A stretch of 61,896 nt of DNA, taken from an uncultured Alphaproteobacteria bacterium (GTDB taxonomy: Bacteria; Pseudomonadota; Alphaproteobacteria; Parvibaculales; Parvibaculaceae). The notes beneath the pieces are model-generated. The model was not told the origin of the DNA. It searched no databases and saw only the letters and a list, made by a program, of their open reading frames with translations. Made by a program: the position numbers and the translations under genes. The stretch is taken from assembly GCA_903889655.1 (NCBI GenBank), contig CAISYL010000197.1, positions 1 to 61,896 of the forward strand. The letters run 5' to 3'. Positions 1 to 61,896 of the stretch are shown in pieces; the stretch's first letter is position 1; each line of letters starts with the position of its first letter.

Positions 1-1
1 C

Positions 2-334
2 CACATCGCGCCCTACAATTCCGTCTACAAGGCGACGCGGCTTTTCGGCGGCCCGGTAAAATTCATCATCGCCGGCTCCGGCCACATCGCCGGCGTCATC
101 AATCCGCCGTCGGCCCAGAAGGACCAGTACTGGACCAATGACGATCGGCCCGCGACGCCCGACGACTGGCTCGCCGGCGCGACGGAACATCCGGGCTCAT
201 GGTGGCCGGACTGGGAAGTCTGGATCAGGGCGAATGCCGGCCCGCTCGTTCCGGGGCGCAAGCCCGGCGACGGCAAACTGCCGGTGCTCGAGGATGCGCC
301 GGGGTCTTACGTCATGGTGAAGTCGGACGATTGA
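2..334 (+). CDS. phaC: Class I poly(3-hydroxyalkanoate) synthase, C-terminal part (truncated by window edge)
   Basis: Only the last 110 residues are in the window; the start lies upstream. The enzyme polymerises (R)-3-hydroxyacyl-CoA into storage polyester on cytoplasmic granules. The visible part carries the alpha/beta-hydrolase catalytic histidine in the motif GSGHIAGVINPP (residue 28 of the fragment), then the tryptophan-rich segment SWWPDWEVW and the typical tail APGSYVMVKSD. The match to the class I synthase C-terminus is close in both motif and length. The catalytic Cys and Asp would lie outside the window. The next gene, 106 bp downstream on the same strand, is an unrelated transporter, so phaC probably ends its own transcript here, although I see no strong terminator. 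Confidence 0.9.
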   Translation, partial: HIAPYNSVYKATRLFGGPVKFIIAGSGHIAGVINPPSAQKDQYWTNDDRPATPDDWLAGATEHPGSWWPDWEVWIRANAGPLVPGRKPGDGKLPVLEDAPGSYVMVKSDD

Positions 335-440
335 TGTCCACTTTTCACGCAACCCCCTTCTCGTAAAACCCCTCTAGGGTTCTCCGGCCCGCGCAGCTAC
401 TCTCCGTCGCAAATCTGACACGTCGGCGCCGGAGATCATC

Positions 441-1283
441 CTGTCCCTTTCCATCACGCTCCTCGTTCTCCTCGCCGCGCTGTTGCATGCCGTCTGGAAC
501 GCGCTCCTCAAATCGAACGAGGACCGGCTGTCGATGATGGCTTTCGTTGCCGGCAGCGGCAGCCTGATGATGCTCCCGCTCCTGCCCTTCACGCCCGTGC
601 CGAGCTGGGACGTCTGGAAGATCATCTTCATCTCCCTGGCGCTGCACACCGGCTACAAGGTCTTCCTCATCAAAGCCTATCAGCATGGCGATTTCGGCCA
701 GGTCTATCCGCTGGCCCGCGGCTTCGCGCCCGCCATCGTGACCCTGGTCGGCTTCCTCTTTCTGAAGGAGGATCTGCCGATCACGGCGACGATCGGCATC
801 GTTCTCATTCTCGCGGGTGTCGTCAGCCTCGCCTGGCGCTCGAAAAACGGTACGCAGGCCCCGACCAATCCGCATGCGATCTTCTACGCACTCGGTACCT
901 CCCTCTTCATCGCCAGCTATACGTTGAATGACGGCCTTGGCGGCCGCACTGCGCCGACCGCAACCGACTACGTGATCTGGCTCTTCGCGCTCGACGGTGT
1001 CTCGATCGTCCTCATCGCACTCTGGCGGCGCGGCCCGGTCCTGCTCCGGCCGCAGCGCAAATGGCTTCACGGCGCCGTCGGCGGCGCGGCCTCCACCGCC
1101 GCCTACTGGATCGTCATCTGGGCAATGTCGGTCACGCCGCTCGGCCCCGTCGCGGCCTTGCGCGAAACCAGCGTCGTCTTCGGCGCATTGATCTCGGGCT
1201 TCATCCTCAAGGAAGGTCTCGGATGGCGCGCCGTCATCGCGGCCGCGACCGTCGCCGCCGGTGTCGTCCTGCTGAAGATGTAG
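441..1283 (+). CDS. EamA/DMT-family membrane transporter, probable CTG start
   Basis: This is a 280-residue multi-pass protein of the drug/metabolite transporter (EamA) superfamily, with two repeats of about five hydrophobic helices (for example the helices around AIVTLVGFLFL and VIAAATVAAGVVLL). The substrate is unknown. The start is uncertain. A TTG at 483 would remove most of the first helix, while the reading frame is open and hydrophobic (LSLSITLLVLLAALLHAVWN) back to about 432 and no in-frame ATG or GTG follows the stop at 375. CTG at 441 has GGAG at 431-434, six bases upstream, and restores the whole helix, so I chose it. The gene converges on the FMN-binding protein gene at 1384. Confidence 0.75.
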   Translation: MSLSITLLVLLAALLHAVWNALLKSNEDRLSMMAFVAGSGSLMMLPLLPFTPVPSWDVWKIIFISLALHTGYKVFLIKAYQHGDFGQVYPLARGFAPAIVTLVGFLFLKEDLPITATIGIVLILAGVVSLAWRSKNGTQAPTNPHAIFYALGTSLFIASYTLNDGLGGRTAPTATDYVIWLFALDGVSIVLIALWRRGPVLLRPQRKWLHGAVGGAASTAAYWIVIWAMSVTPLGPVAALRETSVVFGALISGFILKEGLGWRAVIAAATVAAGVVLLKM

Positions 1284-1383
1284 TTCGGGATATAGCGGTT
1301 CAAGTGGGGAGGAGCGTCACGCTCGTCAAGAGGCGCGACGTCATCGTTCCGCATGCGGAAAAATCAGCCGGACTTATCCCCGC

Positions 1384-1947
1384 CTAGAGCGTCTCATCCT
1401 CGAAGAGCCCCGTCGGCAACCCGTCGATGCTGAGCATGTTCTTCTCGCGGCGATAGGCGTCGAGGCCAGCCTCGCCCTTCGATTCCGCCCATCGCGTCAA
1501 TCCGGGGCGTTCCTCCACATAATCGAAATGCGGAACGGCATATCCGCAGGATGTCTGCACCAGATCGATGTCGAGCATGACCATCTGCCGCGCGCCCGCG
1601 GGCTCTCGACCGCCGAATTCCGCCGCGAGCAACTCGGCATAGGCTTCGCTGCCGCGCGGAACAACGTGCCCGCGGCCGTAAAGACGCAGGATCATCGGCG
1701 CGCCTTCGAAGGCACAGAACATGATCGTCAGCCGGCCATCCGCCTTCAGATGCGCTGCTGTTTCGCTGCCGCTGCCCGTATGGTCGAGATAGACGACGCC
1801 GTTCGGCCCCAGCACGCGAAGCGCGTCGAGCCCCTTCGGCGAGACATTCACGCGACTGTCGGCTGTGGCCGAAGCCACGAAGAAGACATGCTGTCGCTCG
1901 ATGAAATCACGTTGCGCCGGTTCGATGGACGCGAACTGCTTCGCCAT
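1384..1947 (-). CDS. Pyridoxamine 5'-phosphate oxidase-family FMN-binding protein
   Basis: A 187-residue soluble protein with the split-barrel flavin-binding fold of the pyridoxamine-phosphate-oxidase superfamily. The start MAKQFASIEPAQRDFIERQHVFFVASAT and the segment VNVSPKGLDALRVLGPNGVVYLDHTGSGSETAAH match the branch often annotated as general-stress or FMN-binding proteins. It is not the PdxH of vitamin B6 synthesis; the substrate is unknown. It begins 4 bp after the argC stop codon, and its GGAGG ribosome site overlaps the end of argC, so the two genes are very likely co-translated. No other arginine gene is nearby, so the functional link may be only transcriptional. Confidence 0.75.
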   Translation of the reverse strand: MAKQFASIEPAQRDFIERQHVFFVASATADSRVNVSPKGLDALRVLGPNGVVYLDHTGSGSETAAHLKADGRLTIMFCAFEGAPMILRLYGRGHVVPRGSEAYAELLAAEFGGREPAGARQMVMLDIDLVQTSCGYAVPHFDYVEERPGLTRWAESKGEAGLDAYRREKNMLSIDGLPTGLFEDETL

Positions 1948-1951
1948 GAAA

Positions 1952-2911
1952 CTACGCCTCCAGATTGACGCCGAGTCCTTCGTCGAGACCGAGCATGATG
2001 TTCAGGCATTGAACCGCCTGCGCCGAAGCTCCCTTGCCGAGATTGTCGAGCAAGGCGACGAGGCGTACCTGCTTCCTGAGTTCGTTGCCGAAGACGAAGA
2101 GTTTCAGCTCGTTGGTGCCGTTGAGGCCCTCCGGATCGAGCGTCTTCAGCGCGGCCGCCTCGTCGAGCGTCGCGACGGAAACGAAACGTTCCCCGGAATA
2201 GGAATCCGCGATCGCCTCATAGACATGCGACACCGTCGCGCCGCCGGGCAAGGCCCAGAGCTGCAGCGGCACCTCGACGATCATGCCTTGTGCGTAGCGG
2301 CCGACCGCCGGCGCGAAGAGCGGCCGGTGTTTCAACTCGCCGTTCACGCGGATTTCCTCGACATGCTTGTGCTCAAGACCCATCGCGTAGATGCGGTATG
2401 GCACATGCGTGTAGTCCGGTGCGCTTTCATCTTCAAACTCGGCGATCATCTGCTTGCCGCCACCCGAATAGCCGGAGATCGCGTTGATGGTCACCGGCCA
2501 ATCGGCGGGAAGGATGTCCGCGCGTACCAGCGGCTTGATCAGCGAGATCGCGCCGGTGGGGTAGCAGCCGGGATTGGTGACGCGCTTTGCGCCGGAGATC
2601 ACCTGCCGCTGCCTGTCGGTCATTTCCGGCAGACCGTAGGTCCAGCCCGGCGAGGTGCGGTGCGCGCTCGATGCGTCGATCACGCGAACGGCGGGATTCT
2701 CGATCAGCGCCACTGCTTCCTTCGCCGCTTCGTCGGGCAGGCAGAGGATCACGATATCGGCCGAATTGAGCGCGTCTTTCCGCGCGGCGGCGTCCTTGCG
2801 CTTGTCGTCGCCCAGGCGAATGAATTCGAGATCGCGTCTCTTTTCGAGCCGCGCCCTGATCTGGAGCCCGGTGGTTCCGGCCTCACCGTCGATGAATATC
2901 TTCGTGGGCAT
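1952..2911 (-). CDS. argC: N-acetyl-gamma-glutamyl-phosphate reductase (type 2, short form)
   Basis: This 319-residue enzyme of arginine biosynthesis reduces N-acetylglutamyl 5-phosphate with NADPH to the semialdehyde. The nucleotide-binding motif GEAGTTGLQ sits at residues 9-17 and the catalytic cysteine is Cys116 in TNPGCYPTG. Further family motifs are the SSAHRTSPGW segment near residue 81 and YSGGGK in mid-protein. The length fits the short type 2 class common in alphaproteobacteria. GGAGG lies five bases before the ATG. A TTGACA element on the minus strand at 3004-3009, inside an AT-rich patch, may be part of its promoter. It heads a two-gene unit with the FMN-binding protein. Confidence 0.93.
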   Translation of the reverse strand: MPTKIFIDGEAGTTGLQIRARLEKRRDLEFIRLGDDKRKDAAARKDALNSADIVILCLPDEAAKEAVALIENPAVRVIDASSAHRTSPGWTYGLPEMTDRQRQVISGAKRVTNPGCYPTGAISLIKPLVRADILPADWPVTINAISGYSGGGKQMIAEFEDESAPDYTHVPYRIYAMGLEHKHVEEIRVNGELKHRPLFAPAVGRYAQGMIVEVPLQLWALPGGATVSHVYEAIADSYSGERFVSVATLDEAAALKTLDPEGLNGTNELKLFVFGNELRKQVRLVALLDNLGKGASAQAVQCLNIMLGLDEGLGVNLEA

Positions 2912-3230
2912 CTCGTCCTCCGGCCATCGTTACAGAGGTCGACGGCAGGCAATAAAAATAGACACATAACTCGTTGTTTTTATTTGTCTTTATTTGAAAC
3001 AATTGTCAAGCGCGCCGATCGCGCCGTGATTTTGCAGACGCCTTCGCGCGGATGCGGCAACGCAAGATGCACCGCGCTTATGGATCAAGTTGGGCTCTCG
3101 AACTCATCCGTCAACTGAGATGCTTGTCTCATTCATCGAGAGATGGTGGCACCAAAGCGCCGGACCAATCGTTTCTTCAGGCAACTCCTTAAGGGGACCG
3201 CCGGCGGCTCGAGGTCGGCGATGGCAACAC
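2912..3230. other. 319-bp divergent intergenic region with an AT-rich patch
   Basis: This lies between argC (minus) and the acyltransferase gene (plus). Bases 2950-3010 are strikingly AT-rich for this genome and contain the direct repeat TTTATTTG-TC-TTTATTTG. A minus-strand TTGACA is at 3004-3009. This patch is the likely promoter area for one or both genes. The remaining 3012-3230 shows no gene I can support; a 12-codon reading frame at 3079-3117 has no ribosome site. Confidence 0.5.
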
Positions 3231-5315
3231 ATGAAATATCGGCGCGAGATCGACGGCCTTCGGGCAGTGGCCGTGGTACCGGTCATTCTCTTCCATGCCG
3301 GCTTCAAAGGCTTTAGCGGCGGTTTTGTCGGGGTCGATGTGTTTTTCGTGATCAGCGGATATCTGATCACTGGCATCATTCATCAGGAGATCGAGCAAGG
3401 CACATTCTCGATCGTCCGTTTTTACGAGCGACGGGTCAGGCGCATCCTGCCCGCCTTGTTTACCGTATGTCTCGCCTGCATTCCGTTCGCGTGGTTCTGG
3501 ATGCTGCCAAAGGAATTCGAGGCCTTTGCGCGCAGTCTCATCGCGGTGAATCTGTTTTCGTCGAATATCCTGTTCTGGCGCGAAAGCGGATATTTCGACG
3601 CGGCCGCCGGATTGAAGCCTTTGCTCCACACCTGGTCGCTGGCGGTGGAGGAACAATTTTACCTTTTCTTCCCTCTCCTCCTCCTGCTGTTTCGCAAGAC
3701 ATCGAAAACGACGCTCCTCGCGGTCCTGATAGTCCTGACGATCGCCAGCCTCGGGCTCGCGCAATGGGCAACCAGGACCCATCCACCGGCCGCCTTCTTT
3801 CTTTTACCCACCCGCGCCTGGGAGCTCGGCATCGGCGCCATACTGGCAATGACAGCTACGACCTGGCGCGACATGGATTCCCGGCTCGCTCAGTTGGGGT
3901 CAATCACCGGCATCGGCCTGATCGCTTATGCAACGGTCGCTTTCGACGAGACGGTTCCCTTCCCCGGTATATGGGCGCTTGTGCCGGTGCTGGGCGCTGC
4001 GCTGATTATCGTCGGTGCGCGGCCTTTCACGGTCGTCGGAAAGTTTCTCGGCTTTCGTCCCGTCGTCGAAATCGGGTTGATGAGTTACAGCGCCTATCTC
4101 TGGCATCAGCCCCTGTTCGCATTTGCCCGAATCCGATCGCTCAGCGCCGTTCCGCCCGCAACGTATTTGGCCCTGTCGGCGCTGGCGCTCGTTCTCGCCT
4201 ATCTCTCGCTGCACTTCATCGAGCAGCCGTTCCGCCGGAAATCCGGGTTCATCAAAAGGCAGGTCTTTTCCTACGCCGTATATTCGTCGGTTTTCATCAT
4301 CGCCTTCGGCGTCGCCGTCGATATGGGCCGGGGCGTGCCGGGGCGGCTTCCGCCGGAAGCGGTTCCATTGGCCGCCTGGGCCAACGATCAAAATCCCAGA
4401 CAGGACGAATGTTTTGTAGGGGGCGAGATATACAAGAGCCCGGACAAAGGTTGCATCTATGGCAGCGACAAGGATCCGGATATCGCGATCTGGGGCGACA
4501 GCCACGCCATGGCGTTGTCCTATCAACTTGCCGAGGCACTGGCCCCCAAGCACGAAGGCTTGCGGCAATTGACCTACAGCGGTTGCTCGCCGGTTGTCGG
4601 GTATCACCGTTCCGATACCACCGACAGATGCCCCATGCACAACGCCGCGGTGCTGAACTTCCTGACTTCGCGCAAGCGGCCGGGAACGGTCATTCTCGTT
4701 GCCCGCTGGTCGTTGCTTTTCGAAGGGGAGCGATTTGACAATCGCGAAGGCGGAGTGGAAATGGGCACGCCCATCTATGGCCTGCCGCTGGGCAAAGGCG
4801 CGAATTATATTTCCGACCCTGCGCGCATCGACGAAATGGGCCGCCTGGTCAGAGCGTCCATACAAGCTCTCCTGGCCTCCGGCAAACGTGTCGTCCTGGT
4901 ATATCCGGAACCTGAAGCCGGCTGGGACGTGCCGACTTATCTGGCGCGGGAGGTCGTCTACGGCATCAAGCGACGCGAGCCGCTTTCGACGAGCTTCGAC
5001 CTCTTCAGGGAGCGGTCCCGCAATGCGCGGGAACAACTGGACGCTTTGCCGGACAATCCGAATCTCGTCCGCATCGAGCCCGAGAAGATTTTTTGTAACA
5101 CGTATCTTGCGGCGCGATGCGTCGCCGAAGTCGACGGCAAGTCGCTGTATCTCGACGACGATCATTTCGACAGCGTAGGCGCCTCGCTGCTGGCGCGGGG
5201 CGTCGTGCAGGCGATGACAGCCAGAAACTGGTTGGCGCCGCAGATATCGGAGCTGGTGTCCGACAGCTCGATCCGACAAAAAAAGGGCGCCTCGGATTTG
5301 CCGAAGCGCCCTTGA
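3231..5315 (+). CDS. Membrane O-acyltransferase with C-terminal SGNH domain (OafA/YrhL type)
   Basis: A 694-residue protein. Residues 1 to about 350 form the Acyl_transf_3 multi-pass membrane domain, opening with the signature REIDGLRAVAVVPVILFHAGF, and residues about 410-680 form a periplasmic SGNH hydrolase-like domain. That domain has its GDSH block at about 422-425 and the Asp/His of the triad in LDDDHFDSVG near 642. Such two-domain proteins acetylate surface polysaccharides or peptidoglycan-linked sugars. The substrate cannot be read here, and no polysaccharide genes are nearby. I chose the ATG at 3231, directly before the conserved start, over an upstream in-frame extension with no homology. 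Its last eleven codons overlap the rpsI terminator coming from the other strand. Confidence 0.88.
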   Translation: MKYRREIDGLRAVAVVPVILFHAGFKGFSGGFVGVDVFFVISGYLITGIIHQEIEQGTFSIVRFYERRVRRILPALFTVCLACIPFAWFWMLPKEFEAFARSLIAVNLFSSNILFWRESGYFDAAAGLKPLLHTWSLAVEEQFYLFFPLLLLLFRKTSKTTLLAVLIVLTIASLGLAQWATRTHPPAAFFLLPTRAWELGIGAILAMTATTWRDMDSRLAQLGSITGIGLIAYATVAFDETVPFPGIWALVPVLGAALIIVGARPFTVVGKFLGFRPVVEIGLMSYSAYLWHQPLFAFARIRSLSAVPPATYLALSALALVLAYLSLHFIEQPFRRKSGFIKRQVFSYAVYSSVFIIAFGVAVDMGRGVPGRLPPEAVPLAAWANDQNPRQDECFVGGEIYKSPDKGCIYGSDKDPDIAIWGDSHAMALSYQLAEALAPKHEGLRQLTYSGCSPVVGYHRSDTTDRCPMHNAAVLNFLTSRKRPGTVILVARWSLLFEGERFDNREGGVEMGTPIYGLPLGKGANYISDPARIDEMGRLVRASIQALLASGKRVVLVYPEPEAGWDVPTYLAREVVYGIKRREPLSTSFDLFRERSRNAREQLDALPDNPNLVRIEPEKIFCNTYLAARCVAEVDGKSLYLDDDHFDSVGASLLARGVVQAMTARNWLAPQISELVSDSSIRQKKGASDLPKRP
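5278..5311 (-). terminator. Rho-independent terminator of rplM-rpsI
   Basis: On the minus strand an 11-bp stem (GGGCGCTTCGG / CCGAGGCGCCC, with one G-U pair) and a CAAAT loop is followed by seven Ts. It starts 24 bp after the rpsI stop codon. It lies within the last codons of the convergent acyltransferase gene. Confidence 0.9.
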
Positions 5316-5334
5316 TCCGTAATCTCGGAAGCGA

Positions 5335-5811
5335 TCAGCGCTTCGAGAACTGGAAGCTGCGGCGGGCCTTGGCCTTGCCGTACTTCTTACGCTCGACCAC
5401 ACGGCTGTCGCGCGTGAGGAAGCCGTCCTTCTTGAGCACGGCGCGAAGGCCGGGCTCGAAATAGGTCAGCGCGCGCGAAATGCCGTGACGGATCGCGCCG
5501 GCCTGACCGGAGAGACCGCCGCCGACGACCGTCGCGGTGATGTCGAACTGCTTCTCGCGCTGGGCAGCAACGAGAGGCTGGTTCAGGATCATGCGCAGAA
5601 CCGGGCGCGCGAAATAACGCTCCAGCTCGCGGCCATTGATGATGATCTTGCCCGAGCCCGGCTTCAGCCAGACGCGCGCGACGGCATTCTTGCGCTTGCC
5701 GGTCGCATAGGCACGGCCGAACTTGTCGAGCTTCTGCACGCGCGCTTCAGGAGCGTCGGCCTGCTGAATGGCGCCCTTCAGGTCTTCGAGCGAATGGGTT
5801 TCAGGCGCCAT
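5335..5811 (-). CDS. rpsI: 30S ribosomal protein S9
   Basis: A 158-residue ribosomal protein of the small-subunit head, whose C-terminal tail reaches the P-site tRNA. The family core [21 protein letters not shown] begins near residue 29, and the protein ends in the invariant [11 protein letters not shown]. The N-terminal extension of about 28 residues relative to E. coli S9 (130 residues) is common in alphaproteobacteria. Its ATG overlaps the rplM TAA stop by one base (TAATG), so translation is coupled and keeps the two proteins near equal amounts. A strong terminator follows. Confidence 0.98.
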
Positions 5812-6275
5812 TATGCGATCCTCACATTCTTGCGATTGAGCGACGCGAAATCGATCTTCTGCGGCTGCTGCGCTTCATGCGGATGGCTCGGGCCGCCATA
5901 GATGTGCAGGTTGCCCATCTGCTTGCGGGCGAGCGGACCGCGCGCGATCATGCGCTTCACGGCGAGTTCGATGACACGCTCGGGGAACCGGCCTTCGAGA
6001 ATCTTCTTCGGCGAGGTTTCCTTGATACCGCCGGGGTGGCCCGTGTGGCGGTAGTAGCGCTTGTCTTCGTATTTCGCGCCGGTGAAGACGACCTTCTCGG
6101 CGTTGACGATGATGACATGGTCGCCGTCGTCGAGATGAGGCGTATAGGTCGGCTTGTGCTTGCCGCGCAGGCGGTTCGCGATGAACGTCGCGAGACGGCC
6201 CACGACGACGCCTTCGGCGTCGACCACGATCCACTTCTTCTCGATCTCGGCGGGTTTCGCGGAATAGGTCTTCAT
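5811..6275 (-). CDS. rplM: 50S ribosomal protein L13
   Basis: A 154-residue large-subunit protein, one of the early assembly proteins. It starts at the ATG giving [15 protein letters not shown]. The reading frame is open further upstream but has no family similarity there. Conserved blocks include [36 protein letters not shown] and the internal [11 protein letters not shown]-type motif (here [11 protein letters not shown]). It is the first gene of the rplM-rpsI operon. A good promoter is at 6334-6362, and the short leader between promoter and start contains a hairpin followed by five Ts (6299-6321), which could be regulatory. Confidence 0.98.
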
Positions 6276-6298
6276 GCGAAAAATCCTACGGAATCTGC

Positions 6299-6321
6299 AA
6301 AAAGAGCCGGAAATCGGCCCT
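6299..6321 (-). promoter_or_regulatory. Hairpin with T-tract in the rplM 5' leader
   Basis: On the minus strand AGGGCCG-ATTTC-CGGCTCT forms a 7-bp stem with one G-U pair and is followed by TTTTT. It lies between the predicted promoter (6334-6362) and the rplM start (6275), within about 25 bases of the expected transcription start. It could be an attenuator or an L13 autoregulation site, or simply a stabilising 5' stem-loop. The sequence shows the structure but not its role. Confidence 0.45.
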
Positions 6322-6333
6322 CGTCTGGCGGCG

Positions 6334-6362
6334 CTTCTAAGGCAGGCTGCACCACCTGTCAA
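6334..6362 (-). promoter_or_regulatory. Predicted sigma-70 promoter for rplM-rpsI
   Basis: On the minus strand the -35 box is TTGACA (6357-6362), the spacer is 17 bp, and the -10 box is TAGAAG (6334-6339). Transcription would begin near 6327, about 50 bp before the rplM ATG. The perfect -35 box suits a strong ribosomal-protein promoter. Confidence 0.65.
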
Positions 6363-6373
6363 CGAGAATGCCC

Positions 6374-6404
6374 TTAAAATGGCGGAAATAGCGCCATTTT
6401 TTGT
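6374..6404. terminator. Hairpin downstream of the MFS transporter gene
   Basis: The arms AAAATGGCG and CGCCATTTT pair perfectly around a 7-base loop (GAAATAG). On the plus strand the hairpin is followed by TT. On the minus strand it follows the MFS stop codon at 6423 and precedes the rplM promoter, so it probably ends the MFS transcript. The flanking T-run on the minus side is weak. Confidence 0.5.
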
Positions 6405-6422
6405 GTACGGTATCCAGATACC

Positions 6423-7802
6423 TCATTGCGAGGGCTGATTCCCGCGTGCCGCTCCGGTGAGCCGCATGGAACTCATGAGCATGGCCGCCACCGCAAAGCC
6501 CGCGGCGGTGAACAGCACCACCCGCGTGCCTTGCCCGGCATAAAGATTGAAGATCAGCGCCACCAGCGCCGCGCCCACTGTCTGGCCAAGCAGCCTGGCT
6601 GTGCCGAGCATGCCGCTTGCCCCGCCCGTCCGCTCGATGGGCGCGGAGCCGATCAGCGTGCGGTTGTTCGGCGACTGGAAAAGTCCGAAGCCCGCGCCAC
6701 AGAGCATCATGCGCCAGATGATGTCGAGCGAGGAAGGATTGGCCGGGAGGAGCGCCAGAGCAACCAGGCCGCCCGCGAAGAGCGCCATGCCGATGGCGCC
6801 GAGGAGGCCTGAGTGATAGCGGTCGGCGAGCCTCCCCGACAATGGGGCGACAATCATGATGACGATCGGCCAGGGCGTCATCAGCAGGCCGGTCTCGACT
6901 TCGCTGCGGCCGATCACGTTCTGCAGATAGAAAGGCAGCGCGACGAAGGCGAGCATCTGGCCGGCGAAGGAAAGGACCGACGTGCAGATCGACAGCGCGA
7001 AGATCGGGATGCGCAGCAGGTCGATCGGCAGCAGCGGCGATTTCTGCGAGAGCTGACGGCGCACCAGCCAGACGCCGCAAACAACAAGGATCACGGCCTC
7101 GGCAGCGACACGGCCCAGATTGCCGACGCCATAGCCGACATCGTCGATGAGCGAAATGAGAAGCGCGAACGTGATCGCGTTGAGCCCGGCACTTCCCCAA
7201 TCGAAACGATGCGGCGAGCGCCGTGTTCGCGGCAGGCTGTTCGAAATCGCGAACGCCATCAGGCTGATCGGCACGTTGACCGCGAATATCCACGGCCAGC
7301 TCGCAATCGAGAGAATGCCGGCGGCGATGGTCGGGCCCGCCGCTGCCGCCGTCGCAACGATGAAGGCGTTGAGACCGATACCGCGGCCAAGCTGCGCGCG
7401 CGGATAGATGAAGCGGATCAGCGCCGCGTTGACGCTCATCAGGCAGGCTGCGCCCGCGCCCTGCAGCACACGCGCCAGCGTAAGCGTCGTCAACGAGTCC
7501 GAGAGCGCACAAACGAGCGACGCGACGCCGAAGATCGCGAGACCGACGCGGTAGATGCGGGAATAGCCGATCGTCTCGCCCAGCGAGGATAGAGGCAGCA
7601 GCGAGACCATGACGATAAGCTGGTAGGCATTCACCACCCAGACCGACTGGGCGGGCGTCGCATTGAGTTCACGCGCGATGGTCGGCAGCGCGATATTTGC
7701 AATCGCGCCATCGAGCACGGCCATGGTCACGCCTAGCCCGACAACGATGATGGCCGTGTAGCGCTGAGGTGTCGGCAGGCCGTCTGTGGCGCTCGGTTCC
7801 AT
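6423..7802 (-). CDS. MFS drug exporter, DHA2 (EmrB/QacA-like) family
   Basis: A 459-residue inner-membrane protein with many hydrophobic helices. The DHA2 motif LDGAIANIALPTIARELNA is near the N-terminus, the loop motif around LQGAGAACLMSVNAALIR follows, and the antiporter motif C is GPTIAAGIL. Such proteins export toxic organic compounds by proton antiport; the substrate is unknown. I preferred the ATG at 7802 over a GTG two codons upstream because GGTGAG lies at a good distance from it. A PaaI-like thioesterase gene and a divergently placed TetR gene lie upstream, the usual arrangement for a regulated efflux unit. Confidence 0.88.
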   Translation of the reverse strand: MEPSATDGLPTPQRYTAIIVVGLGVTMAVLDGAIANIALPTIARELNATPAQSVWVVNAYQLIVMVSLLPLSSLGETIGYSRIYRVGLAIFGVASLVCALSDSLTTLTLARVLQGAGAACLMSVNAALIRFIYPRAQLGRGIGLNAFIVATAAAAGPTIAAGILSIASWPWIFAVNVPISLMAFAISNSLPRTRRSPHRFDWGSAGLNAITFALLISLIDDVGYGVGNLGRVAAEAVILVVCGVWLVRRQLSQKSPLLPIDLLRIPIFALSICTSVLSFAGQMLAFVALPFYLQNVIGRSEVETGLLMTPWPIVIMIVAPLSGRLADRYHSGLLGAIGMALFAGGLVALALLPANPSSLDIIWRMMLCGAGFGLFQSPNNRTLIGSAPIERTGGASGMLGTARLLGQTVGAALVALIFNLYAGQGTRVVLFTAAGFAVAAMLMSSMRLTGAARGNQPSQ

Positions 7803-7875
7803 CGTCACTCACCGGAAAGATCGCGCGATATGCGCGGAGACGTCCAAATATCGCTCATCCAAATCGCAAGGCCGT

Positions 7876-8331
7876 CTATGCGTTCCCCTGCTCGTCTCGC
7901 AGCGGCGGGATCGAATAGGTCGAGGTGACATGGGCAACGGGACCGTCGAACCCGTCCTGCCACATCAGGACGTCGCCGACCGCGAGCCGGCGCCCGAGCT
8001 TGAGGAGCTTCGCCTCGGCAATGATGTCGGCGGGACCGGGCTTGCGCAGGAAATTGATATTGAGATTTGTCGTGACCGCGAGCGCCACCGGTCCGATATG
8101 GGCGAGCACCACCGCATACATCGCGTAATCGGCCAGCGCCATCATCGCCGGGCCCGAGATCGTGCCGCCGGGGCGGAGATTGCGATCGGCGTAGCGGAGC
8201 CGCAGCCGCGCTGTCGATGGCCCCACCGCCTCGATCACATTGAGCCGGCCGCCCTCATGCATCTGGGGAAAAGCCTTGTCCATGAACCCTTCGAGTTCCT
8301 CGACGGTCATCACGGGGCTGGGCTCTGCCAT
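7876..8331 (-). CDS. PaaI-family hotdog-fold thioesterase
   Basis: A 151-residue single-domain protein of the hotdog superfamily, expected to hydrolyse acyl- or aryl-CoA thioesters in the cytoplasm. The central helix block RPGGTISGPAMMALADYAMYAVVLAHIG matches the PaaI/YbgC-like pattern where Gly-Gly-x-Ile/Val-x-G is followed by the catalytic helix; the exact nucleophile cannot be fixed by eye. It lies 73 bp upstream of the MFS gene on the same strand and is divergent from a TetR regulator, so the three may form one regulatory unit. The substrate is unknown. Confidence 0.8.
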   Translation of the reverse strand: MAEPSPVMTVEELEGFMDKAFPQMHEGGRLNVIEAVGPSTARLRLRYADRNLRPGGTISGPAMMALADYAMYAVVLAHIGPVALAVTTNLNINFLRKPGPADIIAEAKLLKLGRRLAVGDVLMWQDGFDGPVAHVTSTYSIPPLRDEQGNA

Positions 8332-8435
8332 GACGTATTACCTTTTCGGAATAGGGGCTTATCGACTTTGGGGCAGCACTCCATACATCCCGGCGCTCGC
8401 TCCGCCCACTCAAAAAAACCGAGGAGAGGGCTTGC

Positions 8436-8477
8436 GCATCGGCCGATGCCTGCCCATTTAGCCGGACTGAACGTTCA
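8436..8477. promoter_or_regulatory. Two palindromes at the start of the TetR gene, candidate operator
   Basis: GCATCGGCCGATGC at 8436-8449 is a perfect 14-bp palindrome and TGAACGTTCA at 8468-8477 a perfect 10-bp palindrome. TetR proteins bind such dyads near their own start. The second one lies inside the coding frame if ATG 8446 is the true start. Binding is inferred, not shown. Confidence 0.35.
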
Positions 8478-9063
8478 TTCCAAGGCTGACGCCGAAAAAG
8501 ACGAGAAACGCCGCCAGATTTTCGAGGCGGCGCTCGATCTGTTCTGGGAAGGCGGCTTTCATGCCGCCCCCATGGCGAAGCTCGCCCAGGCCGCGGGTGT
8601 TCCGGTCGGCACGATCTATCGGCATTTCGAGAACAAGGAAGAGCTGATCCACGCGCTCTATGGCGACATAAAGGGACAGCGCATCAAGGCGACCCTGGCC
8701 GACTACGACCCCTCGCTTTCGCTGCGCGAGCGTTTCGACCGGCTCTGGCGGAACGGCTTTCTCTATTGCGTCGAACATCCGCGCGAATTCCGTTTCGCCG
8801 AGCAATACGCCCACTCGCCCTATCTCCGCGATGCGGAGAAATCGATCCAGAGCGAGCTTTTCGAGGATCTCGGACGGTTCTTCGCCGAAGGCTATCGCGA
8901 CGGCGTCTTCAAGCCGCTCAGGCCCGAAATCCTCACCGCCCTCATCTCCGGACCGATGAACGCGCTCGCCGCGCGCGCGATCGCCCGCACCTGCAAATTC
9001 AGCGAAGAGCATATGCAGGACGTCATCGACGCCTGCTGGGATGCAATCGCCGACCGTCACTGA
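8446..9063 (+). CDS. TetR/AcrR-family transcriptional regulator
   Basis: A 205-residue regulator. The N-terminal helix-turn-helix is clear (RRQIFEAALDLFWEGGF...MAKLAQAAGVPVGTIYRHFENKEELIHALY, residues about 23-70). The ligand-binding C-terminal half resembles the TetR_C family that follows such domains. The ATG at 8446 lies inside a perfect 14-bp palindrome (8436-8449), and a second palindrome TGAACGTTCA follows at 8468-8477, so autorepression is plausible. No good ribosome site precedes this ATG, leaving the start uncertain. Divergence from the thioesterase/MFS pair suggests it represses them. Confidence 0.85.
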   Translation: MPAHLAGLNVHSKADAEKDEKRRQIFEAALDLFWEGGFHAAPMAKLAQAAGVPVGTIYRHFENKEELIHALYGDIKGQRIKATLADYDPSLSLRERFDRLWRNGFLYCVEHPREFRFAEQYAHSPYLRDAEKSIQSELFEDLGRFFAEGYRDGVFKPLRPEILTALISGPMNALAARAIARTCKFSEEHMQDVIDACWDAIADRH

Positions 9064-9100
9064 CACTTCTCCCCTGCCCCCAAGCCTCAGGAGTCCAGCC

Positions 9101-10150
9101 ATGCAATACAATCAGCTCGGAAATACCGGCGTCTTCGTCTCGCGCCTCTGCCTCGGAACCATGACTTTCGGCGGCGGCAATTCGCTCTTCGCCATGATGG
9201 GCGGCCTCGGCCAGAAGGAAGCCGACGCCATTGTCGGTCGCGCTCTCGATGCCGGCGTCAACTTCGTCGATACGGCAAATGTCTATGCCGCCGGCGAGTC
9301 GGAAAAGCTTACCGGCAAGGCCCTCGGCGCAAAGCGCAAGGATGTCATTCTTGCCACCAAGGTCTTCGGACGCATGGGGCCCGGCCCGAACGAGACCGGC
9401 ATTTCGCGCCAGCAGATCTTGGCGCAGGTCGATGCGAGCCTGACACGTCTCGGTACGGATTATATCGACCTCTATCAGATCCATGGCTTCGACAGCGTGA
9501 CGCCGATGGAAGAGGCACTGCGCGCCTTCGACGATCTCGTCCGTCAGGGCAAGGTCCGCTATATCGGCGTGTCGAACTGGGCGGCCTGGCACATCATGAA
9601 GGCCCTCGGCATCTCCGAGCGTCTGGGCCTCGAGAAATTCGCAACGCTTCAGGCCTATTATTCGCTTGCCGGCCGCGACCTCGAACATGAGATCGTGCCG
9701 CTGCTCGAAGACCAGAAGCTCGGCCTCATGACCTGGAGCCCGCTCGCCGGCGGCGCCCTGTCCGGTAAGTTCAGCCGCACCAATCGCGCGAATGAAGGAC
9801 GGCGCACGCAGTTCGATTTCCCGCCTGTCGACGTCGAGAAAGTCTACGACATCGTCGACGTGCTCGGCGGCATCGCGAAAAAGCACGGCGTCAGCGTCGC
9901 GCAGGTGGCGCTGGGCTGGCAGCTTCACAAGCCCTACGTGACCTCCGTCATCATGGGCGCGCGAAACGAAACCCAGTTGAACGACAATCTCGGCGCCGTC
10001 GATGTGAAGCTCTCGGATGAGGACCTGGCGGCGATCGACGCGGTAAGCGCGCCCTCCCCGATCTATCCGGGCTGGATGTATGCCTTCCAGTCGGACCGCA
10101 AGCCCGGCTCTGCACGCGACCTGTCCGGGGTGGCGAAGTCGACCTTCTGA
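9101..10150 (+). CDS. Aldo/keto reductase (Kv-beta-like branch)
   Basis: A 349-residue NADPH-dependent oxidoreductase with a TIM barrel. The catalytic tetrad is visible as Asp and Tyr in NFVDTANVYAAGESE, Lys in VILATKVFGRMG and His in YIDLYQIHGFDS. The cofactor-phosphate end of the barrel is TSVIMGARNETQL. The native substrate is unknown; this branch reduces aldehydes and ketones in stress metabolism. The start at ATG 9101 is supported by AGGAG at 9089-9093 and by the conserved MQYNQLGNTGVFVSRLCLGTM opening. It begins 37 bp after the TetR gene, so the two may be co-transcribed. A long hairpin follows the stop. Confidence 0.92.
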   Translation: MQYNQLGNTGVFVSRLCLGTMTFGGGNSLFAMMGGLGQKEADAIVGRALDAGVNFVDTANVYAAGESEKLTGKALGAKRKDVILATKVFGRMGPGPNETGISRQQILAQVDASLTRLGTDYIDLYQIHGFDSVTPMEEALRAFDDLVRQGKVRYIGVSNWAAWHIMKALGISERLGLEKFATLQAYYSLAGRDLEHEIVPLLEDQKLGLMTWSPLAGGALSGKFSRTNRANEGRRTQFDFPPVDVEKVYDIVDVLGGIAKKHGVSVAQVALGWQLHKPYVTSVIMGARNETQLNDNLGAVDVKLSDEDLAAIDAVSAPSPIYPGWMYAFQSDRKPGSARDLSGVAKSTF

Positions 10151-10175
10151 GGCCAGGCCCGATTCAGCATTTGGC

Positions 10176-10207
10176 GAGGCGGTGGAACGGCGACGTTCCG
10201 CCGCCTC
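10176..10207. terminator. Long hairpin between convergent genes, probable bidirectional terminator
   Basis: GAGGCGGTGGAACG and CGTTCCGCCGCCTC form a 14-bp stem with one T-G pair and a GCGA loop. It sits between the stop codons of the aldo/keto reductase (10150) and the converging small membrane protein gene (10231). There is no clear T-tract on either side, so termination efficiency is uncertain. Confidence 0.55.
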
Positions 10208-10230
10208 GTCGTTTCAGGCAACCACCTGCC

Positions 10231-10617
10231 TCATGCGCGAATGAGCGACGGCATGACCGCGAAGACGACGAACAGAACGAGCGAAATCAGCCCCTGCGCA
10301 GAGCCGTAGCTCACGAGCCATGACTGCACCGACATTCCGCGCAGCAGAACGGCGGCCAATACCTCTCCGACCAGCAGAAAACCCAGGGCCGCGAATCCGA
10401 TATTGAGTCGGGTTCTCTGCACCGCCGGCACGTCGAAGCGGCGGACGATCCAGACCGCCGCCGCGACCATCGCGGGCAGCATCACGACCGCTTCAAGCAA
10501 CAGGCCGCCGAGCGGCCCGAAACGCGGCACGGCCCAATCTTCGCGGATCGGATCGAGAAAAATTCCGACCGCATATATGAGCCCGAAATAGACCGCCGCC
10601 GCTTTCAGCACCTGCAT
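10231..10617 (-). CDS. Small membrane protein of unknown function
   Basis: A 128-residue protein with four predicted membrane helices, around AAAVYFGLIYAVGIFLD, LLLEAVVMLPAMVAAAVWIV, IGFAALGFLLVGEVLAAVLL and GLISLVLFVVFAVMP. I do not recognise a family. I used the internal ATG (MQVLKAAAVYFG) because it directly precedes the first helix; an upstream in-frame ATG at 10644 would add nine residues. It is divergent from the crotonase gene at 10712 and convergent with the aldo/keto reductase. Such small four-helix proteins are often described as DUF membrane proteins in alphaproteobacteria; nothing here points to a function. Confidence 0.6.
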   Translation of the reverse strand: MQVLKAAAVYFGLIYAVGIFLDPIREDWAVPRFGPLGGLLLEAVVMLPAMVAAAVWIVRRFDVPAVQRTRLNIGFAALGFLLVGEVLAAVLLRGMSVQSWLVSYGSAQGLISLVLFVVFAVMPSLIRA

Positions 10618-10711
10618 CCCATCCTCCGCGTTCCGACCGGTCATACTCGCCTCCAGCCGGCATGAAGGCTATGCTCTTCGAAAAGCATTCGGCAAACAGG
10701 GAGAAAACGTC

Positions 10712-11527
10712 ATGTCCCAAGCGGCGACCAGACAGGCCGAACCCGTTCTGCTGCGCGACGACCGCGACGGCATCGCGACGCTGACGCTCAATCGCGGACC
10801 GCAGCGCAATGCGCTCTCCGAAGCGCTGATGACCGCGCTGACGGAAGAATTGTCGCTGGCAGGCAAGGATCCCGATGTGCGCGTCGTGGTGCTGGCGGCG
10901 AACGGTCCGGCTTTCTCCGCCGGTCATGACCTGAAGGAGATGACGGCGCATCGCGGCGACGCCGATCGCGGCCGCGCCTATTACGAAAAGACGATGAAGC
11001 AATGCAGCGCGATGATGCAGGCCATCGTGCGGCTGCCGAAGCCTGTCATCGCCCGCGTGCACGGCATCGCGACGGCGGCAGGCTGCCAGCTCGTCGCAAG
11101 TTGCGATCTGGCCGTCGCCGCCGATACGGTCAAGTTCGCGACTCCGGGCGTCAATATAGGCCTCTTCTGTTCGACACCGATGGTCGCATTGTCGCGCAAC
11201 GTCAGTCGCAAACATGCGATGGAAATGCTGTTGACCGGCGAGATGATCGATGCCGCGCGCGCCGCCGAACTCGGCCTCGTCAATCGCGCCGTGCCGCTTG
11301 CGGAACTCGATGCGACGGTTGCGCATTTCGCGGAGACCATCGCATCGAAATCCGCGCTCACGGTTTCGATCGGCAAGGAGGCTTTCTACACACAACTCGA
11401 GAAGGGGCTTTCCGACGCCTATGACTACGCCAGCGACGTGATGGTGACGAACATGCTCGCCCGCGACGCGGAGGAAGGCATCGGCGCCTTCATCGAGAAG
11501 CGCGATCCCAAATGGGAAGATCGGTAG
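10712..11527 (+). CDS. Crotonase-superfamily protein, ECHDC3-like, lacking both hydratase glutamates
   Basis: A 271-residue crotonase-fold protein. The oxyanion-hole segments are intact (FSAGHDLKEM near residue 68 and ARVHGIATAAGCQLVASCDLA near 114). However, the two glutamates that catalyse hydration in classical enoyl-CoA hydratase are absent: the first position is Gln126 (AAGCQL) and the second falls in FATPGVNIG, with Gly146. The whole segment from ATAAGCQL to the C-terminal GIGAFIEKRDPKW resembles the ECHDC3 subgroup, from memory. It probably binds an acyl-CoA but may not hydrate it. AGGGAG precedes the ATG. The CoA-binding protein gene starts six bases downstream, so the two are probably an operon. 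Confidence 0.85.
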   Translation: MSQAATRQAEPVLLRDDRDGIATLTLNRGPQRNALSEALMTALTEELSLAGKDPDVRVVVLAANGPAFSAGHDLKEMTAHRGDADRGRAYYEKTMKQCSAMMQAIVRLPKPVIARVHGIATAAGCQLVASCDLAVAADTVKFATPGVNIGLFCSTPMVALSRNVSRKHAMEMLLTGEMIDAARAAELGLVNRAVPLAELDATVAHFAETIASKSALTVSIGKEAFYTQLEKGLSDAYDYASDVMVTNMLARDAEEGIGAFIEKRDPKWEDR

Positions 11528-11533
11528 AGTTTG

Positions 11534-11956
11534 ATGGACCACAGCGTATACAACCCGGATTACATCCGGGGAATTTTACAGTCGACGAAAGTAATCGCGC
11601 TGGTCGGCGCCAGCGCCAATCCCGCCCGCGATAGCTATGGCGTCATGAAGTTCCTTCAGTCCAAAGGCTATCGTGTGATCCCGGTAAATCCGGGACTTTC
11701 CGGCAAGACACTCAACGGCGAGCTTGTCTATGCGACGCTTCGCGACATTCCCTACAAAATTGATATGGTAGACGTTTTCCGCAACTCGGAAGCGGCAGGT
11801 CTTGTCGCCGACGAGGCGGTTGCGGTCGGTGCAAAATCGATCTGGATGCAGCTCGGGGTCGTCAATCCCGAAGCGGCGGCCAGAGCGGAGGCGGCCGGCC
11901 TCAAGGTGGTGATGAACCGCTGTCCGAAGATCGAAATGCCGAGGCTGGGCCTGTAG
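11534..11956 (+). CDS. CoA-binding domain protein (YccU-like)
   Basis: A 140-residue protein consisting of one Rossmann-like CoA-binding domain (CoA_binding_2 type). The motifs IALVGASANPARDSYGVMKFL (residues about 16-36) and GYRVIPVNPG match YccU/YneT relatives, and the C-terminus ends in the usual VVMNRCPKIEMPRLGL. These proteins bind CoA or nucleotides; the cellular role is unsettled. ATG 11534 is preceded by an in-frame TTG at 11531 which is less likely. It sits between an ECHDC3-like crotonase and metY. That trio, to my recollection, recurs in alphaproteobacteria near the rplM-rpsI region, which suggests a real functional neighbourhood around CoA or methionine metabolism. Confidence 0.88.
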   Translation: MDHSVYNPDYIRGILQSTKVIALVGASANPARDSYGVMKFLQSKGYRVIPVNPGLSGKTLNGELVYATLRDIPYKIDMVDVFRNSEAAGLVADEAVAVGAKSIWMQLGVVNPEAAARAEAAGLKVVMNRCPKIEMPRLGL

Positions 11957-11986
11957 AGTTCAGCCTCGCTGAACAGGGAGACCCAG

Positions 11987-13261
11987 ATGGCCGACTACGA
12001 TTTCAATACGCTCGCAATCCATGCCGGCGCGAAGCCCGATCCGACGACGGGCGCGCGGGCGACGCCGATCTATCAGACAACCTCCTTCGTCTTCAACGAC
12101 GTGGATCATGCGGCCTCGCTCTTCGGCCTGCAGGCCTTCGGCAACATCTATACGCGCATCACCAACCCGACGACCGCCGTGCTCGAGGAGCGCGTCGCGG
12201 CGCTCGAAGGCGGCACGGCGGCGCTCGCCGTCGCCTCCGGTCATGCGGCACAGATGCTCGCCTTCCACACGCTGCTCGAACCGGGCGACCATTTCGTCGC
12301 CGCCAAGCAGCTCTATGGCGGATCGATCAACCAGTTCGGGCACTCGTTCAAGAAATTCGGCTGGGAAGTCGACTGGGCGGATGTCGACGATCTTGCGAGC
12401 TTCAAGAAGGCTATCGGGCCGAAGACCAAGGCGATCTTCATCGAGAGCCTCGCCAATCCCGGCGGCATCGTCACCGACATTGCGGCCATCGCGAAGATCG
12501 CGCATGAGGCGGGCGTCCCGCTCATCGTCGACAACACCCTCGCTTCGCCGTACCTCATCCGTCCGATCGAGCATGGCGCCGACATTGTCGTTCATTCGGC
12601 GACGAAGTTCCTCGGCGGCCACGGTAATTCGATGGGCGGCATTATCGTCGATGCAGGCAAGTTCGACTGGTCCAAGGGCGGCAAATATCCGACGCTTTCG
12701 GAACCTTGCGAGTCCTATCACGGCCTCGAAATCCACAAGACCTTCGGCAATATCGCCTTCGCCATCGCCTGTCGCGTACTCGGCCTGCGCGATCTCGGGC
12801 CGGCGATCTCGCCCTTCAATGCCTTCATGATCCAGACCGGCATCGAGACACTGCCGCTGCGCATGCAGCGCCATTCGGATTCGGCTCTGAAGGTCGCGCA
12901 ATATCTGAAGACGCATCCGAAGGTGAGCTGGGTTTCCTATGCGGGTCTTCCCGACGATCGCTACCACGCGCTCCAGCAGAAATATTCACCGAAGGGCGCG
13001 GGCGCCGTTTTCACCTTCGGCGTCAAGGGCGGCTATGAGACAGGCGTGAAGCTCGTCAATTCGGTGAAGCTCCTGTCGCATCTCGCCAATGTCGGCGATA
13101 CGCGAAGCCTCATCATTCATCCGTCATCGACGACGCATCGCCAGCTCACCGAAGAACAGCAGAAGGCGGCGGGCGCCGGTCCCGACGTCGTCCGGCTGTC
13201 TGTCGGCCTCGAAGAACCCGCCGATGTGATCGCCGATCTCGACCAGGCCTTGAACGCGTAA
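11987..13261 (+). CDS. metY: O-acetylhomoserine aminocarboxypropyltransferase (sulfhydrylase)
   Basis: A 424-residue PLP enzyme of the Cys/Met-metabolism family. It makes homocysteine (or methionine) from O-acetylhomoserine and sulfide (or methanethiol). The PLP lysine is Lys207 in SATKFLGGHGNSMGG. Other family blocks are GARATPIYQTTSFVF at the N-terminus, ASGHAAQM near residue 84 and HPSSTTHRQLTEEQQ near the end. The length and the long insert after the PLP lysine fit MetY rather than MetB or MetZ. It lies 30 bp after the CoA-binding gene on the same strand. I looked for a SAM-II-type riboswitch and there is no room for one in this gap. It converges with ctaA two bases after its stop. Confidence 0.92.
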   Translation: MADYDFNTLAIHAGAKPDPTTGARATPIYQTTSFVFNDVDHAASLFGLQAFGNIYTRITNPTTAVLEERVAALEGGTAALAVASGHAAQMLAFHTLLEPGDHFVAAKQLYGGSINQFGHSFKKFGWEVDWADVDDLASFKKAIGPKTKAIFIESLANPGGIVTDIAAIAKIAHEAGVPLIVDNTLASPYLIRPIEHGADIVVHSATKFLGGHGNSMGGIIVDAGKFDWSKGGKYPTLSEPCESYHGLEIHKTFGNIAFAIACRVLGLRDLGPAISPFNAFMIQTGIETLPLRMQRHSDSALKVAQYLKTHPKVSWVSYAGLPDDRYHALQQKYSPKGAGAVFTFGVKGGYETGVKLVNSVKLLSHLANVGDTRSLIIHPSSTTHRQLTEEQQKAAGAGPDVVRLSVGLEEPADVIADLDQALNA

Positions 13262-13262
13262 T

Positions 13263-14333
13263 TCAGTCCGGGCGCGCGGCGAGCCTTTGCGCATGCACGA
13301 TTGCAAGCGTGAAGACGACGAGCGCGCCCGCCTGATGCGCCGCGCCAAGCGGAACCGGCACGGCCCAAAGCAGCGCCCATATGCCGAGGCAGATTTGGGC
13401 GGCGACCGCCAGCGCCAGCCAGGTTGCGCTGCGCGACGCTTCCGCAAAACGCCGTGCGGCGAGCCAATGCCATGCAGTCGCGATCGCGACGAGATAGGCC
13501 ACCATGCGGTGATCGAATTGCGCGGTGAGCTGGCTCTCGAAGAAATTCCTCCACCACGGCGTCACGAAGAAGAGATCGGACGGGATGAAAGCGCCGTTGA
13601 TCGACGGCCAGGTGTTGTAGATGTAGCCGGCTTTGAGGCCCGCGACGAAGCCGCCGAGCAGCATCTGGAAAAAGACGAGACCGGCAAGTACCAACGCAGC
13701 CCTTCGCAAGCCCTCACTTGCGGCGATCGCCGCACGGCCACGCCAGAGGCCGAGCGCGACCCAGACCATATAGGCATAGATCAGCGTCGCGAGACCGAGA
13801 TGGGCGGTCAGCCTGTACTGGCTGACGTCGATGCGGTCCGACAGCCCGCTTTTGACCATCCACCAGCCGAGCACGCCCTGAAGGCCTCCCAGCACGAACA
13901 TGATCGCGAGCTGCGGCGCCAGCGCCCGCTCGATGCGGCGCGTGCCGAGAAACCAGAGGAAAGGCACCAGAAAGGCGAAGCCGATGAAGCGGCCGAGAAA
14001 CCGATGGCTCCATTCCCACCAGAAGATCGATTTGAAATCGCCGAGCGTCATGCCCTTGTTGACGAGCTCGTATTGCGGAATCTGCCGGTAGCGGGCGAAA
14101 GCATCGGCCCAGGCAGCGTCGCTCAGGGGCGGCAGCGCCCCCATGACCGGTTTCCACTCGGTGATGGAAAGGCCCGATTCGGTGAGGCGCGTCAGTCCCC
14201 CGACGATCACCATCGCGAAGATCAGGGCTGCCACGGCGAAGAGCCAGATCGCGATCTGCCGGCGGGCGGCGGTCTGCCGCTCGGTCGGGCCGACCAGAGG
14301 TTCGGCCATTCGGGTTTCGGCACTCATGGTCAT
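13263..14333 (-). CDS. ctaA: Heme A synthase (CtaA/Cox15)
   Basis: A 356-residue eight-helix inner-membrane enzyme that oxidises the C8 methyl of heme O to a formyl group, giving heme A for aa3-type cytochrome oxidases. Family landmarks are VVIGGLTRLTESGLSITEW-like text (here VIVGGLTRLTESGLSITEW), WWEWSHRFLGR with a heme-ligand His, and the second-half helices around TAHLGLATLIYAYM and FDHRMVAYLVAIATAWHW with the matching His residues. GAGGG precedes the double start MTM; I used the first ATG, the second being two codons inside. The gene is divergent from the DUF2842 gene and convergent with metY. No cytochrome oxidase subunit gene is in the window. Confidence 0.93.
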   Translation of the reverse strand: MTMSAETRMAEPLVGPTERQTAARRQIAIWLFAVAALIFAMVIVGGLTRLTESGLSITEWKPVMGALPPLSDAAWADAFARYRQIPQYELVNKGMTLGDFKSIFWWEWSHRFLGRFIGFAFLVPFLWFLGTRRIERALAPQLAIMFVLGGLQGVLGWWMVKSGLSDRIDVSQYRLTAHLGLATLIYAYMVWVALGLWRGRAAIAASEGLRRAALVLAGLVFFQMLLGGFVAGLKAGYIYNTWPSINGAFIPSDLFFVTPWWRNFFESQLTAQFDHRMVAYLVAIATAWHWLAARRFAEASRSATWLALAVAAQICLGIWALLWAVPVPLGAAHQAGALVVFTLAIVHAQRLAARPD

Positions 14334-14417
14334 GGGGCCCTCGAAACGCTCTTTGCGGAGCTCACGGGAATGCCGTATCAGAGCGCGATCCGCATTCCAC
14401 GGCGACCGGAGACCGAC

Positions 14418-14630
14418 ATGCGCCGCCTGCCCCTTCGCGCCCGCAAGCTCATCGGCACCATCGTGCTGCTGGTCTTTCTGACCCTCTACTCGTTCCTGAT
14501 CATGACAATCGCGGTGAGCGGTCATCTGCCGGAACACGGGGCCGTGCAGTTCTTCTATTACCTGATCGCCGGTACGATCTGGGCCTTTCCGGCCCGCTAC
14601 CTGATGATCTGGATGCTGCGCCCGGATTGA
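14418..14630 (+). CDS. Small two-helix membrane protein, DUF2842 family
   Basis: A 70-residue protein with two membrane helices (LIGTIVLLVFLTLYSFLIMTIAVSG and VQFFYYLIAGTIWAFPARYLMIWM). The opening MRRLPLRARKLIG and the tail AFPARYLMIWMLRPD match the alphaproteobacterial DUF2842 family. GGAG lies six bases before ATG 14418, which decides the start over an in-frame ATG at 14370. It is divergent from ctaA, a neighbourhood I recall as frequent for this family, so a link to cytochrome oxidase or heme A biogenesis is possible but unproven. Confidence 0.8.
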   Translation: MRRLPLRARKLIGTIVLLVFLTLYSFLIMTIAVSGHLPEHGAVQFFYYLIAGTIWAFPARYLMIWMLRPD

Positions 14631-14646
14631 CCGGGCGCCGGCCGAT

Positions 14647-14727
14647 TCAGAAGAACGTGCCTGTCTGAACCTTGTTCAGGGCCAGCATGACGAGAAGGAA
14701 GATCACGATCGGCAGAATGGTGGTCAT
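14647..14727 (-). CDS. Predicted 26-residue single-helix membrane microprotein
   Basis: The frame MTTILPIVIFLLVMLALNKV followed by QTGTFF and a TGA stop encodes one continuous hydrophobic helix with a short polar tail. AGGAG lies six bases before the ATG, one of the best ribosome sites in the window. It lies between the tRNA-Pro terminator and the 3' end of the DUF2842 gene, which converges on it. The composition resembles the tiny accessory subunits of respiratory complexes, and ctaA is close by, but I know no named family. It is shorter than most gene finders report. Confidence 0.6.
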   Translation of the reverse strand: MTTILPIVIFLLVMLALNKVQTGTFF

Positions 14728-14786
14728 CTGAGACTCCTGAGACTCGGGATTTGCGCCGCACATTGCCGCAAGCCGCGCGATAAGGA

Positions 14787-14819
14787 AAGGGCCAACGAGG
14801 CGCTGCCCCGTCGGCCCTT
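14787..14819 (-). terminator. Hairpin immediately downstream of tRNA-Pro
   Basis: On the minus strand AAGGGCC and GGCCCTT pair perfectly, extended by GACG/CGTT with one G-T pair. The hairpin begins seven bases beyond the encoded CCA and is followed by TTCCTT. It probably ends the tRNA transcript. Confidence 0.6.
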
Positions 14820-14825
14820 ATTGGA

Positions 14826-14902
14826 TGGTCGGAGCGGCCGGATTCGAACCGACGACCCCTTGTCCCCCAGACAAGTGCGCTACCGGGCTGCGCTACGCTC
14901 CG
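14826..14902 (-). tRNA. tRNA-Pro (anticodon GGG)
   Basis: A 77-nt cloverleaf. The acceptor stem CGGAGCG pairs with CGCTCCG, followed by discriminator A and an encoded CCA. The D-arm contains AGCGCAGCCCGGTAGCGC. The anticodon stem CTTGT/ACAAG encloses the loop CTGGGGG, so the anticodon is GGG, reading CCC and CCU. The T-arm has GGTTCGAATCC. A near-consensus promoter (TTGCCC, 17 bp, TATATT at 14948-14976) lies about 45 bp upstream and a hairpin terminator follows, so it is a stand-alone transcript. I see no integrated element using it as an attachment site. Confidence 0.97.
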
Positions 14903-14947
14903 ACAAAACCGGTGGGAAGTGGGCCGAGGCCCGTTCCGAAGGCGCGG

Positions 14948-14976
14948 AATATAGACGCGGGCCTTCCGGGGGGCAA
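14948..14976 (-). promoter_or_regulatory. Predicted promoter of tRNA-Pro
   Basis: On the minus strand TTGCCC (14971-14976) and TATATT (14948-14953) are separated by exactly 17 bp. Transcription would start near 14941, about 38 bases before the mature tRNA 5' end. The -10 box matches five of six consensus bases. Confidence 0.65.
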
Positions 14977-15028
14977 CGCCTCAATCCAAGCTTTCTGCTG
15001 GTAAATTCAACAACGCGGAAAGCGCTGC

Positions 15029-15556
15029 TCAGGCCTCGTCGCCTTCGGTCTCCCAAAGGGTTTCGTCGATCTCTTCCTTGAGCGCGACAAGTTCGCCGAG
15101 GATCGCCTCGAGCGTCTCACGGCCGGCGGCATCGAGCGCGGTCCCTGCGCCGGCGGAGGCGACCTCCTCGCGTTCGCTCCGCTGGACGGCCTCGCGCGCA
15201 AGTTCGGCCAGTGAGGCATCGACGGTCCCCTTGCCGGTCTCGCTGACGAACTTCACGCCCTGCTCGCGAAAGACCTTCTGGACGCCCTTGATCGTGTAGC
15301 CGTCGTTATAGAGAAGCGTGCGCACCCCGCGCAGCAGGTCGACGTCTTCCGGCCGGTAATAGCGCCGGCCGCCCCCGCGCTTCAGCGGGCGGATCTGGCT
15401 GAACTTGCTCTCCCAGAATCTCAGAACGTGCTGCGGAACGTCGAGTTCAGCAGCCACTTCGCTGATGGTCCGGAAGGCGTCAGGCGACTTTTGTATCGAC
15501 AAAACATGTCCCTGCTGGCGTTCCCCGATCTGATCTTTGAATACGGATCTGGACAA
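15029..15556 (-). CDS. MerR-family transcriptional regulator
   Basis: A 175-residue regulator. The MerR winged helix is at residues about 28-95 ([33 protein letters not shown]...[33 protein letters not shown]). The C-terminal third is acidic and rich in Glu and Ala with no metal-binding cysteines, so it does not look like a metal sensor. The start is TTG 15556 with GAGG six bases upstream; no ATG fits. It directly follows ihfA (17 bp), a pairing widespread in alphaproteobacteria, and closes the plsX-fabH-ihfA unit. Its target genes are not known to me. Confidence 0.88.
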
Positions 15557-15573
15557 GTGACGCCTCGGGTTGA

Positions 15574-15894
15574 TTACTCTGCGGCTGCGGCCTTGCCGCT
15601 TAGCGCCGCGTTGATGCGCTCCTTGAGCACATGGCTCGGACGGAACACCAGAACCCGCCGCGGCTTGATCGGAACTTCCTCGCCGGTCTTCGGGTTACGG
15701 CCCATACGCCCGCCTTTTTGCCGCACAGAAAAAGAGCCGAACGACGACAGCTTCACGGTATCGCCGTTCGAGAGGCAATCCGAGATGTGCTGCAGCACCG
15801 ATTCGACCAGATCCGCCGACTCATTGCGGGAAAGACCGACTTCCTGATAGACGGCCTCGCTCAAATGAGCGCGCGTTATCGTTGTATCCCCCAT
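15574..15894 (-). CDS. ihfA: Integration host factor subunit alpha
   Basis: A 106-residue DNA-bending protein that acts as a heterodimer with IHF-beta in recombination, replication and sigma-54 promoters. The signature [31 protein letters not shown] is at the C-terminal half, with the DNA-intercalating proline in the NPKTG loop. The ATG giving [20 protein letters not shown] was preferred over an upstream one that adds 20 unrelated residues. It lies 123 bp after fabH on the same strand and just before the merR gene. IHF-alpha and HU differ little by eye; the [11 protein letters not shown] text favours IHF-alpha. Confidence 0.93.
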
Positions 15895-16017
15895 GGCCTC
15901 AACCTCCAATTTAACTTCAAGGGTATTGCGGGCGGAGAAACCCGTCAATATCAATAGGATGGCAGAAATTTCTGAGGCTATCCCGGCGCCGGATTCCCTA
16001 AAGCTCCGGCCCTCGAT

Positions 16018-16995
16018 TCACCAGCGTACGAGGACCGAGCCCCAGGTAAAACCGCCACCCATCGCTTCCAGCAGCACCATGTCGCCCCGCTTGATTCGGC
16101 CATCCTTCAGGGCTGCATCAAGTGCCAGCGGCACGGAGGCAGCCGATGTATTGCCGTGTTCGCCCACCGTGATGATGACTTTTTCGGGCGGCAGGCCGAT
16201 TCGCTTCGCCGTGCCGTCGAGGATGCGCTTGTTGGCCTGATGGGGCACGAACCAGTCGATATCGGCTGCGGTCAGCCCGGTCGCTGCCAGCGCCTCGTTG
16301 ATCGTATCGGCGATATTGACGACGGCGTGGCGAAAGACCTCCCGGCCCTCCATGCGGACGTGGCCGACGGTTTTTGTGGAGGACGGGCCGCCGTCCACAT
16401 AGAGCTTTTCCTTGAAACGGCCGTCAGAATGAAGATGTGCCGTCAGGATGCCCCGGTCAGCCGTCGTGCCTTCGCCCTCGCCCGCCTGGACGACCACCGC
16501 GCCGGCGCCGTCGCCGAAGAGCACGCAGGTCGTCCGGTCGGTCCAGTCGAGGAGCCGCGAGAAGGTCTCGGCGCCAATGACGAGCGCTGTTTTCGACTGG
16601 CCACAGCGGATGAAGGTATCGGCAATGGTGAGCGCGTAGACGAAGCCCGAGCAGACGGCCTGCACATCGAAGGCGGCGCCGTGATGAAGGCCCAGTTCAG
16701 CCTGCACGGTCACGGCAGTGGCCGGGAAAGTATTATCGGGCGTCGTCGTCGCCAGAATGATCGTGTCGATCTCCTGCGCGTCGATGCCTGCATTGGCGAT
16801 CGCCGCGCGCGCCGCCTTGAGCGCCAGATGCGAGGTCAGTTCGGTGTCGGCCGCGATATGGCGCGCGTGGATGCCGGTGCGCTCGACGATCCATTCATCC
16901 GTCGTATCCACCAATTTTGTCAGGTCGTCATTGGTGACCCGCCGCTCCGGCAGGTAACTGCCGCAGCCGGTAATGACACTCCGGATGATACTCAC
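16018..16995 (-). CDS. fabH: Beta-ketoacyl-ACP synthase III
   Basis: A 325-residue enzyme that starts fatty acid chains by condensing acetyl-CoA with malonyl-ACP. The catalytic triad is visible: Cys115 in [13 protein letters not shown], His in [11 protein letters not shown] and Asn in [10 protein letters not shown]. The N-terminus [20 protein letters not shown] and the end [10 protein letters not shown] are standard. It overlaps the plsX stop by four bases (ATGA), so the two proteins are co-translated. ihfA follows 123 bp later. Confidence 0.97.
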
Positions 16996-18074
16996 GATAT
17001 CGCAGCCTCGGATTCTTCACTGATGGAGTTTTTTCGACCGCCGCCTGCCAATTCGATGTTCTTGAGGGCATCGAGGTCGGTCACGATCTTCTTCAGAAGA
17101 TCGGCGGAGGCAACATCGATGGCGACGTCGATCGCGGCGGCATAGCCGAGACCGTCCGTACCACCGTGGCTCTTCACGACGAGGCCGTTGAGACCGAGGA
17201 AAAGAGCACCGTTGGAGGCACGCGGATCGAGCTTTTTCGAGAGCGCGCGGAAGGCGCCCTGTGCAAAGAGATACCCGATGCGAGACAGGATTGAACTCGC
17301 CATGGCCGCGCGCAGGAACTCGACGATCAGGCGGACGGTGCCCTCGGCCGTCTTCAACGCGATGTTGCCCGTATAGCCGTCGGTCACGACGACATCGACC
17401 GTTCCCTTGGAAATGTCGTCACCCTCGACGAAGCCGTGGAACCGCATCGGAAGCTTCGCATCGCGCAACATCTGCGCCGCGTCCTTTACCTGCTCCGTTC
17501 CCTTGACCTCTTCCTCGCCGATATTGAGGAGGCCGACGGTCGGGTGTTCGAGGCCGAAGATCACGCGGGCATAGGCTTCGCCCATCACCGCGAACTGCAC
17601 GAGTTGCAGCGCGTCGGGGCCGATCGTCGCGCCGAGATCGAGCACGATGCTCTCGCCCCGCGCCGTCGGCCACATGGCGGCAAGCGCCGGGCGTTCGACA
17701 TTCGGCATGGTCTTGAGGATGACCTTCGCCATAGCCATCAGCGCGCCGGTATTGCCCGCCGACACGGCGGCCTGCGCACGGCCGGTCTTCACCGCGTCGA
17801 TCGCGAGCCACATGCTGCTGGTCTTACGGCCGCGGCGAAGCGCCTGACTCGGCTTGTCGTCCATCGCGATCGAGACTTCGGTATGAACGATCTCGCTCAC
17901 CGCCGCGACGCGCGGATGCTCATTCAGGAGCGGGCGCATCTGGGCTTCATCGCCGAATATCAGGAAACGCACGTCGGGGTGACGGACGGACGCAATGTCG
18001 GCGCCGCCGATCACCGTTGCCGGACCATGGTCCCCCCCCATGCCGTCCAACGCTATCGTGAGTCCACGCGTCAC
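16992..18074 (-). CDS. plsX: Phosphate acyltransferase PlsX
   Basis: A 360-residue peripheral membrane enzyme that converts acyl-ACP to acyl-phosphate, the donor for PlsY in phospholipid synthesis. The start [13 protein letters not shown] and the blocks [19 protein letters not shown] and [17 protein letters not shown] are characteristic. It starts at GTG 18074, with AGGGG a few bases upstream. It precedes fabH with a four-base overlap. A predicted promoter at 18146-18173 lies in the 131-bp gap behind the YceD gene, so it can be expressed separately from the CBP3-YceD pair. Confidence 0.97.
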
Positions 18075-18145
18075 CTAAGCCCCTTTCCTTTCCGCCGGAT
18101 TCGCACGGACGATCAGCCTCGATCGCCCCCGGCGGCCCGGCCCCG

Positions 18146-18173
18146 AAGATACAAGGTTGCGGTGGCCTGACAA
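18146..18173 (-). promoter_or_regulatory. Predicted promoter for plsX-fabH
   Basis: On the minus strand TTGTCA (18168-18173), a 16-bp spacer and TATCTT (18146-18151) form a plausible sigma-70 promoter. It would give a leader of about 65 bases before the plsX GTG. Confidence 0.45.
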
Positions 18174-18205
18174 CCCTGACTCTTGCGGGCCGCCGGTCCG
18201 GCGAT

Positions 18206-18769
18206 TCAATCTTTTTTCTTGAGTTTTTCGAGCACGGCGAAAGGATTCGGCTTCGCTTCGTCGGCGGTTTCCGCTCCCGTCGCCGGAGGCTCCTCCCGGT
18301 CGATGCCCGGTTTACGTGGATAGGGATCCAGCGCGAGGGCGAGATGTTCCGCGATCATTTCCCCCACGTCGATATGGCCTGCCTCGAAAGGCTCCGGCGG
18401 CTCCTCGCTCTCGGCGTCGATGACGATCTCGCGTTCAGCGCCCGGTCCACCCGCGGCTTCTTCCAGCATGTCCGCCGGCAGAAAATGGACCTTGAAACGC
18501 TCGTTGAGGCTGGCCGGAACCGGGTCCAGCGTCACGACGCAAGCCTGCACGACATTGGCCTCGAAGTTGCCTTCCAGCGCCACGCCGAGCTTGCGCCAGT
18601 GGCGCATGGACGCCTTTCCCTTCAGCAACTTCAGCTCGATGAGCCCGAAGCGGCGCGCCAGGCCCTCTCGCTCTGCCGCCGTCGCTTCGAAAGAAATTTC
18701 CCTGCCTTGCGGCGGGATGTCGTCGAGGGAAACATCGATACTGAATTCAGGTTTCGGTTCGGAGGTCAC
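18206..18769 (-). CDS. YceD/DUF177 family protein
   Basis: A 187-residue soluble protein of the YceD (DUF177) family. The conserved block around residues 70-120 contains VQACVVTLDPVPASLNERFKVHF with the family cysteine and the acidic segment after it. The C-terminus has EHLALALDPYPRKPG and the usual NPFAVLEKLKKKD tail. In many bacteria YceD is linked to rpmF and 23S rRNA metabolism; here rpmF is not next to it. It overlaps the CBP3 gene by four bases, so translation is coupled. The function in alphaproteobacteria is not established. Confidence 0.9.
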   Translation of the reverse strand: MTSEPKPEFSIDVSLDDIPPQGREISFEATAAEREGLARRFGLIELKLLKGKASMRHWRKLGVALEGNFEANVVQACVVTLDPVPASLNERFKVHFLPADMLEEAAGGPGAEREIVIDAESEEPPEPFEAGHIDVGEMIAEHLALALDPYPRKPGIDREEPPATGAETADEAKPNPFAVLEKLKKKD

Positions 18770-19338
18770 GCAATCGGTCCTTCCGCGAGAATGGCGGGTG
18801 CATGGGGCTCCTCGGCGAAGGCAATGCGACCTTCGAACAAATCGCCGTCGGACAAGCCCGATAGCACGGCGACCGACTTCCGCATATAGCCGGCCAGCAT
18901 GGCGACCTGTCCGGTGGCCACCTCCATCTCGGCAAAGACGTTGCGACGGAGCGCCTCTTCCAGCGTGGTATCGTCGACGCTGTCGAGACCCGCGTCATAA
19001 GCCGCGACGCGGCCATAAAAGGCCTGCGCCATCTTCTTGATCTTCTTGCCGACCGAGAGATCGCCGACACCTATTTCCCGCAGGCTTTGGTCCATGTCGT
19101 CGAACATGATGTCGAAAATGCGCTGGGCCAGCCCCCTGCCCGTCTCGCCCGTCGCCTTCAGGCGCCGCAGGACAAGGAAGGCATGGAGCATCACCATTTC
19201 GAAGCGCCCTTCAAGCGTATCGGGCACGCCCGCATGGATGTAGAGGCCAGGCAGGCGGGCCTGTGCGACCAAAGCCCGATAAAGGGCGAATGGCACTTCG
19301 TCACGGTCCGAGCGACCGAAAATCCTTTTCCATATCAT
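18766..19338 (-). CDS. Ubiquinol-cytochrome c chaperone (CBP3 family)
   Basis: A 190-residue relative of mitochondrial Cbp3, an assembly factor for cytochrome b of the bc1 complex. The blocks LYRALVAQARLPGLYIHAGVPDTLEGRFEMVMLHAFLVLRRL and FDIMFDDMDQSLREIGVGDLSVGKKIKKMAQAFYGR are characteristic. It heads a two-gene unit with YceD and is divergent from bamE across a 115-bp gap. A predicted promoter lies at 19393-19420. The pairing CBP3-YceD followed by plsX, opposite bamE, is as I remember it from other alphaproteobacteria. Confidence 0.93.
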   Translation of the reverse strand: MIWKRIFGRSDRDEVPFALYRALVAQARLPGLYIHAGVPDTLEGRFEMVMLHAFLVLRRLKATGETGRGLAQRIFDIMFDDMDQSLREIGVGDLSVGKKIKKMAQAFYGRVAAYDAGLDSVDDTTLEEALRRNVFAEMEVATGQVAMLAGYMRKSVAVLSGLSDGDLFEGRIAFAEEPHAPAILAEGPIA

Positions 19339-19392
19339 GACTTACTCCACCGCCCGGGAACGGGGCACGCCGCCCGGTTCAGAAGCAGATTG

Positions 19393-19420
19393 AATTTAGC
19401 GAGCGACAAGGGTAGGTCAA
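19393..19420 (-). promoter_or_regulatory. Predicted promoter for the CBP3-YceD unit
   Basis: On the minus strand TTGACC (19415-19420), a 16-bp spacer and TAAATT (19393-19398) lie about 55 bp upstream of the CBP3 start. It overlaps the upstream region of the divergent bamE gene, so the two promoters share this 115-bp gap. Confidence 0.45.
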
Positions 19421-19453
19421 TCTAACATCTATGGGCCAGGAGGGTTCTCCAAC

Positions 19454-19987
19454 ATGACTTCTCAACGTCCGCGGCGCCGCGCCGGTTTGCTGGTCGCCGT
19501 GGCTTGTCTGACCGTGGTGAGTTCCACGGCGCTGATGAGCTGCTCGCCGATCATCGAGCAGCGCGGCTATATCGTCGATGAAAAGAACCTGAAAAGGGTC
19601 AAGCCCCATCAGACGACCAAGGAGCAGGTCAAGGACATCATGGGGTCGCCCTCAACGACTTCGACCATTCCGAACGGACCGGAAGGCGAAGCGTTTTATT
19701 ACATCAGCAGCAAGTTCGAGACGGACGCTTTCTATCCGCCCGAGGAAGTCGACCGCACGGTTATCGCCGTCTACTTCACGAAAGAGGACGTGGTCGATCA
19801 GGTCGCCTATTACGGGCTTCAGGATGGCCAGATCGTCGACCTCCAGACTCGCACCACGCCGACTCGTGGCAAGGAGCTGACGGTCCTCGGTCAGATTTTC
19901 AGCAATCTCGGCCGCTTCAACAAGGCGAAGGACGACAAGAAGGACAGCGGGCCGACACCGGGCCGCCAAGGCGGCAGCGGGGGCTGA
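19454..19987 (+). CDS. bamE: Outer membrane protein assembly factor BamE (SmpA/OmlA)
   Basis: A 177-residue lipoprotein of the BAM complex that inserts beta-barrel proteins in the outer membrane. The N-terminus is positively charged, then hydrophobic, and ends in a lipobox ALMSC with the acylated Cys at residue 30. The BamE fold follows: GYIVDEKNLKRVKPHQTTKEQVKDIMGSPSTTSTI and, later, IAVYFTKEDVVDQVAYYGLQDG. The C-terminal tail (residues about 145-177) is a Lys/Asp/Gly-rich extension. AGGAGGG precedes the ATG. A strong terminator follows at 20005-20043. Confidence 0.93.
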   Translation: MTSQRPRRRAGLLVAVACLTVVSSTALMSCSPIIEQRGYIVDEKNLKRVKPHQTTKEQVKDIMGSPSTTSTIPNGPEGEAFYYISSKFETDAFYPPEEVDRTVIAVYFTKEDVVDQVAYYGLQDGQIVDLQTRTTPTRGKELTVLGQIFSNLGRFNKAKDDKKDSGPTPGRQGGSGG

Positions 19988-20004
19988 CCTACTCCGCTAT
20001 CCAC

Positions 20005-20043
20005 AAAAGCCCCGGTATGCTTCACCGGGGCTTTTCTTTTTTT
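20005..20043 (+). terminator. Rho-independent terminator of bamE
   Basis: AAAAGCCCCGGT pairs with ACCGGGGCTTTT (12 bp, 7-base loop) and is followed by a long T-rich tract. It begins 17 bp after the bamE stop codon. Confidence 0.95.
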
Positions 20044-20115
20044 GGGTAGCCCGTCGCCAAAACGCCATCTTGACCAGCTAATGTCCGGTCTCTCTCAGAT
20101 GCAGGACTCTTGCGC

Positions 20116-20946
20116 ATGCGCGTCTTGCTCGTGACGGACACACATCTCGCAGCGGAAGCCGCCGACGCCGTTTCAAACTGGCAGAGCGTCCGCGGCTTTG
20201 CGGCGCAGGCCGGCGCCGATCTCACCATTCATCTCGGCGACATCACGCGCGACGCCTGGTCGGCACAGAACGAGCTCGCATTCGCGGCGTCGATTGCCGC
20301 CGAATGGCCGACGCCCCTGCTCTTCCTGCCCGGCAATCACGATATTGGCGACAACCCGCCGGGACCCGATGTCGCCTACAAGCAACCGCTCTCGCTCGAT
20401 CATCTCGGTCTCTACCGCGGGTTATTCGGACCGGACTACTGGACGCATGAGGTGACTACGGAAGAGCAGCAATGGCTTTTCATCGGTATCAACGCGCAAC
20501 TCTTCGCGACCGGTACCGACGAAGAGACAGCGCATTGGTCATGGCTCGAATCCGCGTGCGACGGCGCACGAGGTCGCCCGGTCGCGATCTTCTCTCACAA
20601 GCCGCTCTATCAGAATGCCATTGATGAGGAGCCGCCGCATATCCGCTACGTACCGACGGCGCCGCGCCGGCGGCTTGCGTCGCTTCTGGATCGGATCGAT
20701 TGCCGGCTATTCCTGTCCGGGCATACGCATCAATTCTACGACCGTGTGAGCGGCGGAACGCGCCATATCTGGGTTCCCTCGTCTGCCTATCGTTTTGCCG
20801 ATGAGATGCAGGAAAAGATCGGCGAAAAAATCGTCGGCGTCGGTCTTCTCGAACTGGGTGGCAACAAGGGTCCGCAGGGATTTCGCTTCGATCTCGTTTG
20901 TCCCCAGGGGTTGACGCAATTCGAGCGCACCATAGAAAAGCACTGA
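20116..20946 (+). CDS. Calcineurin-like metallophosphoesterase
   Basis: A 276-residue metal-dependent phosphoesterase. The metal-binding motifs are in order: VTDTHLA (residues about 7-13), HLGDITRD, LFLPGNHDIGD, FSHKPLY and SGHTHQF. The pattern fits the cyclic-nucleotide phosphodiesterase/Ser-Thr phosphatase-like class (compare CpdA), but residues deciding the substrate cannot be told by eye. I started it at ATG 20116, two codons after an in-frame TTG. It has its own terminator and no operon partners; bamE upstream ends with a strong terminator. Confidence 0.88.
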   Translation: MRVLLVTDTHLAAEAADAVSNWQSVRGFAAQAGADLTIHLGDITRDAWSAQNELAFAASIAAEWPTPLLFLPGNHDIGDNPPGPDVAYKQPLSLDHLGLYRGLFGPDYWTHEVTTEEQQWLFIGINAQLFATGTDEETAHWSWLESACDGARGRPVAIFSHKPLYQNAIDEEPPHIRYVPTAPRRRLASLLDRIDCRLFLSGHTHQFYDRVSGGTRHIWVPSSAYRFADEMQEKIGEKIVGVGLLELGGNKGPQGFRFDLVCPQGLTQFERTIEKH

Positions 20947-20950
20947 ATGA

Positions 20951-20980
20951 AAAAGCCCCGGCGTTTCCACCGGGGCTTTT
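20951..20980. terminator. Bidirectional terminator between phosphoesterase gene and hppA
   Basis: AAAAGCCCCGG pairs with CCGGGGCTTTT (11 bp, 8-base loop). It has Ts after the stem on the plus strand and Ts after the stem on the minus strand as well, and lies between two convergent stop codons. Confidence 0.92.
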
Positions 20981-20999
20981 CCTCGTCGAAGGTTTTTGC

Positions 21000-23123
21000 T
21001 CAGTGCGCGAGCACGGCGAGAAGCAGAAGCGCCACGATGTTCGTGATCTTGATCATCGGGTTCACCGCCGGGCCGGCCGTATCCTTATAGGGATCGCCGA
21101 CCGTGTCGCCGGTGACGGCAGCCTTATGGGCGTCGGAGCCCTTGCCGCCATGGTGGCCGTCTTCGATGTACTTCTTCGCATTGTCCCAGGCGCCGCCGCC
21201 CGAGGTCATGGAAAGTGCCACGAAAAGACCGGTGATGATGACGCCGAGCAGCATCGCGCCAACCGCCGAGAACGCCTCGGACTTGCCGGCGATCTTGAGG
21301 ATGACGAAATAAAGCACGACCGGCGAAAGCACCGGGAGCAGCGACGGGACGATCATTTCCTTGATCGCCGCCTTGGTGAGCATGTCAACCGCGCGCGCAT
21401 AATCGGGCTTCGACGTGCCCGCCATGATGCCCGGATCGGCCTTGAACTGACGACGTACTTCCTCGACGACCGAACCCGCGGCGCGACCGACGGCAGTCAT
21501 GCCCATCGAACCGAAGAGATAGGGAAGCAGGCCGCCAATGAAGAGGCCGACCACCACGAAGGGGTTCGACAGCGAGAAGTCCGGCGTCACGCCGATGAAG
21601 TAGGGATAGGTTCCCGGCGAGGCCGAGAAGAAGGTCAGGTCCTGCGTATAGGCCGCGAAAAGAACCAGCGCGCCGAGGCCCGCCGAACCGATCGCATAGC
21701 CCTTGGTGACCGCCTTCGTCGTATTGCCGACGGCGTCGAGCGCGTCTGTCGTCTTGCGCACCGAGGCCGGAAGATCGGCCATTTCGGCGATGCCGCCCGC
21801 ATTGTCCGTGACCGGACCGAAGGCGTCGAGCGCAACGACCATGCCGGCCAGCGCCAGCATCGTCGACACGGCGATCGCGATGCCGAAGAGACCGGCAAGG
21901 CTGTACGTCACGAGGATGCCGACCACGATGATGATCGCCGGCAGGGCCGTCGCTTCCATCGAGATCGCGAGACCCTGAATGACGTTGGTGCCGTGGCCCG
22001 TAACCGAGGCCGCAGCAATGCTCTTCACCGGGCGGAAGTTGACGCCCGTGTAGTACTCGGTGACCCAGATGATGAGGCCGGTGACGACGAGACCCGCGAC
22101 GCCGCACTCATAGAGGCTCATGCCGGTATAGGTGAGCGTGCCCACCGTGAACGAGCTATCGAAGCCGACGATCTTGTCGGTGACAAGCCAGAGCGCGCCG
22201 AGCGAGAGGATCGCGGACGCCACAAAGCCCTTGTAGAGGGCATTCATGATGTTGTTGCTCTTGCCGAGACGGACGAAAAACACGCCGATGATCGACGTGA
22301 TGATGCACGAACCGCCGATGGCCATCGGATAGGTCATCATGTTGAGCACGGTTTCGGCGCCGCTGCTCGCGAAGAAGATCGAGGCAAGAACCATGGTGGC
22401 GACGAGCGTCACGGCATAGGTCTCAAAGAGGTCGGCGGCCATGCCGGCGCAGTCGCCGACATTGTCGCCGACATTGTCGGCGATCGTCGCCGGATTGCGC
22501 GGATCGTCTTCCGGGATACCCGCTTCGACCTTGCCGACGAGATCGCCGCCGACATCCGCACCCTTGGTGAAGATGCCGCCGCCAAGACGGGCAAAGATCG
22601 AGATCAGCGACGCGCCGAAGCCAAGAGCGACGAGCGCATCGATCACTTCACGCGAATTGGCTTCATAGCCGAGATAGCCCACGAGGACCGAGAAGTAGAC
22701 CGAGACCGCGAGAAGCGCGAGGCCCGCCACCAGCATGCCGGTGACGGTGCCGGCGCGGAAGGCGATCGAAAGACCCGCCGCGAGGCTCTTCGACGAAGCC
22801 TGCGTCGTGCGCACGTTGGCGCGGACCGACACGAGCATGCCGATATAGCCGGCGGCGCCCGAGAGCGCGGCGCCGACGAGGAAGCCGATGCCGACCTTGA
22901 TGCCCAGCAGCCAAGAAATCAGCACGAAGATAACGGCGCCGACGATGGCGATGGTCGTGTATTGGCGGTTCAGATAGGCGCCCGCACCCTCCTGGATCGC
23001 CGCAGCGATCTCCTGCATGCGCGCATTACCCGCATCCGCCGACAGCACGGAACGACCCGCGAAAATGCCGTAAAGGATTGCGAGACCGCCGCAGCCAATG
23101 ATAGCCCACAACGCAGTGCTCAT
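21000..23123 (-). CDS. hppA: Membrane-bound H+-translocating pyrophosphatase, potassium-independent type
   Basis: A 707-residue protein with about 16 membrane helices that couples pyrophosphate hydrolysis to proton pumping. The family signature is [11 protein letters not shown], followed by the acidic Mg-PPi site segment [23 protein letters not shown]. Lys470 in [10 protein letters not shown] is the residue that marks potassium-independent enzymes; the potassium-dependent class has Ala there. AAGGAA lies a few bases before the ATG. The gene stands alone: a bidirectional terminator follows it and thiL ends 180 bp upstream. It likely recycles biosynthetic pyrophosphate into proton motive force. 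Confidence 0.97.
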
Positions 23124-23303
23124 TGTTTGTTCCTTGATTTCCCTTTGACGAGTGTCTTTGCGAGACTTTGGCCGCGGAACCGAAGCAGGCTCTGCGAGTC
23201 CCCCCTCCTAGAACGCAGAATGCCGCGGAAGATGCCAAATGCGGGCGGGGAAAGCAACCGGCGGTAACCATTCCGAAGGCTTTTGTCACAGCCGGCAAAA
23301 GCA

Positions 23304-24293
23304 TCAAAAATGCCGAAATCCCAATTGCTTGAGGCCGAGCGGACGACCGTTTGCGTCGATGACCGCGAGGCCCTCCCCACTCATTCCAATCCGACCGATG
23401 CGGGTGATCGGCACACCGGTTTCCGCAGCGGCAAGAGCGATCTCGGCTGCTTTTTCGACCGGCGCCGCGAAGAGGATTTCGTAATCGTCGCCGCCCGTCA
23501 GCACGGTTTCGAGCCGTACCGGCTCGGCCGCCACGGCGCGCGCGGCGGCCTTCGACAGAGGCACCAGCACGGTCTCGACCTGCGCGCCAACGCCGGAGGT
23601 TTCGCAGAGATGACGGAGATCGGCCATGAGACCATCCGAGACATCGAGCCCCGCATGTGCGAGCCCCGGAAGACGCGGACCGAGAGCATTGCGAGGCTGC
23701 GGCAACCGGTAACGGTCAGCGAGCCACGCAGCGTCCTCCGCCGGCCCCGCAAGCCGGCCTTGCGCCGCGAGGAGGCCCAGAGCGGCGTCGCCGATGGTTC
23801 CAGTCACGTAGAGGTCGTCGCCCACATGCGCGCCCGAGCGCCGCACCATCTGTCCGCGCGGGACTTCGCCAATCGCCGTCAGCGAGAAGTTGAGCGGGCC
23901 GGATGTCGAGACGGTGTCGCCGCCCCAGAGCGAGAGGCCGAAGGTCCGCTGGTCGTCAGCGAGGCCTCGCGCGAAACTCTCGATCCAGGCGAGCGGCGTA
24001 TCGGGCCGCCACGAGGTCACGAGAAGATAGCCGCGCGGCGTTGCGCCCTTGGCCGCGAGATCGGAGAGGTTCACGCGCAGCAGCTTGCGGGCAATGCTGT
24101 CGGCCGGATCGGACGGGAGGAAATGCACGCCTTCGACGATCGCATCGACGGTCAGCACGATCTCCATGCCTTCGGTGGGCGCGAATATCGCGGCGTCGTC
24201 GGTCAGTCCGAAAGCGCCCGATGCTTCGGCCGCCAGAGGCGCGAAGACTTGTGCTATCAGGCTGAATTCGTCAGGACGATCCGGCGGCGGCAT
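23304..24293 (-). CDS. thiL: Thiamine-monophosphate kinase
   Basis: A 329-residue ATP-dependent kinase making thiamine pyrophosphate from thiamine monophosphate. The start [14 protein letters not shown] and the Mg/ATP segment GLTDDAAIF are typical, as are VDAIVEGVHF, LRVNLSDLAAKGATPRGYLL, LWGGDTVST and the late GGDDYEILFAAP. The ATG at 24293 overlaps the end of nusB by 23 bp, so it is the last gene of the ribD-ribE-ribBX-ribH-nusB series. The rib-nusB-thiL order is common in proteobacteria. Confidence 0.95.
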   Translation of the reverse strand: MPPPDRPDEFSLIAQVFAPLAAEASGAFGLTDDAAIFAPTEGMEIVLTVDAIVEGVHFLPSDPADSIARKLLRVNLSDLAAKGATPRGYLLVTSWRPDTPLAWIESFARGLADDQRTFGLSLWGGDTVSTSGPLNFSLTAIGEVPRGQMVRRSGAHVGDDLYVTGTIGDAALGLLAAQGRLAGPAEDAAWLADRYRLPQPRNALGPRLPGLAHAGLDVSDGLMADLRHLCETSGVGAQVETVLVPLSKAAARAVAAEPVRLETVLTGGDDYEILFAAPVEKAAEIALAAAETGVPITRIGRIGMSGEGLAVIDANGRPLGLKQLGFRHF

Positions 24294-24810
24294 CGCCCAC
24301 ACCACCCGCTTTGCGGACGGTTCCGCTAAGTTTGTCCAGCACGGCGTTGACGACGCCCGGTTCGTCGCCTTCGAAGAAGGCGTGCGCCACGTCGACGTAT
24401 TCGTTGATGACGACCTTGATCGGCACATTCTTGCAGCGGCGCAGCTCGTAAACACCGGCGCGCAGGATCGCGCGGAGCGTGGCGTCGATCCGCGCAAGCG
24501 TCCAGCCCTTGGCCAGCGCACCATTGACCGCCACGTCGATGTCGCGCTGCTCGCGCACGACGCCCCTGATGATGTCCTCGAAATGCGCCTCGTCCGCGCG
24601 GGCATAGACCGAACCTTCGATCTCCTGCCCGAAGCGGTGATGCACGAACTCATCGACGATGTCGTCAAGCGCGGTGCCTGCCACATCCATCTGGTAGAGC
24701 GCCTGCACGGCACAGAGACGCGCCGAACTGCGCGCCTGAGCGTCGTGCTTGTCTCCGCCGGAAGCGGGTGTTTCCGCCGTGGCCGTCATCTTGCCTGCAC
24801 CTTGCGTCAT
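24271..24810 (-). CDS. nusB: Transcription antitermination factor NusB
   Basis: A 179-residue RNA-binding protein that, with NusE (S10), recognises boxA RNA for rRNA antitermination. The core blocks are [16 protein letters not shown], the central acidic helices and the C-terminal [47 protein letters not shown]. An N-terminal extension of about 28 residues rich in Ala and Thr precedes the fold. The start overlaps the ribH stop by four bases. An internal ATG seven codons downstream is an alternative. Confidence 0.95.
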
Positions 24811-25265
24811 GACCCCATGCTGCGCTTGAGATCGATCATGTCGAGGCAGGCACTCGCGGCCGCCCCGCCCTTGTTCTTCTCGTTCACCCGGACGCGCGCC
24901 AGAGCCTGCGCCTCGTTCTCGACCGTCTGGATGCCATTGCCGAGCGCCAGCGACCTGTCGACCGAAAGATCCATCAAGGCGCGGGCTGACTCGTTCGAAA
25001 CTATATCATAGTGGGTCGTTTCGCCACGAATGACGCATCCAAGCACGACGAAACCGTCGATCCGGCGCGTCACGCCGCCATGGGCCATGGCATCGAGGGC
25101 AAATTTGACTGCCGCCGGAATTTCAAGAACGCCCGGAACGGCCTTGCGCTCCCATGTCGCACCGCGGCTCTCAATCTCGGCAATCGCGCCACGGGCGAGT
25201 TCATCGGCCAGGTGTTCGTAGAACCGCGCCTCGATGATGAGGATGTGGGCCTTCGTCGTCTTCAA
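24807..25265 (-). CDS. ribH: 6,7-dimethyl-8-ribityllumazine synthase
   Basis: A 152-residue enzyme joining 5-amino-6-ribitylaminouracil to the four-carbon unit from RibB, the penultimate riboflavin step. Family landmarks are the N-terminal [64 protein letters not shown] (with the catalytic His) and the end ALARV. The protein lacks a long tail and should form the usual pentamer or larger shell. It overlaps the neighbouring genes on both sides by four bases, consistent with tight translational coupling within the riboflavin operon. Confidence 0.96.
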
Positions 25266-26419
25266 GATGCGGTCTCCTTCGATTTCGTCTCGCCCTGAAC
25301 GCGCCGACGCGCGCTGATGGCGCGCTGGCCTGCGATCTTGAGCCCGTAACCTTCGAGACCGACGATGCTGCGATCCGTGTCGGAGAGAAGGATCATGTCA
25401 TGCACGCCGAGATCAAGGAGTATCTGGGCGCCGACGCCATATTCGCGGAGGCGACGCGGCATCCGCTGCTCGACATTTTCGCCCTTGCGCAGCAGCAGAT
25501 CGGAGACGACGGTGGCGGTCGTGTCGCGGATCAGCACGATGACGCCACGCCCTTCTTCCGAGATGATGTCCATCGAGTCCTTCAGAAGATCGGAACGGCC
25601 GCCGGATGCACCGAGAATGTCGTCGAAGACGTTCATCGCATGCATGCGCACCAGCACAGGCTCCGGCGTCGAGATATCGCCCTTCACCAGCGCGATGTGC
25701 TCGGCATATTCGACGGTATTCAGATAGACCATCATCTTGAACTCGCCGCCGTACTTGCTCTCGAGTTCGGTCTCGATGGCGCGGTGGATGAAGTGGTCGT
25801 AGCGGCGGCGATAGGCGATGAGATCCGCGATGGTCGCGATCTTGAGACCGTGGAGTTGCGCGAACTGCACGAGATCCGGCAAGCGCGCCATAGTGCCGTC
25901 GTCGTTCATGATCTCGCAGATGACGCCGGCGGGATAGAGACCGGCGAGACGCGCGATGTCGACGGCAGCCTCCGTATGACCGGCGCGCACGAGGACGCCA
26001 CCATCCTTGGCGACGAGCGGGAAGACGTGGCCCGGCGAGACGATGTCGTTCTGGCCCTTGGTCGGATCAATGGCGACCGACACGGTGTGGGCGCGGTCAT
26101 GCGCCGAAATGCCGGTCGAGATGCCTTCGCGCGCCTCGATCGAGACGGTAAAGGCCGTCTGGTTGCGCGACTGGTTGTTCGACGACATGTATTGCAGATT
26201 GAGCTGCTTCGCCCGGTCGTTGGTCAACGACAGACAGATCAGGCCGCGACCGTATTTGGCCATGAAGTTGATCGCTTCGGGCGTGCACATCTGTGCGGGA
26301 ATAACGAGGTCGCCCTCATTTTCCCGGTCTTCGGCATCGACCAGAATGAACATCTTGCCGTTGCGCGCGTCCTCGATCACTTCCTCGATGGACGATAGAT
26401 ATTCCTTGTACACGGGCAT
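25262..26419 (-). CDS. ribBX: 3,4-dihydroxy-2-butanone-4-phosphate synthase fused to degenerate GTP cyclohydrolase II-like domain (RibBX)
   Basis: A 385-residue two-domain protein. Residues 1-205 are a complete DHBP synthase, with the acidic loop [10 protein letters not shown] at 28-37, [15 protein letters not shown] near 99 and [20 protein letters not shown] near 142. Residues about 210-385 resemble GTP cyclohydrolase II ([36 protein letters not shown]). The zinc-binding cysteines and the catalytic Arg/Tyr region are missing: where the family has C-x-GDVxGS-x-RCDCG this protein reads [19 protein letters not shown] (261-279), with no cysteine. This is the RibB-X variant known from Proteobacteria, so another RibA must supply the first step. 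It lies between ribE and ribH. Confidence 0.92.
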
Positions 26420-27045
26420 CAGTCCTTCTGTGCGAGCCGGGCCACATACCGCGCCAGCATGTCTATTTCAAGATTAACGGAATCGCCGACTTCGGCCTCA
26501 CCCCACGTGGTGACCGCCTGGGTATGCGGGATGATGTTGACGCCGAAGCGCACCCTGAACTCGTTCGCGCCGACGCGCAGGTCTTCGACCTCGTTCACAG
26601 TAAAGGAGGTTCCGTCGATGGTGATCGAGCCCTTGGAGGCAATGAACTTGCGCAACGGCTCCGGTGCCTCGAACGTGAAACGGACGGAGTCGCCTTCGGG
26701 CTTCATGTCGATGATCGTGCCGACCCCGTCGACATGACCGCTGACGATGTGCCCGCCAAGTTCGTCGCCCGCCTTGAGCGCGCGCTCGAGATTGATGGGG
26801 GTGCCGGATTTCCAGGCGCCGAGCGTCGAGCAGGCCAGCGTTTCGGCGGAAGCGTCGACCGCAAACCAGTTCAGCGTCTCTCCCCGGCCCTTGTCGACGA
26901 CGGTCAGGCAGCACCCCGCGCAGGAGACGGATGCGCCGAGCGCGATGGTGTCCGGATCGTAGCTGGTTTCGATGACGAAGCGCGTGTCGCCGCGCGTCTC
27001 GATCGATTTGACCCGACCGACGTCGGTAACGATACCCGTGAACAT
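26419..27045 (-). CDS. ribE: Riboflavin synthase alpha subunit
   Basis: A 208-residue enzyme that dismutates two lumazines to riboflavin. It has two similar barrels: MFTGIVTDVGRV...SCAGCCLTV near residues 1-50 and GHIVSGHVDGVGTI...FTVNEVEDL around 97-155, with the closing IPHTQAVTTWGEAEVGDSVNLEIDMLARY. Its ATG directly follows the ribD stop codon, and its end overlaps ribBX by one base. All riboflavin genes are present except a functional ribA. Confidence 0.96.
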   Translation of the reverse strand: MFTGIVTDVGRVKSIETRGDTRFVIETSYDPDTIALGASVSCAGCCLTVVDKGRGETLNWFAVDASAETLACSTLGAWKSGTPINLERALKAGDELGGHIVSGHVDGVGTIIDMKPEGDSVRFTFEAPEPLRKFIASKGSITIDGTSFTVNEVEDLRVGANEFRVRFGVNIIPHTQAVTTWGEAEVGDSVNLEIDMLARYVARLAQKD

Positions 27046-28152
27046 TCAACCTCTCACAACATAACTGGAAACCGTGTCTTCGCCGAGCGTGAGCGTCCGC
27101 GTCAGCGCCAATGTCGGCATCTTGTCCAGCGTGTCGACGCCGAGCGGCGCGATCGCCGCATAGCCGTCGCCGCCGATGATGCTGGCCGCGCGGAACCATT
27201 CAATGCGGTCGACGAGACGAGCTCGCATCAGCGACGCCGCAAGACGCGCGCCGCCTTCGACGAGAAGTCGCGTAATCCCGCGCGCGGCGAGACGTTGCAT
27301 TGCGATCTTCATGTCCATCAGGCCATCAGATCCGGGGGGTACGTCAATGAGATCGACGCCGCATTCGGTGAAGGCATTGCGACGCGCCGTATCGCCTCCC
27401 GGCGAACTGAGAAGCCAGAGCGGCATTTTCCTTGCGCCGCGCACCAGCTTCGAGGTCAACGGGAGCCGTAGCCGCCCATCCGCGACAACGCGCATCGGCG
27501 ACTGCTGTTCGAGACCCGGCAGACGGCATGTGAGTTCCGGATCGTCGACGATGGCCGTTGCGCTGCCGACCATGATCGCGTCGTGCGTGGCGCGCAGATA
27601 ATGGCCACGCGCCCGCGCCAGCTCTCCTGTGATCCATTGGCTGCGACCGCCCTGGGTCGCCGTCTTGCCATCGGCGGACGTGGCGAGCTTCAGGGTGACC
27701 AGCGGCCGTTCTTCCATCACCTTGAGGAAGAAACCGCGATTGAGATCGCGCGCCTGCGTTTCGCAGACATCCTCGACGACTTCGATGCCCGCCTTGCGCA
27801 GCATCTCATAGCCCCTGCCCGCTACACGCGGGTCGGGATCGGACACCGCTCCGACGACGCGCGCGATACCGGCGGCTATCAGCGCCTCGGCGCAGGGCGG
27901 CGTCTTGCCGTGATGGGCACAGGGTTCGAGCGTGACATAGGCGGTGGCACCGCGCGCGGCATCGCCCGCATGCGCCAGAGCCTCGGTTTCCGCATGTGGC
28001 CGACCGCCTTTCTGCGTCCAGCCGCGGCCGACGATACGGCCATCCTTGACGATGATGCAGCCGACGGCAGGATTGGGCGCGACGGTACCGAGCCCGCGCG
28101 CGGCGAGGCTCAGCGCCATCTTCATGAAATCGGTGTCTGTTGCCGACGCCAT
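27046..28152 (-). CDS. ribD: Bifunctional riboflavin deaminase/reductase RibD
   Basis: A 368-residue enzyme for the second and third steps of riboflavin synthesis. The N-terminal deaminase has the zinc motifs HAETEALAHAG and TLEPCAHHGKTPPCAEALI (residues about 49-95). The C-terminal reductase (from about 150) has LKLATSADGKTATQGGRSQWITG and LLVEGGARLAASLMRARLVDR. The reading frame and lengths match the fused form. It starts 37 bp after the nrdR stop and is the first of the rib genes. Confidence 0.96.
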   Translation of the reverse strand: MASATDTDFMKMALSLAARGLGTVAPNPAVGCIIVKDGRIVGRGWTQKGGRPHAETEALAHAGDAARGATAYVTLEPCAHHGKTPPCAEALIAAGIARVVGAVSDPDPRVAGRGYEMLRKAGIEVVEDVCETQARDLNRGFFLKVMEERPLVTLKLATSADGKTATQGGRSQWITGELARARGHYLRATHDAIMVGSATAIVDDPELTCRLPGLEQQSPMRVVADGRLRLPLTSKLVRGARKMPLWLLSSPGGDTARRNAFTECGVDLIDVPPGSDGLMDMKIAMQRLAARGITRLLVEGGARLAASLMRARLVDRIEWFRAASIIGGDGYAAIAPLGVDTLDKMPTLALTRTLTLGEDTVSSYVVRG

Positions 28153-28189
28153 CTTCGCTCCAAATCCTGACCGGGCGGAGCGAGACAGT

Positions 28190-28666
28190 TCAGTCGTCGT
28201 CGCCCTCGTCCCGTGCGGGGCCGCTCAATTCACCCAGGAACTCCTCGAAATCCCGCGCCTCGCGGAAATTCTTGTAGACCGAGGCAAAACGAACATAGGC
28301 GACCGCGTCGAGCGAACTGAGCCCTTCCATGATGAGCTTTCCGACCGTCGACGACTGAATCTCACTTTCGCCCATGCTCTCGAGCCGGCGCACGATGCCG
28401 GACACCATACGCTCAACCCGTTCCTGCTCAACTGGGCGTTTGCGCATCGCGACTTGCACGGAACGCATGAGTTTGTCGCGGTCGAAGGGGACCCTGCGGC
28501 CACTGGCCTTGATGATGGTCAGTTCTCGAAGCTGGACCCGCTCGAAGGTCGTGAACCGGCCGCCGCACGCGGTGCAGAAGCGCCGCCGCCGGATCGACGT
28601 ATTGTCCTCGGTAGGACGTGAGTCCTTAACCTGCGTATCTTCATTGCCGCAATACGGACAACGCAT
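28190..28666 (-). CDS. nrdR: Transcriptional repressor NrdR
   Basis: A 158-residue zinc-finger/ATP-cone repressor of ribonucleotide reductase genes. The zinc ribbon uses Cys3, Cys6, Cys31 and Cys34 ([18 protein letters not shown]...[18 protein letters not shown]), and the ATP cone follows from about residue 48 ([20 protein letters not shown]). The C-terminal tail is acidic. It lies between glyA and the riboflavin genes, an arrangement shared by many alphaproteobacteria. Confidence 0.97.
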
Positions 28667-28725
28667 CCCCTCAAGCCCCCGCCTCTTTCAATACACTGAC
28701 GTCAAATCGCCGCATCACGGACGCC

Positions 28726-30042
28726 CTATCGGGGCCCGCCATAGATCGGAAACTGCCTGCAGAGGCCGAGCACACGTTCGCGCACCGCCGCCTCGACTTT
28801 CGCGTTGCCCTCTTCGCCATTCTCCGCCAGCCCGGTGAGGACTTCGGTGATGAGCTTGCCGACCAACTGGAATTCGGCGACCCCGAAGCCGCGCGTCGTG
28901 CCGGCCGGCGTTCCGAGGCGCACGCCCGACGTGATGGTCGGCTTCTCCGGATCGAAGGGAATGCCGTTCTTGTTGCAGGTGATGCTCGCGCGTTCCATCG
29001 CGGCCTCGGCAACCTTGCCGGTGAGCCTCTTCGGACGCAGATCGACCAGCATCAGATGCGTATCGGTACCGCCGGACACGATTGCGAACCCGGCCTCGGC
29101 AAGCGTCGCCGCGAGTGCGCGTGCATTCTCGACGACGGATTTTGCATAGAGCTTGAACCCCGGACGCAGCGCCTCGCCGAAGGCGACGGCCTTCGCGGCG
29201 ATCACATGCATCAGAGGGCCGCCCTGGATACCGGGAAAGATCGCGGAATTGATCTTCTTGCCGATGTCCTCGTTGTTCGAAAGGATCATGCCGCCGCGCG
29301 GTCCGCGCAGCGTCTTGTGCGTCGTCGTCGTGACCACGTCCGCGTAAGGCAACGGGCTCGGATGAACACCGCCCGCGACGAGGCCCGCGAAATGCGCCAT
29401 ATCGACCATGAGCAACGCGCCGACGCTGTCGGCAATGGCACGGAATGCCTTGAAGTCAATAACGCGTGGATAGGCCGAACCGCCGGCGATGATGAGCTTC
29501 GGCTTGTGCTTCTTCGCCAGATCCTCGACCTCCGAGAGATCGATTTGGTGATCCTGCTGACGTACGCCGTACTGGATTGCGTTAAACCATTTGCCCGACT
29601 GGTTCGGCGCCGCGCCGTGCGTGAGATGGCCGCCCGCCGCGAGGCTCATGCCCAGGATCGTGTCGCCGGGCTGCAGCAGCGCCATCATGACGCCCTGGTT
29701 TGCCTGCGAACCGGAGTTCGGCTGCACATTCACATAAGCGCAATCGAACAGCCGCTTCGCTCGCTCGATCGCGAGATTTTCGGCAACATCCACGAATTCG
29801 CATCCACCATAGTAGCGCTTCCCCGGATATCCTTCGGCGTACTTGTTCGTCATGATCGAACCCTGCGCCTCAAGAACGGCGCGGGAGACGATATTTTCGG
29901 ATGCGATCAACTCAATCTGGGTCTGCTGGCGCTGGAGCTCGTTCTCGATGGCGCGCAAAATGTCGGGATCGCTCTCGGCAAGACCGTCGTTGAAAAAACC
30001 GGCGGGAACCGCCTGCCCGGCCATTGCGTTGCTCGATGACAT
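28726..30042 (-). CDS. glyA: Serine hydroxymethyltransferase
   Basis: A 438-residue PLP enzyme that interconverts serine and glycine with tetrahydrofolate, supplying one-carbon units. The PLP lysine is Lys243 in [17 protein letters not shown]. Other motifs are [37 protein letters not shown] and [15 protein letters not shown] chose the ATG giving [10 protein letters not shown], with AAGG eight bases upstream, over an open extension of about 100 codons with no family similarity. A 505-bp gap separates it from the divergent mucR gene. nrdR and the rib genes follow on the same strand. Confidence 0.97.
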
Positions 30043-30547
30043 CGATTGAACCTTATTCGACGGAAAATGAATCAAAACCGCGTTTTGACTCTGAGCGCGA
30101 TCGACAAATCCCGGACCGCCGCACGAGCCATATTCCGCTGAGCCTCTGGCCGCGTCATACCACATATCGGCGGGTGAAGCCAACGCACTACAGCATGGAC
30201 GAACACACTCCGCACGCCTGTCTTTAGCCATGAATCCCGTGTGGATATTGCGGCTCGAACAATCGTCGCAAGAACGACCGAAGCGAACAGCTATAGAATT
30301 CACAACTCCACGGAAACGCGCGGACATACGTACAGGATATTGGCAACTCAACCTGATGTATTCGGGCTTTTCGCATGATTAGGATGGCTTTTACGTAGGT
30401 CTAAACCCGACTTTAGTGCGAATAACATTCCCTACAGCTTTGACACACCTTGATCGGCTGAGACTTAACGAGATAGAAGTGTATCGCTAATCTGGAAATA
30501 GATTCGGCTGGCGGTGTCGCCGCCCCGATGAGAAGCGAGTTCCTGTA
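30043..30547. promoter_or_regulatory. 505-bp divergent regulatory region between glyA and mucR
   Basis: This is the longest stretch without a gene in the window and is poorer in GC than its surroundings from about 30280 to 30500. A TTGACA element for the mucR direction is at 30440-30445, followed by AT-rich sequence. I see no terminator, tRNA or recognised riboswitch. Short open frames on both strands have no ribosome site. It could hold promoters with MucR autoregulation sites or a small RNA. Confidence 0.5.
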
Positions 30548-30997
30548 ATGAGCGAGAGCAAGAACAAAAGTGACGGAGACGCACCGGGGCTTCTCAGGTT
30601 GGCGAGCGATATTGTATCTGCCTATGTAAGTAAAAATGCTCTGAGTGCCGGGGATTTACCTGAGATCATCCGTACCGTGCACAATACTTTGGCCAATCTG
30701 GAGCAAGGTGGTGGCCTCGACCCGGCCCAGGAACTTACGCCTGCGGTGCCGATCAAGAAATCCGTGACGGCCGACTACATCGTCTGCCTCGAAGATGGCA
30801 AGAAGCTCAAGATGCTGAAGCGGTATCTCCGCTCGCAGTATGGAATGACGCCGGAAGAATATCGCGCGCGCTGGAGCCTGCCGGCCGATTATCCGATGGT
30901 CGCGCCCAACTATGCGGCTCAACGTTCGCGGCTCGCCAAGCAGATCGGTCTTGGTCGCAGCAGCACCAGCGGTCCTCGGGGCCGCCGCCGCAAGTAA
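30548..30997 (+). CDS. mucR: MucR/Ros-family transcriptional regulator
   Basis: A 149-residue zinc-finger regulator typical of alphaproteobacteria, controlling surface polysaccharide, motility and virulence genes by binding AT-rich DNA. The Ros/MucR domain runs from about residue 66: KSVTADYIVCLEDGKKLKMLKRYLRSQYGMTPEEYRARWSLPADYPMVAPNYAAQRSRLAKQIGLG. The finger is atypical: only one cysteine (IVCLEDG) is present where Ros uses two, a variation known among MucR relatives. The tail is basic (RGRRRK). It starts with a short polar leader MSESKNKSDGDAPG. The AT-rich gap before it may contain its own binding sites. Confidence 0.92.
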   Translation: MSESKNKSDGDAPGLLRLASDIVSAYVSKNALSAGDLPEIIRTVHNTLANLEQGGGLDPAQELTPAVPIKKSVTADYIVCLEDGKKLKMLKRYLRSQYGMTPEEYRARWSLPADYPMVAPNYAAQRSRLAKQIGLGRSSTSGPRGRRRK

Positions 30998-31022
30998 CCG
31001 GCCCTGCGGCCACGCCTACCCT

Positions 31023-31331
31023 TTAGACGATGATGCCGCCACCACCCGCTCCGCCCTTGTCGGGATCGGCTTTTTGCGGTTGCGGCCTGTGCGCTTCGTC
31101 GCCCTCCCGCATCATCCTTTGCTGCAATTTCAGAAGCGCGACGCGCTCAAGTTCGCGATGGGCCGCAGGGCCCGCGGGACCGACCACGGAAACTTCTGTG
31201 CCGGTCGCCGCATCGATGGCCGTGACCTTGACACTGCCGCCGACGGGCGTGAATTCGAAAATAACTTCGCGATGTTCGCCCGGCTTGCCGCCGGACGATG
31301 GGGGGTGACCCGCTCCGCCGTTAGGCGGCAC
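31023..31331 (-). CDS. Small conserved protein coupled to hemA
   Basis: A 102-residue soluble protein beginning at GTG 31331, which overlaps the last 11 bases of hemA, so it is translated by coupling. Residues about 20-60 look like a compact beta-rich domain ([54 protein letters not shown]). The ends are low-complexity Gly/Pro and acidic or basic. I associate this text with a small alphaproteobacterial family called DUF6898, from memory and not verified. Some database entries have mislabelled relatives as hydroxymethyltransferases. A role tied to ALAS or heme synthesis is inferred only from position. It converges with mucR. Confidence 0.7.
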
Positions 31332-32532
31332 GCCGGATTTTCCGGCGGGTCCAGACCTGGTCGAGCGCCTTCACAAGGTCGTCCATCATGTCGTCGGTAT
31401 GGACCGGGCAAGGCGTGAAGCGCAGCCGCTCCGTGCCGCGCGGAACGGTCGGGTAATTGATCGGCTGCACGTAAATGCCGTGATCCTGCAGAAGATCGTC
31501 GCTCACCTGCTTGCAGATGACCGGATCGCCGACCATCACCGGCACGATATGGCTTTCGCACATCATGACCGGCAGGCCGGCATCGGCCATTTTCGCACGC
31601 AGGGTCGCGGCGCGTTCCTGATGGCAGTCGCGCTCGGCGTTGCTCGACTTGAGGTGCCGTACGGCCGCGAGTACACCGGCGACGAGCACCGGCGCCAGCG
31701 ATGTCGAGAAGATGAAGCCCGGCGCGTAGGAACGCACGACATCGATCAGGACCGACGAGCCGGCGATATAACCACCCATGACGCCGAAGCCTTTGGCCAG
31801 CGTGCCTTCGATGATGTCGACCTTGTCGAGAACGCCGTCGCGCTCGGCAATGCCGCCGCCGTGCGGGCCGTAAAGCCCCACCGCGTGAACCTCATCGAGA
31901 TATGTGAGCGCGCCATATTTCTGCGCGAGATCGCAGATCTTGCCGATGGGGGCAATGTCGCCGTCCATCGAATAGACGGATTCGAAAGCGACAATCTTCG
32001 GCTGCTTGGGATCGATCTCCTTCAGCAGCAATTCGAGATGCGCGAGGTCGTTATGCTTCCAAAGGCGTTTCGGACCGCCACCGCGCTTGATGCCTTCGAT
32101 CATCGAGGCGTGGTTCATCTCGTCGGAGATGATGACGCAATCGCTGAAGACGCGGGCAAGCGTCGAGAGTGTTGCGTCATTCGCCGCATAACCGGAGGTG
32201 AAGAGCAGCGAGGCTTCCTTCTGGTGAAGGTCGGCCAGCTCGCGCTCGAGATCGACGTGATAATGGGTCGTGCCGGAGATGTTGCGGGTACCGCCGGAGC
32301 CGGCACCGCATTCGTCGATCGCGCGGTGCATCGCCTCGATCACGACGGGGTGCTGCCCCATGCCGAGATAATCGTTCGAGCACCAGACGACGATATCGCG
32401 CGGGCCTTCCGGCGTGTGGAATGTTGCGCGAGGGAAATCGCCGCGATGACGGAGGATGTCGGCAAAGACGCGATAGCGGCCTTCGTCCTTCACGGAGCGG
32501 AGCGCATCGGCGAGCGTCGTCTGATAGTCCAT
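31321..32532 (-). CDS. hemA: 5-aminolevulinate synthase
   Basis: A 403-residue PLP enzyme that condenses glycine and succinyl-CoA to 5-aminolevulinate, the first heme step in alphaproteobacteria. The PLP lysine is Lys247 in [14 protein letters not shown]. The glycine-rich [33 protein letters not shown] and [21 protein letters not shown] are diagnostic. The length is normal. It overlaps the small gene downstream. A 166-bp gap separates it from the glycerophosphodiesterase. I find no FixK/FNR-type TTGAT-N4-ATCAA site there. hemB lies 3 kb away on the other strand. Confidence 0.97.
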
Positions 32533-32698
32533 GGCCGCAATCCTGTTTTTACTTCGGCCTTTCGGGATGGCGTCGAACCGGCATAACGCCAGCCCCCGTT
32601 ACCTTACGCCCCGACAGTTAACACACATTAGCCTTCCGGAGCAGGCCTGAGATGCCACGAATTGTCGCATGAAAGTCATGGCCCCAACATCCGGGTTA

Positions 32699-33484
32699 TT
32701 ACGAGGTCCAAAGCCCTCTTTCAACCAGAACCGCCTTGAGAACCGCCGGCTGGTCCGTCATCAGGCCGTCGACGCCGAGGTCGATCAGGCGGTTCATTTC
32801 AACCGGATCGTCGATGGTCCAGACATGGACCTGGAGACCCGCCTCATGGGCCCGTGCGACCAGCATCGGGTCGACCAGCCTGAGGCCGTGCTGTGCGACC
32901 GGGATCTGGGCGCATCCCTCGACGAAGCCGCCCCAGAGGGCACCTGCGGGCCCGCACCAGCTCGAAAGGCGCAGGCGGATGGTCGCCATGGGACCGAGCC
33001 CCGTGCAGAGATCGGGCCCCAGCGCCTCCCTGACGGCCTGTGTCCGGGCGCCCGAAAAGGAGGTGACGCAGACCCTGTCGAGCGCATTGCAGGACTTCAG
33101 GACGCGGATCAGCGGCGCCACCGCGTTATCCCGCTTGGGGTCGATGTTGATCCGGATTTCGGGCCAGGCAAGAAGCAGTTCCTCCAGCCTCGGGATCGGC
33201 TCGAGGCCGGATACGCGCGCGCCGGCCACGTCCACGTAATCCATCTCGGCGATGACGCCGGTGCGATCGGTTACACGATCGAGATGATCGTCATGAAAGG
33301 CGAGCAACACGCCATCGCGCGTCGAGTGGACGTCCGTCTCGACATACCGGTAACCGAGATCGACCGCGCCCTGAAAGGCAGGCATCGTATTTTCGGGCCA
33401 GCTTCCGGCCCCGCCGCGATGGGCGAAGGCGAGGATGCCCTCATGCTCCAGGTATGGAAATCTGGCCGGCCGGCGTGGCGCCAT
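32699..33484 (-). CDS. Glycerophosphodiester phosphodiesterase
   Basis: A 261-residue TIM-barrel phosphodiesterase that cleaves glycerophosphodiesters to glycerol-3-phosphate and an alcohol. The catalytic motif is ILAFAHRGGAGSWPENTMPAF with the first His at about residue 21 and Arg-Gly-Gly following, then the metal Glu/Asp pair in YVETDVHSTRDGVLLAFHDDHLDRVTDRTG. No signal peptide is visible, so it is probably cytoplasmic. I used the ATG of MAPRRPARFPYLEHEG; an in-frame extension of 32 codons upstream is unlike the family. It follows ldt by 55 bp on the same strand. Confidence 0.9.
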   Translation of the reverse strand: MAPRRPARFPYLEHEGILAFAHRGGAGSWPENTMPAFQGAVDLGYRYVETDVHSTRDGVLLAFHDDHLDRVTDRTGVIAEMDYVDVAGARVSGLEPIPRLEELLLAWPEIRINIDPKRDNAVAPLIRVLKSCNALDRVCVTSFSGARTQAVREALGPDLCTGLGPMATIRLRLSSWCGPAGALWGGFVEGCAQIPVAQHGLRLVDPMLVARAHEAGLQVHVWTIDDPVEMNRLIDLGVDGLMTDQPAVLKAVLVERGLWTS

Positions 33485-33539
33485 CGTCGTTCGTCTCCCC
33501 CAATCTCGCGGATTCAAGCGAGTCGGAGCGAAGTCTAGA

Positions 33540-34769
33540 CTAATTGTCGAGGGAGAGCTTGCCGTCGCGATTATAGACATCGTCGCGGAAACTGACGACG
33601 CCGTCGCCGCCGACCCAGGCGGTCAGATAGAGCATGTAGATCGGGACCGGCGCGGCGAGCGGCACGTCCCTGTGCTCGCCGCCGGCGATCGTCGCATCGA
33701 TGCGGGCGCGGTCCCAGCCGTCCCTGCCGGCGAGAAGCCAGGCCGCGAGATCGCGCACTTCCTGCACGCGGACGCAGCCCGAACTGAAATTGCGCGCGCC
33801 ACGACCGAAGAGCGTCTTGAGCGGCGTGTCGTGCAGGTAGACCGCATAGGGGTTGGGGAAGTTGATCTTGACGGTCCCGAGCGAGTTCAGGCGGCTCGGA
33901 TCCTGGCGCAGCCGGTAACGCGAGGTGACGGAAGGGTCCGACCAGTCGACGGTCGAGGCATCGACCTCCGGGGCGTTGTCGCCCCAGCCTTTCAGAACAC
34001 GGATGCCCATGCGATCGAGAAAGCGTGGGTTGGCCCTGATCTTCGGCAGCAGATCCTTCATTGCGATCGACTGCGGCACGTTCCAATAGGGGTTGAGCGC
34101 GACCGAGAGGATGCGGCTGGTATATTCCGGTGTCTGACGATCTTCCTTGCCGACGATAACGCGCTTGCGGAGCGCGACCTTGCCGTTCTCGACCGCCTCG
34201 ACTTCCTGACCGGCGATGTTGACGAAGACATAGCGACGGCCGAGCGTCGGCGCGACCTCGTTCAGTCGCTTGAGATTGACCTCCAGCTGATGGATGCGCT
34301 GCTGGACGGGGACGTTCATGGCGGCGACCGTCGCGCCGCCGATCGCGCCGTCAGGCTCCAGTCCCTGACGTGCCTGGAAGCGGCGAATGCCGTTGAAGAC
34401 GGCGTCGTCGAAGAGCGTCTGGTCGCCATTCGAGGCGGTCATGTCGCCAGTCGCCATCAATCGCTTGCGGATCAGCGCGATGCGCGGATCGCGGGCGCCC
34501 TTTTCCAGCCGCTCACCATCCGGAATTCTCTGCCAGCCGCCGCTTTTCTCGATCTGCTTGTACATCGAGATCGTCCGGACGACAGGCCAGAAGCCGGCAT
34601 CGCCCAAGGTCGGCACGGTCGACTTCATCGCCGGGTCTTCGTTCACTTCCGCGTTGGCGTTGTCGGCCCAGGGGTCGATCCATTGCGTCTCGACCGGTGC
34701 GTAGCTGGAGGCGGCGAGCGCAGGCGTGACGCTGATAAAGGCCAGCGCCAGCAGGCTCAGAAACCTCAT
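33540..34769 (-). CDS. L,D-transpeptidase (YkuD domain) with peptidoglycan-binding domain
   Basis: A 409-residue periplasmic enzyme. An N-terminal signal peptide (MRFLSLLALAFISVTPALA) is followed by a PG_binding_1-like domain around residues 95-160 (FNGIRRFQARQGLEPDGAIGGATVAAMNVP) and then the YkuD catalytic domain. The nucleophile is Cys332 in ARNFSSGCVRVQ, and the catalytic His is in LHDTPLKTLFG. The arrangement resembles YcbB/LdtD and LdtP enzymes, which cross-link peptidoglycan through 3-3 bonds or modify it. It lies downstream of an LdtR-like regulator on the same strand. A candidate activator site and -10 box precede it (34814-34865). Confidence 0.92.
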   Translation of the reverse strand: MRFLSLLALAFISVTPALAASSYAPVETQWIDPWADNANAEVNEDPAMKSTVPTLGDAGFWPVVRTISMYKQIEKSGGWQRIPDGERLEKGARDPRIALIRKRLMATGDMTASNGDQTLFDDAVFNGIRRFQARQGLEPDGAIGGATVAAMNVPVQQRIHQLEVNLKRLNEVAPTLGRRYVFVNIAGQEVEAVENGKVALRKRVIVGKEDRQTPEYTSRILSVALNPYWNVPQSIAMKDLLPKIRANPRFLDRMGIRVLKGWGDNAPEVDASTVDWSDPSVTSRYRLRQDPSRLNSLGTVKINFPNPYAVYLHDTPLKTLFGRGARNFSSGCVRVQEVRDLAAWLLAGRDGWDRARIDATIAGGEHRDVPLAAPVPIYMLYLTAWVGGDGVVSFRDDVYNRDGKLSLDN

Positions 34770-34813
34770 GTGCCCGAATGACTTCACCGATCCCTGCTCC
34801 ATGCCGCCCGGCG

Positions 34814-34865
34814 ATATTAACCTGTTAGCTCACACAGTGCTTCTTTGGGACAGGAGGGTCCCAAA
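34814..34865 (-). promoter_or_regulatory. Candidate LdtR-dependent promoter of ldt: palindrome plus -10 box
   Basis: TTTGGGAC-N6-GTCCCAAA (34844-34865) is a perfect palindrome with 8-bp arms. A good -10 box TAATAT (minus strand, 34814-34819) lies with no recognisable -35 box at the right distance. The palindrome centre is about 47 bp upstream of the expected start, a classic position for an activator. LdtR of Liberibacter activates its ldt gene; that this site binds LdtR here is inference. Confidence 0.45.
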
Positions 34866-34871
34866 ACGACT

Positions 34872-34900
34872 GCAGCGCGCCTCGATGAAAGGCGCGCTGC
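34872..34900 (-). terminator. Terminator-like hairpin downstream of ldtR
   Basis: GCAGCGCGCCT and AGGCGCGCTGC form an 11-bp perfect stem with a 7-base loop, followed on the minus strand by AGTCGTTTT. It begins 30 bp after the ldtR stop codon. Confidence 0.6.
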
Positions 34901-34929
34901 AAGAGCCGTGCAGATTTCGACGGTATCGT

Positions 34930-35442
34930 TCAGAGACGGTAACGGATCTGGTCGGTCCAGAAACGCTCAAGCTTGTGCAACGTCGCATTGATGAGCTTCA
35001 GCTCGTCGATGCTGATATCGCCCACTTCCGCAACCGAGCGGCAATGCTTGTTGTAAAGCTCGTCGATGGACTTGCAGATCGCCCGGCCCTTGTCCGTCAG
35101 GCGCACGCGCACCGAGCGGCGGTCCAACCGCGAACGCTGGTGGCTGATATAGCCGGCTTCGACGAGCTTCTTGAGATTGTAGGAGACGTTCGAGCCCAGG
35201 TAGTGACCCCGGGTACGCAGCTCGCCTGCCGTCATTTCGGCATCGCCGATGTTGAAGAGCAGCAGCGCCTGCACGCTGTTGATCTCCGAACACCCGATCC
35301 GGTCGAGTTCGTCCTTGATCACATCGAGAAGGCGGCGATGAAGGCGCTCCACATAGGTAAGCGCCTCCAGATAGGCCGGTTTGGAGGCGGCCTGCTCTTC
35401 GGTCGCGGCTGCCATGCTGGCCTGGGTCGTCGTCATAGCCAT
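34930..35442 (-). CDS. ldtR: MarR-family regulator, LdtR-like
   Basis: A 170-residue winged-helix regulator. The helix-turn-helix and wing (GDAEMTAGELRTRGHYLGSNVSYNLKKLVEAGYISHQRSRLDRRSVRVRLTDKGRAICKSIDEL, residues about 80-140) match the LdtR group, in which a MarR-type activator controls an adjacent L,D-transpeptidase gene. The C-terminal TDQIRYRL is also typical. GAGAGG lies seven bases before ATG 35442. The adjacent ldt gene and the palindrome between the two support the assignment. The ligand is unknown; osmotic and cell-wall stress is the known context in Liberibacter. Confidence 0.88.
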   Translation of the reverse strand: MAMTTTQASMAAATEEQAASKPAYLEALTYVERLHRRLLDVIKDELDRIGCSEINSVQALLLFNIGDAEMTAGELRTRGHYLGSNVSYNLKKLVEAGYISHQRSRLDRRSVRVRLTDKGRAICKSIDELYNKHCRSVAEVGDISIDELKLINATLHKLERFWTDQIRYRL

Positions 35443-35655
35443 GGATTGGCCTCTCAACTTCAACAAAATTCCTCGGGAATCGCCTGCGCGACCCCGTCCG
35501 TTTCGAACATATCCACCGGGCTCCTAACGACTGGTTTAAACTCGCGCCAAATTGGTCGAAAACTCGTTTTATAGACCCTTATGCCTATATGCGCGCTTGA
35601 GCCGCAAGATCGGGACATCCCAAGGCTTGTCGGCGGCAAGGCTCAGGCGTTATGA

Positions 35656-36675
<1,020 letters not shown>

Positions 36676-36681
36676 GCCGAT

Positions 36682-38223
36682 CTATTTCGGCAAGTCGAGC
36701 GCGTTCGTCAAATCGCCGGGCGCAGGATTTCCGTTCGCGATCAGCGCATCGGCGCGCGACCTCAACCCCGGCAGCTCCGGCAGATCGAAGCGCTTCGTGA
36801 TGAAACGCAGGATCGACGTCGTGTCGTAGAAGGTCTTGTCGACCTCGCCTTTCTTCGCAAAAGGCGAAACGACGATCATCGGAATACGCGTGCCCGGCCC
36901 CCAGCGGTCGCCCTTGGGCGGCGCGACATGATCCCAGAAGCCGCCATTCTCGTCATAGGTGATGATGACGAGCATATGAGCCCATTGCGGGCTCTTCTCG
37001 AGATGCGCGACCAGCTCCGCAATGTGGTCGTCGCCCGAGACCACATCGGCATAACCCGGATGCTCGTTGAGCTCGCCGCGCGGCTTGTAGAAGACGACGG
37101 GCTGAAGCTTGCCGGCGTCGATCGCCTTGATGAAGGTTTCGCCATTCAGGCCCGCGTCGAGCAGATGCTGTGCCCGCGCCTTCGTGCCCGGCGCCATGTC
37201 CGCAAAATAGTTGAACGGCTGGTGATGGCACTGGAAATTGCTGCCGCTTTCCTTGTAGCAGCCCTCCTTGAGCCCTTCGGCCCAGCCGCCGGCATACCAG
37301 ACCCATTTCGTGCCATGCGCCGAGAGAAGATCGCCGATATTCTTTTCGGTCTGCGGCGTCAACGTCTTCGAGGAGCTCGGGCGTACCGGGTCGTCATTGC
37401 GCTTCAACGGATTGCCGCTCGGCGCATAGGCCGGCTGCATGGTGTTCACCGCATAGAGATCGGGCGTCAGGGTTCCGTCTTTGGCAAAATACGGGACGCC
37501 GTGCATCGCCGACGCCGGAGAGCCCGGAACCGTGACCAGCGTCACGCCGTCTTTTCCGACCTTGGCGATCTGGTCCTTCGCGTCGGTCTCTTTCGCGTGC
37601 GGGTAGGCCGGCGTGCAGGCGCAGATGAGCCAGAAATGATTGAGGAAGGAGCCGCCGAAAGCACCCATGAAAAAATTGTCGGCCAGCGTGTAGCGACGAG
37701 CAATGTCCCAGAGCTTTTGTTTCGAACCGTCGTAGTAACCCATGACGAGGCCGCCCGCATCGCCATAGGCGGCGAAGCGATCGTTCCTGCCGCCATCGAT
37801 CTGCATCTGGTTCTGATAGAAGCGATGCACCAGGTCGCGCGTCGCGACGTTGAGCGGCAGATTGAAACCCCGGGCGCTGTCGATCGCGAAAGGAGCGTTC
37901 GGCAGATGCTTCGCCGTGGTGTCCGCCTCGGTGATCGCGGGTTCGACGCCCTTCTCCGTCAGCCCGCCCCAGACGGGCGGAAGCTCGGCCAGCACCTTGC
38001 CGTCACGATCGACCTGCGGTGCGGCCGACTTTGCGTCGGCGAGGCCGTTGGCGCCGGGATAATTGCCGAAGAGATTGTCGAAGCTGCGGTTCTCGGCATA
38101 GATCACCACGACCGTATCGATCGCCTCGATGCCCTTCGGCCCGTCAGCGGCAGCCGGCCGCGAAACAACACACGCCACAGCGGCAATGATCAGGCTCAAA
38201 CAGGCAGTCGTCCATCTCGGCAT
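36682..38223 (-). CDS. Secreted phosphoesterase, AcpA/phospholipase C family
   Basis: A 513-residue exported enzyme of the phosphoesterase family (PF04185). It starts with a signal peptide (MPRWTTACLSLIIAAVACVVSRPAAA). The N-terminal metal motif is VVIYAENRSFDNLFGNYPGANGL and the C-terminal one is MLVIITYDENGGFWDHVAPPKGDRWGPGTRIPMIVVSPFA; FLNHFWLICACTP lies between. It resembles Burkholderia-type acid phosphatase AcpA more than the larger haemolytic phospholipases C, but substrate preference cannot be read. An in-frame upstream ATG (38244) is possible. Convergent with hemB. No phosphate-box consensus is obvious upstream. Confidence 0.88.
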   Translation of the reverse strand: MPRWTTACLSLIIAAVACVVSRPAAADGPKGIEAIDTVVVIYAENRSFDNLFGNYPGANGLADAKSAAPQVDRDGKVLAELPPVWGGLTEKGVEPAITEADTTAKHLPNAPFAIDSARGFNLPLNVATRDLVHRFYQNQMQIDGGRNDRFAAYGDAGGLVMGYYDGSKQKLWDIARRYTLADNFFMGAFGGSFLNHFWLICACTPAYPHAKETDAKDQIAKVGKDGVTLVTVPGSPASAMHGVPYFAKDGTLTPDLYAVNTMQPAYAPSGNPLKRNDDPVRPSSSKTLTPQTEKNIGDLLSAHGTKWVWYAGGWAEGLKEGCYKESGSNFQCHHQPFNYFADMAPGTKARAQHLLDAGLNGETFIKAIDAGKLQPVVFYKPRGELNEHPGYADVVSGDDHIAELVAHLEKSPQWAHMLVIITYDENGGFWDHVAPPKGDRWGPGTRIPMIVVSPFAKKGEVDKTFYDTTSILRFITKRFDLPELPGLRSRADALIANGNPAPGDLTNALDLPK

Positions 38224-38276
38224 CGTTCTTGGTCCTCGTTGCACCGGACCAGATCATTTTCCTCAACGATCACATT

Positions 38277-38318
38277 CCTATGACATCGGGCCTATGACAT
38301 CAGGCCTATGACACCGAG
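38277..38318. repeat. Three tandem copies of a 14-bp repeat
   Basis: CCTATGACATCGGG, CCTATGACATCAGG and CCTATGACACCGAG lie head to tail at 38277-38290, 38291-38304 and 38305-38318. The third copy contains the stop codon and last codons of the TetR gene on the minus strand; the other two lie just beyond. Repeat-unit changes would alter the distance to the next gene but not the protein. Confidence 0.9.
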
Positions 38319-38782
38319 CCCACGACGCCCGCCAGCCCGGCGAGGGCGAGCGACGCGGTACCGTGGAGGACAGCGAGACCGCCCGCTTCCTCAACAAGCT
38401 CTGCGACATGCGTCACTTCTTCGGCCCGCCGCGCGGCCGCGTTCCGGTCGGCGAGCCGACCGAACATCAGCGCATAACGCCCGGGAAAGTCGCCCGCGAA
38501 TGTCAGGTAGGCGTCGCGCAGACCGCGCGCGCCGCGCGCGTTTTCGAGATCGGCAATCAACATTTCGTAGCCCTCGATCGCGATTGCGCCGAGAAGCTCA
38601 TCGAGATTGGCGAAGTGCCGGTACGGCGCCGCCTCCGAAACCCCTGCCCGCCGGGCTGCCGCGCGCAGCGTTAATGCTTCCCGTCCATGAATGTCGATCA
38701 GGGTCATCGCCGCATCGAGCAGCGCGCGCCGCAGATCGCCATGGTGATAGGTCGTCTTTTGTCCCCTCAGCTTCGCCCGCAC
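38306..38782 (-). CDS. TetR-family regulator, WHG-domain type
   Basis: A 158-residue regulator with the helix-turn-helix at residues about 15-58 (DLRRALLDAAMTLIDIHGREALTLRAAARRAGVSEAAPYRHFANLDELLGAI). The C-terminal half carries the TetR_C WHG-type motif (ELVEEAGGLAVLHGTASLALAGL). It is shorter than most TetR proteins (190-220 residues), and its end runs into a 14-bp tandem repeat, so the C-terminus may be trimmed. No obvious target gene is adjacent: the acid-phosphatase gene lies downstream on the same strand and ornithine decarboxylase upstream. Confidence 0.82.
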   Translation of the reverse strand: MRAKLRGQKTTYHHGDLRRALLDAAMTLIDIHGREALTLRAAARRAGVSEAAPYRHFANLDELLGAIAIEGYEMLIADLENARGARGLRDAYLTFAGDFPGRYALMFGRLADRNAAARRAEEVTHVAELVEEAGGLAVLHGTASLALAGLAGVVGSVS

Positions 38783-38877
38783 GTACCGTTCTCCCTTTGT
38801 CCGACCCGCCTCATGTTATCGGTGTTAACATACAATGCAAGCGATATGAAGGAACAGTCCGTGAACTGATTATGAGA

Positions 38878-40020
38878 TTAAATCCCGTCGTGGAAGCCAT
38901 CGATCTCGACAACGGTATCGGTATAGAAGCCGTTGAACGCGGTCTGCATGCCGATCGAGTAGGCGCCCATGCGGCGAAACTCAATCCAGTCGCCCTCGCG
39001 AATGTTTTCCGGCAGTTCAAACTCTACCTTGAAGACATCGAGACTGTCGCATGTCGGCCCGAAGATGCGGAATGTCCTGGGATTGCCTTCGACCGGATGG
39101 CACCTGCCCTCGCTGCGTCCGATGGCGCGCACCGGCGGCTTCAGAGGTCCAAGCTGGATTTCCGCCAGGCAGCCATAGATGCCGTCATTGATATAGAGAT
39201 CGCGCCCCTTGCGAAGCTGCACTTGCGTCAGTACCGAACAGCCATCGGCGCAAAGTGCCCGTCCCGGCTCGGCGAAGAGTGGCATTTCAAGTTCGAGTTC
39301 ATCGCGCGACTGACGGATAGCGGAAAAGAAGTCCTCGAGCGGCGGCACCACTTCACCATATTCGGCCGGAAAGCCGCCACCGACATCGAGATAGTCGATC
39401 GGCACGCCGGCGCGACGCGCGATGCCCGCCGCCTCGCGCATGGCGACCCTGTAGGCGTCGGGATCCGGGCACTGGCTTCCGACGTGAAAGGCGATGGCCG
39501 TGCGCGAACCACGGCGGTTCGCTTCCTGCAGAAGCTCGGCAGCTTCTTCGGACGGCGCACCGAATTTCGAGGAAAGGTCATAGACCGCCGCACCTTTCGG
39601 CGTGGCGATGCGGACCTCGACCGTAATGTCCTTGCCGACGACCTCGTGGAGCTTGTCGAGCTCGTCGATGTGGTCGACGACGTAATGCCCCACACCGTAG
39701 ACATCGGATGCCGCCTCGAGCGCGCCCCGGCTCTTCACCGGATGATTGAAGTAGCAATGCGCATCCGGAAACATCTCGCTGATCTTCGCAATCTCGGGCA
39801 GCGAGGCCGTGTCGAAATGGCGAACGCCGGCTGCATAAAGAGCGCGCAGCACATGAACGTCAGGATTGCATTTCACCGCATAGAGCACGGTCCCCGGAAA
39901 GCCATCGAGAAAACTCTTCGCGGTCGCCTGCAGCACATCCGGAAAGACCATGAACACCGGATAGGAGGGATTGAGACGTCCAACCACGTCGACGACGGAA
40001 CGAAACCTGACATCCTTCAC
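38878..40020 (-). CDS. Ornithine (or lysine/ornithine) decarboxylase, fold III
   Basis: A 380-residue PLP enzyme of the alanine-racemase-fold decarboxylases. The PLP lysine is Lys50 in LYAVKCNPDV, the phosphate loop is LDVGGGFP, and the C-terminal cysteine site FGPTCDSLD is that of eukaryotic-type ornithine decarboxylase. It produces putrescine and perhaps cadaverine. The start is GTG 40020, with AAGGAG seven bases upstream; the longer ATG form lacks any ribosome site. The beta-hydroxyacid dehydrogenase gene ends 16 bp upstream on the same strand, so the two may be co-transcribed. Confidence 0.92.
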   Translation of the reverse strand: MKDVRFRSVVDVVGRLNPSYPVFMVFPDVLQATAKSFLDGFPGTVLYAVKCNPDVHVLRALYAAGVRHFDTASLPEIAKISEMFPDAHCYFNHPVKSRGALEAASDVYGVGHYVVDHIDELDKLHEVVGKDITVEVRIATPKGAAVYDLSSKFGAPSEEAAELLQEANRRGSRTAIAFHVGSQCPDPDAYRVAMREAAGIARRAGVPIDYLDVGGGFPAEYGEVVPPLEDFFSAIRQSRDELELEMPLFAEPGRALCADGCSVLTQVQLRKGRDLYINDGIYGCLAEIQLGPLKPPVRAIGRSEGRCHPVEGNPRTFRIFGPTCDSLDVFKVEFELPENIREGDWIEFRRMGAYSIGMQTAFNGFYTDTVVEIDGFHDGI

Positions 40021-40036
40021 GCGAAAACTCCTTCGG

Positions 40037-40915
40037 TCAGCGGTCCGCCTTCTGCAGACGCGCAATCAGGCTCGATGTATCCCAGCGCCTGCCGCCCATG
40101 GCCTGCACTTCGGCATAGAACTGGTCGACCAGCGCCGTCACGGGAAGACGCGCACCGTTCGTCCTCGCCTCGTCGAGGCAGATGGCGAGATCCTTGCGCA
40201 TCCAGTCGACAGCAAAACCGTGATTGAACTCATCCGCAATCATGGTCTTGTAACGATTTTCCATCTGCCAGGATTGCGCCGCGCCTTTCGAGATCACATC
40301 GACGACGGCTTCGGGATCGAGACCGGCCTTCCTCGCGAAGTGAATGCCTTCGGAGAGGGCTTCGACGAGGCCCGCAATGCAGATCTGATTGACCATCTTG
40401 GTGAGCTGTCCCGCCCCCGCCGGTCCCATCAGCCTGACGGCGCGCGCATAGGCGACGATGACGGGTTCTGCGACCGCATAGGCCGGCGCGTCACCGCCCG
40501 CCATGACCGTCAGAATGCCCTTCTCCGCTCCCGCCTGCCCGCCCGAAACCGGCGCATCGACAAAACCGAGGCCGCACCCACGCGCAGCGGCGTCAAGTTC
40601 GCGCGCCAGGGAGGCCGAAGCGGTCGTGTGATCGACGAAGACCGCGCCCTTTTCCATTGCCTGAAAGGCACCGTTCTCGCCGAGCGTCACCTGCCGGACA
40701 TCGTCGTCGTTGCCGACACAGGCGAAAACGATGCGGGCGCCGCGCGCAGCCTCGGCTGGCGTTGAGGCCGATTGCCCGCCATGTTCGGCGACCCATTTTT
40801 CGGATTTGGCAGCCGTCCGGTTGTAGACGACGACCCGGTGACCGGCTTTCGTCAGATGGCCGGCCATGGGGTAACCCATGACACCCAGCCCGAGAAATGC
40901 GACTTTTTCCGACAT
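40037..40915 (-). CDS. NAD(P)-binding beta-hydroxyacid dehydrogenase (3-hydroxyisobutyrate dehydrogenase family)
   Basis: A 292-residue dehydrogenase. The Rossmann signature is VAFLGLGVMGYPMAGHLTKAGH at the N-terminus, the substrate loop is VDAPVSGGQAGAEKG, and the catalytic lysine is in GAGQLTKMVNQI. It belongs with 3-hydroxyisobutyrate dehydrogenase, tartronate-semialdehyde reductase and relatives; the substrate cannot be decided by eye. The ATG before SEKVAFLG was chosen because it gives the normal short N-terminus. It directly precedes ornithine decarboxylase. Confidence 0.85.
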   Translation of the reverse strand: MSEKVAFLGLGVMGYPMAGHLTKAGHRVVVYNRTAAKSEKWVAEHGGQSASTPAEAARGARIVFACVGNDDDVRQVTLGENGAFQAMEKGAVFVDHTTASASLARELDAAARGCGLGFVDAPVSGGQAGAEKGILTVMAGGDAPAYAVAEPVIVAYARAVRLMGPAGAGQLTKMVNQICIAGLVEALSEGIHFARKAGLDPEAVVDVISKGAAQSWQMENRYKTMIADEFNHGFAVDWMRKDLAICLDEARTNGARLPVTALVDQFYAEVQAMGGRRWDTSSLIARLQKADR

Positions 40916-41031
40916 CTTCGCTTTGCCTTTGCCTGCAGCTTCCCCCGAGGAAGCTTTTAGCAGGCAAGGATCAAAGTTCAAACCGCCGCGATCGCGCAGA
41001 TATTCATCCGTTTACTGATGAGATGAGGACG

Positions 41032-41814
41032 TCACTTCACCTCGCCCTCGGCGGCGATACGGCCCGTCTTGCAGAGGGTCGACGACTCGCCGTCGCATTC
41101 GGCGTAATAAAGGCGGACGACCGGACCGTCGACCGTAATGTCATAACAGTCCTTCGTGCCGTAATTGATGATGTCCGATTGATGGCACCAGCGGTCGCCC
41201 TCGATCCACCAACGGCCCGTGCCGGACTCGTTCCGCGTCGATGAATATTCGCTGTGATAGGTCTGATAGAAGTAATGCGTCAGGCTGACGGAGCTTGTGC
41301 CGTCTGCATGCAGCTCGATCACCGTATTGATGAGACGATTGCTGCCCTGCTGGTCGAGACGCCCCATTTCGAGATGGAACTGACGTCCGCCCATGCGCGA
41401 GCGGATGTCGTTGCCGTTGAGCGGCACGCCCTTATGCGCCGGTATCGGATCGGAAATGGCAGCCGACTGGACGGGGGTGATCGCATGCGCCAATGGCGCG
41501 TCCTTCGGTTTCTCGACTGGCTGTTCCTTGATCCTGAATTCCGGCCGCTGGAGCCTGATCGCCGGATTTGGCTCCAGTTTCGGCTCCGGCCTCGGCTGGG
41601 GCGGAATGATCCTCGGCTTGGGCGTCGGAAAAATGGTGACGTTGATGAGGCTCTGCGCCCGCGGAATGATGTCCGCCTCGGACGTCAGGATGAAATAAAG
41701 GGGGACATGCACCAGCGCCGCGAGCAGCAGCCCCCAATATCGCGGCCGGCGAGTGGGCCGCGAGGCCCAGTCGCCGTGGGAGAAGGTCATGTAGGCGGAA
41801 TCTATAGCAACCAT
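41032..41814 (-). CDS. TonB-like membrane-anchored periplasmic protein, unknown function
   Basis: A 260-residue protein. Residues about 25-45 form one membrane helix (YWGLLLAALVHVPLYFIL) after a short basic cytoplasmic part. A proline/lysine/glutamate-rich stretch (about 60-105, PKPRIIPPQPRPEPKLEPNP) follows, as in TonB and TolA. The C-terminal domain (about 125-260) has aromatic residues and four cysteines (HQSDIINYGTKDCYDITVDG, YAECDGESSTLCKTG), probably paired outside the membrane. I do not recognise that domain. GGGAG lies close before ATG 41814; an ATG at 41790 is an alternative. No TonB-dependent receptor or ExbBD is in the window. Confidence 0.7.
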   Translation of the reverse strand: MVAIDSAYMTFSHGDWASRPTRRPRYWGLLLAALVHVPLYFILTSEADIIPRAQSLINVTIFPTPKPRIIPPQPRPEPKLEPNPAIRLQRPEFRIKEQPVEKPKDAPLAHAITPVQSAAISDPIPAHKGVPLNGNDIRSRMGGRQFHLEMGRLDQQGSNRLINTVIELHADGTSSVSLTHYFYQTYHSEYSSTRNESGTGRWWIEGDRWCHQSDIINYGTKDCYDITVDGPVVRLYYAECDGESSTLCKTGRIAAEGEVK

Positions 41815-42108
41815 ACGCTCCCAGCGCGCGGTTTCCCGGCGCGACCTCCCTCACAAGACTGGATAGAGGTGCGGAACCAGAAGTGGCCGCCCCTCCCAGG
41901 ACAACCATGCTTCCGGTGGCTCCTCCCCAGGGGCCCTCGACGCTTATGACGCTTTTTCTATCGCCAAGGACGCCAGTTTTAGTAAATTGATATTACGAAA
42001 GCACCAGCCCGACCATGCGTCAAGCCGAGTGTTGTCGCTGGCGAAAATTTAATACGAAACAGTACTGCGAAAATTTCGAGTGCCGCTTTTTTGGGGAGGA
42101 AAGCGACG
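41815..42108. promoter_or_regulatory. 294-bp divergent region upstream of the MarR gene
   Basis: This lies between the TonB-like gene (minus) and the MarR gene (plus). GCGAAAATTT occurs twice, at 42041-42050 and 42067-42076, 26 bp apart and close to the MarR start, in an AT-rich patch. These repeats could be autoregulatory operators. GGGGAGG precedes the MarR ATG. I see no gene in the region. Confidence 0.5.
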
Positions 42109-42654
42109 ATGGCAAGACAAAAGAAGGATGTTTCAAACATCCCCGCCGCGCTTCCGGCGGAGACCTTGGCCGATAACCGGCTCTCGCCTCAATATTTTCT
42201 GAATCTGATCTCGGAAGTCGGCACGTTGCTGGCAAAGATCTACGACCGCCGCAGCGGATTGAGTCGAAGCCAGACGCGGATCATCACGTCGTTATTGCAG
42301 CGCGATGGGCAGACGCAGACGGATCTGGCGAACGAACTGCACATCCACAAGGTTTCCATCGGAATTTACGTGAATGAGCTTGAAGCGATTGGCCTCGTGG
42401 AACGACGTTCGCATCCGACCGACCGCCGCGCCAAATGCATCTTCCTGACGCCGCTGCTGCATGCGCACAAACCCCTGGGCCTTGCCCATTATGCGGACAT
42501 CCACAACACCGCGATCAAAGGCATCGGACAAGACGACTACATGACCATGCTCGATTGCATCGCGCTGATGCGCGGCAATCTGGTCGAACTCGACGAGACG
42601 GATCGTGCCGGAGAACCGGAATCGGATCAGGGCGTGCCTTCGGCAAGGCCCTGA
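42109..42654 (+). CDS. MarR-family transcriptional regulator
   Basis: A 181-residue winged-helix regulator. The DNA-binding part is SRSQTRIITSLLQRDGQTQTDLANELHIHKVSIGIYVNELEAIGLVERRSHPTDRRAKCIFLTPLLHAH (residues about 58-128), with the MarR DRRAK wing. The ligand is unknown. GGGGAGG nine bases before ATG 42109 favours this start over one six codons upstream. Its last 28 bp overlap the 3' end of the convergent flavin reductase gene. The pairing may be regulatory, because MarR proteins often control flavin-dependent monooxygenase systems. A direct repeat upstream may be its operator. Confidence 0.87.
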   Translation: MARQKKDVSNIPAALPAETLADNRLSPQYFLNLISEVGTLLAKIYDRRSGLSRSQTRIITSLLQRDGQTQTDLANELHIHKVSIGIYVNELEAIGLVERRSHPTDRRAKCIFLTPLLHAHKPLGLAHYADIHNTAIKGIGQDDYMTMLDCIALMRGNLVELDETDRAGEPESDQGVPSARP

Positions 42655-43118
42655 TAGCCGCCGCGGTGATAAAGCAGCGGCTTGCCGTCTTCCGAATATT
42701 CGAAATGAAGAACGCGGCCGATCATGATGATGTGGTCGCCCGCCTCATGCCGCGTCTCAACGCTGCATTCAAAATGGGCCAGCGCATCCTCAAGCGCCGG
42801 ACAACCATTGAAAGCTCCCACGCGCAGGGCGAGCCCCTCAAGGCTGTGATCGCCCTGCCTCGCCAGGCGCGATGAAATGTCCCGGTGATCTTCGCGCAGG
42901 ACGTTCACCGTGAAGCCGTTCACGGATTTGAAGGTCGAAAGCGTGTCGGACTTCTTGTCGAGACTCCAGAGGACCAGCGGCGGATCGAGCGACACGGAGG
43001 CGAATGAATTGACCGTGATGCCGATCGGGGGGCGACCCTCCATCTGCGTCGTGATGACGGCAACGCCGGTCGTGAAGCAGCCGAGCGCATTACGGAACTT
43101 GCGGGGATCATGCGTCAT
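42627..43118 (-). CDS. Flavin reductase domain protein (HpaC-like)
   Basis: A 163-residue split-barrel flavin-binding protein. The family blocks are RNALGCFTTGVAVITTQMEGRPPIGITVNSFASVSLDPPLVLWSLDKKSDT (residues 7-57) and, at the end, DHIIMIGRVLHFEY and PLLYHRGGYQGL. Such proteins supply reduced flavin to two-component monooxygenases, but no oxygenase gene is adjacent. The length is normal. It overlaps the MarR gene tail to tail by 28 bp, which is unusual in this window. Confidence 0.88.
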   Translation of the reverse strand: MTHDPRKFRNALGCFTTGVAVITTQMEGRPPIGITVNSFASVSLDPPLVLWSLDKKSDTLSTFKSVNGFTVNVLREDHRDISSRLARQGDHSLEGLALRVGAFNGCPALEDALAHFECSVETRHEAGDHIIMIGRVLHFEYSEDGKPLLYHRGGYQGLAEGTP

Positions 43119-43361
43119 TTTTAGGCAATCTGCTCCATCTACCGGAACTCGCGAGGGACTGCGACACCGCGCTCATGCGTCGCATAGCCGTTAAATCCCA
43201 GTAAACCTACCCACGCAACCCGGAGCCCGCGCAAAACCGCTCATTTTTCTGCAAAACGCATTGGTTAAACCCGCTGTTAATCGGCAGCCGACAAGATGTG
43301 GCTGTCGGGATGCCAGCAGTCCGGCACTTGTGGGGTTCACTGAGAGAAAGTTTCGGGCGCG
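43119..43361 (+). promoter_or_regulatory. Upstream region of motA with CtrA-like elements
   Basis: TTAA-ATCCCAG-TAAA at 43191-43205 is one base from the CtrA consensus TTAA-N7-TTAA. TTAA-ACCCGCTG-TTAA at 43265-43280 has perfect half-sites but an 8-bp gap. CtrA controls motility genes in many alphaproteobacteria. No sigma-28 or sigma-54 consensus is evident. Function is inferred. Confidence 0.35.
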
Positions 43362-44228
43362 ATGAAGCTCCTCGTCGGCATTTTCATTGTTCTGGGCAGC
43401 GTCTTTGGCGGCTATCTCGCCAATGGCGGGCACATGGAAGTGCTGTTCCAGCCCTTCGAGCTGCTCATCATTCTGGGCGCGGCTGGTGGCGCCTTCGTCA
43501 TCGGCAATCCGCCGGCGGTGCTCAAAACCATGGGCGGAACGTTCGGCTCGCTCTTCAAGGGGCCGCGCTACGATAAGGCCGCCTATCTCGATCTTCTCGG
43601 CCTGCAGTTCACGCTATTCAAGCTCGCCAAGAGCAAAGGCAATCTCGCGCTCGAAGCGCATGTCGAAAATCCTTCCGACTCGGCCATCTTCGCCCAGTTT
43701 CCCCGTTTCGCCGCCGACCATCACGCGATCGAATTCATGTGCGACTACCTGCGCATGATTACGCTCGGCACCGAGAACGCGCATGAGATGGAAGCGCTGA
43801 TGGACGAAGAGCTCGAGACGCATCATCAGGAGCGCGAGCGCATCGTCGCATCGCTGCAGGCGCTGGCCGACGGCACGCCCGCTCTCGGCATCGTCGCCGC
43901 CGTGCTCGGCGTCATCCACACCATGGGTTCGATCACCGAGCCGCCGGAAGTTCTCGGCCATCTGATCGGCGGCGCACTTGTCGGCACCTTCCTCGGTGTG
44001 CTTTGCGCCTATGGCTTCTTCGGGCCGATGGCGCAGTCGCTGCGCAACATCTACGAAGCGGAATCGAAATATTACCTGTCGATGAAAGCCGGGTTGCTGG
44101 CGCATATGGCGGGATACGCGCCCGCCGTGTCGATCGAATTTGCCCGCAAGGCTCTCATGTCGGATGTTCGTCCGACCTTCATGGAAGTCGAGCAGTCCAC
44201 CGGCAATCTGCAACCCGCGACGAGCTAG
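43362..44228 (+). CDS. motA: Flagellar motor stator protein MotA
   Basis: A 288-residue protein with four membrane helices forming the proton-driven stator with MotB. The helices include LLVGIFIVLGSVFGGYLANGG, ELLIILGAAGGAFVIGN, TPALGIVAAVLGVIHTMG and LIGGALVGTFLGVLCAYGFFGP; the cytoplasmic loop between the second and third carries the charged rotor-contact region (TLGTENAHEMEALMDEELETHHQERERI). The length and the Pro in GSITEPPEVLGH fit the family. It lies 27 bp before motB. No other flagellar gene is in the window. Confidence 0.95.
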   Translation: MKLLVGIFIVLGSVFGGYLANGGHMEVLFQPFELLIILGAAGGAFVIGNPPAVLKTMGGTFGSLFKGPRYDKAAYLDLLGLQFTLFKLAKSKGNLALEAHVENPSDSAIFAQFPRFAADHHAIEFMCDYLRMITLGTENAHEMEALMDEELETHHQERERIVASLQALADGTPALGIVAAVLGVIHTMGSITEPPEVLGHLIGGALVGTFLGVLCAYGFFGPMAQSLRNIYEAESKYYLSMKAGLLAHMAGYAPAVSIEFARKALMSDVRPTFMEVEQSTGNLQPATS

Positions 44229-44255
44229 GCGCGAAGCGCGTAACGGGAGGCCAGG

Positions 44256-45206
44256 ATGGCCGGATCGAACGAACAGACGATTATCATCAAGCGGGTCAAG
44301 AAAGTGGCCCACGCCCATCACGGTGGCGCGTGGAAGATCGCTTATGCAGATTTCGTGACCGCCATGATGGCGTTTTTTCTGCTGATGTGGCTCATCAGCA
44401 TGACGACGCCGGAACAGAAACAAGGGCTGGCGGATTATTTTGCGCCCGCCAGCGTCAGTCGCTCGACCAGCGGCTCCGGCGGCATTCTCGGCGGCACGGC
44501 CTTCGATGCGGAAGGTTCGCGCATGCCGGGCTCGGCGCCGCGCGTCGTGATGACCATCTCGACGCCGGCCGCACCAAAGAGCCCCGAGACCAACGACAAC
44601 CGGACGGCCAGCGCTTCGAACGGCTCGAAGGATTCGACGAATGCGGCGCAATCGTCGCCCAACCAATCGGCGTCGAACGCCGCGTCGGCCGATGCCGTAT
44701 CGCGCGATGAAATGAATTTCCGCAGCGCCGCAGAAAGCCTGCGCCAGGCAATGCAGGACAATCCCGAACTTGCCGAGCTTTCGAAGAACGTGATCATCGA
44801 CGAGACCCCGGAAGGTCTTCGCATCCAGATCGTCGATCAGGATGGCCGTTCGATGTTTCCATCCGGCCTCGCCGAACCTTATGAACGCACGCGCCACCTC
44901 ATGGAGGCTGTGGGCAAGATTCTGCTCAAGCTGCCGAACAGGGTGAGTATTTCCGGGCACACCGATTCCGTGCCCTATACGGGCACGCCGGGTTACAGCA
45001 ATTGGGAGCTGACATCCGACCGGGCCAATGCCGCCCGGCGCATTCTCGAAACGCAGGGCCTGCCGGACGACCGCATCTATCAGGTCGTCGGCAAAGCCGA
45101 TTCGGAGCCTCTTTTCCCAGAAGATCCGCGCATGGCGGCCAATCGCCGGTTGTCGATTGTGCTTCTGCGCGAGGCGCCGGCCGCTCCGCCGGGCTTCAAG
45201 CCCTGA
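44256..45206 (+). CDS. motB: Flagellar motor stator protein MotB
   Basis: A 316-residue protein that anchors the stator to peptidoglycan. The single membrane helix contains the proton-binding Asp32 in IAYADFVTAMMAFFLLMWLISM. A long Ser/Ala/Asn-rich low-complexity linker (residues about 95-150) precedes the OmpA-like peptidoglycan-binding domain (VSISGHTDSVPYTGTPGYSNWELTSDRANAARRIL). The Asp and the proton-type helix indicate a proton-driven motor. GGGAGG precedes the ATG. The RDD protein gene follows 70 bp downstream on the same strand. Confidence 0.95.
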   Translation: MAGSNEQTIIIKRVKKVAHAHHGGAWKIAYADFVTAMMAFFLLMWLISMTTPEQKQGLADYFAPASVSRSTSGSGGILGGTAFDAEGSRMPGSAPRVVMTISTPAAPKSPETNDNRTASASNGSKDSTNAAQSSPNQSASNAASADAVSRDEMNFRSAAESLRQAMQDNPELAELSKNVIIDETPEGLRIQIVDQDGRSMFPSGLAEPYERTRHLMEAVGKILLKLPNRVSISGHTDSVPYTGTPGYSNWELTSDRANAARRILETQGLPDDRIYQVVGKADSEPLFPEDPRMAANRRLSIVLLREAPAAPPGFKP

Positions 45207-45276
45207 GGTCGGGCTTGCAGCAGCCGATCCGCTTTCCTATGTCATGGGAAACGGGGACAGGGAGCTTGCACCGAAA

Positions 45277-45762
45277 ATGAACGAGGAAAACGGCCTGATC
45301 GGCATGCCATCCGGATCGGGGAATGACGGCTACGCGTGGCCGCGCGGTGCTTTCGATGGCGTCATTACCGCCCGCGCCATCGCCTATATCGCCGACCTCC
45401 TGATTTTGCTGGTGATCCTCACCGTCGCCATCGTGGTCTTCGGCATTCTGGGTATTTTGACTTTCGGCCTGTTATGGCCCGGCGCGGCACTCAGCCCGCT
45501 CGTCACCCTTGCCTATTTCACCCTCAGCCTTGGCGGGCCACATTCCGCCACGCCCGGCATGCGCTGGCAGGGGATCGAGCTCAGGACCTGGGACGGCCGC
45601 CGCCCCGGCTATCTGCAAGCCGCGCTCCAGACGATCCTCTTCTATGTCACGGTCGGCGTCAGCTGGGCGGTGGTGCTCATCGTTCCCTTCTTCAACGAGC
45701 GTCGCCGGGGCCTGCATGATTTCCTCTGCGGAACCGTGGTGGTTCGGCGGGATGCCCTCTGA
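45277..45762 (+). CDS. RDD-family membrane protein
   Basis: A 161-residue protein with about three membrane helices and the RDD pattern: ARAIAYIADLLILLVILTVAIVVF (Arg and Asp in the first helix), TLAYFTLSLGGPHSATPGMRWQGIEL and the closing RRRGLHDFLCGTVVV. The function of RDD proteins is poorly known; some act in transport or stress tolerance. The start is uncertain between ATG 45277 (distant GGAG) and an in-frame ATG at 45244. It lies between motB and bpt on the same strand. Confidence 0.82.
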   Translation: MNEENGLIGMPSGSGNDGYAWPRGAFDGVITARAIAYIADLLILLVILTVAIVVFGILGILTFGLLWPGAALSPLVTLAYFTLSLGGPHSATPGMRWQGIELRTWDGRRPGYLQAALQTILFYVTVGVSWAVVLIVPFFNERRRGLHDFLCGTVVVRRDAL

Positions 45763-45812
45763 GGGCTCGTCTTCCGGGCGCTTCCGCTTTATCCTGAAAT
45801 CCGGCGGCGCCC

Positions 45813-46586
45813 GTGAGCGCCGGCCTGGAGCGCAGGACGCAGGACGTGACAGAGCATTTCGGTAACCGGTTTCCGCAGTTCTACATCACGACGCCGCAGC
45901 CCTGCCCCTATCTGCCGGGGCGCTACGAGAAGAAGGTTTTCACGCATCTTCTCGGCGACAATGCCGTCTCGCTCAACAATGTACTGACGCAATCCGGCTT
46001 CCGCCGCAGCCAGAACATCGCCTATCGGCCTGCCTGCGACGGTTGTTCGGCCTGCGTCTCGGTGCGCATCGTCGTGGACGAGTTCGAGCCGAACCGCACA
46101 TTCCGTCGCGTGCTCGCGCACAATGCCGATATCGGCGGCGAGGAGAGGCCCGCCCGCGCCACCCAGGAACAATTCGCGTTGCTGCGTTCCTATCTCGATG
46201 TCCGCCACGCCGAGGGCGGCATGGCCGATATGACGGCGCTCGATTATGTCTCGATGATCGAGGACACGACGGTGATGACCTCCGTCATCGAATACCGGTC
46301 GAACGCGATCGAAGCCGGTGCAAAAGCGCCGCTGGTCGCCGCCGCATTGACCGACACGCTCGAGGACGGATTGTCGATGGTCTACAGCTTCTTCGACACG
46401 GAAGCGCAGGACCGCGGCCTCGGCACCTTCATGGTGCTCGATCATGTCAGGCGGGCGAGGCTGAAGGGCCTGCCCTACGTCTATCTCGGCTATTGGGTCG
46501 CGGATTGCCGCAAGATGACCTACAAGATGCGCTTCCGTCCGCTGGAAGCCTTGGGGATGGACGGCTGGGACCGCGTGCCCGCCTGA
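45813..46586 (+). CDS. bpt: Aminoacyl-tRNA-protein transferase (Bpt/Ate1 type), N-degron pathway
   Basis: A 257-residue enzyme that adds Leu (Bpt) or Arg to N-terminal acidic residues, marking proteins for ClpAP. The family blocks are FYITTPQPCPYLPGRYEKKVFTHLLG, GFRRSQNIAYRPACDGCSACVSVRIVVDEFEPNRTFRRV and the C-terminal SMVYSFFDTEAQDRGLGTFMVLDHVRRARLKGLPYVYLGYWVADCRKMTYKMRFRPLEAL. The cysteine set Cys-x2-Cys-x2-Cys is intact. The start is GTG, either 45813 (used) or 45846, neither with a strong ribosome site. Confidence 0.92.
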   Translation: MSAGLERRTQDVTEHFGNRFPQFYITTPQPCPYLPGRYEKKVFTHLLGDNAVSLNNVLTQSGFRRSQNIAYRPACDGCSACVSVRIVVDEFEPNRTFRRVLAHNADIGGEERPARATQEQFALLRSYLDVRHAEGGMADMTALDYVSMIEDTTVMTSVIEYRSNAIEAGAKAPLVAAALTDTLEDGLSMVYSFFDTEAQDRGLGTFMVLDHVRRARLKGLPYVYLGYWVADCRKMTYKMRFRPLEALGMDGWDRVPA

Positions 46587-46615
46587 GCCCGAACAATCTG
46601 AAGCCCGGAGAACCG

Positions 46616-47098
46616 ATGACCCCGCCCAAACAGCCGTCCGAGCTCGGGCAGCGCATGATGAACATGTCCTTCGCGATGCTGGCCGTCATCGGCGTCATCG
46701 CCTATTTCATCTATACGGGCACGGTGAAGCCGGACGAGCCGGTCAAGCTGGCGCTGACCGCGACGCAGACGGAAGCGGCCGCACCGGACAAACCGATCAA
46801 GGTCAACCTCGCCGTCCGTCTGGAGAACAATGACGACAAGGGGCTCGCTCTGACCGCACCGACGCGCTGCGACGTCTTCCGCTGGTTCCTGACGGATACC
46901 AAAAAAGAGTTCGTGCAGTCGCAGGCCGACGATCAGATCTGCGCCCAGGTCACGGTCTCGACCTGGCTCGAGGCGCATCATGCGATGTCTGAAACCTTTC
47001 CAATCGAACTCGATCCGAAGCGCGTGAAGCCCGGCAATTATCTGTTCTTCATCCGTTATTGGGGACACGAGACCAACGAGGCCTTCACCATCCGATGA
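46616..47098 (+). CDS. Small single-helix membrane protein, unknown function
   Basis: A 160-residue protein with one N-terminal membrane helix (MNMSFAMLAVIGVIAYFIYTG, residues about 15-36) and a soluble, mainly beta-looking remainder (LTATQTEAAAPDKPIKVNLAVRLENNDDKGLALTAPTRCDVFRWFLTDTKKEFVQS), probably periplasmic. I do not recognise a family; the pattern recalls immunoglobulin-like or chaperone-like periplasmic domains. GGAG lies five bases before ATG 46616, which decides the start. It follows bpt by 29 bp, so it is probably expressed with it. A hairpin follows the stop. Confidence 0.72.
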   Translation: MTPPKQPSELGQRMMNMSFAMLAVIGVIAYFIYTGTVKPDEPVKLALTATQTEAAAPDKPIKVNLAVRLENNDDKGLALTAPTRCDVFRWFLTDTKKEFVQSQADDQICAQVTVSTWLEAHHAMSETFPIELDPKRVKPGNYLFFIRYWGHETNEAFTIR

Positions 47099-47110
47099 GT
47101 TCAGATGCAA

Positions 47111-47136
47111 ACAGCCCGGCATTTCTGCCGGGCTGT
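47111..47136. terminator. Hairpin shared by two convergent genes
   Basis: ACAGCCCGGCA and TGCCGGGCTGT form an 11-bp perfect stem with a TTTC loop between the stop codons at 47098 (plus) and 47160 (minus). The minus strand has TTTGC after the stem; the plus side has no T-tract. It probably ends the outer-membrane protein transcript. Confidence 0.7.
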
Positions 47137-47159
47137 CGCCGCTTCCGATTCTCGAGCGT

Positions 47160-47837
47160 TCAGAACTTGAAGTTGATGCCGGCGCGGGCGTAGTCGATCG
47201 GGCGAATGTCGCCGTTAACGGGCGTTCCGCCCAGATCGTAATTGTCGCTGCCGATGTCGACGCGCAGATATTCGGCCTTCACCGAAATATTCTTGTCGAC
47301 GAGATATTCGACACCGGCGCCATAGGTGCCGCCCGTGACCATCTTCGAATCCGATGCTTCGCCGCCGGCGCCCGCAATCTTGAACTCGGCCTCGCCAAAG
47401 GCAAAACCGGCGGTGCCGTAAACGAGGAGCGGGTTGGTGCCGATAAGCGAGGCAACGTCATAGCCTACACGCGCACGGAAGGTGCCCAGTCCGTCGACCT
47501 TGCTGTCGCAATTCGTCGCCGCAGCGCAGGCCACCGAGACGCGGAAGTCGGCCCAGGCATAGTCGCCTTCAACGCCGAAAATCCAGTCGCCGGAATCGAT
47601 GTTGAAGCCCAGCGTACCGCCGGCGGTCCAGCCATTGGTATCATAGGTACCGCTGCCGGAGGACACCGAGAATCTCTGATCACCCCAGCCGTAACCGCCG
47701 TTGATACCGGCGTAGAAACCACCCCAGTTATACGTCGCATTGGGACCATCCGCGGATCCGTCCCCCATCGCAGCCATGGAGGGCGAAGCAATTGCGGTGA
47801 GCGCCAGAGCGGCGGAGATCAGAAGTAGCTTTTTCAT
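47160..47837 (-). CDS. Outer-membrane beta-barrel protein (Omp25/OmpA-like family)
   Basis: A 225-residue protein with a signal peptide (MKKLLLISAALALTAIASPSMA) and then repeated amphipathic beta strands. The strands include YNWGGFYAGINGGYGWG, GWTAGGTLGFNID, GVEGDYAWADFRV and DKNISVKAEYLRVDIGSDNYD, ending in the C-terminal Phe of AGINFKF required for barrel insertion. It is an 8-stranded barrel of the surface-antigen/porin family common in Hyphomicrobiales. I used the ATG before the signal peptide; the frame is open upstream but without homology. Confidence 0.9.
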   Translation of the reverse strand: MKKLLLISAALALTAIASPSMAAMGDGSADGPNATYNWGGFYAGINGGYGWGDQRFSVSSGSGTYDTNGWTAGGTLGFNIDSGDWIFGVEGDYAWADFRVSVACAAATNCDSKVDGLGTFRARVGYDVASLIGTNPLLVYGTAGFAFGEAEFKIAGAGGEASDSKMVTGGTYGAGVEYLVDKNISVKAEYLRVDIGSDNYDLGGTPVNGDIRPIDYARAGINFKF

Positions 47838-47988
47838 TTTGCACCTACTTAGCGAAGTGCCCCAAGTCCCGTTGCCCGCGAAAACATCACAGGGACCGAC
47901 GACCGACAAGCATCCCCCGTCGCCTTCTTGCAAAGACGGTTCACACGTAACGGCATTATCACATCGGGTGTTGCTTCCGCGCCGCAGA

Positions 47989-50238
47989 TTACGCGGCACC
48001 GAAGGGACCGGAGAACTTGTCGCCGGATGGATAACCCTTCGGCGGCAGACGACCGGCCTGCGCGCGCTGGCCGACCCACTCCTTGAGATCGGTAAAAAGC
48101 CGCGCGCGATTCGAACGGTCGTAGACGGTCAGACCATCCTTCAGTTTGAAACACTTCACGTCGCCAAGACCGCCGTCCTTGTATTTCTGAAGTCGCACGC
48201 CCTTGCCGCGCGTCATCTCATTCACTTCTGCGAGCGGGAAGATCAGCAGCTTGCGGTTTTCACCGATGACGGCGACGTGATCGCCCTGCACCACGGCGCA
48301 GGAAACGGCTTCGTCGGTGCCGGAGACGTTCAGCACCTGCTTGCCGGCGCGTCGCATCGCGACGACCTCGTCCTCCGGCACGACAAAGCCATTGCCTTCA
48401 TGCGATGCAACAATGAGTTTGCGGCCGGGCTGGTGCACGAAGAGCTGCACGATCTCGCGCCCCTCCTCCATGTCGATCAACAGGCGCAGCGGCTCGCCAT
48501 GACCGCGCCCGCCGGGCAGCTTGTCGGCGGCGAGCGTGAAGAAGCGCCCATCGGTCGCGAAGAGGATCAGCTTGTCCGTCGTTTCGGCGTGAAGGATGAA
48601 GCGCTCGCTGTCGCCTTCCTTGTATTTGATGTCGGCGTCGGAACCGAGATGTCCCTTCATCGAGCGGATCCAGCCTTTCACCGAGCAGACGACGGTGATC
48701 GGCTCGCGCTCGATCATCGCTTCCGGCGGCACGAACTCCACCGTCGGCGCATCGGCAAATGTCGAGCGCCGGCGACCGAGGTCGGTCTTGGGGCCGAATT
48801 TGGTTTTGACGTCCCTGATTTCATCCGAAATCTTCGACCACTGGGCATCATCCGATTTCAGCAGCGCCTTCAGCGCCTTCTGTTCGCCGGAGAGTTCCTT
48901 GTGCTCGCCGCGGATTTCCATTTCCTCGAGCTTGCGCAAGCTGCGCAGGCGCATGTTGAGGATCGCTTCCGCCTGATTGTCGGTAAGCTTGAAGGCCTTC
49001 ATCAACTCGACCTTCGGCTCGTCCTCCTCGCGAATGATGCGGATCACCTCGTCGAGATTGAGATAGGCGACGAGATAACCTTCGAGCACTTCGAGACGCC
49101 GGGCGATCTTGTCGAGCCGGAAGCTCGTGCGGCGGATCAGCACGACCTTGCGATGGTCGAGCCAGGCCTTGATCGCGTCGCGCAGGCTCATCACGCCGGG
49201 GACCTGCCCCGCCGAGAGCACATTCATGTTGAGCGGGAAACGCGTCTCGAGCTCGGTCGCGCGGAAGAGCGACTCCATCAGGTGATCGGCTTCGACGGTC
49301 TTGCTCTTCGGCACCAGCACGACCCGGATTTCTTCCGCGGATTCGTCGCGGATGTCGTCGAGCAACGGCAGTTTCTTCGCCATCAGAAGTTCGGCGATCT
49401 TCTCGATCAGCTTCGACTTCTGCACCTGATAGGGAATTTCCGTGACGACGATCTGCCACATGCCGCGCGGCAGTTCCTCGATCTGCCAACGCGCGCGTAC
49501 GCGGAAACCGCCCCGGCCCGTCGCATAGGCCTCCTCGATCGAGGCGCGGCTTTCGACGATGATGCCGCCAGTCGGGAAATCGGGACCCGGCACGAACTCG
49601 ACGAGCTTTTCCGTCCGCGCGTTCGGATGCTTGATGAGGTAGAGCGCCGCATCGCAGAGCTCGGCCGCGTTGTGCGGGGGAATTGAGGTCGCCATGCCGA
49701 CGGCGATGCCAGCGGAACCATTGGCCAGCAGGTTCGGAAAGGCGCCGGGAAGAACGATCGGCTCTTTTTCGCTGCCGTCATATGTCTCACGGAAATCGAC
49801 CGTTTCATCGTCGATGCCGTCGAGCAGCAGCGCCGCGACCTCCGTCATACGCGTTTCGGTGTATCGCATGGCAGCGGCATTATCGCCGTCGATATTGCCG
49901 AAATTGCCCTGCCCGTCGACCAGCGGATAGCGAACGGAGAAATCCTGCGCGAGGCGGACCAATGCGTCATAGACCGACTGGTCGCCATGCGGGTGATATT
50001 TACCGATGACGTCGCCGACGATGCGCGCAGATTTCTTGAAGCCGGAACCCGGCTCCAGCTTGAGCTGACGCATCGCGAAGAGAACGCGGCGGTGAACCGG
50101 CTTCAGACCGTCGCGCACGTCCGGCAAGGCGCGATGCATGATCGTCGAGAGCGCATAGGCGAGGTAGCGTTCTTCCAGCGCTTCGCGCAGCTTGATCTCG
50201 GGTTCCGGACCTTCGGGCGGTGGGACGAGCTTGGTCAT
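47989..50238 (-). CDS. parC: DNA topoisomerase IV subunit A
   Basis: A 749-residue subunit that cuts and rejoins DNA to decatenate chromosomes. The active-site tyrosine is Tyr126 in [10 protein letters not shown]. The quinolone region reads [21 protein letters not shown], where the usual Ser80 of E. coli ParC is Gln87. The C-terminal half has only a partial pinwheel-like barrel ([13 protein letters not shown]... and repeats such as [15 protein letters not shown]), as in ParC rather than GyrA. The length and the short C-terminal domain also favour ParC. parE is not in the window. Confidence 0.94.
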
Positions 50239-50320
50239 GGCTGGAACTTTGGCATTTGATTCGAGGAAAAGCGGTCGATCCGCAACCTACCCTCAGCGGC
50301 GCAAGGGCAGCAAGCCGCCT

Positions 50321-51064
50321 TCAGCCCGCGGCCCGCGTGGCGAGCCGGCGATTGAACTGATCGACAAGACGAATGCGTGCATCGGGCAGATGCCGGTCAC
50401 CCGGCGCGTAAAGATGACGCTCAAGAAAATGGCCGGTGATGCGGAAACCTTCAAAGACGTCTTCGGGGCTCGCGACGCCAGCCTGCGAGCCGTTCAGGAA
50501 CGAGGGCAGCCGAAAGAGCCTCTCGCGATAGGGCGAGCCGGCCTCGCGGCTGACCGCACCCCCGCTTCGCGGCGAGACATAGGCCAGATCCTCGCGCGAG
50601 CCCGTCGCGGCGCATTGCGCGAGATCGAGACCGAAGCCAAGTTCCTGAAGCAGCCCCAACTCCCAGCGGACGAAGATCGCCGGCCAGATGTCGGCGTCTT
50701 CCATCGTGTCGAGAAGGAGTTCGAAGCCCTCATAAAGCGCCGGGTGAGCTTCCCGTTCCGGAATGATTTCGGCGATGGCGCAGGCGGCGCTGAGGCCCAG
50801 CAGCGAAAAGGAATCCTCCATCAGCAATCCGGCGCGCGGCTTCAGCATTTCCGCCGTATAGGTGCCGAGATGTTCGGAGAGGCGCGCGCGCCAATGCGCG
50901 GCGAGACTGTTGCCCGGCTGAAGCATGCCCTTGTGCCGCCGTCCCGCGCCGCCGCGCACGAGGCCGAGATGCCGGCCATGCTCGCGCGTGAGGAGCTCGA
51001 CGATCGCACCGGACTCGCCATAGGCACGGGTCGACAGAACAATGCCCTCGTCACGCCATTCCAT
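50321..51064 (-). CDS. recO: DNA repair protein RecO
   Basis: A 247-residue RecFOR-pathway protein that anneals DNA and loads RecA. The N-terminal OB-fold segment MEWRDEGIVLSTRAYGESGAIVELLTREHGRHLGLVRGGAGRRHKGMLQPGN is diagnostic, followed by the helical part (YEGFELLLDTMEDADIWPAIFVRWELGLLQELGFGLDL). The cysteine of the zinc site (CAATGSREDLAYVSPRSGGAVS) retains only part of the classical Cys set. It follows era, rnc and lepB on the same strand after a 102-bp gap, a common alphaproteobacterial order. Confidence 0.93.
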   Translation of the reverse strand: MEWRDEGIVLSTRAYGESGAIVELLTREHGRHLGLVRGGAGRRHKGMLQPGNSLAAHWRARLSEHLGTYTAEMLKPRAGLLMEDSFSLLGLSAACAIAEIIPEREAHPALYEGFELLLDTMEDADIWPAIFVRWELGLLQELGFGLDLAQCAATGSREDLAYVSPRSGGAVSREAGSPYRERLFRLPSFLNGSQAGVASPEDVFEGFRITGHFLERHLYAPGDRHLPDARIRLVDQFNRRLATRAAG

Positions 51065-51166
51065 GGCCGCTCGCGGAGTTGAAGCAGTGTCTGAACATGG
51101 GGGCGATTATATCGTGTCGTCAGACGCTTGCACGATCCGACTTACCCGATTCGTCCGCCCGCTCGT

Positions 51167-52108
51167 TCAATCCTTCGGAAAGTCGAGGCCCATTTCGCGG
51201 TAACGCTCGCGGTCGTCGCCCCAGTTCTCGCGCACTTTCACGAAGAGGAAAAGATGGACCTTGGTCTCGAGCATATCCTCGAGGTCCTTGCGCGCGAGCT
51301 GGCCGACTGTCTTGATTGTCTGGCCACCGGCACCGAGGACGATCTTCTTCTGGCTGTCGCGCTGCACGAAGATGACCTGCTGGATGCGGATCGAGCCGTC
51401 CTTCTTCTGCTCCCAGCTTTCGGTCTCGACTGTCAATTCGTAGGGCAGTTCATCATGGAGCCGAAGATAGAGCTTTTCGCGGGTAACTTCCGCGGCGAGC
51501 GATCGCAGCGGCACGTCGGCGGCCTGATCCTCGGGATAGTGCCAGGCGCCTTTCGGCATCAGGCTCGCAATGTAGCTTTTGAGGTCGGCAACACCGTCGC
51601 CGCTCAGGGCCGAGATCATAAAAGTTTTCGTGAAGAGACCCGTCTCATTGAGCTCGGCGGCAAGCTTCAACAGCTTCTCGCGCCCCTTCTCGCTTGTCAT
51701 CACGTCGGCCTTGTTGAGCACAAGCACCGCGTTGCGGCCCTGTTCGCGCAGGCCTTCGAGAACGCGCTGCAGATCCTCGCCGCGCTCGCGCTCCGTATCG
51801 ACCAGCAGGATCACGACATCGGCGTCACCCGCCCCGCCCCAGGCCGCATTGACCATGGCGCGGTCGAGACGGCGCTTCGGCTCGAAGATGCCGGGGGTGT
51901 CGACGAAGACGATCTGCGTGTCGCCTTCCATGGCGATGCCGCGGATGCGCGCACGGGTCGTCTGCACCTTGTGCGTGACGATCGCGACCTTGGAGCCGAC
52001 CAGTGCATTCAGCAGCGTCGACTTTCCGGCGTTCGGCGCGCCGATGATCGCGACGAAGCCGCATTTCGTCTGCCGGTCGGCGACGTCGATATTCTCGGGC
52101 TCACTCAT
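51167..52108 (-). CDS. era: GTPase Era
   Basis: A 313-residue GTPase that binds 16S rRNA and aids 30S assembly. The GTPase motifs are G1 GAPNAGKSTLLNALVG (residues about 23-38), G2 around TTRARIRG, G3 DTPGIFEP and G4 NKADVM. The KH RNA-binding domain at the C-terminus is ELPYELTVETESWEQK...IRIQQVIFVQRDSQKKIVLGAGGQTIKTVGQLARKDLEDML. It overlaps rnc by eight bases, so it is translationally coupled to RNase III. Confidence 0.97.
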   Translation of the reverse strand: MSEPENIDVADRQTKCGFVAIIGAPNAGKSTLLNALVGSKVAIVTHKVQTTRARIRGIAMEGDTQIVFVDTPGIFEPKRRLDRAMVNAAWGGAGDADVVILLVDTERERGEDLQRVLEGLREQGRNAVLVLNKADVMTSEKGREKLLKLAAELNETGLFTKTFMISALSGDGVADLKSYIASLMPKGAWHYPEDQAADVPLRSLAAEVTREKLYLRLHDELPYELTVETESWEQKKDGSIRIQQVIFVQRDSQKKIVLGAGGQTIKTVGQLARKDLEDMLETKVHLFLFVKVRENWGDDRERYREMGLDFPKD

Positions 52109-52820
52109 TTTCCGTCCAGACTTTTTCCCGCATCAGGATCGCTCGCGCCGCCGCCTGTTCGGCTTGCCGCTTCGAACTTCCCATGCCTGTTTCCGCAGGC
52201 AATCCCTTGACCTCGATCCGCACCTCGAAAACGGGTGCGTGGTCCGGGCCCGAGCGGCCGATTTCCTTGTAGACCGGGACACCGCGTCCGTGCCCTTGCG
52301 TCCATTCCTGCAGCGCCGTCTTCGGGTCGCCGCGCAGCCGCACCGGCGCCGTCATGAGATGCGCCCATTCGGCGGTTATGAAGCTCGTCGCCGCCGGCAA
52401 GCCGCCATCGAGATAGAGCGCCGCGATGACTGCCTCGCAGGCATCGGCGAGGATCGCGGCCTTTTCGCGGCCTCCCGCGCGCTCTTCGCCGGGGCCGAGT
52501 AGAAGATGCGGGCCGAGATCGACCCGCTCGGCGATCTCCGCACAAGCTTCCTTGCGCACCAATGCATTGAAACGAACCGCGAGCTCGCCCTCGTCGGCCG
52601 CCGGAAATTCACGCAACAGCCATTCGGAAACGGCAAGCCCCAATACGCGATCGCCGAGAAACTCCAGCCTCTGATTGCTGAACGAGGCCGGAGCCTGATC
52701 CCCGGTCAGCGCGCTCGGGTGGCTCAGCGCCAGTTCGAGCAGCGTCTTGTCGGCGAAGCTGTACCCGAGGCGCTCTTCCAGCGCCCGGCGATTGCGGCGC
52801 CCCTTGCTCAATCGGTCCAC
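52101..52820 (-). CDS. rnc: Ribonuclease III
   Basis: A 239-residue double-strand-specific ribonuclease for rRNA maturation and mRNA decay. The signature is NQRLEFLGDRVLGLAVSEWLLREFP (residues about 45-70) with the metal Glu/Asp, and the second acidic site is ADACEAVIAALYLDGG. The double-stranded-RNA-binding domain ends the protein (DPKTALQEWTQGHGRGVPVYKEI...GMGSSKRQAEQAAARAIL). It starts at GTG 52820, overlapping lepB by 13 bases and ending eight bases into era. The lepB-rnc-era order is conserved in proteobacteria. Confidence 0.97.
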   Translation of the reverse strand: MDRLSKGRRNRRALEERLGYSFADKTLLELALSHPSALTGDQAPASFSNQRLEFLGDRVLGLAVSEWLLREFPAADEGELAVRFNALVRKEACAEIAERVDLGPHLLLGPGEERAGGREKAAILADACEAVIAALYLDGGLPAATSFITAEWAHLMTAPVRLRGDPKTALQEWTQGHGRGVPVYKEIGRSGPDHAPVFEVRIEVKGLPAETGMGSSKRQAEQAAARAILMREKVWTENE

Positions 52821-53566
52821 TTGAAGATGCGGTTCCAGCGGATCGACGAGGGCCAGCGCCAGAATTCCCAGAAATGCGCGCTGCCGTCCGTGGAGAAGAA
52901 GATGATCTCCGCCTTGCCTACCAGATTCTCGAAAGGCACGTAGCCCACCACGCTCGGCACACGGCTGTCGGCGGAATTATCGCGGTTGTCGCCCATCATG
53001 AAGTAATGATCCGGCGGCACGACATAGACGCCCGTATTGTCTTCGACGCTCTCCTCGATGAGATCGAGGGTCGTATAGGAAACGCCGTTCGGCAGCGTCT
53101 CCTGATATTGCGGGATGCGGCGCACATTGCCGAACTCGTCGCCCGCCACGAAGTCCTCGACGCGCACGCGCGGCACCGGCTGGTTATTGAGATAGAGCAC
53201 GCCGTGCTTCATCTGGATCGTGTCGCCCGGGAGGCCGATCAGCCTCTTGATGAAGTCCGTGCGATTGTCGGTCGGCTTCTTGAAGACGACGATGTCGCCG
53301 CGATGCGGCTGGCGGCCAAAAATCCGGCCGTCGAAAAGCGGCGGGCTGAACGGCAGGGAGTGCTTGGAATAGCCGTAGCTGTATTTCGAGACGAAGAGAT
53401 AGTCGCCAACCAGCAGCGTCGGCACCATCGAACTCGACGGGATATTGAAAGGCTGGAACAGGAAGGCGCGGATGATGAGAGCGATGACGAGCGCGTAGCC
53501 GATCGTCCGGGCATTTTCGGCAAATGCGCCGGTTCCGGCCTTCTTCATATTGTCAGTCATCGACAT
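52808..53566 (-). CDS. lepB: Signal peptidase I
   Basis: A 252-residue inner-membrane protease that removes signal peptides. One N-terminal membrane helix (IGYALVIALIIRAFLFQPFNIPS) is followed by the catalytic serine in PSSSMVPTLLVGDYLFVSKYSYGYS and the catalytic lysine in FKKPTDNRTDFIKRLIGLPGD, with the box E motif YFMMGDNRDNSADSR near the end. The C-terminal tail carries a second hydrophobic/basic stretch. It overlaps rnc by 13 bases and lies 87 bp downstream of acpS. Confidence 0.96.
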   Translation of the reverse strand: MSMTDNMKKAGTGAFAENARTIGYALVIALIIRAFLFQPFNIPSSSMVPTLLVGDYLFVSKYSYGYSKHSLPFSPPLFDGRIFGRQPHRGDIVVFKKPTDNRTDFIKRLIGLPGDTIQMKHGVLYLNNQPVPRVRVEDFVAGDEFGNVRRIPQYQETLPNGVSYTTLDLIEESVEDNTGVYVVPPDHYFMMGDNRDNSADSRVPSVVGYVPFENLVGKAEIIFFSTDGSAHFWEFWRWPSSIRWNRIFKWTD

Positions 53567-53653
53567 CCATCCAACTCCCTGTCGTCCCGATAGCCGCCCT
53601 TATACGGGAACGACGGGACCATAACACAGCTTCGGCCCGCAGGCCGTCCCGGT

Positions 53654-54076
53654 TCACCCTTGCGCGGCCGCCACATTGCCGGCCGGCAGGGCCGAAATTA
53701 TGACGAAAGCCTGCGCCATGGGATGATCGTCGGTAATCGTTATATGGATGACCGCCTCCATGCCCGACGGCGTGATGACCTTCAGGCGTTCTTTTGCGCC
53801 GCCGGTCAGCACCATGGTCGGTTGGCCGCCACGAAGGTTAACGACGCCCATATCTTTCCAGAATACGCCCCGATTGAGCCCTGTGCCGAGCGCCTTGGCA
53901 CAGGCTTCCTTGGCGGCGAAACGCTTGGCGTAGGACGCCGCGCGGTTGCGCCGCCTGTCCGATTTCTGTCGCTCGATATCCGTGAAGATGCGCTGGGTGA
54001 AGCGCTCGCCGAAGCGCTCCAGCGTCTTTTCAACCCGGCGAATATCTATCATGTCGTTGCCGATGCCGATGATCAT
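53654..54076 (-). CDS. acpS: Holo-[acyl-carrier-protein] synthase
   Basis: A 140-residue enzyme that attaches 4'-phosphopantetheine from CoA to apo-ACP. The magnesium-binding motifs are [21 protein letters not shown] (residues 2-22) and [18 protein letters not shown] (residues about 49-66). The start ATG overlaps the pdxJ stop by four bases (ATGA), which fixes it and couples the two. A long antisense extension of the frame upstream is noise. The C-terminus [12 protein letters not shown] is typical. Confidence 0.95.
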
Positions 54077-54843
54077 GCGGTTCTGGCTCCAAGGACTTCG
54101 GCACGCGCCTTGTCCATCAGCGCGCGCATCCGCTTGATCGTCGAATCGAGACCGCCGAAAATGGCCTCGCCGATCAGGAAATGGCCGATGTTGAGCTCCG
54201 CAATCTCGGCCAAGGCGGCAATGGGCGCCACGTTGTCGAAGGTCAGGCCATGGCCGGCGTGGACTTCGAGACCAAGATCGGCGCCTTCGCGAGCCGCCCT
54301 TGTCAGCCGCGCAAGCTCCTCGACCCGCCGCCCCGCATCGCCGGCATCGCAATAGGCGCCGGTATGCAGCTCGACCACCGGGGCACCAAGGGCGCGGGCA
54401 GCTTCGAGCTGATGGCTATCGGGATTGATGAAGAGCGAGACGCGAATGCCGGCGTCGCTGAGTTTCCGGATGTAGAGCGCCATGTGCTGGCGATGGCCGG
54501 CGACATCGAGCCCGCCTTCCGTCGTCACTTCCTCGCGCCGCTCGGGCACGATGCAGCAGGCATGAGGCTTGTGGCGCAGCGCTATGTCGAGCATCTCGGG
54601 CGTCGCCGCCATTTCGAGATTGAGCGGCAGGCCGATCTCGTTCATCAGCTTGTCGATGTCCTCGTCGCGGATGTGACGCCTGTCCTCGCGCAGATGCGCG
54701 GTGATGCCGTCGGCGCCGGCGGCTGCCGCGGCATGGGCGGCACGCACAGGATCGGGGTGATCGCCGCCGCGCGCATTCCGGATCGTCGCGACGTGATCGA
54801 TGTTGACCCCAAGCCGCAGATGCGTCGCTTTTGTTCCGCTCAT
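54073..54843 (-). CDS. pdxJ: Pyridoxine 5'-phosphate synthase
   Basis: A 256-residue TIM-barrel enzyme that closes the pyridine ring of vitamin B6 from 3-amino-2-oxopropyl phosphate and deoxyxylulose phosphate. The text [55 protein letters not shown] and HTGAYC, then [15 protein letters not shown] and [14 protein letters not shown], is diagnostic. ATG 54843 is preceded by GGGAG; a GTG one codon upstream is also possible. The pdxJ-acpS pair is very widely conserved. Confidence 0.96.
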
Positions 54844-54864
54844 CACTCCGGTCTCCCGCGCAGC

Positions 54865-55449
54865 CTATTCCTGCTCATCATTGTCCGCGAGCGCATCCCG
54901 CTCCGCCTGCCGGGCCATGGCGCGCTCTTCCAGTTGCTCGCGCCGACGAAGCTGATAAGCGGCGACAGCAGCTTTGACGATAAAATATGTCACAAACGCG
55001 GCGGCGATGCCGAGCGGGACAGATCCCAGCGCCATCGGGACCAGAACCGGCAGGATCATGTCGAAGGCCTTGTGGCTCATCAAAACCTCGGTGAGGTTCA
55101 CGTGATGCCTTCCCGACATGCCGAGCATCCGGGTGCCCAGATCGTAGGTCGCGATCCAGATCGGCGGATAACTCAGCGGATTGCCGACCAGTGTCCCGAA
55201 GGCGGCCGCGATGAGATTGCCCCTCAACACCCAGGCGATCACGACCGCCATCATGATGTGGAAGCCGAGCAACGGCGAGAATGAGGTGAAGGCACCGGCC
55301 GCGAAGCCGATGGCAATGGTGTGCGGCGTACCGCTCAGGCGCCAGACGCGCCGCCAGACATAACGGGTCGCACGCTTCCAGCCGATGCGGGGCCAGAAAG
55401 CCTCTCTCAGCTTCTGCAGCGGATGAAGCTCGACCCTACGCCGGAACAC
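54865..55449 (-). CDS. DUF2062 membrane protein
   Basis: A 194-residue protein with two or three membrane helices and the DUF2062 motif: RRVWRLSGTPHTIAIGFAAGAFTSFSPLLGFHIMMAVVIAWVLRGNLIAAAFGTLVGNPLSYPPIWIATYDLG (residues about 30-105). A later helix is around VPLGIAAAFVTYFIVKAAVAAY, and the tail is Arg/Glu-rich. Function unknown; the family is widespread and often sits near pyrE or pdxJ. It lies between pyrE and pdxJ with a short gap to each, so it is probably part of the same unit. Confidence 0.9.
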   Translation of the reverse strand: MFRRRVELHPLQKLREAFWPRIGWKRATRYVWRRVWRLSGTPHTIAIGFAAGAFTSFSPLLGFHIMMAVVIAWVLRGNLIAAAFGTLVGNPLSYPPIWIATYDLGTRMLGMSGRHHVNLTEVLMSHKAFDMILPVLVPMALGSVPLGIAAAFVTYFIVKAAVAAYQLRRREQLEERAMARQAERDALADNDEQE

Positions 55450-55459
55450 CGATCATTCC

Positions 55460-56044
55460 TTATTTCAATCCCCGGCTGCCCGGTTTGGTGGCCGGGAGCT
55501 TTGCAAGGTCGGGCGGCAACTTGTCCGCGGGATAAGCCGGCACGTCGATCTGCGCGAGCGAGATGAGCTTCACGCCAACTTTCGCCTTGCCGCCGGAACG
55601 ATCGATCAGGCACGCCGCCGCGACGACGCGCGCGCCGGTCTTCCTGATCGCGGCGATGCACTCGCGCGACGAAAGCCCGGTGGTCACGATGTCCTCGACC
55701 ATCAGCACGTTCATGCCCTTCTTCAGTTCGAAGCCACGGCGAACCGTGAATTCTCCATTCTCGCGTTCGACATACATGGCCGGTACGCCGAGCTGCCGAG
55801 CCGTCTCGTAGCCGGGAATGATGCCGCCGACCGCGGGCGAGACGATGGCATCGATCGGCTTGTCGATCTCGTCGCGCACCTTCGCCGCAAGCGCCTTGCA
55901 GAGCTTGGCGGTGCGCTTGGGGTTCATGAAGACCAGCGCCTTCTGAAGGAAGAGAGGACTGTGAAGGCCCGATGACAGGATGAAATGCCCCCGCAGGAGC
56001 GCACCCGACTTTTCGAATTCCTTCAGAACCTTGGCCTCTTTCAT
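55460..56044 (-). CDS. pyrE: Orotate phosphoribosyltransferase
   Basis: A 194-residue pyrimidine enzyme that makes OMP from orotate and PRPP. The PRPP-binding loop is [25 protein letters not shown] (VEDIVTTG), and other blocks are [29 protein letters not shown] and [44 protein letters not shown] 56044 ([11 protein letters not shown]) is preceded by GGGGGG; the open frame upstream has no ribosome site. It follows the RSH gene by 78 bp on the same strand. Confidence 0.95.
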
Positions 56045-56122
56045 GGCGCCCCCCAATTTTGGTGCATCGGGATAGCAGATTTTGCCTGCCATGACCCGGA
56101 AAATTAAACGATATGCGCCGCC

Positions 56123-58273
56123 TCAGCGACGCGGCCGAACGACCCTGCTGACGACCGACAGACCGTTGAGCGCCGACATGATGCGCGTGAGGTGTTTCAC
56201 GTCGCGGACCTCAAGATCGATCTGCATGTCGTAGAAATCCGGATCGCGCTGCGTCATCGACAGGTTGGTGATGTTGCTGCCGTAATCGGCAATCAGCGAG
56301 GTGATGTGGCCAAGCGAGCCGACTTCGTTGCGCGCGGTGACATGGAGACGCGCCGGAAAGACCTGAGGGTGATCCGGGTCGATATCCCAGGCAACGTCGA
56401 GCCAGCGCGTCAGATCGCCATCGAACTCCTCCAGCGCCGGCGCGTCGATCGGATAGATCGTCACGCCTTTGCCCGGCGTCACGATGCCGACGATACGTTC
56501 GCCCGGCAGCGGGAAACTGTCCGGCGCCATCGTGATCGCAAGGCCGTGGCCTCGTCCCGAAAGCCGGACGATGGCGCGATGGTCCCCCGCGCCATTGGTT
56601 TTCACGGGCTTGCGCCGCCCACCCTTTTTCACCGGCAGTTCGGGATAGACGGTTTCGAGAACCTGCTGGCCGGTGAGTTCGCCGGCGCCGACGGAGGCCA
56701 GAAGATCGTCCACGTCGTCCTGATGCAGCACACCGATAGCGCGCTGCAGGATGACGTCGGTCATCTCCCTGCCGGCGGCCTCGAAGGCGCTTTTCAGCAT
56801 TTGCCGGCCGAGACGACCGAACTCGGCGAGCTTTGCCTGACGAATGGAACGGCGAATGGCGGAGCGCGCCTTGCCTGTCGCAACGAAAGCTTCCCATGCG
56901 GGAGACGGACGCTGCGCCTGCGAGCGAATGATCTCAACTTCGTCGCCGTTCTGCAGCACCGTGCGCAGCGGCATATGCCGGCCATTGATCTTGCAACCGA
57001 CGCAACTGTCGCCGACATCGGTATGCACCGCATAGGCGAAGTCGATCGGGGTCGCACCGCGCGGCAGCGTGATGAGAAGCCCCTTGGGTGTGAAACAGAA
57101 GACCTGATCGGAGAACATCTGGAGCTTGGTATGCTCCATGAATTCTTCCGGCGTGCCGCCATGCTCCAGCATTTCGATGAGCTGACGCAGCCAGCGGAAG
57201 GTGCTTGCGAATTCGGATGAGTGCTCCGCTCCGCCCGCGCCTTCCTTGTAGAGCCAGTGTGCCGCAATACCGAGTTCGGCGACCTCGTGCATCTTGTGGG
57301 TGCGGACCTGAATTTCGACGCGCTTCTGTTCCGGCCCGATCATCGTCGTGTGGATCGAGCGATAACCGTTGTTCTTCGGCGTCGAGATGTAGTCCTTGAA
57401 ACGTCCCGGCACCATCGGCCAGTTCGTATGCAGGATGCCGAGCGCGCGATAGCAGTCGGCGACATCGTCGACGATGACGCGAAACCCGAAAATGTCGGAA
57501 AGCTGTTCGAGCGAGATGGCGCGGCGTTCCATCTTGCGCCAGACGGAATAAGGCCGCTTCTGCCGTCCGTCCACTTCGCAGGCCAGACCGCCCGCCTGCA
57601 ATTTCGACTGGAGCTCGTCGGCGATGCGCTTGACGATATCGCCGCTCGCGGCGCTGAATTCGTTGAGGCGCTTCAGCAGCGTCTCACGCGCTTCCGGGTT
57701 GAGTTCCTTGAAGGCGAGATCCTCGAGCTCCTCGCGGATTTCCTGAATGCCCATGCGGCCCGCAAGCGGCGCATAGATATCCATCGTCTCCTGCGCGATG
57801 CGCTGACGCTTTTCCGGCGAGGGGATGTATTGCAGCGTCCGCATATTGTGCAGACGGTCGGCGAGCTTCACCAGCAGGACGCGAATGTCGTTCGACATTG
57901 CGAGCAGGAACTTGCGGAAATTCTCCGCCTGCTTGGAATGTTCCGATGTGAGTTCGATGCGGGTGAGCTTGGTCACGCCGTCGACGAGGTTCGCGACTTC
58001 GGGACCGAAGAGCTTCGTCAGCTCCTCCATCGTCGCGTCCGTATCCTCGATCGTATCGTGAAGGATCGCGGTGACGATCGTCGCCGTGTCGAGCTTGAGG
58101 TCGGTCAGAATGCCGGCGACTTCGATCGGGTGCGAGAAATACGGATCGCCGGATGCGCGCTTCTGGTTGCCATGTTGCTTCATGGCATAGACATAGGCGC
58201 GGTTGATCAGGGCTTCGTCCGCCTTGGGATCGTAGCCGAGTATCCGATCGACCAACTCATACTGACGCAGCAT
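56123..58273 (-). CDS. rsh: Bifunctional (p)ppGpp synthetase/hydrolase (RelA/SpoT homologue)
   Basis: A 716-residue stringent-response regulator. The hydrolase HD domain is intact (GNQKRASGDPYFSHPIEVAGIL, TAILHDTIEDTDAT). The synthetase has GRFKDYISTPKNNGYRSIHTTMIGP, whose RFKD charge pattern is that of bifunctional enzymes. A TGS domain (VFCFTPKGLLITLPRGATPIDFAYAVHTDVGDSCVGCKINGRHMPLRTVLQNGDEVEI) and a C-terminal ACT domain (LGHITSLIADYGSNITNLSMTQ) follow. Alphaproteobacteria normally have one such protein. It lies 131 bp after the rpoZ stop, with a terminator between. Confidence 0.96.
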   Translation of the reverse strand: MLRQYELVDRILGYDPKADEALINRAYVYAMKQHGNQKRASGDPYFSHPIEVAGILTDLKLDTATIVTAILHDTIEDTDATMEELTKLFGPEVANLVDGVTKLTRIELTSEHSKQAENFRKFLLAMSNDIRVLLVKLADRLHNMRTLQYIPSPEKRQRIAQETMDIYAPLAGRMGIQEIREELEDLAFKELNPEARETLLKRLNEFSAASGDIVKRIADELQSKLQAGGLACEVDGRQKRPYSVWRKMERRAISLEQLSDIFGFRVIVDDVADCYRALGILHTNWPMVPGRFKDYISTPKNNGYRSIHTTMIGPEQKRVEIQVRTHKMHEVAELGIAAHWLYKEGAGGAEHSSEFASTFRWLRQLIEMLEHGGTPEEFMEHTKLQMFSDQVFCFTPKGLLITLPRGATPIDFAYAVHTDVGDSCVGCKINGRHMPLRTVLQNGDEVEIIRSQAQRPSPAWEAFVATGKARSAIRRSIRQAKLAEFGRLGRQMLKSAFEAAGREMTDVILQRAIGVLHQDDVDDLLASVGAGELTGQQVLETVYPELPVKKGGRRKPVKTNGAGDHRAIVRLSGRGHGLAITMAPDSFPLPGERIVGIVTPGKGVTIYPIDAPALEEFDGDLTRWLDVAWDIDPDHPQVFPARLHVTARNEVGSLGHITSLIADYGSNITNLSMTQRDPDFYDMQIDLEVRDVKHLTRIMSALNGLSVVSRVVRPRR

Positions 58274-58310
58274 TCCTCAAACCTTGCCAGCCTACGGGTT
58301 AACTCACACG

Positions 58311-58349
58311 AAACAAAAACGCCGCCCTTACCTTCCGGCCGGGGCGGCG
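58311..58349 (-). terminator. Rho-independent terminator of rpoZ
   Basis: On the minus strand CGCCGCCC and GGGCGGCG (with extra GC pairs around a 14-base loop) are followed by GTTTTTGTTT. It lies 56 bp after the rpoZ stop and before the rsh start, so rsh probably has its own promoter between. Confidence 0.85.
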
Positions 58350-58404
58350 CTCTAAACCGAATGACGCTCGGGAGCGGAACTCCTCTCCGCCGTTAGCCTT
58401 GGGC

Positions 58405-58827
58405 TCAGTCTTCCCCATCCATGTCGTCCGCGTCGGCGGATTTCTGCTGCGGCGAGTCGATCTGGCTCTGGATGGCGCGGAGGAGTTCCTCCTCGCTCAT
58501 ACGGTCGCCGCCGGCGCCCGCGCCGAAGGTATCGATCTCGGCAGCCTGAACTTCGCCCGAGGTCAGGAGCTGGAGGCTCTCGGCTTCCGGCTCGTCCGTC
58601 TCGACGCGCTTCTGCATGCTGCCGACGAGGTCCTCACGGAGTTCGGCGGGCATGACGGTCCGCTCGGCGATTTCGCGCAGCGCCACGACCGGGTTCTTGT
58701 CGTTGTCGCGATCCACGGTCAGCTCCGCACCGGCCGACATGGCCCGGGCGCGATGAGCGGAAAGGAGAACCAGTTCGAAACGGTTCGGCACCTTGTCGAC
58801 GCAATCTTCAACGGTTACACGCGCCAT
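58405..58827 (-). CDS. rpoZ: RNA polymerase omega subunit
   Basis: A 140-residue omega subunit, which assists beta-prime folding and is needed for ppGpp effects. The core is [58 protein letters not shown] (residues 1-58). A Glu/Ala-rich C-terminal extension makes it longer than the E. coli protein (91 residues), as is usual in alphaproteobacteria. It is followed by a good terminator, then rsh; the rpoZ-rsh neighbourhood is conserved. Confidence 0.96.
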
Positions 58828-58936
58828 GGTGGCAACTCCGGGTATAGCGGGGAAAATTTATTGTGCGCTGTATGTAGGGGGTCGGCAATGAGAAAGCAAG
58901 CAAAAGCAGGCTCTTAGGCGCCGGATTTGGCCCATT

Positions 58937-59482
58937 TCAGGACCCAATTCGCTCAATTCCGGCCAGTGCGCCCGGGCCGTGGCGCGCCTTCAGCCGGGCG
59001 ATGAGGCTTTGGGCACCCTCCCCGGTCAAGGGATGACGCCAGCGGGGGGCAACTTCCAGGAGCGGAACCAGCACGAAACCCCTGTCGGCAAGGCCAGGAT
59101 GCGGCAAGGCAAGGGGCAGCTCCCCCAGTCCGGCATCGGCTCCCCGGGGGCCTGATGGCGGGATCACAAGGCCCTCGAAATCGATCAGGTCGAGGTCGAG
59201 CGTCCGTTCCCCCCAGCGGATGCGGCGAACCCGGCCGAACTGCGCCTCGATGCGGTGAAGCATGTCCAGAAGCGCGCGGGGCGGCAGGGCGGCTTCCACG
59301 GCGACCACCCCGTTCACGAAGGGCGGCTGTGCGTAAGGGGTGATAGCCGGCGTCCGGTACCAGGAGGACCGCCGCAGGACGGTAATGCCAAAGGCCGGCA
59401 TGATATCGAGCGCGTCTTCGAGCACCGTTATCGGTTCGCCATAAACACTCGTCAGATTGGCGCCCAGTGCTATCAAAATCAT
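58937..59482 (-). CDS. folK: 2-amino-4-hydroxy-6-hydroxymethyldihydropteridine pyrophosphokinase
   Basis: A 181-residue folate enzyme transferring pyrophosphate from ATP to the pterin. The N-terminus ILIALGANLTSVYGEPITVLEDAL, the catalytic segment RRIRWGERTLDLDLIDFEGLVIP with the two metal aspartates (LDLD), and the ALPHPGLADRGFVLVPLLEV block near the end are all present. The gene is divergent from the NYN-domain gene across a 141-bp gap, and rpoZ follows it on the same strand after 109 bp. No other folate gene is in the window. Confidence 0.95.
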   Translation of the reverse strand: MILIALGANLTSVYGEPITVLEDALDIMPAFGITVLRRSSWYRTPAITPYAQPPFVNGVVAVEAALPPRALLDMLHRIEAQFGRVRRIRWGERTLDLDLIDFEGLVIPPSGPRGADAGLGELPLALPHPGLADRGFVLVPLLEVAPRWRHPLTGEGAQSLIARLKARHGPGALAGIERIGS

Positions 59483-59623
59483 CGCGTCCCGTTCCCGTGC
59501 ATGGAATATCCGTTTTCAAAAATCGCGGGGCTTCTATAGTTTGCCGGCATATGCAAAGCCGTCCGCCGGCCACGTTTTCATTTCAAACCTGTCATCGACA
59601 TAAGATACGCGCAGGAGACTCTC

Positions 59624-60253
59624 ATGAATTTTTATCCGCAGGAACGTATTGCCCTCTTCATCGACGGCGCCAATCTCTATTCGGCCGCGCGCGGTCTGAA
59701 TTTCGACATCGATTACAAGCGGCTGCTTGAACTCTTCCGTTCCAAGGGAACGCTTCTCCGCGCCTTCTATTACACCGCACTGCTCGAGGACCAGGAATAT
59801 TCGCCGCTGCGGCCGCTGATCGACTGGCTCGATTACAACGGATATTCGGTCGTGACGAAACCGGCCAAGGAATTCACCGACGCCGCGGGTCGTCGCCGCG
59901 TCAAAGGCAATATGGACATCGAACTCGCGATCGACGCGTTGGAGATCGCCGACAAGATCGATCATGTCGTGCTCTTTTCGGGCGATGGCGATTTCCGCCG
60001 CCTCGTCGACGCCATCCAGCGCAAAGGCAAGCGCGTCACCGTCGTCTCCACAATCCGCTCCTCGCCGCCCATGATCGCGGACGAACTCCGTCGCCAGGCA
60101 GATCAGTTCGTCGACCTCGAAAGCCTGCGCGGCGTCATCGGCCGCAATCAGGATGGCCGTCATCAGCAGGTTGCCGCCGCGCCGGTCGAAGATGACGATG
60201 AATATTACGACGATGAGGACGAGGACGATCTCGACCAGCCAGCGCGCGCCTGA
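59624..60253 (+). CDS. NYN-domain (LabA/DUF88-like) protein with an acidic tail
   Basis: A 209-residue protein with the PIN-like NYN fold of predicted metal-dependent RNases. The first acidic site is FIDGANLYSAARGLNFDIDYKRLL (residues 10-33), and the second is GNMDIELAIDALEIADKIDHVVLFSGDGDFRRLVDAIQRKGKRVTVV. The C-terminal tail (about 185-209) is strongly acidic (EDDDEYYDDEDEDDLDQ). The cellular target is unknown, although the aspartate set suggests nuclease activity. GGAG lies nine bases before the ATG. The uracil-DNA glycosylase gene starts eight bases after its stop, so the two are probably an operon. Confidence 0.9.
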   Translation: MNFYPQERIALFIDGANLYSAARGLNFDIDYKRLLELFRSKGTLLRAFYYTALLEDQEYSPLRPLIDWLDYNGYSVVTKPAKEFTDAAGRRRVKGNMDIELAIDALEIADKIDHVVLFSGDGDFRRLVDAIQRKGKRVTVVSTIRSSPPMIADELRRQADQFVDLESLRGVIGRNQDGRHQQVAAAPVEDDDEYYDDEDEDDLDQPARA

Positions 60254-60261
60254 CGCATCCC

Positions 60262-60918
60262 ATGTCAGAGATCGAAATCGCGGCACCGGAAGCGCCGCGC
60301 GACTGCCCGCTCTGCCCGCGTCTCGTCGCCTATCGCCATGAAAATCAGGCCGCGCATCCCGACTGGTTCAACGGACCCGTGCCGTCCTTCGGCACCGAGA
60401 ATGCGCGGCTTCTGATAGTCGGGCTCGCGCCGGGCGTACAGGGTGCGAACCGCACGGGACGGCCTTTTACGGGCGATTATGCCGGCGATCTCCTCTATTC
60501 GACGCTGATCGAATTCGGTTTCGCCAAGGGCACATATCAAGCGCGGTCGGATGACGGGCTGAAGCTCGTCGATGCCATGATCTCGAACGCCGTGCGCTGC
60601 GTACCGCCGCAGAACAAGCCGACGCCGCTGGAAGCAAAGACTTGCTTGAGATTTTTCTCGGCGCGCCTCGCGGCACTTCCGAAGCTCACCGCCATTCTCG
60701 CCCTCGGCCGCATCGCACATGACGCCGTGCTCACCGCGCACGAAGCCAAGCGTTCGAAATTCCCCTTCGGCCATCAGGCGAACCACGATCTCGGCGACGG
60801 ATTGCGGCTTTTCGACAGCTATCACTGCTCGCGCTACAACACGAATACCGGCCGCCTCACGACGCCGATGTTCCACGCGGTGTTCAGCGATATCCGGAGC
60901 TATCTCGACGGGAAGTGA
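60262..60918 (+). CDS. Uracil-DNA glycosylase, family 5 (UdgB-like) with iron-sulfur cluster
   Basis: A 218-residue DNA-repair glycosylase. The iron-sulfur cysteines are Cys15, Cys18, Cys113 and Cys128. Motif 1 is GLAPGVQGANRTGRPFTGD (54-72) and motif 2 is SYHCSRYNTNTGRLT (186-200), with His188. The alanine after GL fits the family 5 (UDGb) type, which removes uracil and some deaminated bases, rather than family 4. The usual Pro/Ser after His is Cys189-Ser190 here. The start is ATG 60262, eight bases after the NYN gene. Confidence 0.9.
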   Translation: MSEIEIAAPEAPRDCPLCPRLVAYRHENQAAHPDWFNGPVPSFGTENARLLIVGLAPGVQGANRTGRPFTGDYAGDLLYSTLIEFGFAKGTYQARSDDGLKLVDAMISNAVRCVPPQNKPTPLEAKTCLRFFSARLAALPKLTAILALGRIAHDAVLTAHEAKRSKFPFGHQANHDLGDGLRLFDSYHCSRYNTNTGRLTTPMFHAVFSDIRSYLDGK

Positions 60919-60928
60919 GCCGGAGGCA

Positions 60929-61600
60929 TCAACTATACCTCTGTTCCGTCCACGGATCGGCTTCGTTGTGATAGCCGCGCTCTTCCCAGAAGCCGGGCTT
61001 GTCGACCGGGCTGAATTCGATCCGCCGGATCCACTTCGCGCTCTTCCAGAAATACCATTGCGGCACGATGGCGCGCACCGGGCCGCCGTGCTCACGGGTC
61101 AGGCGCTCACCCTCCCAGCTATGGGCGATCAACACGTCCGGCTCGTCGAAGACCTCGAGTTTGATGTTGGTGGTGTAGCCGTCATAGGAATGAAAAATGA
61201 CGTGGCGCGCCTCGGCCGTCGGCTTCACGAGATCGATGATCGTCCGCGAGGAGACGCCGTCCCAGTTGTTGTCGTAGCGGCTCCATGTCGTCACGCAATG
61301 GATGTCGCTGACATAATGCGTCTGCGGCAACGCCATGAACTGCTCGAAGGTCAGCGTGACCGGATTTTCGACAGCACCCTCGATCCGCAAGCGCCACTTG
61401 TCGAGCGCGATGTCGGGCTGGACGCCGAGATCGAGGACCGGCCATTTCTCGACGAGGTGCTGACCCGGCGGCAGGCGGTTCGCGTGGCGAAGGTCGGCCT
61501 TGCCGGTGAGGTGCCGGCCTTCGGCGGCCGTCTTCTCCTTGGAACGGATCAGCTTGTCCTTGATCTGGCCGATCAGTCCCGGCTTCTCGTCGTCGCTCAT
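60929..61600 (-). CDS. Sulfite-oxidase-like molybdopterin oxidoreductase (MsrP/YedY family core)
   Basis: A 223-residue protein of the sulfite oxidase fold. The molybdenum cysteine lies in the motif SDIHCVTTWSRYDNNWDGVSSRTIIDLV (residues about 120-150). The rest follows the YedY/MsrP pattern (LTFEQFMALPQTHYVSD, FHSYDGYTTNIKLEVFDEPDVLIAHSWEGERLTREHGGPVRAIVPQWYFWKSAKWIRRIEF). Unlike exported YedY it has no Tat signal peptide, so it is probably cytoplasmic with its own cofactor. Substrate unknown. It lies 17 bp after the smpB stop on the same strand. Confidence 0.88.
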   Translation of the reverse strand: MSDDEKPGLIGQIKDKLIRSKEKTAAEGRHLTGKADLRHANRLPPGQHLVEKWPVLDLGVQPDIALDKWRLRIEGAVENPVTLTFEQFMALPQTHYVSDIHCVTTWSRYDNNWDGVSSRTIIDLVKPTAEARHVIFHSYDGYTTNIKLEVFDEPDVLIAHSWEGERLTREHGGPVRAIVPQWYFWKSAKWIRRIEFSPVDKPGFWEERGYHNEADPWTEQRYS

Positions 61601-61617
61601 CGAGGCTCCTTTCGGAC

Positions 61618-61896
61618 CTAGCCGCGCTCGCGCATGACGCGCGCCTTGTCGCGCTCCCAACTCCGCTGCTTCTCCGTCTCGCGCTTGTCGGCCATCTTCT
61701 TGCCCTGCGCGAGGCCGATTTCGACCTTCACCCGGCCCTTGTCGTTGAAATACATCTTCAACGGCACGAGCGTCATGCCCTGCCGCAGCACCGCTTGGGA
61801 AAGCTTGTCGATTTCGCGCCGGTGCAGCAAGAGTTTCCGCGGCCGGCGCGTCTCGTGATTGAATTGATGAGCCTGCAGATAGACCGGGATATAGGC
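61618..61896 (-). CDS. smpB: SsrA-binding protein SmpB, C-terminal part (truncated by window edge)
   Basis: Only the last 92 codons are present; the start lies beyond the window. SmpB binds tmRNA and brings it to stalled ribosomes. The visible text [31 protein letters not shown]...[51 protein letters not shown] is diagnostic, including the basic C-terminal tail that reads the empty mRNA channel. The oxidoreductase gene follows on the same strand. The tmRNA gene is not in the window. Confidence 0.96.

Follow-up and report, generated by a model that had tools for sequence, protein, structure and literature searches.

A conserved 26-residue microprotein with a predicted membrane helix, encoded behind tRNA-Pro in Parvibaculales and related Alphaproteobacteria

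A 26-codon open reading frame (ORF) between a tRNA-Pro gene and the DUF2842 gene next to ctaA is almost certainly a real, protein-coding gene, as judged from its sequence, its translation being predicted. The frame is far beyond what chance would produce: 36 of the 40 Parvibaculales genomes carry an orthologue, and selection at the protein level is strong. It was found in the window, that is, the whole stretch of 61,896 nucleotides that was analysed, which is Parvibaculum-like (order Parvibaculales), the genus being placed in Parvibaculum by named relatives. The product belongs to a family of short peptides with a single predicted membrane-spanning helix, which is most likely to serve as an accessory helix of a larger membrane complex.

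The reading frame and its surroundings

The ORF lies on the minus strand (Table 1), from a start codon at 14725-14727 to a stop codon at 14647-14649, and consists of 26 codons plus the stop. An in-frame ATG further upstream would give an alternative product of 38 aa. The 26-aa start is favoured over this one by where conservation begins, which is at the shorter start, and by the in-frame stop that many relatives have just upstream of it. A Shine-Dalgarno core (GGAG, AGGA or GAGG) is found at the same distance in 72 of 111 family members, compared to 199 of 2220 (9%) random ATGs. The own genome has one copy of the gene; the second profile match there is a helix of the lipopolysaccharide (LPS) export permease LptF.

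Table 1. Features of the microprotein locus in the window
Feature	Position	Strand	Basis
26-codon ORF (81 bases with stop), MTTILPIVIFLLVMLALNKVQTGTFF, predicted single-pass membrane microprotein	14647..14727	-	frame, orthologues and purifying selection
Shine-Dalgarno sequence AGGAG	14734..14738	-	6 nt ahead of the ATG of the ORF
Stable hairpin in the tRNA-Pro/ORF spacer; possible leaky terminator or processing element	14787..14819	-	folding
tRNA-Pro(GGG), CCA encoded, upstream of the ORF, same strand	14826..14902	-	tRNA identification, Rfam
Promoter-like site TTGCCC-17-TATATT upstream of tRNA-Pro	14948..14976	-	promoter scan
DUF2842 gene, convergent neighbour	14418..14630	+	Pfam (PF11003, E 7.8e-20)
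ctaA, heme A synthase, past the ORF, same strand	13263..14327	-	Pfam (PF02628)

The initial annotation, made from the letters alone, had described a 26-residue frame with AGGAG six bases before its ATG, coding for one hydrophobic helix with a short polar tail and lying between tRNA-Pro and the end of the DUF2842 gene, near heme A synthase. Frame, strand and coordinates were all correct, residues 3-17 are strongly hydrophobic (mean Kyte-Doolittle value 3.0), and the placement is borne out by gaps of 98 nt to the tRNA gene on the same strand, 16 nt to the end of the DUF2842 gene and about 320 nt to ctaA. The same annotation had also placed a terminator behind tRNA-Pro. A very stable hairpin is indeed present, the 98-nt spacer folding with -44.6 kcal/mol (z -2.9), but its T-run is too poor to be convincing and a terminator scan of the spacer calls none, so that the terminator is uncertain. 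In other Parvibaculum species, the hairpin is shorter or absent. From the MerR gene to the ORF, the promoter-like site upstream of tRNA-Pro is the sole one found.

Distribution, selection and peptide features

Searching 61 relatives with the single sequence gave close orthologues in almost every genome of the genus, and in other genera as well, most of them located directly behind tRNA-Pro(GGG). Profiles were built stepwise as four alignments (A1-A4) and then used for wider searches. The orthologues in Parvibaculales, found in this way, include all 27 of the 27 good-quality genomes (at least 90% complete and at most 5% contaminated); a 37th profile match, in genome G020, is LptF and not an orthologue. 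In a second order, the microprotein was present in 23 of 28 genomes (14 of 15 good ones), in a third order in four of four, and in Caulobacterales in about 55 of 120, about 30 of which were inspected singly. An even sample of the class Alphaproteobacteria gave 27 of 385 genomes from 11 GTDB families, the microprotein being undetected by profile search in most of those sampled. With three families added by the Caulobacterales search, the total comes to at least 14 GTDB families. Caulobacter and Phenylobacterium are among the genera that carry it, and the versions in Parvibaculum, Caulobacter and many other alphaproteobacteria are nearly identical.

Among 203 genomes of the phylum there was no full-length member outside the class, only five partial matches with E >= 0.0149. 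A scan of 84,980 named species with a degenerate DNA pattern of the C-terminal end hit 31 places, of which one was a chance match and 30 were true members, mostly from Parvibaculaceae and Caulobacteraceae (Caulobacter, Phenylobacterium and relatives). Plasmid records held no relative, PDB chains no sequence match, and Rfam matched nothing at the locus apart from the tRNA. Pfam and NCBIfam searches with either the peptide or the profile returned nothing, even at E <= 10, and the family, having no model in either collection, would appear to be unannotated. A search by terms of a report on small proteins of S. meliloti (PMC10117765) showed no protein resembling it. In one genome (G282), two copies lie on different contigs (L032 and L125), each close to a contig end, which may be an assembly artefact.

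The amino-acid sequence is under clear and strong purifying selection. Among 48 disjoint closest pairs, synonymous changes came to 231.5 and non-synonymous ones to 182.5, giving a pN/pS of 0.26 (binomial P about 1e-41), while the two control frames gave 1.3 and 2.0. Changes at codon positions 1, 2 and 3 numbered 111, 62 and 241. The length is likewise held within narrow limits: of 100 distinct peptides, 82 have 26 aa, 14 have 27 and two have 25, so that 98 fall within 25-27 aa. This is a short conserved ORF under protein-level selection, with start and stop fixed, and the support that the initial annotation had called for, a conserved frame with synonymous-biased changes, is borne out.

Few residues are strongly conserved among the 100 peptides, namely Asn18 (100), Gly23 (98), Ile7 (95), Arg24 (87) and Asp26 (78), and the C-terminal end after the invariant Asn is a near-invariant G-R-x-D; the frequencies for Asn18 and Gly23 are partly there by construction, since 96 of the 100 peptides were gathered with a filter that demanded these two residues. 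Asn18 is also invariant in the profile alignments, which were made without the filter, and two members are known with Lys or Arg at position 23. Columns 4-17 are hydrophobic throughout the family, and by this composition the peptide qualifies as a single hydrophobic helix of membrane-spanning length. In 93 of the 100 peptides there is no charge at all before Asn18, and positive charge comes after it; by the positive-inside rule, this suggests a topology with the N-terminus out and the C-terminus in.

Gene order and the tRNA-Pro transcript

The gene order plsX-fabH-ihfA-merR-tRNA-Pro-microprotein-DUF2842(opposite)-ctaA-metZ is an old one. The microprotein gene sits between tRNA-Pro(GGG) and DUF2842/ctaA in Parvibaculales and several other orders, with the tRNA gene as its immediate upstream neighbour in the majority of Parvibaculales and in several further lineages. 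Elsewhere, one side or the other has changed. Families f49 and f121, and f18 in part, keep DUF2842/ctaA but have an altered tRNA side; in f116 and f4, the microprotein gene follows DUF2842 in the same direction. DUF2842 itself is a small membrane protein that remains adjacent to ctaA even where both microprotein and tRNA are gone; a literature search found no paper on it and none on a microprotein associated with heme A synthase.

The neighbours are different again in Caulobacterales, where the names of the adjoining genes come from Pfam matches of representatives. In Caulobacteraceae, the ORF is mostly followed closely, or overlapped, by an SDR gene with folB behind it; in many of these genomes, its end coincides with the SDR start or is no more than about 20 nt away. 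In families f176, f146 and f91, the ORF stands ahead of a Na/Ca exchanger gene, and in f174 it is tail to tail with pgsA, often with a 4-nt overlap. Three genomes with a relocated microprotein retain DUF2842 adjoining ctaA elsewhere. One of them, a Caulobacteraceae genome (G388, locus L242, 1337-1692), still has tRNA-Pro(GGG) there; after an 87-nt gap without the microprotein come DUF2842 and ctaA, which makes this a vacant form of the locus in the window. The gene has thus moved intact between neighbourhoods, whichever the direction of the move, and its function does not require a place beside ctaA.

How is the microprotein expressed? The distance from tRNA-Pro to the ATG is 19-55 nt in most members of two lineages; in three genomes it is 19 nt, with the ribosome site directly behind the CCA. 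Nineteen nucleotides leave no room for a promoter unless it is inside the tRNA gene, so a shared tRNA-mRNA transcript is the simplest reading in these lineages. Co-transcription is less sure in the window itself, because the spacer there is 98 nt with a strong hairpin.

What might the microprotein do?

Given its position near ctaA, the microprotein might be part of heme A synthase (CtaA) or the aa3 oxidase, or help in the assembly of either. It is close to ctaA in eight GTDB families, nearly always with DUF2842 between or beside; the proximity persists after replacement of the tRNA-Pro side (f49, f121 and part of f18), and it occurs in two arrangements, either convergent or with DUF2842 and then the ORF in one direction. 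Against this, the gene in Caulobacterales is intact and under selection far from ctaA, beside SDR, Na/Ca exchanger or pgsA genes, with ctaA elsewhere and DUF2842-ctaA present without the microprotein, and ctaA is far more widespread across genomes than the ORF. Heme A synthase is thus linked to the microprotein by position and not by necessity, and such a role is unlikely. The initial annotation had hinted at a respiratory subunit; what stands of this is a conserved gene for a membrane-spanning microprotein, while the link to ctaA is weakened by the Caulobacterales neighbourhoods that lack it; it may nonetheless have a respiratory role. About as doubtful as the CtaA reading is the idea that the microprotein mimics transmembrane helix 2 (TM2) of LptF, with the LptB2FG exporter as its target or its origin. 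This helix (PF03739, TIGR04407) shares an LPI..F......LN[KR] core with the microprotein, and the topology predicted for both is N-out/C-in; LptF differs in being a permease of about 370 aa with a coupling helix, before which the microprotein ends. As a recurrent second-best profile match across Alphaproteobacteria, LptF helix 2, ahead of the coupling helix, was seen at loci L002 (own genome, contig C68), L028 and L244-L254. In 120 Caulobacterales genomes, all 11 non-family matches at E <= 0.01 were LptF TM2 just before the coupling helix (two were confirmed as LptF/LptG family and one as LptF). An hhalign comparison with LptF gave a probability of 90.6 (E 1.3e-6, 23 columns), a value that is biased since the LptF set was selected by the microprotein profile itself, and comparisons with CtaA, DUF2842, the Na/Ca exchanger and PgsA gave nothing. 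With unselected LptF sequences (Azospirillum, Sinorhizobium, Shinella, Methylobacterium and Pseudorhodobacter), the probability dropped to 7 (E 0.005), although the alignment had the same register and scored above 199 of 200 column shuffles. None of the loci read had a recognisable lpt gene next to the ORF, and short hydrophobic helices readily converge. The resemblance, strong in the selected set and weak in the unselected one, is thus best treated as an unexplained lead. An extended form, in which an LptF helix 2-like microprotein from the 3' trailer of tRNA-Pro(GGG) would modulate LptB2FG, with output scaling with tRNA expression, i.e., with growth rate, appears quite improbable as a whole; spacing in several lineages supports the tRNA-trailer coding part, and the LptF part is a lead only.

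The remaining alternatives fare considerably worse. Type I toxins have a similar small size and hydrophobicity, but the microprotein is single-copy, stable in its synteny and present in every good genome of an order, and matches no toxin family in NCBIfam or Pfam at E <= 10; with neither a family match nor a patchy or multicopy presence, this reading was rejected as very improbable. We give just as little credence to the view that the locus is not a protein gene at all, being instead a conserved RNA element or a leader peptide solely regulating a downstream gene, even though the ORF follows a tRNA and many Caulobacteraceae copies end close to the SDR start. The codon-position bias and the low pN/pS relative to the other frames speak for selection on a protein; free amino-acid change with conserved RNA pairing was not seen, and Rfam shows the tRNA alone, which led us to reject an RNA element. 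A leader peptide was rejected as well, since no particular gene consistently follows the ORF in the same orientation: one and the same peptide is retained in front of genes that are unrelated to one another, and the next gene along often lies on the other strand, as in Parvibaculales, f18 and f174.

The size and design of the microprotein have parallels in known systems. KdpF, YohP and other E. coli-type single-helix proteins, at 25-30 aa, fall into the same size class with the same single-helix design, but no sequence relation was found to them, and they differ in organism and gene context. The tpr gene of E. coli is a small ORF directly downstream of a tRNA, in the shared transcript of the tyrT operon; unlike the microprotein, its product was reported to be protamine-like and has no membrane helix, and the tRNA is tRNA-Tyr and not tRNA-Pro. 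The cytochrome bd subunit CydX (PF08173), of about 37 aa and encoded in cydABX operons, is also a single-pass inner-membrane protein that is commonly unannotated, was discovered by profile searches and has few conserved residues (PMC4325964); the microprotein differs in its length of 25-27 aa and its Asn...G-R-x-D end. Membership in the CydX/YbgT family (PF08173) was rejected, there being no Pfam match at E <= 10, as was CydX-type linkage to cydAB, the neighbours in the loci read being tRNA-Pro, DUF2842, ctaA, SDR, Na/Ca exchanger or pgsA.

On balance, we think it reasonably probable that the microprotein is an accessory helix of a housekeeping inner-membrane complex, made from the tRNA-Pro transcript in Parvibaculales and related orders. 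The family would consist of single-pass inner-membrane proteins of 25-27 residues, expressed in Parvibaculales and several related orders from the tRNA-Pro transcript. Given a spacer as short as 19 nt, processing of the tRNA 3' end would release a short mRNA with a ribosome site just behind the CCA. The helix would then insert so that its uncharged N-terminus ends up outside and the Asn...G-R-x-D tail lies on the cytoplasmic side. In the weakest step of this scheme, it would pack against a housekeeping complex of the inner membrane as a small accessory helix that is constitutively present, like CydX or KdpF. Size, invariance, the constitutive-looking place behind a tRNA and the analogy to CydX (PMC4325964) make such a role the most likely mechanism. 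Since the gene has changed its surroundings while staying intact, the partner does not have to be the product of a neighbouring gene; as candidates, CtaA or the oxidase and LptB2FG are about equally supported, neither strongly.

What the analysis reveals is a microprotein that is found in all good genomes of one order and in at least 14 families, without a Pfam or NCBIfam model. Its presence in Caulobacter, a genetic model, makes its role directly testable. Where the ribosome site follows the CCA by as little as a few bases, the arrangement with tRNA-Pro would in turn offer a clean natural case of tRNA 3' processing and translation on one transcript.
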